Position numbers and translations under genes: made by a program. A DNA stretch of 33,026 nt, taken from contig JALOLC010000023.1 of NCBI GenBank assembly GCA_025456175.1, forward strand, positions 1 through 33,026, given 5' to 3'. Positions 1 to 33,026 of this stretch are shown piece by piece (the first letter of the stretch is position 1; every line of letters starts with the position of its first letter). The notes under the pieces are model-generated. The model was given only the letters and a program-made list of their open reading frames with translations. It was not told the origin of the DNA and did no database searches. Origin of the DNA: Acidobacteriota bacterium (GTDB lineage: Bacteria > Acidobacteriota > Aminicenantia > UBA2199).

Positions 1-1
1 C

Positions 2-2125
2 GAGGAAGGCGCGTCACTCCTCTGGGAGTCGTTCAAGAACCCGACATCGGATATCTCGGTCATGTTCGCCCTGAAGTTCGCCGGCGTCACGCCGGCCTTC
101 CAGGCCAAGCTCAAGGTCAACTGGGACAAGGTCTACACCCAGCACGACATCAAGCTCCACGCCGAAGGGACCATCAAGGTGGTCAAGCTCCAGGCCGATG
201 TCCGGGCCATCCTGGAGGAGCTACGGCAGAAGGGCGCGATCCAGCTCGAGGTCGTCGGCGAGAACCAGGATATGCAGAAGATGCTCGACGTCGTTTACGG
301 CCACCTGCTGTCGCTCATGTGCGAAAAAGTGCCCATGGGGCCCGGAGAGGCAACAGGCACCCCGGCAAAAAAAAGTCCTGGCGGGGCCACGAGCAACCCG
401 ATAAAGAAAAGTCCCGGCGCGGCGTCTGCTGCAAGCAGGTTAACGGACGAGCGTTACCGCGGCGGTCCGTACTGCGGCCAGGAACAGGTCGAGTCACAGC
501 AGTCTGCCGGGGAGCCCTGTGACGAATCGAGCCGGCGAAGCGCCGACCTGGCAGCCCGGCGGGCTGTCGCTTTGAACAATGATGGGAAGCTCAAACTGGC
601 TATTGAGAGTTTCCAGAAGGCTTACGAGGCATGTTCGGACCCCAAATACCTTCTCGAGATCGCCAAGATCCATGACTTGCAGCTGAATTCACCCGGCCCG
701 GCATTGGATTTCTATCGGAAATATATCGATCGGGCAGAAGCGCTGGAACAAAAAGGAGAGGCATTCGAGCAGGCCCAGCGAAGACTGGACCTCCTCAACG
801 AGTGCAAAAACCACCACGTTCAAGGGGGCAAGTTTTACAGTGATAAGAACTATGTCGGAGCGATCGAGGAATTCGAGGCAGCGAACAATATCTTCACTCA
901 TGGAAATTTCCTGTTCAACCTTGGCCAAAGCTGCCGGCTATGGGGGGAGCAGGCCGGCCGGCCTGAGCTCTATGAGCGGGCCGTTGAATATTACCGCAGG
1001 GCCATCGCCCTGGAAGAGACTCGTCACCCTGATGCCAGGGAAGCCGACATCATCAACGATTCGCGAAAGAACATCGATCTGCTGACCCCTCTCATCGGCG
1101 CAAAAGGCACGGCCGGCGATGCGAAGCCTCGGGCAGAACAGGCGTCCCAGCCAGCGGCCGGCCAGGGCCAGCAGACCACCACGACCGGGCAGGGAAGCCG
1201 GGCCGAGAGCGGGCAGGGCGGGACCAAGCCTCCCGCCACCTCAGGAAATATCAAGCCGCCAGCGGGGAAAACGCCGGACGGCAAGACGCCGTCCAAGCCC
1301 GCAGGGTCAATTCCCGAGGTCAAGCCCATCGTCAGCGTCAGTGTCGGGTACTCCTTCAAGCGGGTCAAGATGTCGGGCAACTACGAAGTCGACATGCGCA
1401 AGCGCTTGCGCGAGGACCGGGACATCGTCATGAGCGGCAATATCGGCGGCATTTATCAGAAATACGGCGAGGACCGGCGCTTTTTCAGCATTGTCAGCCT
1501 TGACGACCCGACCTTCCAGGAGCGGTCGGTCGAGGTCATACTCGATGGCCAGGACGCCGCGGATTTCAAGAGCTACATCAACGCGGTCTCGGTCCTGTTC
1601 CGCAAGCAGCGCTTCTCCGGCCCGCCGCTGACAGGCGAGGTCAAGTTTTTCGACCAGCAGTTCGCCCAGAACGGCAACCGCCTCTCCTTCAGGTACGGCC
1701 GGCTCAATGAGGCCTCGACGGAGTGGCTCGACTACGAATACAAGCCGAAGTGGAGCCTCTACGGCGGCGTCGAGTGGGAGGGGGAGTGGACGAAAACCTC
1801 GGACTCGGTCCTGACGCTTTCGCCGCCGGTCCGGCGGCGAAAGCTCGAGATCTCGGTCGACGAGGACAACATCCTCAAGAGCGGCATCAAGGCCCTGGCC
1901 GTCCAGGTCAAGCACAGGATCTACGGCCGGGAGATCCTGAAAGAGGTCGTCATCAACTACGACAAGGGCGACCCCCTGCAGGCCAACTACGCTTACGTGC
2001 ACGAGGACGGGAACCTCGGTTACAGCTACAAGGTCGTCTGGCTCTTCCTTGATGGCCGGGAGGTTCACACGGAATGGCTGGCCAAGGAGAGCCCGTTCAT
2101 CTACGCCGTTTACGCAAAAAAATAG
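2..2125 (+). CDS. Secreted-type protein of unknown family with internal TPR insert (5' partial)
   Basis: The reading frame is open from base 2, so the gene starts upstream of the window; the ATG at 62 is internal. The protein is a paralog of the next gene: the part before about base 330 matches that protein's middle, and bases 1310-2125 match its C-terminal half (shared patterns such as LDDP..Q.R.V..ILDG and a closing PF.YA.Y.K). Between these halves lies an insert of roughly 325 residues that the paralog lacks. It holds a Lys/Pro/Gly-rich linker with a repeated KKSPG motif, a TPR-like helical region (bases about 550-1095, with A-x-F-x-x-A-type repeats) and a Gly/Gln/Pro/Thr-rich linker. The paralog has only a short Gly/Glu/Gln-rich linker there. 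I do not recognise the family. The paralog's signal peptide suggests export; TPRs usually bind other proteins. The next gene starts 24 bases downstream. Confidence 0.85.
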   Translation, partial: EEGASLLWESFKNPTSDISVMFALKFAGVTPAFQAKLKVNWDKVYTQHDIKLHAEGTIKVVKLQADVRAILEELRQKGAIQLEVVGENQDMQKMLDVVYGHLLSLMCEKVPMGPGEATGTPAKKSPGGATSNPIKKSPGAASAASRLTDERYRGGPYCGQEQVESQQSAGEPCDESSRRSADLAARRAVALNNDGKLKLAIESFQKAYEACSDPKYLLEIAKIHDLQLNSPGPALDFYRKYIDRAEALEQKGEAFEQAQRRLDLLNECKNHHVQGGKFYSDKNYVGAIEEFEAANNIFTHGNFLFNLGQSCRLWGEQAGRPELYERAVEYYRRAIALEETRHPDAREADIINDSRKNIDLLTPLIGAKGTAGDAKPRAEQASQPAAGQGQQTTTTGQGSRAESGQGGTKPPATSGNIKPPAGKTPDGKTPSKPAGSIPEVKPIVSVSVGYSFKRVKMSGNYEVDMRKRLREDRDIVMSGNIGGIYQKYGEDRRFFSIVSLDDPTFQERSVEVILDGQDAADFKSYINAVSVLFRKQRFSGPPLTGEVKFFDQQFAQNGNRLSFRYGRLNEASTEWLDYEYKPKWSLYGGVEWEGEWTKTSDSVLTLSPPVRRRKLEISVDEDNILKSGIKALAVQVKHRIYGREILKEVVINYDKGDPLQANYAYVHEDGNLGYSYKVVWLFLDGREVHTEWLAKESPFIYAVYAKK

Positions 2126-2149
2126 CCGCGAAAGGAGGCTGGATCGAAC

Positions 2150-3871
2150 ATGAGAACAAAATCGATCGCGTTCGTTATCGTGATTTTCTTGGCCGCCGTT
2201 TTCCTGGTTGCGGAGGTCGAGCTCGACAGGGCGCCGCTGCCGGTCGGCAACACACTTCTGCTCAGAGACCATGCCGAGCCGGGGGCGTATTACTACATGC
2301 CCAATCAGCCCCGCCTGGCATTCTGGCCCGACGGCACTCCCAAGCTGACTTTCCTCAAGTATACCAAGGCCGGCAAGGAGGAGGCCAAGGGCGGCATCCT
2401 CCATTTCTTCGTCAAGTACGGCCTGACCGAGGCCGAGCTGGCTGCGGTGCGTCAGGATCTGGCCAAGCAGGATCCCCAGGCCAAGCTCAAGGGGCCCATC
2501 ATCTTCAAAAAGGGCTCCTTCATGGTCATATCGGCCGCGGCCGGCGAGGGCGGCGTCTTCACCCGCAAGATCATCGGCGAGGGCAAGGCCCCGCTCATCA
2601 CCGGCTCCGAGGTCTCGGTCTCCATCGCCGTGACCCCTGAGGGGGCGGCGTTTCTGGAGCAAGCCCTGCGCTATCCGACTTATCCGGTCAGCGTCCGCTT
2701 CGACATGACCTATGAAGGCCTGACGCCGAAATACCAGGCCAACGCCACGATCTCCTGGTCCAAGGTCAGGACCTATTTCGAGCAGTACCGCAAGTGGAAG
2801 ATTTACAAGAAATACAAGCTTGGCATCTGGACCTGGCACGTCCGCAAGGGGACAGGCGAGGAGTTGCGCATTTCCGACGATCTCAAGTCGGTCGGCGCGG
2901 TCAAGATCGACGTGACCGGCGAGGACCCGAACATGGAGGCCATCCTGCAGACCGTTGTCGATTCGGTCATGCGCGAGATGTTCGAAATGAAGATGGAACT
3001 CCCCGGCGAGAGCCAGGATGGAGAAGGGGAAGGAGCGGGCGGCGGCGGGGAGAGCGGTTCGCCGCAACCGCAGCAGCAGAACAAACCCTATGGCGTCAGC
3101 ACGACGATGAAGCGCGTCACCCGCTCGGACACCTGGACGGTCAACCTGACCAAGCGGTTGCGCCTGGACCGCGAAACGGGCCCGATGGACGCCAGCATCG
3201 GCGACACGCTGCGTAAATTCAAGAACAACAAAAAGGTTTATGACATCATCAACCTCGATGACCCCGACCTCCAAGACCGGCAGGTTTTCGCCATTCTTGA
3301 CGGCGAGAACTTCGACACCTTCAAGAAATATATCAACTTCGTCACCGTGAGCTTCAAAAAGACCCACCCGACGGGAGTGCCGACCACGCGCGATATCATC
3401 TTCAACGCCCAGTCGTTCGCCGAGCGCGGCAATATGCTGCCCTTTGTCTATCCCCGACTCGGCGAGGGCGCTTCCTGGCTGAACTACGAATTCAAAACGA
3501 CCTGGAGCTTCATGGGCGGGATCAAGGTCGACGGCGCCTGGACCCGGAGCGAGGAAGCTGCGGTCAACCTTTTCCCCCCGCACCGCTACCGCCAGGTGGA
3601 CGTCATCGCCGACGAGGAGAATATCAAGGCCCACAACATCAAGCTGATCACCGTCGTCTTCAAGAACAGAATCTTCGATCGGGAAAAAACGGGCGAGGTC
3701 AAGATCCTGCCTTCCGAGACGCTCTTGACCAAGTATGAGTACCTGCACAAGGAAAACGACATGAGTTTTGAGTATGATGTTACCTGGCTTCTAGGTGACG
3801 GCCGGCGGCAAAGCTCCGGCTGGCAGACGACAACCGACCCCTTCGTGTACGCTCTCTACAAGGGGAACTAG
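2150..3871 (+). CDS. Secreted protein of unknown family, paralog of the upstream gene
   Basis: This 573-residue protein starts at an ATG preceded by AAAGGAGG. Residues 1-21 form a signal peptide (basic MRTK, then a hydrophobic run ending near VAEVE), so the mature protein is probably periplasmic or cell-surface. Two globular halves are joined by a low-complexity Gly/Glu/Pro/Gln linker at about residues 283-312. The C-terminal half resembles the neighbour's C-terminal half throughout, including tryptophan- and tyrosine-rich beta-like segments and the ending DPFVYALYKGN. No catalytic motif, lipobox or membrane anchor is visible. Same-strand tandem arrangement with 24 bp spacing suggests a duplicated pair in one transcript. 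I cannot assign a function. Confidence 0.85.
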   Translation: MRTKSIAFVIVIFLAAVFLVAEVELDRAPLPVGNTLLLRDHAEPGAYYYMPNQPRLAFWPDGTPKLTFLKYTKAGKEEAKGGILHFFVKYGLTEAELAAVRQDLAKQDPQAKLKGPIIFKKGSFMVISAAAGEGGVFTRKIIGEGKAPLITGSEVSVSIAVTPEGAAFLEQALRYPTYPVSVRFDMTYEGLTPKYQANATISWSKVRTYFEQYRKWKIYKKYKLGIWTWHVRKGTGEELRISDDLKSVGAVKIDVTGEDPNMEAILQTVVDSVMREMFEMKMELPGESQDGEGEGAGGGGESGSPQPQQQNKPYGVSTTMKRVTRSDTWTVNLTKRLRLDRETGPMDASIGDTLRKFKNNKKVYDIINLDDPDLQDRQVFAILDGENFDTFKKYINFVTVSFKKTHPTGVPTTRDIIFNAQSFAERGNMLPFVYPRLGEGASWLNYEFKTTWSFMGGIKVDGAWTRSEEAAVNLFPPHRYRQVDVIADEENIKAHNIKLITVVFKNRIFDREKTGEVKILPSETLLTKYEYLHKENDMSFEYDVTWLLGDGRRQSSGWQTTTDPFVYALYKGN

Positions 3872-3884
3872 AGACGACAGCTGT

Positions 3885-4817
3885 CTAGGCGATAATCCCC
3901 GTTTCCTTCAGCATTCTGAAGAACCTCTGCACCCCCAGCCCGTCGACCAGTCCCTTGCCGACGGCGCCCATCTGCTCCCGGAGCTCCGGGACAAGGGGCG
4001 CCAAGGCGTCACGGACCGACTGCACTGAAAAATCGGCCAGGACGGGGATTTTCACGCCGATGCCCAGGGTGGCGCAGGCGTCGGCCAGCGCTACCTGCCC
4101 CTGCTCCATGGACATGAAAAGGGCCGGGGTGCCGACGCAGGCGGACTCCAGGGCCTCCTCGCCCGGCGGGATCAGGGCCAGGTCGGCCTCGAAATAGGCC
4201 CGGGCCTGGCTTTCGCTTTTGCCGCAGAAATGGATGCCGGGGTAGATGCGCATCAGGTTGCGCTTGTCGGCCTTTTTCACGTTCAGGCCCGGCGCGATTT
4301 TCATCTTGAAGCGCAGGCGGTGCAGGACGTCGACGACCGCGCGCAGGTCGCGGTAGGAGAGCAGGTCGCCCAGGTTGATGAATATGTTCTTGATGTTCTT
4401 GCGGTATTTTCTCCTGGCCCGGTTGAAGTGGCGGAACTTGTGGTGCAGCAGGGCGCTCTGCGGCCCGGCGAACGGGCGCACGACGACGTCAACCGCCTGG
4501 CTTTCGCCAATGGCCGGGACAATCTGGATGGTCTTGACGCCGGCTTTTTGCGCCTTCGCCAGCAGGGCGAGGTCCTGGCTGGAAAGGGAGGCAAGATCAA
4601 AGACGAGCGCCCGGGCCTCCGTGATGTCGATCGCCCCCGGGTCCTTCACCAGGGAGAAGGGGATATGCTTCTCGGCCAGGAACTTGGCCGCCCGCTTATC
4701 GTCGCGGCAGCAGAGCAGGACCTCGTTCGCCTTCCTCAGCAGCGAGGCCAGATAGGCGCAACGGCGCAGGGGTTCCAGCCCGGCATGCGACGAAAGGTCG
4801 GCCCGAAAGACGATCAT
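3885..4817 (-). CDS. PseG/SpsG-like GT-B fold protein with altered catalytic motif
   Basis: The 310-residue product resembles the UDP-sugar hydrolase/glycosyltransferase family of PseG, which removes UDP from trideoxy-altropyranose in pseudaminic acid synthesis. The N-terminus RADLSSHAGLEPLRRC (residues 5-20) aligns with the family's RAD-S-IG-GH--RC signature, but the GH pair is EP here, so the family's catalytic His is missing. The C-terminal half carries the expected nucleotide-sugar region (ADLALIPPGEEALE, then GTPALF and EQGQ in place of the usual NQ). Its ATG follows the TAG stop of the upstream aminotransferase gene with no spacer, so translation is probably coupled. No other sialic or pseudaminic acid genes are nearby. 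It may be a diverged hydrolase, a glycosyltransferase or a non-catalytic relative. Confidence 0.6.
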   Translation of the reverse strand: MIVFRADLSSHAGLEPLRRCAYLASLLRKANEVLLCCRDDKRAAKFLAEKHIPFSLVKDPGAIDITEARALVFDLASLSSQDLALLAKAQKAGVKTIQIVPAIGESQAVDVVVRPFAGPQSALLHHKFRHFNRARRKYRKNIKNIFINLGDLLSYRDLRAVVDVLHRLRFKMKIAPGLNVKKADKRNLMRIYPGIHFCGKSESQARAYFEADLALIPPGEEALESACVGTPALFMSMEQGQVALADACATLGIGVKIPVLADFSVQSVRDALAPLVPELREQMGAVGKGLVDGLGVQRFFRMLKETGIIA

Positions 4818-5979
4818 CTAGCCCAGGACTTCCCTGACCTTCTCCATGGCGAAATCGATGTCGGCCTTGGTGATGACCAGCGGCGGGGCGAAGCGGATGA
4901 TCCAGTCGTGGGTCTCCTTGCAGAGCAGCCCCTTGTCTTTCAGGGCGTTCGTATATTGGCGGGCCTTGCCGGCCGATTTTTTCAGCACCAGGCCGATCAG
5001 CAGCCCTTTGCCGCGCACCAGCTCGATCTTGTCCGAGGTCTTCTGCAGTTCGCGCAGCTTGGCCATGAAGTAGGCGCCGTTCTCGGCGGCGCGCTCGGCG
5101 AGCTTCTCGTTCTGCAGGACGTCGATCGCGGCCATGGCCACGGCGCAGCCCAGGGGATTGCCGCCGAAGGTGGAGCCGTGGGTCCCGGGCTTGAAGACGC
5201 CGAGCACGTCGTGGTTGGCGGCCACGGCGCTGACCGGGAACACCCCGCCGCCCAGGGCCTTGCCCATGATGATGATGTCGGGGTCGACGTCCTCGTGCTG
5301 GTAGGCGAACAGCTTGCCGGTGCGGCAGAAGCCGGTCTGGATCTCGTCCATGGCCAGCGTCCGGAACCACCACACCGGCCTCGCCCTGGATGGGCTCCAC
5401 CATGATGCCGACCGTGTTCTTGCCGATCGCCTTCTCCACGGCTTCGAGGTCATTGTAGGGGACGATCGTGAAGCCCGGGGTGTAGGGGCCGTAAAAATCG
5501 TGGCCCTCGGGATCGGTGGAGAAGGAGATGATGGTGGTGGTGCGGCCGTGGAAGTTCTCGCAGAAGACGATGATCTCGGCCTTGTCGGCCTCGACCTTCT
5601 TGACCAGGTAGCCCCACTTGCGCATGGTCTTGATGGCCGTTTCCACGGCTTCGGCGCCAGTGTTCATCGGCAGCACCATCTCCTTGCCGGTGAACTCGGA
5701 GAGCTTGCGGGCGAACAGGGGCCAGCGGTCGTTGAAGAAGGCGCGCGAGGTCAGGGTCAGGACGTCGGCCTGGTCCTTGAGGGCCTTGATTACGGCCGGG
5801 TGGCGGTGGCCCTGGTTGACGGCCGAGTAGGCCGACAGCATGTCGATGTAGCGCTTGCCTTCGGGGTCCTCCACCCAAATGCCCTCGGCCTTGGCAATGA
5901 CCACCTCCAGGGGGTGGTAGTTGTGTGCTCCATACTTGTGCTCGATGTCCATCAATTGCTGGGAAGTGTATTTTTCCAT
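4818..5979 (-). pseudogene. rocD: Ornithine aminotransferase, frame broken by an apparent ~50-bp internal deletion
   Basis: The enzyme family converts ornithine and 2-oxoglutarate to glutamate semialdehyde with PLP. The N-terminal part starts at 5979 after GAGGTG and shows typical RocD motifs: GAHNYHPL, DMLSAYSAVNQGHRHP, LPMNTGAEAVE, NFHGRT and EPIQGEAGVVVPD. At about base 5357 the frame is lost. The C-terminal part resumes in another frame with LAMDEIQTGF (PLP-ring Asp), MGKALGGGVFP (Schiff-base Lys), HGSTFGGNP and LLCKETHDWIIRFAPP. Compared with the usual GVVIPPEGFL...VLFIADEIQTG, about 17 residues are missing, which fits a deletion near 50 bp plus a frameshift. Both flanks remain highly conserved, so the event is either very recent or a consensus error. 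The gene ends immediately before the PseG-like gene. Confidence 0.85.
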
Positions 5980-6009
5980 GAAAACACCTCGTTTTTTATT
6001 TATAGCCTT

Positions 6010-6037
6010 ATTGTATCAGGTTAAACTTTCCCGTCAA
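6010..6037 (-). promoter_or_regulatory. Sigma70-type promoter of rocD
   Basis: On the minus strand, TTGACG (6037-6032) is followed after 16 bp by TACAAT (6015-6010). Predicted transcription starts near 6003, leaving a leader of about 24 nt with GAGGTG before the rocD ATG. It lies next to the large inverted repeat that separates it from the divergent CBS-gene promoter. Confidence 0.6.
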
Positions 6038-6045
6038 TAGCACAA

Positions 6046-6168
6046 GGGAGGACAGAGGGAAGAGAGAGGGAAGAATGAGGGAAGAGAGAGTGGGAAAAGC
6101 GCTTACATGGGTCTCTTTCCCACTTTGTCTTCCCTCTGCTTTCCCTCTGCCTTACCTCCCTCTTCCCT
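6046..6168. repeat. Imperfect inverted repeat with arms built of 11-bp tandem units
   Basis: The left arm (6046-6097) is purine-rich and the right arm (6116-6168) is its imperfect reverse complement, with an 18-bp loop. The left arm reads as about five 11-bp units of type GAGGGAAGAGA; the right arm as five units of type GTCTTCCCTCT. It fills the space between the divergent rocD and CBS promoters. No open reading frame of note is inside. Confidence 0.85.
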
Positions 6169-6174
6169 TAGAGT

Positions 6175-6203
6175 TTGATTTTTTTTAACGATTCGTGTAG
6201 GCT
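6175..6203 (+). promoter_or_regulatory. Putative sigma70-type promoter of the CBS-domain gene
   Basis: TTGATT (6175-6180), a 17-bp spacer, then TAGGCT (6198-6203). Transcription would start near 6210, which makes the ATG at 6204 an unlikely start and favours the ATG at 6243. The -10 match is modest. Confidence 0.45.
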
Positions 6204-6242
6204 ATGGCCCTAGGCGCGGGCACTGGCCGCCGGGGAGGAAGC

Positions 6243-6692
6243 ATGAAAGTCGAAAAGATTTTGGAAAATAAGGGCAGCGAAGTGTTCTCCATCCATGTCG
6301 ACGCCATCGTCAGCGAGGCGTTGCAGGTCATGAGCGAGAAGAATATCGGCGCCCTGATCGTTCTGGACGGCCAGCAGAATGCCCAGGGCATTGTCAGCGA
6401 AAGGGACATCATGCGCAACTGCTACCGCAGCCAGGCCAACGTCAAGGGGCTGGCGGTCAAGGAAGTCATGACCCCGCGCGAGAAGCTGATCGTGGCCCGG
6501 GCCGAGGACGAGGTCAACGACCTGATGGCGGCCATGACCCAGAACCACATCCGCCACATCCCGGTGGTCGACGAGCACGACAAGGTTGTGGGCATGATCT
6601 CCATCGGTGACATCATCAAGGCCCTGCTGAAGGACAAGGACTACCAGATCCGGCACCTGAAGGACTATATCGAAAGCAAATACCCGTTGTAA
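6243..6692 (+). CDS. CBS-domain pair protein
   Basis: This 149-residue stand-alone protein consists of two CBS motifs. The first spans about residues 1-62 (VSEALQVMSEKNIGALIVLD, then GIVSERDIMR). The second spans about 67-130 (VKEVMTPREKLIVARAEDE, HIRHIPVVDEHDKVVGMISIGDIIK). CBS pairs bind adenosyl ligands such as AMP, ATP or SAM and act as energy sensors, usually attached to or acting on a partner protein. No partner is identifiable here. The start was chosen because GGGGAGG precedes the ATG at 6243 and the predicted transcription start lies downstream of the earlier ATG at 6204. The gene is monocistronic, followed by a long inverted repeat. Confidence 0.85.
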   Translation: MKVEKILENKGSEVFSIHVDAIVSEALQVMSEKNIGALIVLDGQQNAQGIVSERDIMRNCYRSQANVKGLAVKEVMTPREKLIVARAEDEVNDLMAAMTQNHIRHIPVVDEHDKVVGMISIGDIIKALLKDKDYQIRHLKDYIESKYPL

Positions 6693-6705
6693 TTTTCAAG
6701 AACTA

Positions 6706-6841
6706 CGTAACGAGTGACGCGTAACGCGTAACGCGGGAAGAAAGAACGATTTCCTAAGCAACCTTATAGCCAGAATTCTCTTTTCCTCAAAGCAAGCAAG
6801 GTTTGTTCTTTCGCGTCACGCGTTACGCGTCACGCGTCACG
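6706..6841. repeat. Inverted repeat with heptamer-array arms between convergent genes
   Basis: The left arm (6706-6748) is an array of 7-bp units of type CGTAACG/AGTGACG. The right arm (6803-6841) is its reverse complement with units ACGCGTT/ACGCGTC. After pairing the arms continue into AAAGAAC/GTTCTTT. The loop is about 54 bp. The repeat separates the ends of the CBS gene (plus) and the amidotransferase-like gene (minus) and could act as a bidirectional terminator. Its units resemble those at 28.8 and 31.8 kb. Confidence 0.85.
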
Positions 6842-6848
6842 AAGGCCG

Positions 6849-7994
6849 TTATTTCCTTGAGCTGACCGCCTCGGCGAACCACTTCCAAATCGCCAGATGG
6901 AACTGGTACGTCGGCGGGTTGGCCTTCAGGAAGGCCAGGGGGTTGAAATCGAGGGGAGCGCCGGTTTGGCTGTGCTGCCAAAGCCCCTTGCGGTAAAGGG
7001 TGTAGCGCTCGGGATGGAATTGGATGCCCAGGACGTTGGCGAAGCGCTCGTGCTCGACGGCCTCGATGATCTTGCCGTCCATGGAGGTTGCAGTCACGCG
7101 CAGGCCGTTGCCCAGCTTGCCGATCGCCTGGTGGTGGGACGTGGCCACGTAAGGCGTGGCGCGGGCTGAAATGCCCATTCTGCCGACAAAAACGCTGTTG
7201 CCTCCGAGGCGGACGCGGTGGAACGGGTAGAGCAGGTCCTCATCGTTCGGAAACAGCTTTTCCAGGTAGACGCCCGAATGGATCTGGTCGTGAGCGGATG
7301 CCAGGACCGCTTCCACCGTCTTCAGGCCGTACACTTCACTCGGGATGTCCTGGATCAGGTCGCCGCCGGCGGCCACGTTCAGGCTCTGAAGACCGAGGCA
7401 GATGGCCAGGACGGGAAAATCTTTCCGGTTGCCGAGCAATGGAGCGAAAGATGGGTTGCGCCCGCTGCCGAGCAGGTGGAAAAGGAGCGAGACTTCATAA
7501 AGGGAGCGCGCCGGCGTCCAGGGCTCGGACAACAGGCTGGTCTCCCGGCCATAGACGGCAGGCGGGATGTCCTCGCCGCCGGTGAAGATGAAGCCGCTGG
7601 CCGCGGCGAAGATCTCGCGGAATTGCGCGGTCCACAGGTTTTCCCGGAACAGGCCGTCGATCCCCACCCGGCCGGTGATCTTGCGGAAGCGCACCCAGGA
7701 GAGTCCGTTCTTTTCCACGTAAGTGAACGCGTCCAGGTAGGCCTGCGCCTGCTCCTTGTTGGCGAGCTCGTCCTCGTGATAGATCCCCAACAGGACGAAA
7801 GATTTCAGGGGCAGGACGTCCTTTTCGTACATCTCCACGATATTCTTGACTTGGGACAGGGTGGGATGGGTCATGACGATGACCGGGACGCCCTCAGTAA
7901 GACCTGCGGCTGCCGGGGGGAGAGCCTCCGACACCGCCGGCACAGAGAAGGCCAGGAGAAGAAGAAAGGCAAGAGAACGCACGGCAATTTTCAT
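6849..7994 (-). CDS. Secreted class I glutamine amidotransferase-like / gamma-glutamyl hydrolase (peptidase C26) protein
   Basis: The 381-residue protein has an N-terminal signal peptide (MKIAVRS, hydrophobic run, cleavage near VSEA), so it acts outside the cytoplasm. The C26-type core shows FTGGEDIPPAVYG (residues 137-149), the nucleophile elbow AICLGLQS with Cys199, a SHHQAI segment and GIQFHPER with His327 and Glu329, giving a complete Cys-His-Glu triad. Relatives hydrolyse gamma-glutamyl bonds, for example folate polyglutamates or gamma-glutamyl-GABA; the substrate is unknown here. About 80 residues after the signal peptide are extra compared with PuuD-like enzymes. The start ATG follows GGGAGG. 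It lies just after the fabF terminator, so it depends on read-through or an unseen promoter. Confidence 0.75.
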   Translation of the reverse strand: MKIAVRSLAFLLLLAFSVPAVSEALPPAAAGLTEGVPVIVMTHPTLSQVKNIVEMYEKDVLPLKSFVLLGIYHEDELANKEQAQAYLDAFTYVEKNGLSWVRFRKITGRVGIDGLFRENLWTAQFREIFAAASGFIFTGGEDIPPAVYGRETSLLSEPWTPARSLYEVSLLFHLLGSGRNPSFAPLLGNRKDFPVLAICLGLQSLNVAAGGDLIQDIPSEVYGLKTVEAVLASAHDQIHSGVYLEKLFPNDEDLLYPFHRVRLGGNSVFVGRMGISARATPYVATSHHQAIGKLGNGLRVTATSMDGKIIEAVEHERFANVLGIQFHPERYTLYRKGLWQHSQTGAPLDFNPLAFLKANPPTYQFHLAIWKWFAEAVSSRK

Positions 7995-8011
7995 GATGGG
8001 TTCCTCCCGGC

Positions 8012-8040
8012 AAAAAAGGGGAGAGGCGCGGGCCTCTCCC
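8012..8040 (-). terminator. Rho-independent terminator of the fab operon
   Basis: Read on the minus strand, a perfect 9-bp stem (GGGAGAGGC with GCCTCTCCC, 8040-8032 and 8027-8019) closes a 4-nt loop and is followed by a run of Ts (8017-8012). It begins 6 bases after the fabF stop and ends about 18 bases before the start of the next minus-strand gene, inside that gene's leader. Confidence 0.9.
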
Positions 8041-8046
8041 TAAGGT

Positions 8047-9315
8047 TTATTCGCTGAATTTCTTGAAAAGCAGGGATCCGTTGGTGCCGCCGAAGCCAAA
8101 TGAGTTGGACAGGGCGAAGGGGATCTCCCGGGCCACTCCCTGGTTGGGGGTGTAATTCAGGTCGCAGTCGGGGTCCGGGGTCTCGTAGTTGATGGTTGGG
8201 GGGATGAACGAGTGGTTGATGGCCAGCACGGTGTAGGCGGCTTCGGCGCTGCCGGTGGCGCCCAGCATATGGCCGGTCATGGATTTGGTCGAGCTGACGG
8301 CCAGCTTGGTGGCGTGGGCGCCGAACAGGCGCTTGATGGCATGGGTCTCCAGCTTGTCATTGAGCTCGGTCGAAGTGCCGTGGGCGTTGATATAGGCGAT
8401 TTCCTCGGGCGTAGCTCCGGCGTCGGCCAGGGCCATTTTCATGGCGCGGTAGGCACCGTCGGCGTCGGGATCGGGGGCGGTCATGTGATAGGCGTCGCCG
8501 GTGAAGCCGTAGCCCACGACCTCGGCGTAGATGCGCGCCCCGCGTTTCATGGCATGCTCCATGGATTCCAGCATCAGGATCGCCGATCCTTCGGCGATGA
8601 CGAAGCCGTCGCGGTTTTTGTCAAAAGGCCGGGAGGCCTTCTCCGGCTGGTCGTTGCGCGTGGAAATGGCGCGCATGGCGTTGAATCCCGCCACGCCCAG
8701 CGGGGTGACGGGATATTCCGCCCCGCCGGCGAGCATGATGTCGGCTTCGTTGCGCTGGATGATGTGGAAGGAGTCGCCGACGGCATGGGTGCCGGTGGCG
8801 CAGGCGGTGCAATTGGCCAGGTTGGGTCCCTTGAAGCCGAACTTGATGGACACCTGGCCGGCGGCCAGGTTGGCGATGGACGCCGGCAGGAAGAACGGGG
8901 ATATCCGGTCCGGCCCCTTCTGCAACAAGATTTCCTTGTTGGCCTCGATGGTCAGTATGCCGCCGATCCCCGAACCGATGTATGTCCCTGCCCGCTCCTT
9001 GTCAATGGTACTCAGGTTCAGCCCCGAATCCTTGACCGCATCTTCCGAGGCGATCAGGGCGAACTGGATGAAGGGATCGAATTTCCTCAGGTCCTTCCTG
9101 TCGAAATACTGGGCGGGATCGTAATTCTTTACTTCGCCGGCGATTCGGGTGGCGTAGCGCGTGGCGTCGAAGCGGGTGATGGGACCGATGCCGCTGCGCC
9201 CGTTGCGGATATTGTCCCAGTTTTCGTCCTTGTTCTTCCCCACGGGCGTGAACAGGCCGATACCGGTCACAACCACCCGGCGCAACGGTATGGTCTTGCT
9301 AATGAAGGGATCCAT
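8047..9315 (-). CDS. fabF: Beta-ketoacyl-ACP synthase II
   Basis: FabF condenses malonyl-ACP with acyl-ACP in cytosolic type II fatty acid elongation. The 422-residue product has normal family length. It starts [15 protein letters not shown] and contains the active-site Cys172 in [13 protein letters not shown], the two catalytic histidines in NAHGTST and TGHMLGA, and the C-terminal [13 protein letters not shown] loop. Compared with other FabF proteins there is a short N-terminal extension of about 11 residues ([11 protein letters not shown]). The start ATG at 9315 lies 15 bp after the acpP stop with no strong ribosome binding site, so it is probably translated by coupling. It is the last gene of the DUF177-rpmF-plsX-fabG-acpP operon, followed by a clear terminator. 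Confidence 0.95.
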
Positions 9316-9330
9316 GGTAACGGATGGTAT

Positions 9331-9573
9331 TTACTGGGCTTTTTTCAGGACGTAGTCGACTGCCGATCCCACGGTGGTCAGCTTCTCGGCCTCCTCCTCG
9401 GGGATCTTGAGCTCGAACTCGTCCTCCAGGGCCATGATCAGCTCGACCTGGTCCAGGGAGTCCGCGCCCAGGTCCTCGACGAACTTGGCTTCCTCGGTCA
9501 CCTGGTCTTCGCCGACGTTCAGTTTCTCGGCTACCACGGCTTTAACCTTGCTCAGGATTTCTTCTTTCTTCAT
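9331..9573 (-). CDS. acpP: Acyl carrier protein
   Basis: The 80-residue acidic protein carries the [10 protein letters not shown] motif, with Ser39 as the 4'-phosphopantetheine attachment site. It shuttles acyl chains between the Fab enzymes and PlsX. An AAGGAGG sequence precedes the start. Its place between fabG and fabF is the standard order. Confidence 0.96.
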
Positions 9574-9591
9574 GTTTTCCTCCTTGGGATT

Positions 9592-10332
9592 TTAAATCAA
9601 GAGTCCGCCGGAGACGTTCAGCACCGTCCCGGTTATATATCGAGCGGCTGGCGATGCCAGGAAAAGGACGGCCTCGGCCACCTCTTCCGGAGTGCCCGCT
9701 CTCTTGAGCGCGATCTGCGCGATGTAGGCTTCCTTGACGCTGTCGGGGAGCTTCTCGGTCATCTCGGTGAGGATGAAACCCGGGGCGACGGCATTGACCG
9801 TGATGTTGCGGCCGCCCAGCTCGCGGGCCATGGACTTGGTCAGGGCGATCACCCCTGCCTTGGAGGCGGCGTAGTTGGCCTGGCCGGCCGTGCCCAGAAT
9901 GCCGCTGACCGAGGCCAGGTTGACGATGCGGCCGAAGCGCTTCTTCATCATTTCCTTGGCGGCGAATTGCGAGCACAGGAATGTCCCCTTGAGGTTGATG
10001 CCCAGGACCAGGTCCCAGTCGCTCTCGCTCATGCGGATGGAGAGGTTGTCGCGGGTGATGCCGGCGTTGTTGACCAGGATGTCGACCGAACCGAGCTCGG
10101 CGGCGGTCCGTTTGACCAGTTCTTCCGCGTCACGGCCGCTGGCGACGTCGCTTTTCAGTGCCAGGGAGCGAACGCCCAGCTTCTGGACCTCGCCGGCGGT
10201 TTTTTCGGCTTCCTCGCCCATGATGTCGGAAATAACAACGTTCATCCCTTCCCGGGCCAGGCGCAGGGCGATGGCTTTGCCGATGCCGCGCGCCGCGCCG
10301 GTGACGATGGCGTTCAAGGCGGCGTCAGACAT
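9592..10332 (-). CDS. fabG: 3-oxoacyl-ACP reductase
   Basis: This 246-residue short-chain dehydrogenase reduces 3-oxoacyl-ACP with NADPH. Visible motifs are the cofactor loop TGAARGIGK (residues 11-19), NNAG (88-91) and the catalytic set Ser141, Tyr154 and Lys158 in SVSGILGTAGQANYAASK. The C-terminal NVSGGLLI replaces the more common VDGGM. Its start overlaps the end of plsX by 8 bp, indicating coupled translation. Operon position between plsX and acpP supports FabG over another SDR. Confidence 0.94.
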   Translation of the reverse strand: MSDAALNAIVTGAARGIGKAIALRLAREGMNVVISDIMGEEAEKTAGEVQKLGVRSLALKSDVASGRDAEELVKRTAAELGSVDILVNNAGITRDNLSIRMSESDWDLVLGINLKGTFLCSQFAAKEMMKKRFGRIVNLASVSGILGTAGQANYAASKAGVIALTKSMARELGGRNITVNAVAPGFILTEMTEKLPDSVKEAYIAQIALKRAGTPEEVAEAVLFLASPAARYITGTVLNVSGGLLI

Positions 10333-11368
10333 ATTTCAGCTCCTTCAGGGTGTCCTGCATTCTGCCGATCTCCTGGGAGATCTTTTCCAGCACCTTCTCG
10401 GTCACGAATTTGCAGCTCATCGATATGGCGTTCTTGATGGCCTTGGCGTTGGAGCCGCCATGGCCGATGATGACGATGCCGTTGACGCCCAGCAGCAGGG
10501 CGCCGCCGTACTCGGAATAATCCAGCTTCTTTTTGATGCGCTTGAGCGATTTTTTCAGGAAAAAGAAGCCGATCTTGGAGAAGATGTTGGACATGATCTC
10601 GCGCTTCAGCATGGAAAGCATGGCTTCCACCACCCCCTCGGAGACCTTGAGCGTGACGTTGCCGGTGAAGCCGTCGGTCACGATCAAGTCGGCCTCGCCG
10701 ATGTAGACGTCGCGGCCCTCGACGTTGCCGATAAAGTTGATGTCGAGCTGCTTGAGCAGGTTGTGGGTGGTCTTGGTCAATTCGTTGCCCTTGACCTCCT
10801 CCTCGCCGATGTTCATCAGGCCGATGCGGGGTTTTTCGATGCCGAGGATGTTTTCCAGGTAGATCTTGCCCATCAGGGCGAATTCGACCAGATTGTGCGG
10901 CTTGGATTCGGTGTTGGCGCCGACGTCGACCAGCAGTGAGTTGCCCTTCAGTGTGGGCAGCATGATGGCCAGGGCCGGGCGGTCGATGTTCTTCATGGTG
11001 CCCAGCACGTTCTTGGCCAGGGCCATGACCGCCCCGGTGTTGCCCGCCGAGACCATGGCCGAGGCCCTGCCGTTCTTGACCAGGTCGATGGCCTTCTTGA
11101 TGGACGTCTTTTCGCGCTTGCGCCAATAGGAGAGGAAATGCTCCTTCATCGAGATCTCCTCCAGGGCGTCGACGATCTCCAGCCGGTCGAGGCGGACGTT
11201 GCGGTACTTTTTCAGCTCCCGGTGGATCTCCTTTTCCTTTCCGACCAGGACGATCTTGAAGCTCTCGTTTCGGCTGTTCTCGCGCAGGTATTCGATCACG
11301 CCCTCGATGACGATCTCGGGGGCATGGTCGCCGCCCATGGCGTCGACGGCGATGCGGACCGCTTCCAT
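10325..11368 (-). CDS. plsX: Phosphate acyltransferase
   Basis: PlsX makes acyl-phosphate from acyl-ACP for phospholipid synthesis at the cytoplasmic membrane. The 347-residue product begins with the hallmark IAVDAMGGDHAP and contains SAGNTGAVMALA, LLVDVGANTESKP, MNIGEEEVKGNE, VTDGFTGNVTLK and YGGALLLGVNGIVIIGHG, all characteristic of the family. It starts 6 bp after the rpmF stop and overlaps fabG by 8 bp. Confidence 0.95.
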   Translation of the reverse strand: MEAVRIAVDAMGGDHAPEIVIEGVIEYLRENSRNESFKIVLVGKEKEIHRELKKYRNVRLDRLEIVDALEEISMKEHFLSYWRKREKTSIKKAIDLVKNGRASAMVSAGNTGAVMALAKNVLGTMKNIDRPALAIMLPTLKGNSLLVDVGANTESKPHNLVEFALMGKIYLENILGIEKPRIGLMNIGEEEVKGNELTKTTHNLLKQLDINFIGNVEGRDVYIGEADLIVTDGFTGNVTLKVSEGVVEAMLSMLKREIMSNIFSKIGFFFLKKSLKRIKKKLDYSEYGGALLLGVNGIVIIGHGGSNAKAIKNAISMSCKFVTEKVLEKISQEIGRMQDTLKELKYV

Positions 11369-11374
11369 CCCGAT

Positions 11375-11538
11375 CTAGGCTTCGCTGCCCTTGACGATCT
11401 GCTTGCCCTGGTAGTAGCCGCAGTTGCCGCAGATGCGGTGGGGGAGCTTGGGCTCGCTGCACTTGGGGCAGACAGGGCATCGTGCGCCCGGCGTTTATTC
11501 TTCCGCGCATGGGAGTGTCTGCGTTTTGGCTGGGGCAT
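11375..11538 (-). pseudogene. rpmF: Ribosomal protein bL32, frame broken by an apparent ~19-bp deletion
   Basis: The start (after AAGAGG, 3 bp after the DUF177 stop) encodes [20 protein letters not shown], the typical bL32 N-terminus. The zinc-ribbon end [14 protein letters not shown], then GNCGYY and a TAG at 11375, is in a different frame. The switch is at about 11475-11478. Normal bL32 has about seven residues (of type LxxPxLS) between RAHDA and VCPKC; only 2 nt remain, which fits loss of about 19 bp. As read, the frame-1 product would run on without the zinc ribbon. Since bL32 is near-universal, a sequence error is the likelier explanation. The DUF177-rpmF-plsX order is classical. Confidence 0.85.
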
Positions 11539-11541
11539 GGT

Positions 11542-12051
11542 TCACCTCTTCACTTTTTCGAACAGGAATTTTATTTCGTTCTTGGCCTGGTCGCAGGGGC
11601 AGGCGCCCATGTTCAGGTTGGCGCCGCAGCCGGGGCAGATGCCCTTGCACTCGTTCTTGCATACCGGTTTGAAGGGAATGAAGAGGTTGACCTGCTCGAC
11701 CAGGATCTTTTCCACATCGATCTGGTCGTTTTCGTAGAAGATGTATTCCAGGTCCTCCTCCTCGAGGGCGGTGCTGCGCGTGTCGATCAGCTCCTTGGGG
11801 AACAGGATGATGTCGAAATGGGAGTTGATCCTGAGCTCGAACGGCTCCAGGCAGCGGACGCAATCCAACGAGATAACGGTCTTGATCTTGCCCTGGGCCT
11901 GGATGCGCCGGTCCTGGCGCTTGAAAAAGAGCTGAAATTCGACGCCTTCGAGAAAACCGCTGCCTTCCTCAAGCAGTTGGGCATTGTCGATGTCGAGGGT
12001 ATCGTTCAGCGCATAGCCCTTCTCGGAGATTTTATTGACATTTACTATCAT
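11542..12051 (-). CDS. DUF177/YceD family protein
   Basis: The 169-residue protein matches the YceD family, which almost always precedes rpmF and is implicated in large ribosomal subunit RNA or ribosome metabolism. Characteristic features are the LDCVRCLEPF segment (about residues 84-93) and the C-terminal CKGICPGCGANLN motif, a probable metal-binding cluster together with the earlier cysteines. It is the first gene of the operon, with a strong promoter upstream and a leader of about 35 nt. rpmF starts 3 bp after its TGA. Confidence 0.88.
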   Translation of the reverse strand: MIVNVNKISEKGYALNDTLDIDNAQLLEEGSGFLEGVEFQLFFKRQDRRIQAQGKIKTVISLDCVRCLEPFELRINSHFDIILFPKELIDTRSTALEEEDLEYIFYENDQIDVEKILVEQVNLFIPFKPVCKNECKGICPGCGANLNMGACPCDQAKNEIKFLFEKVKR

Positions 12052-12092
12052 ATGCAGCGCCTTATCCCGGTTTTTCCAGAATGAAGGGCTTT

Positions 12093-12121
12093 TTTATAGC
12101 ATACTTTCCATTCCGTGTCAA
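12093..12121 (-). promoter_or_regulatory. Strong sigma70-type promoter of the DUF177-rpmF-plsX-fab operon
   Basis: On the minus strand a perfect TTGACA (12121-12116) is separated by 17 bp from TATAAA (12098-12093). Predicted transcription starts near 12086. It is among the best promoter matches in the window. Confidence 0.8.
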
Positions 12122-12157
12122 ACAAGTCCGCTCGCGGCAAATCGGTTTGTTGCAGCC

Positions 12158-12310
12158 GGTAAACGGTTTACGGTGCACGGTAAATAAAGGCAAAAGGAAA
12201 AAGGCAAAAGAAAAAAGAAAATCACTTTTCCCCGTGAAAAGAACATGCATTTTTTTTAGGAGGACTTCTTAAACTTTGTACTTTTGCCTTTTGCCTTTTT
12301 CCTTTGCCTT
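12158..12310. repeat. Heptamer-array region with inverted repeat
   Basis: From 12158 the sequence runs as 7-bp units GGTAAAC, GGTTTAC, GGTGCAC, GGTAAAT, then AAAGGCA, AAAGGAA, AAAGGCA, AAAGAAA, AAAGAAA. The far end (12281-12310) is the inverted version, units of type TTTTGCC/TTTTTCC, pairing with 12186-12210 across a 70-bp loop. GTAAAC-G-GTTTAC (12159-12171) is itself a perfect dyad. The right arm reaches the stop codon of the anti-sigma gene and lies where its transcript would end. No gene is visible in this gap. Confidence 0.8.
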
Positions 12311-13029
12311 CATAACTCGTCGATCTTGCGGATCATGTCCCTGGCCTTGCCGGCCATGGGGCTGAGCATGCCGGCCAGCTTGGCGAATTGGGCGCGGGCC
12401 TCGGGGAGTCGGCCCTGGCGCAGCCGGATGAACCCCTTGTAATAGAGCGCCTCGTCGAAATAGGCCGGGTTCATGTCGCGAATGATGGCGTCGAATATCG
12501 CTTCCGCCCCTGCCAACTGGTCCGTCTCAAGGTAGCAGATGGCGCGGAAGAAGGCAGCCTTGGGGAGGGCGGCGGCGGATAAAACCGGTCCCTCGAAGAG
12601 GTCGAGGGCGGCGCGGAAGTCCCGGTCCTGGTAGTGGCGCATGGCCAGGGAGAACTGTTCTTCCCAGCCGCGGGCGCTCTCCGCTTCCCCGCGCATTTCG
12701 CCCTGGTGATACAAGGGGAGATCGAAGCGGGCAAGCTCGCGAAGCTGACCGGCCCTACGGTCCCGCTGCACCAGCAGTGCGGAGAACAGGACGAGCAGGA
12801 ACAGCGCGGCCATGGCCAACAGCGGGCGCAGGACCTTGAATGTGAAGAGGCGCGGTGGATCGTTCAGTTGGATGCGCGCCCCCTTGTTCCGCAGCGACTC
12901 ATTGATCTTCAGCCCGAGAAAACACTGGCGGCAGGCGAAGAAATGCTCCTCGAACTGCTCGCGCCTGGACTCCTCGATCGTTTCCCCGAGATAGGCCGTG
13001 ATCAATCCCTGGAATTCATGGCATTTCAT
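12310..13029 (-). CDS. Membrane anti-sigma factor with zinc-finger N-terminus and TPR-like C-terminus
   Basis: The 239-residue protein starts after GAGGGA, 14 bp after the sigma gene. Residues 1-45 form an anti-sigma zinc-finger domain with H29-x3-C33-x2-C36, the ZAS signature that holds ECF sigma factors inactive. Residues about 67-87 are one strongly hydrophobic membrane helix followed by QRDRR. Residues about 125-239 form TPR-like helical repeats (FRAALDLFEG, AGAEAIFDAI, PEARAQFAKL). Topology would place the zinc finger in the cytoplasm and the TPR part outside, a typical sensor arrangement. Adjacency to the ECF sigma gene supports an anti-sigma role. What it senses is unknown; the secreted CHAT protease encoded divergently is a candidate partner. 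Confidence 0.75.
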   Translation of the reverse strand: MKCHEFQGLITAYLGETIEESRREQFEEHFFACRQCFLGLKINESLRNKGARIQLNDPPRLFTFKVLRPLLAMAALFLLVLFSALLVQRDRRAGQLRELARFDLPLYHQGEMRGEAESARGWEEQFSLAMRHYQDRDFRAALDLFEGPVLSAAALPKAAFFRAICYLETDQLAGAEAIFDAIIRDMNPAYFDEALYYKGFIRLRQGRLPEARAQFAKLAGMLSPMAGKARDMIRKIDEL

Positions 13030-13043
13030 GTTCCCTCATCCAT

Positions 13044-13595
13044 TCAATAAAGGTTTTTCCTGGATATCTCAGCGCGGATCTTCTTGAGGGCCCGCTCCTT
13101 GCGCACGCTGACATAGTGCGGCGAGCGGCCGGTCATGTCGGCGATCTCGCCGATCTTGCGCTCCTGAAAGTAGAACGCGTCCAGTATCTCCCGGTCGATG
13201 CGCGGCAGTTTCTGGATCAGCCCGCTCAGGACCTGGCCCAGTTTCTCGTTGTCCAGCCTCTCGGCCTCGCTGAAGCTGCTGCTCAGCTCGCATTGGGCGC
13301 AGATGTTCTTCTGGATGTCATTGCTCTTTTTCTGACGGTAGAAGTAGTTGTACATGACGCGCCTGGCGATGCCGAAGATGAAGGGGGCAATCCAGTCCGC
13401 GCCGGCCAGCTTGCCCTGGTCGAGGCCGTGGAAAAAGGCGCTGAAAACCTCCTGCACCAGGTCTTCGTAGCTGCTCTCGCCCTTGATGCGGTTGCGGAAA
13501 TAGACGAAAATGCGCGGATTGAACGTCTGGATCAGCTCTTTCTGCGCTTGCGGATCGCCGGCACGCAGCCTGGCGAAGAACCGTTCTTCGTCCAT
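13044..13595 (-). CDS. ECF-type RNA polymerase sigma factor
   Basis: The 183-residue protein has the two-domain ECF layout. Region 2 is at about residues 20-85 (YEDLVQEVFSAFFHGLDQG, then IFGIARRVMYNYFYRQKK, the -10-binding and DNA-melting part). Region 4 is at about 125-178 (LPRIDREILDAFYFQERKIGEIADMTG with a helix-turn-helix, then VRKERALKKIR). There is no sigma 3 domain. The start lies 3 bp after the upstream TGA without a ribosome binding site, so it is probably translated by coupling. The downstream anti-sigma gene is its likely partner. The GATAAT promoter upstream looks like a housekeeping type, so autoregulation is not evident. Confidence 0.9.
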   Translation of the reverse strand: MDEERFFARLRAGDPQAQKELIQTFNPRIFVYFRNRIKGESSYEDLVQEVFSAFFHGLDQGKLAGADWIAPFIFGIARRVMYNYFYRQKKSNDIQKNICAQCELSSSFSEAERLDNEKLGQVLSGLIQKLPRIDREILDAFYFQERKIGEIADMTGRSPHYVSVRKERALKKIRAEISRKNLY

Positions 13596-13598
13596 CGC

Positions 13599-13991
13599 TC
13601 AGGTAATGGGCGCCAGGTCCTTTTCCAAGACGTTGTCGCGGGGATCGACTTCGGGGAATGCGCCCTCCCCGTTCACGACCATGCGGATCTTCAGCGGCTG
13701 TTGGGCCCGGAAGTTGGTCTTGAGCACGATGAGGCTGCGCTTCAAAAAAATGGCCGGATCAACGGCCTTGGCCAGGTATTCGGCCCTCTTGACGCCGTTG
13801 ACGAACAAGCTGATGAAAACCCGCTCACGAAGGGTCGGGAGCAGGGCGAAGTCCTGGGCAGAAGTGTTTTCGATCCTCAGGGCGATGAATCCGTCCTGGA
13901 GCACCAGGATGTCTCGGGCCTTGAAGTTCGGCGCTTCGCCGGCAGCGAGGATCCCGTTCGCCAGGAGCAGGAACAGAAGCAGCTTTCTCAT
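13599..13991 (-). CDS. Small secreted protein, possibly CARDB-like, leading the sigma operon
   Basis: The 130-residue protein has a clear signal peptide (MRKLLLFLLLANGILAAGEA), so it is exported. The rest looks like a single beta-sandwich: alternating hydrophobic strands (FIALRIENTS, VFISLFVNGV, LKIRMVVNGEG) and an ending VDPRDNVLEKDL, which resembles the VDP-N-V-E pattern at the end of CARDB adhesion-type domains. That assignment is tentative. AAGGAGGAG precedes the ATG. It is the first gene of the operon, 3 bp before the ECF sigma gene, which suggests a role in the same signalling circuit, perhaps as a ligand or accessory of the periplasmic part of the anti-sigma protein. Confidence 0.65.
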   Translation of the reverse strand: MRKLLLFLLLANGILAAGEAPNFKARDILVLQDGFIALRIENTSAQDFALLPTLRERVFISLFVNGVKRAEYLAKAVDPAIFLKRSLIVLKTNFRAQQPLKIRMVVNGEGAFPEVDPRDNVLEKDLAPIT

Positions 13992-14027
13992 TGCACCTTC
14001 TCCTCCTTAGATTACGGATACTATTCC

Positions 14028-14056
14028 ATTATCTCGTTTTCTGCAACCCATTGCAA
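14028..14056 (-). promoter_or_regulatory. Promoter of the secreted protein-sigma-anti-sigma operon
   Basis: On the minus strand TTGCAA (14056-14051), 17 bp, GATAAT (14033-14028). Predicted start is near 14021, giving a leader of about 30 nt with AAGGAGG. The -35 is a palindrome shared with the divergent CHAT promoter. Confidence 0.6.
14042..14055. promoter_or_regulatory. Dyad TGCAA-CCCA-TTGCA, possible operator
   Basis: A perfect 5-bp inverted repeat with a 4-bp centre overlaps the shared -35 element. With one mismatch the symmetry extends by three further bases on each side. A dimeric regulator bound here would cover both divergent promoters. This is inference from symmetry only. Confidence 0.4.
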
Positions 14057-14079
14057 AAAAATGCCGCTTCTCCTATAAT
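14051..14079 (+). promoter_or_regulatory. Promoter of the CHAT protease gene
   Basis: TTGCAA (14051-14056), 17-bp spacer, perfect TATAAT (14074-14079). The ATG at 14088 is only 8 bp after the -10, so transcription should begin at or just before the start codon, giving a nearly leaderless mRNA. Confidence 0.65.
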
Positions 14080-14087
14080 CCCAGGCT

Positions 14088-15604
14088 ATGAAGCGTGGGT
14101 TGAGCATCGTATTTGCCCTGATCCTGCTGATTTTTCCGAGGATGGCGGAGAATTCCACGCCGGAAGGGATTTTGCCCCGGCTGAAGCTGGATATCGCCGT
14201 CATCATCGAGGGCCTTCTCTCTTGCTACGAGCGGGGCGGTGAGCCCCGTTTCCTGGAGATGGCGCTGCGCCTGTCCGAGATCAAGACCCATCCGTTGTTC
14301 GAGCTGGAGTGGGGCAGGCATCCCGGCAACGCGGCGGCAACTGCCCGCCCGGCGAAAGCGAGCGGCGCTTGTGCCGGTTGGCGCAGGATTACATCCGCGT
14401 CAACGACCGCTCCGCGGCTTCCGCCCGCATGGCGGCGCTGGATTTCTCCGCATCCAGCATCCTCGACCAGTTGCAGAAAAGCCTGTCCCCCTCTCAGTTG
14501 CTGCTGAAATACATCATGCTGGGAGACCGCGTGCTCCTCATTTTCATCGGCTCCGGCCATGCCGGCTTCGAATTCCTTGCGGTCGGTCGCGCTCAACTCG
14601 ATGCCATGGTGCGGCAGTTGTGCGAGCCGCTGGAGGATTTCGCCAGCGGCAAGGTCGATTACCTGCGCATCCACTTCGACATGGCATTGGCCAACCGCCT
14701 GCACAATGTTCTGCTGAGAAACGTTTCGCTGCGGTTTCCGCATGCCGATGACATGCTAGTCATTCCCGACGGATCGCTCTATACCCTGCCTTTTGAGGCA
14801 CTGGTGACCGGTTTCAACGGCCGCCTTGGGCAGGATGATGCCCTTTTTTCCGAGTATCAGGCGGCCGAATACGTGATCCAGGACTACAAGGTGTCCTATT
14901 TCTTTTCCTTCTCCGATTTTTTGCGCCGTTTTCAGATCCGAGGCGATTATCCGCTTGCCCTGGCCGCCTTCGGCCACCCATTGCTGCCCCCATCGGGCCA
15001 GCGGGAAGCGCTGAAGGGCATCGCCGACATTCCCTCGACGCGGCTGGAGGTCCAGAACCTGGAGACGCTGTTCAGCGGCCAGCCCCGGCGCATCTTCATG
15101 GGTGCCGACTTCAACTGGGAGAATTTCGCCCGCTTCGCCCCCCAGGCCAAGCTGATCCATCTGGCCAGCCATTTTTTCGGCAACGGCAAGGACCCTTCGC
15201 GCTCGTCCTTCTTGTTCTCCGCCTCAGGGGGGACGCCGGTCTTCTGCGAGGCCAGGAAACTCTTCGATCTCCAGCTGCAGGCCGAGCTGATGATCCTCAG
15301 TGCCTGCGAAACCTCGGAAAAAAACCTGCTGGGATTCCGCCTGTTGAGCGGCTGGACGGCGGCGATCCGCCGGGCCGGGGTCAGGAACCTGATTGCCAGC
15401 CTCTGGCCGGTGGACGAATTCAGCTCCCAGGTCGTGCCCTTGTTTTACCGCGATTTCCTCGGCTGCGGCGACAGCGCCGCGGCCCTGAGGCATTCCAAGC
15501 TGGTCCTCCTGAACCGGACCATCTCCCTGCGCGGCGGAATGCGCATGGCGCTGGCCCACCCATTCCTGTGGGCCAACTACGTTCTCTATCGCTTCTGCCG
15601 CTGA
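14088..15604 (+). pseudogene. Secreted CHAT-domain protease, frame broken near base 14330
   Basis: The first part (from 14088) encodes a signal peptide (MKRGLSIVFALILLIF...) and a helical segment up to about THPLFELEW. From about 14315-14345 the homologous reading continues in another frame, open to 15604. The second part contains a CHAT (caspase-like) peptidase domain. LVIPDGSLYTLPFEAL lies near 14755, LIHLASHFF carries the catalytic His (codon 15170) and LSACETS the catalytic Cys (codon 15305). GVRNLIASLWPVDE and FYRDFL follow, all hallmark CHAT segments. Thus the dyad is intact, but the gene as read needs a frameshift; the segment CGGCAAC occurs twice near the break, consistent with slippage or a small deletion. 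CHAT proteins often cleave dedicated partners. The divergent sigma/anti-sigma operon with a shared promoter region suggests a joint pathway. Confidence 0.75.
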
Positions 15605-15641
15605 GGAGCTGCGCTCCGGGAAGAAACCAGCTGAGACGCCC

Positions 15642-15670
15642 TTGACTGGGGACGTGAAAAACGCTACACT
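15642..15670 (+). promoter_or_regulatory. Sigma70-type promoter of the aldolase-fabD operon
   Basis: TTGACT (15642-15647), 17 bp, TACACT (15665-15670). Predicted start is near 15677, just ahead of AAGGAG (15682-15687). It lies in the 84-bp gap after the CHAT gene. Confidence 0.65.
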
Positions 15671-15691
15671 TTCCCGAAGCCAAGGAGCATG

Positions 15692-16471
15692 ATGATCGCC
15701 TCTCTGGGGCAAGCACACGACTTCCGCCGCGTGGCCAAGGTATTGGTTGCCAGGAGCTGGGCGGAAGCCAGCGCCGGCAACATGTCGCTGCGCCTCACTG
15801 CGGCTTCTGCTCAATCCGAACCGATTTCCTGCCTGGCTTCCGGTTGCGGAGAGGAGCTGGAGTGCGCGGTCGACATGTCCGCCCTGGTTGGGGAGCGCTT
15901 CCTGGTAACAGCCAGCGGCTGCCGCATGCGCGATCTTGCCGCCGATCCCGCTTCGGGACTTTGCCTGGTCGAGGGTCTCGACCGAGGGCGCTACCGCCTC
16001 GCCGGCGGCAGCGGCCAGCTGACCAGCGAATGGGCCACCCACGCCGGCTTGCACTCCCTTTTCATGGAGAGCGGCAGCCCCGAGCGGGCCGTGCTTCACT
16101 GCCATCCGCTCAGCCTGATCGCCTTGAGCCATGTCTTCCGCTCCGAGGGGGAGATGAACGACCGCCTGTTTCGCATGCACCACGAGACGCGCCTGCTGAT
16201 CCCGGAGATGCTCGGGTTGGTGCCGTTCGCCGCGGGCGACTCGCTGGAAAGGGCCGCCGCCACCCGAGAAAAGATGAGGCGCTTCCGCATTGTCCTGTGG
16301 GACAAGCATGGCGTCATCGCCTCGGGCCGCAGCCTGGACGAAGCGCTGGACCGCGTCGAAATGGTGGAAAAGGCGGCCGCCCTCTATCTGGGACTGAAGA
16401 GCGCCGGCTTTGACCCTCAAGGGCTGAGTGACGAGCAGGTCAGGGCGATGCTGCCCGCTTCCGAAGAATGA
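15692..16471 (+). CDS. Class II aldolase/adducin family protein, rhamnulose-1-phosphate aldolase-like
   Basis: The product (about 259 residues) resembles RhaD, a zinc aldolase that cleaves rhamnulose-1-phosphate to dihydroxyacetone phosphate and lactaldehyde. Counting from the first of two adjacent ATGs, it has Glu114 in TSEW (the catalytic base position), the zinc ligands His137 and His139 in LHCHP and the third ligand His207 in WDKHGVIASG. The N-terminal SAGNMSLRL is the family's phosphate-binding GN segment. AAGGAG lies 1 nt before the ATG at 15689 and 4 nt before the one at 15692, so the second is preferred. No other rhamnose or fucose genes are nearby; the true substrate may be another phosphosugar. 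Its stop overlaps the next start as ATGA. Confidence 0.75.
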   Translation: MIASLGQAHDFRRVAKVLVARSWAEASAGNMSLRLTAASAQSEPISCLASGCGEELECAVDMSALVGERFLVTASGCRMRDLAADPASGLCLVEGLDRGRYRLAGGSGQLTSEWATHAGLHSLFMESGSPERAVLHCHPLSLIALSHVFRSEGEMNDRLFRMHHETRLLIPEMLGLVPFAAGDSLERAAATREKMRRFRIVLWDKHGVIASGRSLDEALDRVEMVEKAAALYLGLKSAGFDPQGLSDEQVRAMLPASEE

Positions 16472-17463
16472 AGCGCCTGCCCCTGTTTCTTCTCCTGGCG
16501 CTGCTGGCCAGCGGTATTGAGGGCGAAGACCTCCTGCCTGCGGGCGGCGCCCGCTACCGGCTCGAATTCATGATCCGCGGCAGTACGATCTCGCGCCTGC
16601 TCTTCATTTTCCCATTGCGGGTCTTTTACGAGGCTTCGGCGGCCGTCGACCTGACGGCCGTCACGCAGGAGGACGGCTCCACCTGCTTTTCCTATGCCGG
16701 AGTGCCCCGGACCGTTTACGTGCTGAGGACCCTGGGCTTTTCCGGCAAGACGTTGGCCCTGCTGACCGCGGACGCAGAGGCCAGTGCGGACGGCGGCGGC
16801 GCGCCCGCCGACGGCATCCTGTCTCACTGGCGTTCCCAGGCTCCACAGTTCGACGCGCTGGTGAAGACGGTCAAGAAATTTCCCCACCGGCTGCTGGCCA
16901 CGGGGCCGGAGCCCTTCGCATTCATGCGCGACGCTTCGGGCTTCTACCGCCATGTCAGGGTCGGGATCGAGCCGCGTTACCGTCATTACCCGGCCAAGAC
17001 CGGCATCTATTTCAATGTCTTTCCCATGCTGGCCGAAATTTTAAAGCTGCTCAACCACCGCTATCTCCCCGCGGCACCCGGGTGGGGGATGGGGGCCGCG
17101 CTCCCGGCCGAATGGGAAGGGGATAATCTGGATTTCTCAGCCGACTTGAACCAATTGGCCGGTCTGATGGAAAAAGTGGTCAGGTCGCTGGTCACCTTGA
17201 AGCAAAAGGCCCCGTTCCGCCTGCGCTTCCGCGTCACCGCCAGCAGCGCCGCTGCGTACGAGATCTGCGGCGAGGGCTATCCCGACACGGCTCTCTGGAA
17301 AGGATTCATGATTCGCGAAGTCTTCCGCCGTGTGCGGCTGCGGCCGGCGGATCGGGTGTTGTTGTCCGATGAGTTTTGGATGGGCATTCGCAATGCCAAG
17401 GGGCAGGGCGGTTTCGGCTACCTGCAGCTGCAGCAGGTCGATGCCATGGAGGTTCGGAAATGA
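16468..17463 (+). CDS. Secreted protein of unknown function
   Basis: The 331-residue protein has a signal peptide (MKRLPLFLLLALLASGIEGED). The mature part looks beta-rich, with a repeated theme of LEFMIRG, LLFIFPLRVFYEA and later FRLRFRVTASSAAAYEICGEGYPD, but no motif I recognise. The segment at about residues 95-125 is Ala/Gly/Asp-rich and probably a loop. It is held between the aldolase and fabD by ATGA overlaps at both ends, so it is translated with them. No function can be assigned. Confidence 0.75.
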   Translation: MKRLPLFLLLALLASGIEGEDLLPAGGARYRLEFMIRGSTISRLLFIFPLRVFYEASAAVDLTAVTQEDGSTCFSYAGVPRTVYVLRTLGFSGKTLALLTADAEASADGGGAPADGILSHWRSQAPQFDALVKTVKKFPHRLLATGPEPFAFMRDASGFYRHVRVGIEPRYRHYPAKTGIYFNVFPMLAEILKLLNHRYLPAAPGWGMGAALPAEWEGDNLDFSADLNQLAGLMEKVVRSLVTLKQKAPFRLRFRVTASSAAAYEICGEGYPDTALWKGFMIREVFRRVRLRPADRVLLSDEFWMGIRNAKGQGGFGYLQLQQVDAMEVRK

Positions 17464-18410
17464 ACGATCGAGTTTTCTTGTTTCCCGGCCAGGGTTCCCA
17501 GGCCGTGGGCATGGGGCAGGACCTGTTCGCCAAGAGCGAATTCGCCAAAAAGACATTTTGCCTGGCCGACGAGGTGTTGGGCTACCCGCTCTCGCGCATC
17601 TGCTTCAGCGGGCCCGAGGAGGAGTTGAAGCTGACCTCCAACACCCAGCCGGCCCTGCTGACGGTCTCCTATATCCTGTTCACCCTGTGGGGCAAGGAGC
17701 CCATGCTGGCTGCCGGACACAGCCTCGGGGAATATTCCGCGCTGCTGTGTGCCGGGGTTCTGCGCTTCGAGGACGCCCTCACCCTGGTCCATAAACGGGG
17801 AAAATACATGCAGGAAGCGGTCCCGGTGGGCCGGGGCGCCATGGCGGCCTTGATCGGCGCCGCCATCGATGACATCCAAGCTGTCGTGGCCGCCGTCAAC
17901 CTGGATTTCGCGGCTTTGCCAATCGATGCCGGGGGAGTCCGCAGGGTGGTCAACCTGGCCAACTGGAACAGCGCCGGCCAGGTGGTGATCTCAGGGGAAA
18001 AGGGGGCTGTTGAGGAGGCGGTTCAGCGCCTTGGCGTCAAGGCGGTTTTTCTGCCGGTATCGGCTCCTTTCCATTCGGAACTGATGCTCCCGGCCGAAGA
18101 GAGGCTGTCCCGGGATTTGGACCTCATTGAGTTCGTCGACCCCCGTTTCCCGGTGATCAACAACTGGCAGGTGCAGAAGGTCACCAGCGCCGCCGCGGCG
18201 CGCGAGGGCCTGAAGAAGCAGGTTTCGCGGCCGGTGCGCTGGCATGAGACGATGGAACTGCTGTTGGCCGATCCGGCAATCGCCCGATTTGCCGAGATCG
18301 GCAGCGGCAAGGTGCTGGCCGGTCTCCTGAAACGCGCCGCCCGTGACAAAAACCGTCAACTGCAGATCGTCAACATCGAAAATCTGGGCGATATCGAAAA
18401 AAGCGCCTGA
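17460..18410 (+). CDS. fabD: Malonyl-CoA:ACP transacylase
   Basis: FabD loads malonyl groups onto ACP. The 316-residue product starts at the ATG overlapping the upstream TGA and has FLFPGQGSQAVGMG (residues 6-19), the nucleophile serine in GHSLGEYSALLC, the conserved NWNSAGQVVISG segment, the active-site His in SAPFHSELM and the late EIGSGKVLAGLLKR. An insert near residues 140-160 (VNLDFAALPIDAGGVRR) is longer than usual. It is separated from the other fab genes by 5 kb, unlike the common fabD-fabG-acpP order. Confidence 0.93.
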   Translation: MNDRVFLFPGQGSQAVGMGQDLFAKSEFAKKTFCLADEVLGYPLSRICFSGPEEELKLTSNTQPALLTVSYILFTLWGKEPMLAAGHSLGEYSALLCAGVLRFEDALTLVHKRGKYMQEAVPVGRGAMAALIGAAIDDIQAVVAAVNLDFAALPIDAGGVRRVVNLANWNSAGQVVISGEKGAVEEAVQRLGVKAVFLPVSAPFHSELMLPAEERLSRDLDLIEFVDPRFPVINNWQVQKVTSAAAAREGLKKQVSRPVRWHETMELLLADPAIARFAEIGSGKVLAGLLKRAARDKNRQLQIVNIENLGDIEKSA

Positions 18411-18672
18411 TATCCGCAACAGCCGCCTGAAAGCCAGCAAACAGGGGAAATTTTATTCGGAAATCCTGCTCCAATCATGGGCCAAATAATCCATTATTAT
18501 CGGCAATCTTTAATGTCGATTTTCCATAATCAAGGCCTGTTTTGGCTGTCGGGGTTGTCTGCATTTCCATATCCCCGATAAATCTATAAAAAAAACGAAT
18601 ACTGACTTGACTTTTTATTTTCACTATGTTAAAAATTTTCCAGTATGCAAATCACATACAGTGGAGAGTGCC
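18411..18672. other. AT-rich 262-bp intergenic region upstream of the pilus operon
   Basis: This gap is much richer in A and T than its neighbours. It holds TCGGGG (18549-18554) and CCCCGA (18573-18578), a possible 6-bp stem with an 18-nt loop, and the pilM promoter candidate. No convincing coding sequence is visible. Confidence 0.6.
18607..18635 (+). promoter_or_regulatory. Putative promoter of pilMNOPQ
   Basis: TTGACT (18607-18612), 17 bp, TAAAAA (18630-18635). Predicted start near 18642 leaves a leader of about 31 nt before the ATG at 18673. The -10 match is 4 of 6. Confidence 0.5.
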
Positions 18673-19755
18673 ATGGCTTTAATCAGTTTGAAAAAATCCA
18701 AACCCATTGTTGGACTTGACATAGGCTCTTTTGCCTTAAAACTGGTCGAGCTGAAGGCAAAGAAGAAGGGTTCGGATACGCGCTACGAGCTGATCTCCAT
18801 TGGCTATGAACCGGTTCCCTACCAATCCATCGTGGAGGGCAGCATCATGGACTCGACGGCGGTGGCCGAGGGCATCCAGCATGTCTTTTACGACAGCAAA
18901 GCCAAGACAAACCGCATCGCCTTTGCCGTTTCGGGCAGCTCGGTCATCGTCAAGCGGATCGAGGTGCAGCGCTTGAACCCCGATGAAATGCACGAGCACA
19001 TCCTCTGGGAGGCCCGGCCGCACATCCCTTTCACCCCCGATGAGGTCAACATCGACTATGAGATCATCGAATCCTCCGATTCCCCCCCCGACCGCGTGGG
19101 GGTCATCCTGTCGGCGGTGCGCAAGGAAAAACTGAACGATTACCTCAACGTGATCACCAGCGCCAGCAAGATCGCCGACATCGTCGACCTGGACTCCTTC
19201 GCCGCCCTGAACAGCGTTCTGCTCAACTACGACCTGTACCGCGAAAAGGTCCTGGCCATTATCAATATCGGCGCCTCCATCTCCAACGTGATCATCTCCA
19301 AGGCCGGGCACCCGGTTTTCGTGCGCGACATCGCCTTCGGCGGCAATCAGTTCACCGACCTGCTGCAGAAGGAGATGAACCTCAAGTATGAAAAGGCCGA
19401 GGCCGTCAAGAAGGGGCGGGCGGTAGAGGGGATTTCCACCGCCGCTGTCAAGCCGATCATCAACATCGTGCTCAACGATTTGCGCAACGAGATCAAGAAA
19501 ACCTTCGAATTCTACCGCTCCAACACCACGGAAGGCCGCATTGACAATATCCTGCTCAGCGGCGGCAGCGCCAACCTGGAGGCGATCACCGACTTCTTCT
19601 CCCAGGAATTCGACATCCCGGTGGAGGTGGTCAACCCCTTCAACAACATCGACATCAACTACAAGAAATTTGACTTGAATTTCATAAAAGACATGGCCCC
19701 GGTGTACACGGTTGCCGTCGGCCTGGCCCTCAGGGCCGTGGGGGACGCGAAATGA
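18673..19755 (+). CDS. pilM: Type IV pilus assembly actin-like protein PilM
   Basis: PilM is a cytoplasmic FtsA/actin-like ATPase that binds the PilN tail in the pilus alignment complex. The 360-residue product shows the first phosphate loop VGLDIGSFALKLVEL, the ARPHIPFTPDEVNIDYEI segment typical of PilM, NIGASISNVII (second phosphate loop) and LLSGGSANLEAI (adenosine motif). GGAGAG precedes the ATG at 18673. An in-frame extension to 18607 overlaps the predicted promoter and is rejected. The stop overlaps pilN by ATGA. Confidence 0.93.
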   Translation: MALISLKKSKPIVGLDIGSFALKLVELKAKKKGSDTRYELISIGYEPVPYQSIVEGSIMDSTAVAEGIQHVFYDSKAKTNRIAFAVSGSSVIVKRIEVQRLNPDEMHEHILWEARPHIPFTPDEVNIDYEIIESSDSPPDRVGVILSAVRKEKLNDYLNVITSASKIADIVDLDSFAALNSVLLNYDLYREKVLAIINIGASISNVIISKAGHPVFVRDIAFGGNQFTDLLQKEMNLKYEKAEAVKKGRAVEGISTAAVKPIINIVLNDLRNEIKKTFEFYRSNTTEGRIDNILLSGGSANLEAITDFFSQEFDIPVEVVNPFNNIDINYKKFDLNFIKDMAPVYTVAVGLALRAVGDAK

Positions 19756-20354
19756 TCAAGATTAACCTATTAAAACCGGAAAAAAAGGAGGTTGCCGGCG
19801 GCGGGGGGACGACGGTCAGCTACGCCGAAGAGGCCAAACCCAGCAAGGTCAGCGTAGCGGCCCTGGTCGGTGCCGGCATCCTTACCGCGGTCGGCATCGG
19901 CTTGCTGTATTTCCTGCAGGCCAGCAATCTGGCCAACGAGAAAAGGCTCCTCGACGAGCGGACCCTGCGCAAGGCCGAGCTGGAAAAGGTCTTGCTGGAG
20001 CTGGAAACCATCGAAGCCACCAAACGCGAACTCGACAACAAGATCAAGATCATCGGCGAACTGAAGCTCAAGCAGAAGGATGCCGTCCTGATGCTGGACA
20101 AGATGTCCCGCAGCCTGCCCGATTGGGTCTGGTTGAGCAGCATGAGCTACAGCGGCGGCGCCATCAACATCAGCGGCAAGGCGTTGTCCAACAACCTGAT
20201 CGCCGACCTGGTCAACAACCTGCAGAACTCCAACCTGTTCACCAACGTCCAACTCAAGTCGACCACCCGGCAACGGCAGGCCGGCATCGACATTTTTCAG
20301 TTCGCCATCAGCTGCGTGTTCATTCGTCAGGGCGAACCGAATAAGGCGGGGTAA
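19752..20354 (+). CDS. pilN: Type IV pilus assembly protein PilN
   Basis: The 200-residue bitopic inner-membrane protein starts with the PilM-binding INLL motif (MIKINLLKPEKKE). One membrane helix lies at about residues 34-55, a coiled coil at about 60-105, then a periplasmic alpha/beta domain (LPDWVWLSSMSYSGGAINISGKA). It pairs with PilO to link PilM to PilP and PilQ. The cytoplasmic tail is longer than usual and Gly/Glu-rich. Confidence 0.93.
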   Translation: MIKINLLKPEKKEVAGGGGTTVSYAEEAKPSKVSVAALVGAGILTAVGIGLLYFLQASNLANEKRLLDERTLRKAELEKVLLELETIEATKRELDNKIKIIGELKLKQKDAVLMLDKMSRSLPDWVWLSSMSYSGGAINISGKALSNNLIADLVNNLQNSNLFTNVQLKSTTRQRQAGIDIFQFAISCVFIRQGEPNKAG

Positions 20355-20357
20355 ATC

Positions 20358-20993
20358 ATGGAAATTCAGAACCTACCTTGGTACGGGCAATTCGCGGTAT
20401 TCCTGCTGGTCGGCGCCGTCCTTTTCGGCATCTTTTATTTCATCGTCTATTCTCCGACCCAGGACGAGATCCAGGCCATCGTCACCCAGAGCGAGCAGCT
20501 CCAGGAGGAGATCCGCAAGGCGGAGAAGAGCGAAAGCAAGCTGGAGAAGCTGAAGGAAGAGAAGGCGGCCAATGAGAAGATCCTGGAGGAGCTCAAGGGC
20601 ATCCTGCCCGAGAAGAAGGAGTTCGCCCAGCACCTGCGCAAGATCCAGGCCATCGCTTCCAATGCCCGGTTGAGGACTTCCACCTTCACCTTCAACCAGG
20701 AAATCTCCCGCGATTACTATTTCGAATGGCCGATCGCCATCAGCCTGGAGGGCAACTACCACAACCTGGGCATCTTTTTCGACCAGGTGTCGCGGATGAA
20801 GAAAATTTTCACCATCGACGGCTTGACGATCTCGCCGCTGGGCACTCCGAATTATGACTATACCATCCAGGCCAGTTTCACCGCCACGACCTATATTTAC
20901 CGCGAGGGCGTGCCGATCAGCAAACCCGCCCCCAGGCGTCCCGCGCCCCGGGAGGAGCCGGCCGGGCCCGATGACAGATTAGGAGGTTTCTAA
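20358..20993 (+). CDS. pilO: Type IV pilus assembly protein PilO
   Basis: The 211-residue protein has a short N-terminal tail (IQNLPWYGQ), one membrane helix at about residues 11-31, a charged coiled coil at about 35-80 and a ferredoxin-like periplasmic domain (ISLEGNYHNLGIFFDQVSRMKKIFTIDGLTI). It ends in a Pro/Arg/Glu-rich tail. It forms the PilN-PilO heterodimer. The gene starts 3 bp after pilN, and its TAA overlaps the pilP ATG by one base. Confidence 0.93.
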   Translation: MEIQNLPWYGQFAVFLLVGAVLFGIFYFIVYSPTQDEIQAIVTQSEQLQEEIRKAEKSESKLEKLKEEKAANEKILEELKGILPEKKEFAQHLRKIQAIASNARLRTSTFTFNQEISRDYYFEWPIAISLEGNYHNLGIFFDQVSRMKKIFTIDGLTISPLGTPNYDYTIQASFTATTYIYREGVPISKPAPRRPAPREEPAGPDDRLGGF

Positions 20994-21484
20994 TGAAAAC
21001 CTTGCTTGTGTTTCTATTGCTGTCCCCCCTGTTCCTGGCGGGACAGGAGGTCCCCCAGGACCTGCCGGAGGAGGGAAGCGATGAGGGGGCGGAGATCATC
21101 AGCATCCAGCCGGGGGAGTTCGTCTACAACCCGGAGGGCCGTCGCGACCCGTTCTGGAACCTGCTCCAGGGCAAGAGCGTCAAGGACAACCGCGAGGCCA
21201 TCGAGGGCATCGCCGGGTTGATGATCGACGAACTGGAGCTCGAGGGCATCGTTTTCGCCCAGGGAGTGTTCAAGGCGCTCCTCAAGGGGCCCGACACCCG
21301 TCCTTACGTGGTGGGCATCGGCGACAAGGTCTACGACGGCGAGGTGGTGGCCATGGACCGGAATTCCGTCAGTTTCCGGAAAAGCCTGACCGTGGCCCTG
21401 GCCGGACAGAAAGACCGCGTGATCATAAAGACATTAAATCCCGAAGAGGAGGAGATGAATAAAAATGAAACAAACGACAAGTAG
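20993..21484 (+). CDS. pilP: Type IV pilus assembly protein PilP
   Basis: The 163-residue protein has a signal peptide (MKTLLVFLLLSPLFLAG) but no lipobox Cys, unlike classical PilP lipoproteins. A flexible acidic stretch (residues 19-45) precedes the HR-type domain with RRDPFWNLL and the small beta domain (LELEGIVFAQGVFKALLKGPD, YVVGIGDKVYDGEVVAMD). It connects PilNO to the secretin. AGGAGG lies within the end of pilO. The last 20 bp overlap pilQ. Confidence 0.9.
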   Translation: MKTLLVFLLLSPLFLAGQEVPQDLPEEGSDEGAEIISIQPGEFVYNPEGRRDPFWNLLQGKSVKDNREAIEGIAGLMIDELELEGIVFAQGVFKALLKGPDTRPYVVGIGDKVYDGEVVAMDRNSVSFRKSLTVALAGQKDRVIIKTLNPEEEEMNKNETNDK

Positions 21485-23780
21485 AATTTTGTTGATACTT
21501 TTCATTTTTCTCGCCGGCCTGGGGCTCGACGCCAAGGTGACCATCAGCAAGATCGAGTATTTCCCCGGCGAGGATTTCGTGCAGCTGCACATGCAGACCG
21601 ACAAGATCCTGCCCATCCCCGACATCTTCTACCCGGAGAAGGATGACCTGAGCCGACTGGTCATGCGCATCAAGGATGTGGACTTCCAGGTCGGCAGCGA
21701 CGCGCTGACCTTCGACTCCCCGGTGATCCAGGGGCTGAAGATCAGCCGCGCGGCCGATTACTCGGACGTCGAGATCAGGCTCAAGAACGAGGCCAACTAC
21801 CGGGTGTTCACCAACCAGACCGGGCTCTACATCGAGTTCCCCGCGCACTCCGCGCCGGTTGTCGCCAGCGCGGTACCCGTGGTGTCCAAGGCCGAGGCCA
21901 CTCCCCCGGCGCGCAGCCAAAACGCACCGGCCGCCCGGGTCAGCATCCGCGACGTGCGCGTGGCCTCCCAGGACCCCGGCCGCATCCGCTTTGAGCTCGC
22001 CCTGTCGCGTGAGACCGAGTACCGCGTCATCCCCATCGAGCAGCAGCCGGTGCGCCTGGCCATTGACCTGAAGGACGCCCAGTCGGGCAAGATCAACAAG
22101 CCCGTCAATCTCAAGAATGTCAGGAGCATCCGCGGCGGCAACAATTCGAACGACGTCTACCGGATCGTCTTCGACCTCGATTACCTCAAGCACTTCGCCG
22201 TTCAGGCCAAGGGCAGCCTGCTGCAGGTCGACTTCTTCGACGACGCGCCGCAGCCGGGTGAGGCGCTGGCCGCGGCTCCGGCCGCTGAGCCGAAGGAACT
22301 GCCGGTTGCGGCGGCCCCGCTGCAGCCGGCGCTGGACGTGGCGACGCCGGCCGCCGACAAAGCCGAATCCAGGGTCCTGCTGGCCAAGGCTGCCGAGTCC
22401 CCGGCGCGGACCGATGCCGCCGCCCAGCCCAAGGAGTTCTTCGGGCCGGAAAAATCCAAGTCCGAGGAGGAGACGGCCCAGCAGGCCGCCGCGGCCAAGG
22501 AGCCGGTGGCCATCGATTTCGAGAAAAAGACCGTGGATGAAGGCCGGCCGCAGTTCTCCGGCGATCCCTACGACTTTTCCTTCAAGAACGCCGACATCAG
22601 CAACATCCTGAAATTCATCGCCAAGATCTCGGGGCTCAACATGGTCATCGACCCCGACGTCACCGGCCGCTTCACCTGCGAGCTGGTGCAGGTCCCCTGG
22701 GACCAGGCCCTGGAGCTGATCCTCAAGGTCAACGGCCTGGACATGATCCAGGAGGGGAACATCCTGCGCATCGGCAAGGTGGACAAGCTGGCCCAGGAAT
22801 CCAAGCTGCGCCAGCAGCTGCGCGAGGCGCGCGAGCAGGAGGGCAATCTGGTGCTGCGCGCCTACACCCTGAGCTACGCCAAGGTCAAGGACGTGCAGCC
22901 GATCCTGAAGCGGCAGATGAGCCCGCGCGGCGAGCTGGTCATCGACGACCGCACCAATACCATGATCATTTCCGAGGTGCCGGACCGCCTCAAGGCCATC
23001 GATGGGCTGGTGGACATCCTGGACGCCGCCAACCCCCAGGTGCAGATCGAGGCGCGCATCGTTGAGGCCAACGCCAGTTCTCTCGATACCTTCGGCATCC
23101 AGTGGGGCTACAACGCGATCGCCAATTCCTCCTACGGCAACCAGACCAACCTGGTATTCCCCAACTCCATCGTCAGCGGCGGGGTTGCCTCCACAACCAA
23201 TCCCAGCGGCTACGCCATCAACATCCCGACGGCCGACACCGTGCTCTTCCCGAAAATCTCCCTGGGCAACGTCGCCGGGACCTTCAACCTGGACCTGGCC
23301 ATCAGCGCCTTGACCAAGAAAGGAAGGGGCCGGCTCATTTCGTCGCCGCGGGCCACCACCCAGAACAACATGCCGGCCGAGATCACCCAGGGGCGGCGCA
23401 TTCCCATCCAGACCAACCAGAACAACACCATCTCCACGCAATACATCAACGCCGCCTTGGAAATGAAGGTCACGCCCCAGATCACGGCCAGGGGCTCGGT
23501 GATCATGCAGATCGACATCCGCAACGACGTCGCCGATTTCAATCAGCAGGTGGGCAGTCAACCCACGATCGTCACCGAGACGGCCAAGACCACGGTCATG
23601 GTCAACGACGGCGGCACCATCGTCATCGGCGGACTGTACAAGATCTCCCAGCAGGTCAACAGCGACGGCGTGCCCTTGCTGAGCAAGATCCCCCTGTTGG
23701 GCAAGTTGTTCCGCAACTCCCGCAAGGAAGGGACGCAAAGCGAGCTGATGATCTTCATCACGCCCCGCATCATTAAATAG
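21465..23780 (+). CDS. pilQ: Type IV pilus secretin PilQ
   Basis: PilQ forms the outer-membrane channel for the pilus. The 771-residue protein has a signal peptide (residues 1-22), two AMIN-type beta domains at about 23-125 and 160-255 (both with a V.I-type start and an IDLKDA/IVFDLD core) and an Ala/Pro-rich linker at about 260-350. A secretin N-domain follows at about 368-445 (FSFKNADISNILKFIAKISG, VPWDQALELILKVNGL), then an NOLW domain (YTLSYAKVKDVQPILKRQ). The secretin core runs from about residue 526 (VQIEARIVEA) to the end, including VMVNDGGTIVIGGLYK and SELMIFITPRII. AGGAGGAG precedes the start. The length matches PilQ, not shorter GspD-like secretins. Confidence 0.95.
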   Translation: MKQTTSRILLILFIFLAGLGLDAKVTISKIEYFPGEDFVQLHMQTDKILPIPDIFYPEKDDLSRLVMRIKDVDFQVGSDALTFDSPVIQGLKISRAADYSDVEIRLKNEANYRVFTNQTGLYIEFPAHSAPVVASAVPVVSKAEATPPARSQNAPAARVSIRDVRVASQDPGRIRFELALSRETEYRVIPIEQQPVRLAIDLKDAQSGKINKPVNLKNVRSIRGGNNSNDVYRIVFDLDYLKHFAVQAKGSLLQVDFFDDAPQPGEALAAAPAAEPKELPVAAAPLQPALDVATPAADKAESRVLLAKAAESPARTDAAAQPKEFFGPEKSKSEEETAQQAAAAKEPVAIDFEKKTVDEGRPQFSGDPYDFSFKNADISNILKFIAKISGLNMVIDPDVTGRFTCELVQVPWDQALELILKVNGLDMIQEGNILRIGKVDKLAQESKLRQQLREAREQEGNLVLRAYTLSYAKVKDVQPILKRQMSPRGELVIDDRTNTMIISEVPDRLKAIDGLVDILDAANPQVQIEARIVEANASSLDTFGIQWGYNAIANSSYGNQTNLVFPNSIVSGGVASTTNPSGYAINIPTADTVLFPKISLGNVAGTFNLDLAISALTKKGRGRLISSPRATTQNNMPAEITQGRRIPIQTNQNNTISTQYINAALEMKVTPQITARGSVIMQIDIRNDVADFNQQVGSQPTIVTETAKTTVMVNDGGTIVIGGLYKISQQVNSDGVPLLSKIPLLGKLFRNSRKEGTQSELMIFITPRIIK

Positions 23781-23789
23781 GAGGGAAAC

Positions 23790-24389
23790 ATGAAACTGAA
23801 AATCTTGGTCCTGATCATAGCGGCGCTGGCGCTGGCCAGTTGCGTGGCCAAGGAGGACGACAGCACCTCGGCGAGCTTCCTGGTGATCAACTCCCTGACC
23901 GGCAAGGATTTGAGCGGCGGGGAAGGGTCCACGACGGTCTTCTCCGACGTGATCACCAACGGCAGCATCATCAACGACAACGGCGTGGCGGCGGTCACGA
24001 CCCTGACGTACAATCCCAACCCCGACTCCGACGCGCATGACATCACCTACTACATGAACGTGATCGTCGACCAGATCGATGTCGAATTTCTGCGCACCGA
24101 CGGCCGCAACGTGGAGGGGGTCGACGTACCCTACCGCTTTACCCAGCCGATGAACGTGCTCGTTCCCGTGGACGAGACGGTCCAGATCCCGTTCGTGCTC
24201 ATCCGCCACGTGGCCAAGCTGGAGCCGCCCCTGTTCGCCCTGCGCGAAGAGCCCAACCAGGGCAAGGTCCTGCAGCTGGTGGCCAAGGTTACCTTGTACG
24301 GCAAGGACCTGGGCGGCCGCCGCGTCGCCCCGGTCAGCGGCTACCTCAGCGTCTGGTGCGCCAATTTTGCTGATTCCACTGCCGACTAA
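23790..24389 (+). CDS. Uncharacterised lipoprotein downstream of pilQ
   Basis: The 199-residue protein has a lipoprotein signal (MKLKILVLIIAALALASC, lipobox Cys18) followed by an acidic segment. The mature part looks beta-rich and includes THG-like strands (VIVDQIDVEFLRTDGRNVEGVDVPYRF, VQIPFVLIRH, VAKVTLYGKDLGGRRV), similar to a single Ig-like domain. GGAGGG precedes the ATG, 9 bp after pilQ, so it is probably co-transcribed. It may be a pilus biogenesis accessory such as a secretin partner, but no known pilotin motif is visible. Confidence 0.8.
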   Translation: MKLKILVLIIAALALASCVAKEDDSTSASFLVINSLTGKDLSGGEGSTTVFSDVITNGSIINDNGVAAVTTLTYNPNPDSDAHDITYYMNVIVDQIDVEFLRTDGRNVEGVDVPYRFTQPMNVLVPVDETVQIPFVLIRHVAKLEPPLFALREEPNQGKVLQLVAKVTLYGKDLGGRRVAPVSGYLSVWCANFADSTAD

Positions 24390-24401
24390 GGGAGAAACAC
24401 C

Positions 24402-24923
24402 ATGAAAAAAGCATTGATTCTGTTCAGCCTTATCGGCCTGATGCTGGGGCTGGCGTCCTGCAAGCGCGCCGAAGTCGCCGATCCTGATTGGAACAGCCCC
24501 GTCGGCTTCAATGTCCTGGTGGAGGGATCGGTCTCTCCGGCCACGATGGTCATCGATGGCCGGATCCATACCAGCCAGGTCGTCATCCGGGTTACCAATT
24601 CCAAGGGAACCCCGTTGGCCGACAGGACGATTCTTCTCCAGCAGCTGCACAGCCCCGATTCGGATGCGCTGGTCAACTGGGGCTATTTCCAGAACAACCA
24701 GTCGAGCTATCAGAAGGCCACCGACGCCAACGGCGAGATCCGGGTGACCTTCTATTGGCCGGTGCAGTATTACTCGGAGGAAATGTGGATCTACGCCGTG
24801 CTGATGATCGACGGCCGCGCCGTCAAGGAATCCGAGACCGGCAACATCGGCAACATCCCCCAGGACTTTATCAGCCTGACCATGTTCCGGTCCGGCTCCA
24901 CTTCTGTTCCCGAAACCAGGTAG
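24402..24923 (+). CDS. Uncharacterised lipoprotein with Ig-like (Big-type) domain
   Basis: The 173-residue protein carries a lipoprotein signal (LMLGLASC, Cys20). The rest resembles a bacterial Ig-like domain: TSQVVIRVTNSKGTPLADRTILLQ, then ATDANGEIRVTFYWP, the pattern of Big_1-like modules that present loops at the surface. It starts 12 bp after the previous lipoprotein gene and is the last gene of the pil transcript before a GC hairpin. Function is unknown; an outer-membrane role in pilus exit is inference from position. Confidence 0.8.
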   Translation: MKKALILFSLIGLMLGLASCKRAEVADPDWNSPVGFNVLVEGSVSPATMVIDGRIHTSQVVIRVTNSKGTPLADRTILLQQLHSPDSDALVNWGYFQNNQSSYQKATDANGEIRVTFYWPVQYYSEEMWIYAVLMIDGRAVKESETGNIGNIPQDFISLTMFRSGSTSVPETR

Positions 24924-24980
24924 CCGGGTGGGAGCGTTTCCCGCCGCCGGGGCAACGGGGAGAGGGCGGCATGGTAGCCG

Positions 24981-25000
24981 GCCCCGCCGGCAGGCGGGGC
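24981..25000. terminator. GC-rich hairpin after the pilus operon, possible terminator
   Basis: A perfect 8-bp stem, GCCCCGCC (24981-24988) with GGCGGGGC (24993-25000), closes a GGCA loop. Only two Ts follow, so rho-independent termination would be weak. It lies 57 bp after the last lipoprotein stop and directly ahead of the next promoter. Confidence 0.45.
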
Positions 25001-25029
25001 TTGCAATTGCGGGACCGCCGTGGTAAAAA
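25001..25029 (+). promoter_or_regulatory. Putative promoter of the TPR-roadblock-glycogen phosphorylase operon
   Basis: TTGCAA (25001-25006), 17 bp, TAAAAA (25024-25029). Predicted start near 25036 is 24 bp before the TTG start codon. The -35 hexamer is the same as at the CHAT/sigma and mutL promoters. Confidence 0.45.
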
Positions 25030-25059
25030 TGGGGATGAGGTTTGCTGCCGAGGTAAGCA

Positions 25060-25905
25060 TTGGCCAACTTTCAAAATGAACGGGAGAATCTGGCGCAGCT
25101 CGAATGGCTGTTCCAGCAGAAGAAATTCGCTGAGGGCCTGACCCGCTGCGAAGCGGTCCTGATCCAGTTTCCCGCCTCCTTTCACCTGAAGTTCCTCAAG
25201 TACAGGTTCCTGCGCGAGATGCTGCAGCACACCGAGGCATTGCAGCTCCTGCGCCAGATGCATGCCATGTCGGGCGACAACATCATGGTGCTGAAGGAGC
25301 TGGGTGACCTCCATTTCCATTTGAAGCAGTTCCCGGAAAGCCTCCTGTATTACAAGAAGCTGCTGTTTCTGGATTCCTTCAACAGCCTGGCCCAGGAACG
25401 GGTCAAGCTGCTCCAGGGCATGCTCGCGTCCGGGGTGGCCGACCGCCTGGCCGACACCAAGGCCGAGTTCCGTCCCGAGGCCGCTTCCGAGCTGTTCGCG
25501 CCGGTCCCGGTCGGGCCGCCTGTCGGCGAAACCGAATTGACTCTGGAAACGGAACCTCCCCAGGTTACCTTTGCCGACGAGAATGAAATCTCTCCGGGCG
25601 AGGAGGCTGCCCCCAGGGTCGAGGATTCGGCCCCCAGCGTGCCTGAAGAAAGCTTTTTCCCTCCGGCAGCCGAGGATCCGCATTTTCAGACGGAGAGCGC
25701 CGCCGAGCTTTATCTCCAGCAGGGACTGCACCGGGAGGCGCTGGCCATCTACAAGAACCTGTTTGAAAAAACCGGGCGCACCGACCATTTCCAAAAGATC
25801 AAGACCATCCTGCCGCTGCTGCGCGGCGAACGCGAGAATCGCGTCATCGGGCGCCTGCAGAAGTTTATGCAGCTGCTCCAGGAAAGGGGAAGCCAATTTG
25901 TTTAA
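25060..25905 (+). CDS. TPR-repeat protein
   Basis: The 281-residue protein begins at a TTG preceded by GAGG; the nearby ATG at 25076 is in another frame. There is no signal peptide, so it is cytoplasmic. Residues about 8-110 form TPR-like helical pairs (LAQLEWLFQQKKFAEGLTRCEAVL, LKELGDLHFHLKQFPESLLYYKKLLFLD). An acidic, Pro/Glu-rich disordered stretch follows at about 130-205, then another TPR at about 210-245 (AAELYLQQGLHREALAIYKNLFEKTG). Its stop overlaps the start of the roadblock gene. It could be a scaffold that brings that protein to a complex; its position after the pil genes hints at pilus or motility control. Confidence 0.8.
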   Translation: MANFQNERENLAQLEWLFQQKKFAEGLTRCEAVLIQFPASFHLKFLKYRFLREMLQHTEALQLLRQMHAMSGDNIMVLKELGDLHFHLKQFPESLLYYKKLLFLDSFNSLAQERVKLLQGMLASGVADRLADTKAEFRPEAASELFAPVPVGPPVGETELTLETEPPQVTFADENEISPGEEAAPRVEDSAPSVPEESFFPPAAEDPHFQTESAAELYLQQGLHREALAIYKNLFEKTGRTDHFQKIKTILPLLRGERENRVIGRLQKFMQLLQERGSQFV

Positions 25906-26245
25906 AGAAATCTTCGACGATATTCACGCTCACAACCCCGAGACCTACCTGATCGGCATCTGGGGCAAGGACGGCCTCGAGCTGGACAAGTCGGTCTATC
26001 TGCCGCCCGAAGCCGACATGGACCTGATCGGCGCCGAGCTGGCCGAGGTGGTGGGCAAGCTGGACAACCTGGACCTGGACCGCGCCGGCTTCCTGATCGA
26101 GTATATTTCCGGGAAATTGAAGATCATGGTCCTCTCGCTGAACAGCGGCTATTTCCTGCTGCTCGTCTCGGGCAAGAACGTGATCTCCGGCAAGCTGAAG
26201 TTCTATCTGGACCTGAAAAAGGACGGCATTCTCGCCCTGCTGTGA
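25898..26245 (+). CDS. Roadblock/LC7 (MglB-like) domain protein
   Basis: The frame ending at 26245 opens at a TTG (25898) that overlaps the TPR gene's stop by 8 bp and follows GGAAAGGGGAAG. The product is 115 residues: FKEIFDDIHAHNPETYLIGIWGKDGLELDK, LIGAELAEVVGKLDNLDLDRAGFLIEYISGKLKIMVLSLNSGYFLLLVSG and a closing helix. This is the size and alternating helix/strand layout of roadblock/LC7 proteins such as MglB, which regulate small Ras-like GTPases that set cell polarity and pilus placement. No MglA-like GTPase gene is in the window. The assignment is by pattern recognition. Confidence 0.7.
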   Translation: MFKEIFDDIHAHNPETYLIGIWGKDGLELDKSVYLPPEADMDLIGAELAEVVGKLDNLDLDRAGFLIEYISGKLKIMVLSLNSGYFLLLVSGKNVISGKLKFYLDLKKDGILALL

Positions 26246-26285
26246 CCCGGGCGTTCCCTGCCGCCTTCTACGAGGAGTTTTCGTT

Positions 26286-28829
26286 ATGGGTAATTTTAGG
26301 AAATTCAAGGTTGTCCCCGATCTGCCGGAAAAGCTGAAGCCGCTGCTGGAAATCGCCGGCAACTTGTGGCTGACCTGGAACCCCGAGGCCATCAAGCTGT
26401 TCATCACCCTGGACGGAGACCTGTGGGAAAGGAGCCAGCACAATCCCATGCGCATGCTGGGCGAGATCAGCCAGGAGAAGCTGGAGGAGCTGACCCACGA
26501 CGAGGGATTCCTCAGCGAGGTGCAGCGGGTCGGCGAGCAGCTGGACCAGTACCTGCACCTGGTGCGCGGCATCAACCACGCCCAGCAGGTGAGCATCGCC
26601 TATTTTTCCGCCGAGTACGGCCTGAGCGACACCCTGCCCATCTATTCCGGCGGCCTGGGCATACTCTCGGGCGACCACATCAAGGCCGCCAGCGACCTGA
26701 ACTTCCATTTCCACGGCGTCGGACTGCTCTACCAGCTGGGCTATTTCCAGCAATACCTGAACATGGACGGCTGGCAGCAGGATTTCTACCAGGTCAACGA
26801 TTTCCACAACATGCAGGTCCAGGAAGTGATGCGCCCGGACGGCACTCCCCTCGAGGTCGAGCTGGATTTCCCCGGCCGCAGGGTCTTCCTGAGGGTCTGG
26901 CGCATCCTGGTGGGCCGCGTGACCATTTACATGCTCGATTCCAACCATGAGAAAAACAGCGATCACGACCGCCGCCTCACCGCCCAGCTGTACGGCGGCA
27001 ACCCGGAGATGCGCCTGCAGCAGGAGATCATCCTGGGCATCGGCGGCGTGAAGATGCTCGATGCCCTCGGCATCCAGGTCACGGCTGTGCATATGAACGA
27101 GGGCCACTCGGCTTTCACCCCCTTCGAGCGCGCCCGGGTGCTGATGAAGGACAAGGGGCTTTCCTTCGCCGAAGCGCTGGAGACGGTGCGCCAGTCGAGC
27201 ATCTTCACCACCCACACCAACGTCCAGGCCGCTTTCGACGTCTTCAGCCCCGAGATGATCCGCGCCTATTTCGCCCCCTTCCTGCGTGAACTCGGTATCT
27301 CGCACAGCGAATTCATGGCCTACGGCCGGGTCCACCCCGACAACCAGCACGAAAGCTTCTCCATGACCGTGGCCGCGGTCAAGAACTCGGCATTCGTCAA
27401 CGGCGTCTCGGCGCTGCACGCCGAGGTGTCCCGCGACTTGCTGAAGAACCTCTGGCCGGCCGTGCCGCCCGAGCACGTCCCCATCCAGCCCCTCACCAAC
27501 GGCATCCACATCCCCTCGTGGGTTTCCTTTGAAATGAACGACCTGTTCGAGCGCTACCTGGGCAGCAAGTGGCGGGAGCGGCAGGACTACCGGGACGCCT
27601 GGGAGAAAGTGCAGAACATCCCCGATCCCGAGCTCTGGAGCGTGCACGAGATCCGCCGCCGGCGCCTGATCGCCTTCACGCGCCAGCGCCTGCACCGGCA
27701 GCTCCTGGCCAAGGGGGCGTCGAACCTGCTGATCAGCGAATCGCAGGAGGCCCTGAACCCGACGGCCCTGACCATCGGCTTCGCGCGCCGCTTCGCCACT
27801 TACAAGCGCGCCTATCTGATCTTCAAGGACAGGGAGCGGCTGCTGAAGATCCTGAACAACCCGGAGCGGCCGGTGCAGCTGGTCTTCGCCGGCAAGGCCC
27901 ATCCCCAGGACCAGGCGGGCAAGGAGCTGATCAAGAACATCATCGCCTTCATGTCCAACGAGCACCTGCGCTCCAAAATCGCCTTTATCGAGGATTATGA
28001 CATCAACGTGGCCCGCTACCTGGTCTCGGGGGTCGACATCTGGCTGAACACGCCGCAGCGGCCCCTGGAGGCCTGCGGCACGTCGGGCATGAAGGCCGCC
28101 TGCAACGGCGTCCTCAACTTCAGCGTCCTGGACGGCTGGTGGGACGAGGCCTACGACCTGAAGAACGGCTGGGCCATCGGCAACCGCGAATCCTACACCG
28201 ACAAGGAATACCAGGACGAGGTCGAGAGCAAGGCCATCTACTCCATCCTGGAGAAGGACATCATTCCCCTGTTCTACGAGCGCGGCTCCGACGGCCTGCC
28301 GCGCGAATGGATCCGCATGATGAAGCACTCGCTGGTCACCATCGCCTCGCGCTTCAACACCAGCCGCATGGTCAAGGAGTACTTCAGCCGGTTCTACCTG
28401 CCCGCCTCGGAGAACTTCGCCCGGCTGAGCGCCGACGCCTTCGCGCCGGCCCGCGAACTGGTCGGGTGGAAAAACCGCATGCGTGCCGATTTCCCGCAGG
28501 TGCGCATCGAGGAAGTCCGGGCCGATACCGGGCGCACCTACAAGAGCGGCGAGCGCTTCCAGGTGCAGGCCGACCTGTTTTTGGGCAAGGTGCCCCCCGA
28601 GGAAATCCGGGTGGACGCGTACTTCGGCACCATGGTCGGCGAGGACGTGCTGCAGAACTCGGCGCTGGCCCGCCTGGGCGACGTCGAGACGTCTGGCGAA
28701 GGGCGCTTCCGCTTCAGCGGCTTCATCCCCTGCGGCCGAACGGGCAGCTTCGGGTTCAAGCTGCGCGTCACCCCGTTTCACCCGCTGCTGCTCGATCCGT
28801 ACGAGATGGGACTGGTGCTCTGGGGCTAG
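26286..28829 (+). CDS. glgP: Alpha-glucan (glycogen/maltodextrin) phosphorylase
   Basis: This GT35 enzyme releases glucose-1-phosphate from alpha-1,4-glucans with PLP. The 847-residue product belongs to the shorter bacterial/archaeal alpha-glucan phosphorylase type. It starts with a domain of unknown function ([14 protein letters not shown]) and includes [52 protein letters not shown] and [27 protein letters not shown] with PLP-binding Lys603. A C-terminal extension of about 130 residues (from about 720) has a beta-sandwich character ([18 protein letters not shown]). GAGGAG precedes the ATG. It is 40 bp after the roadblock gene, probably in the same transcript. Confidence 0.93.
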
Positions 28830-28851
28830 AAGACCTACGTGACACGTAACG

Positions 28852-28990
28852 CGTGACGCGTTATGCGAAGGGAAATAAGCGACTACGTGATGTGTAATGC
28901 GTGATGCGTTATGTGAAAGAAGAAGAAAATATCCTTTTCTTTCTCATCACGCATAACGGAGTTCTGGAAGCTCGTTCACACATCACGTAG
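28852..28990. repeat. Dispersed 139-bp repeat, copy A, with terminal inverted repeats
   Basis: This copy is about 93% identical (9 differences by eye) to the reverse complement of 31810-31948. Its inner part, 28883-28990, is bounded by perfect 13-bp terminal inverted repeats CTACGTGATGTGT and ACACATCACGTAG. The sequence from about 28837 is a heptamer array of type CGTGACG/CGTAACG/CGTTATG. It fills the gap between the convergent ends of the phosphorylase and rsmB genes and could act as terminator for both. Confidence 0.9.
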
Positions 28991-29009
28991 TTTTAAAGAT
29001 GTTCTCCCG

Positions 29010-30302
29010 CTACTTGGGCTCAAGCAGGGAAATATAGAACAGGTCGTTGTTCAGGTCCGAGGGCAGCAAGTAGACCCCGAAGCGGCCCTGATGGATCCTG
29101 AACCCGTACTTTTCCAGCAGGGGCGCGAGCGGTTCCGGTTTCAGCCCCCGGGCGAGCGCCGCCTTCTCCACGACCTCCTCGCTCTCTTCGCGCAGGAACG
29201 AGCAAACGGCATAAAGAATGCGGGCGTTGGGGAAGCGCACGGCCAGGCTGGCCAGCATGAGCTTCTGCTGCGCGGCGTTTGCCTGCACGGTCTCCGCTGT
29301 GATCTTGTTCTTCAGGTCGGGGTTCTTGCGCAGGGTGCCGCTCGCGGTGCAGGGGGCGTCCAGGATGACCAGATCGGCCGCCTCGCGGCCGGGCGGGTAG
29401 CGCAGGATGTCGGCCGTGAAGGACTGGATGCCGTCCAGGCGCAGGCGGCGGATGTTCTGCTCCAGCAGGCGCAGCCGCAGCGGGCTGACGTCGCTGGCCC
29501 AGATCTTGAGGTCCGGGCGCAGGCAGGCCAGGGTCAGCGACTTGCCGCCCGGAGCTGCGGCCACGTCGCAGACTTCCCGTTCGGCCCTGGCGGCGGCGGC
29601 GAGAGCGACGGCCTGTGAGCCCGTGTTCTGCACGTAGAATCCGCCCAGCTGCTCCGGTTTGTCCAGGACCTGGCCGGCGGCGGTGGTTTCGAAGCAGCCC
29701 AGGGCGGGAAGTTCGCGGCAGGGGATGCCCGCCGCTTCCAGGGCCCGCTGCGCTCCCTCCATGGTCATGCGTCCGGGGTGGAAGCGCAGGTGGAACGCGG
29801 GCTCGCGGTCGAGGTACTCCAGGTCGGCTGCGCCGGCGGCAGCGAGCCGCCGCAGGCCGGCGAGCAGCAGCGGCGAAATGGCGAATTTGAGCCCCAGGTC
29901 GTCCCCGCGCTCGAGCCGTTCGCGGACCTCCTGCTTGCGGCGCAGCAGCTGCCGCAGCACGGCATTGACGAACGGCTTGTCCCTTTTGGCGGCGGCGGTC
30001 ACCGCCTCGTTGACCACGGCGTATTCGGGATAGGAGTCGGAATACAGCAGCAGGAACACGGCGATTCGCAGCAGCACCTGGGTGGGCAGGGGCGGCGGCT
30101 GCCCCTTGTTTTTCAGGAACAGTCCGATGACGTGCTCCAGGGCGATCTCCTTGCGCACCACTCCGTATACCGTTCGCGTCAGGGCATTCTTGTCGGATCC
30201 GGCGTAATCGCGCAGGAAGCGGCCCAGGAGCAGCCGCAGGTTGGCCTGCGGCTGCCGGTAATAGTCGACCAGGATGGCGGCGGCCGGCGACAGGAAGTTC
30301 AT
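29010..30302 (-). CDS. rsmB: 16S rRNA m5C967 methyltransferase
   Basis: RsmB methylates C967 of 16S rRNA using SAM. The 430-residue protein has an N-terminal NusB-like RNA-binding domain (residues about 1-135; KNALTRTVYGVVRKEIALEHVI, AVVNEAVTAAA) and the RsmF/Sun Rossmann domain. The SAM loop is CDVAAAPGGKSL; DAPCTASGTLRKNPD contains the PC motif cysteine; YAVCSFLREESEE contains the catalytic cysteine. The ATG at 30302 was chosen because it overlaps the fmt stop as ATGA; a start at 30344 would add 14 residues inside fmt. Confidence 0.92.
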   Translation of the reverse strand: MNFLSPAAAILVDYYRQPQANLRLLLGRFLRDYAGSDKNALTRTVYGVVRKEIALEHVIGLFLKNKGQPPPLPTQVLLRIAVFLLLYSDSYPEYAVVNEAVTAAAKRDKPFVNAVLRQLLRRKQEVRERLERGDDLGLKFAISPLLLAGLRRLAAAGAADLEYLDREPAFHLRFHPGRMTMEGAQRALEAAGIPCRELPALGCFETTAAGQVLDKPEQLGGFYVQNTGSQAVALAAAARAEREVCDVAAAPGGKSLTLACLRPDLKIWASDVSPLRLRLLEQNIRRLRLDGIQSFTADILRYPPGREAADLVILDAPCTASGTLRKNPDLKNKITAETVQANAAQQKLMLASLAVRFPNARILYAVCSFLREESEEVVEKAALARGLKPEPLAPLLEKYGFRIHQGRFGVYLLPSDLNNDLFYISLLEPK

Positions 30303-31231
30303 TCCAGACGCCCGGGGAAGCGGTTGCCCAGGGAATACTGCCATGGGCTCATGGCCTTCCTGCCCTCGGGCTGGATGGAGGTGATCTCCAGCACGGTACC
30401 GAGGCCGCAGGCGACCTGCATCGCGCTCGCTGAAAGGTCCAAAACATCTCCGGGGTGCCCCGAGTGGCTGCCCTGGGCGGCCAAGGCGGACAAGATCTTG
30501 ACCTGCTGCCCTCCCAGGCGGAAGAAGAGTCCCGGCCAGGGGGTGAAGGCCCGCAAATGGTCATGGAGGCGCCGGGCGGGCAGAAGCCAGCTCACCAGGC
30601 CTTCCTCCTTTTTCAGGGGCGGGGCCTGCGTGGCCTGGGACTCGTCCTGGGGGGTCGCCCGGATCGTCCCGGCGAAGATCCGCTCCAGGGTCTGGCTCAG
30701 GAACGGTGCCGCTCGCTCGCCCAGCCGCTGCTGGTAGGAGGCGGTGGTGTCGTCGGCGCGGATGGCCACCTCCTCGCGGGCCCATATTGGCCCGGCGTCC
30801 ATGCGGCCGCTGAGCTCAAAAATGGTGATGCCGCTGCGGTTCTCGCCGTTCTGGATGGCCCGTTGCACCGGGGCGGCGCCGCGGTAGGCCGGCAGCAGCG
30901 AGAAATGGACATTGACCGTCCGCTGCCGGGGCAGGTCGCGGATTTCCCTGGGGATGAACTGGCCGTAGGCCACGACCACGGCGATGTCCGGATCGATGCG
31001 GCGCAGGGCCAGCTCCAGCTCGGGTTCGTTCAGCTGCGGCGGTTGGAGCAGCGGTAAACGGTTCTCGAGGGCGAACTGCTTGATGGGTGGAACGCGCAGC
31101 TGCCGGTTGCGGCCGCCGCGGCCGTCGGGCTGGCTGACCACCAGGCGCAGGCGGAAACCCCGGCTCAGCTCGCGGATGATGGGCAGGCCGACGGCCGCCG
31201 TGCCGTAGAAGACCAGGTCACCATTCGCCAC
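30299..31231 (-). CDS. fmt: Methionyl-tRNA formyltransferase
   Basis: Fmt formylates initiator Met-tRNA with 10-formyl-THF. The 310-residue product has a GTG start (after AAGAGGAAAA), an SQPDGRGGRNRQLRVPP loop, VVVAYGQFIP and the catalytic set in VNVHFSLLPAYRGAAPVQ (Asn and His) plus the Asp in GRMDAGPIW. The C-terminal OB-like domain (LRAFTPWPGLFFRLGGQQVKIL) is complete. It overlaps def by 14 bp upstream and rsmB by 4 bp downstream. Confidence 0.94.
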   Translation of the reverse strand: MANGDLVFYGTAAVGLPIIRELSRGFRLRLVVSQPDGRGGRNRQLRVPPIKQFALENRLPLLQPPQLNEPELELALRRIDPDIAVVVAYGQFIPREIRDLPRQRTVNVHFSLLPAYRGAAPVQRAIQNGENRSGITIFELSGRMDAGPIWAREEVAIRADDTTASYQQRLGERAAPFLSQTLERIFAGTIRATPQDESQATQAPPLKKEEGLVSWLLPARRLHDHLRAFTPWPGLFFRLGGQQVKILSALAAQGSHSGHPGDVLDLSASAMQVACGLGTVLEITSIQPEGRKAMSPWQYSLGNRFPGRLE

Positions 31232-31736
31232 TTTTCCTCTTATGGCTGATCTCCTTGCGGATCAAGGTGCGCTTCAGCGGCGAGACGCGGTCGACGATGA
31301 GCACGCCGTTCAAATGGTCGATCTCGTGCTGCAGCACCCGTGCCTTCAGCCCGTCGAACTCGGCGCGCAGCTCCCGGCCGTCGAGCAGGGTGGCCTGGAG
31401 CAGGATGCGGGCGCTGCGCTTGACGGGCAGGGAGTAGCCGGGAACCGAAAGGCAGCCCTCCTCGCTGGTCTCGAAGCCCTCGGCCTCGACGATGCGCGGG
31501 TTGATGACAATCAGCAGTTCCTCGGGAATTTCGCCGACCGACAGGTCGATGGTGACCAGCTGCAGCGATTCGTTCACCTGGGGAGCGGCCAGGCCGATGC
31601 CCGGGGCCAGGTGCATGGTCTGCGCCATGGCCGCGGCCAGGTCGATGATGCGCTGGTCGATGTCGCGAACCTCGACGGCGCGCTCTTTCAGCACGGCGTC
31701 GCCGTATTTGCAGATCTTCAGGGGTTCCGCTTCCAC
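31218..31736 (-). CDS. def: Peptide deformylase
   Basis: Def removes the formyl group that Fmt adds. All three metal-site motifs are present: GIGLAAPQV, EEGCLSVPG and QHEIDHLNGVLIVDR (HExxH). With the GTG at 31736 the protein has 172 residues, normal for the family, and starts VEAEPLKICKYGDAVL. An ATG at 31802 is also in frame but would read through the perfect promoter and into repeat DNA, so it is rejected. The -10 box lies only 6 bp before the GTG, implying a leaderless mRNA. The def-fmt-rsmB order is a known translation cluster. Confidence 0.93.
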   Translation of the reverse strand: MEAEPLKICKYGDAVLKERAVEVRDIDQRIIDLAAAMAQTMHLAPGIGLAAPQVNESLQLVTIDLSVGEIPEELLIVINPRIVEAEGFETSEEGCLSVPGYSLPVKRSARILLQATLLDGRELRAEFDGLKARVLQHEIDHLNGVLIVDRVSPLKRTLIRKEISHKRKSGEW

Positions 31737-31742
31737 GGCGTA

Positions 31743-31771
31743 ATTATATTTTGTTATGCCAATACTGTCAA
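31743..31771 (-). promoter_or_regulatory. Perfect consensus sigma70 promoter of def-fmt-rsmB
   Basis: On the minus strand TTGACA (31771-31766), 17 bp, TATAAT (31748-31743): an exact consensus. Transcription should begin at about 31736, the first base of the GTG start codon. Confidence 0.85.
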
Positions 31772-31772
31772 T

Positions 31773-31798
31773 GAACTCCGTGATGCGTGATGAGAAAG
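31773..31798. repeat. 26-bp partial copy of the dispersed repeat
   Basis: GAACTCCGTGATGCGTGATG and the next 6 bases match 31836-31861 of copy B with one mismatch, in the same orientation. It lies immediately upstream of the def -35 box, so the repeat material abuts the promoter. Confidence 0.8.
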
Positions 31799-31809
31799 GC
31801 ATAATTAGC

Positions 31810-31948
31810 CTACGTGATGCGTGAACGAACTTTCAGAACTCCGTTATGCGTGATGAGAAAGAGAAGGATACTTTCTTCTTCCTTCACATTACGCATCACG
31901 CATTACGCATCACGTAGTCGCTTATTTCCCTTCGCATAACGCATCACG
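31810..31948. repeat. Dispersed 139-bp repeat, copy B, with terminal inverted repeats
   Basis: This is the reverse-oriented partner of 28852-28990. The inner 108 bp (31810-31917) have 13-bp terminal inverted repeats CTACGTGATGCGT and ACGCATCACGTAG. Relative to copy A the T-A pair at position 11 is C-G, a compensatory change on both arms. It sits between the divergent def and mutL promoters. The arms again consist of heptamers. Confidence 0.9.
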
Positions 31949-31960
31949 CATCACGATGCG

Positions 31961-31989
31961 TTGCAAATCGGCTGGCCTTGTGATATTTT
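31961..31989 (+). promoter_or_regulatory. Putative promoter of mutL
   Basis: TTGCAA (31961-31966), 17 bp, TATTTT (31984-31989). Predicted start near 31996 leaves a leader of about 34 nt before the TTG at 32030. Confidence 0.45.
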
Positions 31990-32029
31990 CCCACCCTGCC
32001 GGCTGCAAAGCCAGGCATGGAGAGCAATT

Positions 32030-33026
32030 TTGGGCAATATCAAGGTCTTATCTGAGAACGTATATCGCAAGATAGCCGCCGGCGAGGTGATCGAGCGCCC
32101 GCTCTCCGTGGTCAAGGAGCTGGTGGAGAACGCCATCGACGCCGGAGCCGCCGGCATCAAGGTGCTGCTGCGCGCCGGCGGCAAGGAGCTGGTGCGCGTC
32201 GAGGACGACGGCTGCGGCTTCGGCGCCGACGACATCGAGATCGCCTTCCGGCGCCACAGCACCTCCAAGCTGCAGGAGCTGGAAGACCTGGACCGGGTGC
32301 TGACCCTGGGCTTCCGCGGCGAGGCCCTGCCGTCGATCCTGCAGGTGGCCGACATCGACCTGGAGACGGCGGACAACGACGAGGGCCGCGGCTGGCTGTG
32401 CCTTTTCCGCGGCGGCGCCCTGCAGGAAAAGCGCCAGGCTCCCCGCCGCCGGGGCAGCTCCATCACGGTGCAGCGGCTGTTCGCCGATTTCCCGGTGCGC
32501 CGCAAGTTCATGAAGAGCGACCAGGGGGAAATGCGGCCGATCAGCTCTTTCCTGGAGACGATCGCCCTGGCCCGCCCGGGCATCGCCTTCACGCTCCAGC
32601 ACCAGGGCCGCACCGTTTTCCATTATCCGGCGGCAGCGAGCCTCGCCGACCGCATCTACCAGGTCTTCGGCAGGGATTTCCTCGCCGGCCTCCAGCCACT
32701 CGATCTTGCCGACGGCCCCTACCGCGTCACCGGCTTTGTCTCCGCTCCGCAGGCCGGAGCGAGCGGCAAAGGGAGCCAGTACTTCTCGGTCAACGGCCGC
32801 CCGGTTCGCGAAAAGACCATGATCGCCGCCCTCAACAACGCCTTTCTGGGCTGCCTGGAAAAATCGCGCAGCCCGGTGGCCGTGCTCGACCTGGTCGTCC
32901 CCCCCGCCCAGATCGACGTCAACATCCATCCCATGAAGCTGGAAATCCGCTTCCTGGACAGCTCGCGCGTCTACCAACTCGTCCAGCGGGCCGTTGGCGC
33001 CGTTATGAACGGCCCGTTGCGTCCCG
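32030..33026 (+). CDS. mutL: DNA mismatch repair protein MutL (3' partial)
   Basis: The frame is open from 32030 to the window edge (332 residues seen) and starts at a TTG preceded by GGAGAG at 32019-32024; the ATG at 32017 is out of frame. The GHKL ATPase motifs are complete: KIAAGEVIERP, KELVENAIDAGA, EDDGCGF, RHSTSKL and GFRGEALPSI. FPVRRKFMKSD closes the N-terminal domain. The transducer domain follows with FSVNGRPVREKT and IDVNIHPMKLEIRF. MutL couples MutS mismatch recognition to strand incision. The C-terminal endonuclease/dimerisation part lies outside the window. Confidence 0.95.
   Translation, partial: MGNIKVLSENVYRKIAAGEVIERPLSVVKELVENAIDAGAAGIKVLLRAGGKELVRVEDDGCGFGADDIEIAFRRHSTSKLQELEDLDRVLTLGFRGEALPSILQVADIDLETADNDEGRGWLCLFRGGALQEKRQAPRRRGSSITVQRLFADFPVRRKFMKSDQGEMRPISSFLETIALARPGIAFTLQHQGRTVFHYPAAASLADRIYQVFGRDFLAGLQPLDLADGPYRVTGFVSAPQAGASGKGSQYFSVNGRPVREKTMIAALNNAFLGCLEKSRSPVAVLDLVVPPAQIDVNIHPMKLEIRFLDSSRVYQLVQRAVGAVMNGPLRP

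Follow-up and report, generated by a model that had tools for sequence, protein, structure and literature searches.

A conserved block of four genes in a genome of Candidatus Aminicenantes (Acidobacteriota) encodes a CHAT-domain protein, an ECF sigma factor, a membrane anti-sigma factor and a small exported protein. The block is real and is retained above chance, being present in 11 genomes of the genus and in other genera with different flanking genes. Conserved linkage, co-loss, association across the phylum, invariant catalytic His and Cys residues and structural kinship together make it very probable that CHAT belongs to one pathway with the sigma and anti-sigma factors. The block is best read as a single envelope-signalling pathway in which the exported CHAT protein would most likely cut the outer or juxtamembrane region of the anti-sigma factor and free the sigma factor, a reading to which we assign an even chance.

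Genes of the block and the interrupted CHAT frame

The window, i.e., the whole stretch of DNA analysed, comprises 33,026 nucleotides of an assembly that is 73.5% complete. Candidatus Aminicenantes is a little-known group of uncultured bacteria. As described in a first-pass annotation made from the sequence alone, a three-gene sigma operon on the minus strand is divergent from the CHAT gene on the plus strand. The operon starts with the gene of the small exported protein (13599-13991), followed by the ECF sigma gene (13044-13595) and, 14 nt after it, the anti-sigma gene (12310-13029). A 96-bp intergenic region (13992-14087) separates the small-protein gene from the CHAT gene, which was assembled as two ORFs in different frames (14088-14507 and 14309-15604). 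The genes conserved around the block include fab, plsX, aldolase and pil. PADLOC returned no match for the proteins of the block, and its interpretation as a defence system was therefore dropped.

The sigma factor (183 aa) carries both region 2 and region 4; the Sigma70_r2, Sigma70_r4 and ECF (TIGR02937) models all exceeded their cut-offs, in agreement with its initial identification. Its orthologues are 44-78% identical. The anti-sigma factor (239 aa) matched zf-HC2 with 26.3 bits against a Pfam cut-off of 22.2, and the H29, C33 and C36 residues of its H-x3-C-x2-C zinc finger were invariant in a 15-sequence alignment (A3). With this finger, a single transmembrane helix (approximately residues 69-87) and its position after the sigma gene, it has the sequence features of zf-HC2 (class I) transmembrane anti-sigma factors. 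TPR models scored just under the Pfam cut-offs, and a single-chain AF2 model (pLDDT 84.9) adopted a TPR fold. The initially proposed zinc finger, single membrane pass and TPR fold were thus recovered, and the location of the TPR domain outside the membrane is a prediction. The N-in topology is presumed from the function of the protein; judged by net charge, the divergent members favour this orientation, and the window copy is ambiguous.

The small exported protein (130 aa) belongs to no recognised family and had no significant Pfam or PDB match. Its previously noted signal peptide was confirmed, an N-terminal hydrophobic signal being present in nearly all members of a conserved alignment (A2). 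Assignment to CARDB was rejected (1 of 12 members matched, E 0.12), as was homology to the Ig-like outer domain that other anti-sigma factors carry (hhalign probability 0.2%).

The 5' part of the CHAT gene (14088-14507) encodes a signal peptide from the ATG at 14088 and an N-terminal region, and runs out of frame after ~14331. The CHAT domain lies in the second frame (14309-15604), for which no signal peptide was found in the window copy. DNA comparison with three relatives (L033, L036 and L032) placed a net deletion of ~55 nt at 14328-14340, which accounts for the separation of the two ORFs. Since the relatives carry ~55 nt more at this point and a single frame, the break is a lesion either of the window copy or of the assembly. 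The first 83 residues of the 14088 ORF aligned to the N-terminus of intact relatives with 41-62% identity, and nine same-genus orthologues were intact, with signal peptide and CHAT domain in one frame. Judged by these relatives, the signal peptide of the window gene itself is genuine. The secreted CHAT peptidase of the first-pass annotation consequently holds in the relatives but not as a single ORF of the window assembly, and through these relatives the idea also survives the concern that the signal peptide might be a mis-start. One further CHAT gene (G014) was likewise frameshifted, at its 3' end.

The CHAT ORF matched PF12770 with an E-value of 5e-40 (138 bits, cut-off 24). The catalytic His and Cys are intact in the window, as had been stated, and were invariant in 14 orthologues and in 30 diverse CHAT proteins. 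Using a single-chain AF2 model of an intact orthologue, a Foldseek search against the PDB returned the type III-E Csx29/TPR-CHAT structures as the best matches (E 3e-13 to Csx29, TM 0.49 by query), followed by the anti-sigma factor DdvA (E 3e-10); the separase fold was also matched. These results substantiate the likeness to type III-E noted earlier. The CHAT domain of DdvA (residues 829-976) was confirmed by sequence profile (E 5e-9). In sister genera the CHAT protein is a TPR-CHAT protease. By domain, catalytic residues and predicted fold, the window gene is assigned to the clan CD, separase/Csx29-like CHAT (PF12770) cysteine proteases, with predicted proteolytic activity.

Conservation of the block across the phylum

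The first-pass annotation had proposed a search for the same neighbourhood in related genomes, and this revealed strong linkage, co-loss and co-occurrence. The idea thus passed the first refuting condition of that annotation, a lack of co-occurrence between the CHAT gene and the sigma operon. The divergent gene order was identical in all 11 genus genomes carrying the block. In four genomes the syntenic site was devoid of all four genes, and a fifth kept only a C-terminal stub of CHAT. The whole surrounding segment is syntenic within the genus; in three further genera the block was found with different flanking genes. Among 34 genomes of the family, a sigma orthologue was present in 20, always together with a CHAT orthologue, while 10 had neither and four had CHAT alone, one of these as a stub (p = 7.6e-6, uncorrected for phylogeny). 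G010 carries its CHAT and sigma homologues on different contigs, even though CHAT has upstream sequence there; in G009, CHAT was present and no sigma gene was found.

In other families, CHAT was either oriented convergently with the sigma/anti-sigma pair or placed downstream of the pair. Across the phylum, an ECF sigma gene was located within 2.1 kb of a TPR-CHAT gene in 46 of 76 regions, compared to 4 of 40 control regions (p = 1e-7), and an ECF gene followed by a zinc-finger membrane protein was found in 35 of 76 and 3 of 40, respectively. The phylum sample contained no fused ZAS-TM-TPR-CHAT proteins, and none of the phylum CHAT ORFs that were inspected had an N-terminal H-x3-C-x2-C motif.

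Proposed mechanism and alternatives

Bacteria have many caspase-like CHAT proteases; to our knowledge, few of their substrates have been established. An exported CHAT protein paired with a membrane anti-sigma factor in a compact conserved block provides a specific substrate candidate, and the inheritance of these genes as a block points to a protease that works outside the membrane and turns on genes inside. The model that we infer extends to topology, direct contact, cleavage, a site-2 step and a signal. The cytoplasmic zinc finger of the anti-sigma factor would hold the ECF sigma factor at the inner membrane, and the TPR domain would lie on the periplasmic side. The exported CHAT protein would share this compartment and act as the activator, most likely by cutting the outer or juxtamembrane region of the anti-sigma factor (site-1 step) upon a signal that the TPR part or partners would perceive. 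Cleavage of the anti-sigma factor by CHAT is plausible. A site-2 protease could then complete sigma release, with the small exported protein as an optional modulator of the pathway. The genome encodes two PF02163 (M50) matches above cut-off; however, the M50 family is near-universal, so its presence is weak evidence for regulated intramembrane proteolysis. An Arg-Gly pair in the juxtamembrane segment was enriched in CHAT-linked anti-sigma factors (18 of 33 versus 7 of 57 unlinked ones, p = 5e-5). It was nevertheless dropped as a cleavage motif, because one anti-sigma family in which VRG...LISP is invariant has no CHAT gene within ~8 kb on either side, which makes the motif non-specific.

Alternatively, CHAT could serve in the periplasm as a sensor or co-inhibitor: bound to the anti-sigma factor in the manner of a split DdvA, it would adjust how tightly that factor retains sigma, with no cut being made. 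DdvA, which carries CHAT within the anti-sigma chain, and the TPR domains on both partners, which suit binding, are compatible with such coupling. The invariance of His and Cys over the diverse CHAT proteins and the orthologues argues that catalysis is needed, and we consider this alternative unlikely.

Somewhat more doubtful is the possibility that CHAT is an output, with the divergent CHAT gene under the control of the sigma factor and the CHAT product acting elsewhere, on envelope proteins, on competitors or in a stress or death programme. ECF regulators often control neighbouring genes, and the two transcription units share the 96-bp conserved promoter region. However, the putative promoter toward CHAT (plus strand) reads TTGCAA (14051-14056), a 17-bp spacer and TATAAT (14074-14079), a sigma-70-type consensus in the genus. 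Toward the sigma operon (minus strand), CAA at 14044-14046 (TTG on the minus strand) is accompanied by a -10-like TAGTAT (14018-14023). An additional conserved TTATCTC lies at 14029-14035. Across 11 aligned intergenic regions from the genus, TATAAT was invariant, and the CAA-N4(5)-TTG core and ATCTC were conserved. Assigned by consensus alone, both divergent promoters look sigma-70-like, and autoregulation of the sigma operon by its ECF factor is accordingly not supported. Moreover, the convergent or downstream position of CHAT in other families indicates that a common promoter is not what holds these genes together.

It is improbable that the target cut by CHAT is instead an envelope protein, the small exported one or another, whose fragment is the signal for the anti-sigma TPR domain. 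The small protein has an export signal, is conserved and belongs to the sigma operon, yet genus g8 (L050 and L069) keeps the other three genes without it, and its HMM had no match in the CHAT/sigma loci of other families. Its absence from g8 makes it, on this comparison, a probable accessory rather than the core ligand or substrate once suggested. Finally, mere vertical inheritance of neighbours without common function, which the synteny of the whole segment within the genus would allow, is highly improbable given that the block is kept in other genera between different flanks, that its genes are jointly missing at the syntenic site, and that a CHAT-ECF association recurs above control across the phylum.

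Comparison with known systems

Among known systems, DdvS/DdvA, type III-E Craspase, ECF54 and RseA/DegS/RseP- and RsiW-type proteolysis come closest to the block. In Myxococcus xanthus, DdvA is the anti-sigma factor of the ECF factor DdvS (PMC4374960; PDB 8rot, 8rw5), and an ECF sigma factor, a membrane anti-sigma factor and a TPR-CHAT-like fold are likewise combined in one pathway. DdvA establishes that anti-sigma factor and CHAT can be one chain; here, in contrast, no chain unites an anti-sigma domain, a transmembrane helix and CHAT. CHAT is a separate, exported gene product in all loci of the family, the anti-sigma factor has a terminal TPR domain, and a small exported protein is present in addition. 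A search of open-access papers yielded no description of such a split arrangement.

In type III-E CRISPR systems, cleavage of the sigma inhibitor by a CHAT protease has been demonstrated (PMC10028731). The Craspase components Csx29, Csx30 and CASP-sigma/RpoE similarly couple a TPR-CHAT fold to an ECF sigma factor and an inhibitor. However, Csx29 is cytoplasmic and RNA-activated by Cas7-11, whereas the CHAT protein described here is exported, and Csx30, unlike the present inhibitor, is not a zf-HC2 membrane anti-sigma factor. Craspase is accompanied by CRISPR/Cas genes, none of which were noted around the block; the window contains no CRISPR-like repeat array and lacks the combination of Cas7-11/gRAMP and array that defines a type III-E locus.

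For ECF54, the passage of PMC8999054 citing Casas-Pastor 2021 lists proteins of the CHAT, subtilase and carboxypeptidase types as part of the genetic context and proposes proteolytic control, again linking an ECF sigma factor with a neighbouring CHAT protein. That passage describes ECF54 as lacking an anti-sigma factor, whereas here a zf-HC2 anti-sigma gene directly follows the sigma gene. In RseA/DegS/RseP and RsiW-type proteolysis, a membrane anti-sigma factor likewise combines a cytoplasmic sigma-binding part with an outer domain, and the genome described here also encodes a site-2 protease. The site-1 enzyme of RseA/DegS/RseP is a PDZ-serine protease; the predicted site-1 enzyme here would be a clan CD CHAT protease.

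We know of no system other than a CRISPR one for which the CHAT-to-sigma logic has been shown. If the present reading is true, type III-E logic becomes one case of a broader class of sigma switches gated by proteases. We tentatively suggest that exported TPR-CHAT enzymes might be specialised as the site-1 proteases of a large set of ECF anti-sigma factors in Acidobacteriota, forming a CRISPR-independent, envelope-facing version of which type III-E would be the cytoplasmic and DdvA the fused variant.

Gene layout and the reading frame of the CHAT gene

The minus-strand operon begins with the gene for a small exported protein of 130 aa (13991-13599). Its second gene, starting 3 nt on, encodes an ECF sigma factor (13595-13044), and its third, after a further 14 nt, a zf-HC2/TM/TPR protein of 239 aa, the anti-sigma (13029-12310). 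The CHAT protease gene is divergent from this operon on the plus strand and is the only PF12770 match in its genome, a 188-contig, 73.5%-complete assembly in which the window is contig C101. The first-pass annotation described a secreted CHAT peptidase; signal peptide and CHAT domain are both present, but they occupy two frames (ATG 14088 to 14507, and ORF 14309-15604) and no single ORF joins them in the window. In intact relatives, which are Candidatus Aminicenantes MAGs, one ORF of 528-553 aa encodes a signal peptide, a helical region of ~130 residues and CHAT, with a junction such as WGKHPGNAKVERELLRGAARSLARFAAGDCPG. In the window, WGRHPGNA is fused to GGNCPPG (14328-14340), a net loss of 55 nt. 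A mis-started signal peptide was ruled out, since the peptide and CHAT share one frame in all nine intact genus orthologues. Frameshifted CHAT copies occur in 2 of 11 MAG assemblies of the genus, 5' in the window and close to the 3' end in genome G014 (stretch L040, near 10427); they may reflect assembly errors or gene decay.

The 96-bp divergent intergenic region is conserved within the genus. The genus alignment revealed, on the CHAT side, TTG.AAAA, 17 bp and an invariant TATAAT. Facing the sigma operon is an inverted CAA, followed after 20 bp by a TA..AT element, and a TTATCTC is conserved as well. By consensus, both promoters look sigma-70-like.

Farther downstream, paired short near-repeats of the GTGATGCGT type were observed in both orientations (28846-28919, 31773-31861 and 31881-31955); their spacing and number ruled out a CRISPR array.

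Conservation within the genus and family

The four genes were recovered in the same divergent order in 11 genomes of the genus, flanked by DUF177/plsX/fabG/acp/fabF on one side and aldolase/fabD/pilM/pilN on the other (a few contigs end before one side). All four are missing at the syntenic site in four genomes of the same genus: the DUF177-aldolase gap is 180 bp in G028, and only peptidase-like genes fill it in G019, G025 and G026. By eye, the empty site (L137, L138, L139, L051) carries an M16 zinc protease-like gene, accompanied in L138 and L139 by an M18-like aminopeptidase gene. Genome G021 keeps only the final portion of CHAT, and its sigma gene is absent.

Other genera of the family (stretches L044, L045, L048, L050) have the block between different flanking genes, with CHAT proteins of 560-940 aa, several bearing an N-terminal TPR array. 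The small gene is absent from one genus (g8; L050, L069) in which CHAT, sigma and anti-sigma are present; these three therefore constitute the core. Among the 34 family genomes, all 20 with the sigma orthologue also carried CHAT, 10 had neither and 4 had CHAT alone (Fisher's test ignoring phylogeny, p = 7.6e-6). CHAT and sigma lie on separate contigs in G010, though sequence upstream of CHAT is present, and sigma was not found in the CHAT-bearing G009; several further apparent gaps are contig ends.

CHAT/ECF association across Acidobacteriota

The CHAT orthologue profile matched 97 of 396 Acidobacteriota genomes. In counts that ignore phylogeny, 76 regions around profile-matched CHATs were compared with 40 control regions of the same genomes, using for both an identical sigma profile seeded with CHAT-adjacent sigmas. 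An ECF sigma was present in 48/76 CHAT regions versus 8/40 controls (p = 1.2e-5). The fractions with one no more than 2.1 kb away were 46/76 and 4/40 (p = 1e-7), and those in which a gene for a zinc-finger membrane protein came immediately after the ECF gene were 35/76 and 3/40 (p = 1.9e-5). Geometry varied: divergent, convergent, or co-directional as sigma, anti-sigma, CHAT.

Several families of the class Aminicenantia place the sigma/anti-sigma pair between two convergent TPR-CHAT genes (L115, L119, L123, L125, L126, L127, L140, L144, L147). The outer domain of these anti-sigmas is Ig/fn3-like by eye, without a Pfam match, and the zinc finger is the sole part shared with the window type; thus the partner changes and the CHAT/ECF/anti-sigma association persists. 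One of the two CHATs at several such loci carries a TM segment at its C-terminus; the two CHATs may thus differ in how they are anchored. A Tenacibaculum sp. MAG (Bacteroidota; L076, 4232-10891) encodes an ECF sigma divergent from two tandem TPR-CHAT-like genes whose products have C-terminal TM segments, which suggests that the association extends outside Acidobacteriota.

Structure models, proposed mechanism and known systems

The AF2 model of the intact UBA6072 CHAT orthologue (L036; pLDDT 80.8, pTM 0.85) best matched type III-E Csx29/TPR-CHAT (E 3e-13 to 3e-9), next DdvA, a transmembrane anti-sigma factor (8rot, E 3e-10), and then separase. A 30-sequence CHAT profile recovered the same entries by sequence (DdvA residues 829-976, E 5e-9), and the catalytic His and Cys were invariant in 30/30. 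In the anti-sigma model (pLDDT 84.9), the zinc-finger part is helical and N-terminal, a TM helix follows, and the TPR domain is closest to the YbgF/BamD/YfgM TPRs.

CHAT, sigma and anti-sigma very probably act in one pathway. Most likely, periplasmic CHAT would cut the outer or juxtamembrane part of the anti-sigma, with site-2 proteolysis to follow; M50 proteins, of the site-2 protease family (PF02163), are encoded in the genome. We propose this cleavage because the signal peptide would place CHAT in the compartment predicted for the anti-sigma outer domain, the catalytic dyad is invariant, type III-E CHAT has been demonstrated to cleave a sigma inhibitor (PMC10028731), and DdvA unites anti-sigma and CHAT domain.

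The search for a cleavage motif in the anti-sigma turned up E111-x-R113, unchanged across 15 orthologues, and Arg-Gly, which CHAT-linked anti-sigmas carry more often than unlinked ones. An Arg-Gly-type motif was dropped as a candidate cleavage site and given no evidential weight because an anti-sigma family unlinked to CHAT has the same kind of motif. This family, encoded directly 3' of an ECF gene, has a conserved juxtamembrane VRG...LISP motif; no CHAT gene was found near it in the stretches compared (L306, L307, L311-L314, L316-L318).

What makes the block truly interesting is that it is conserved and widespread and can be tested. In the open-access papers searched, CHAT, ECF and anti-sigma were found together only in type III-E; an Acidobacteriota group may already have been mentioned in the primary ECF classification. 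ECF54 likewise has CHAT proteins in its genetic context (PMC8999054, a review), but it lacks the anti-sigma that the block possesses. DdvA, the anti-sigma of ECF DdvS, whose signal is unknown (PMC4374960), carries the anti-sigma part and a CHAT domain in one chain, whereas the window unit encodes them as separate genes.
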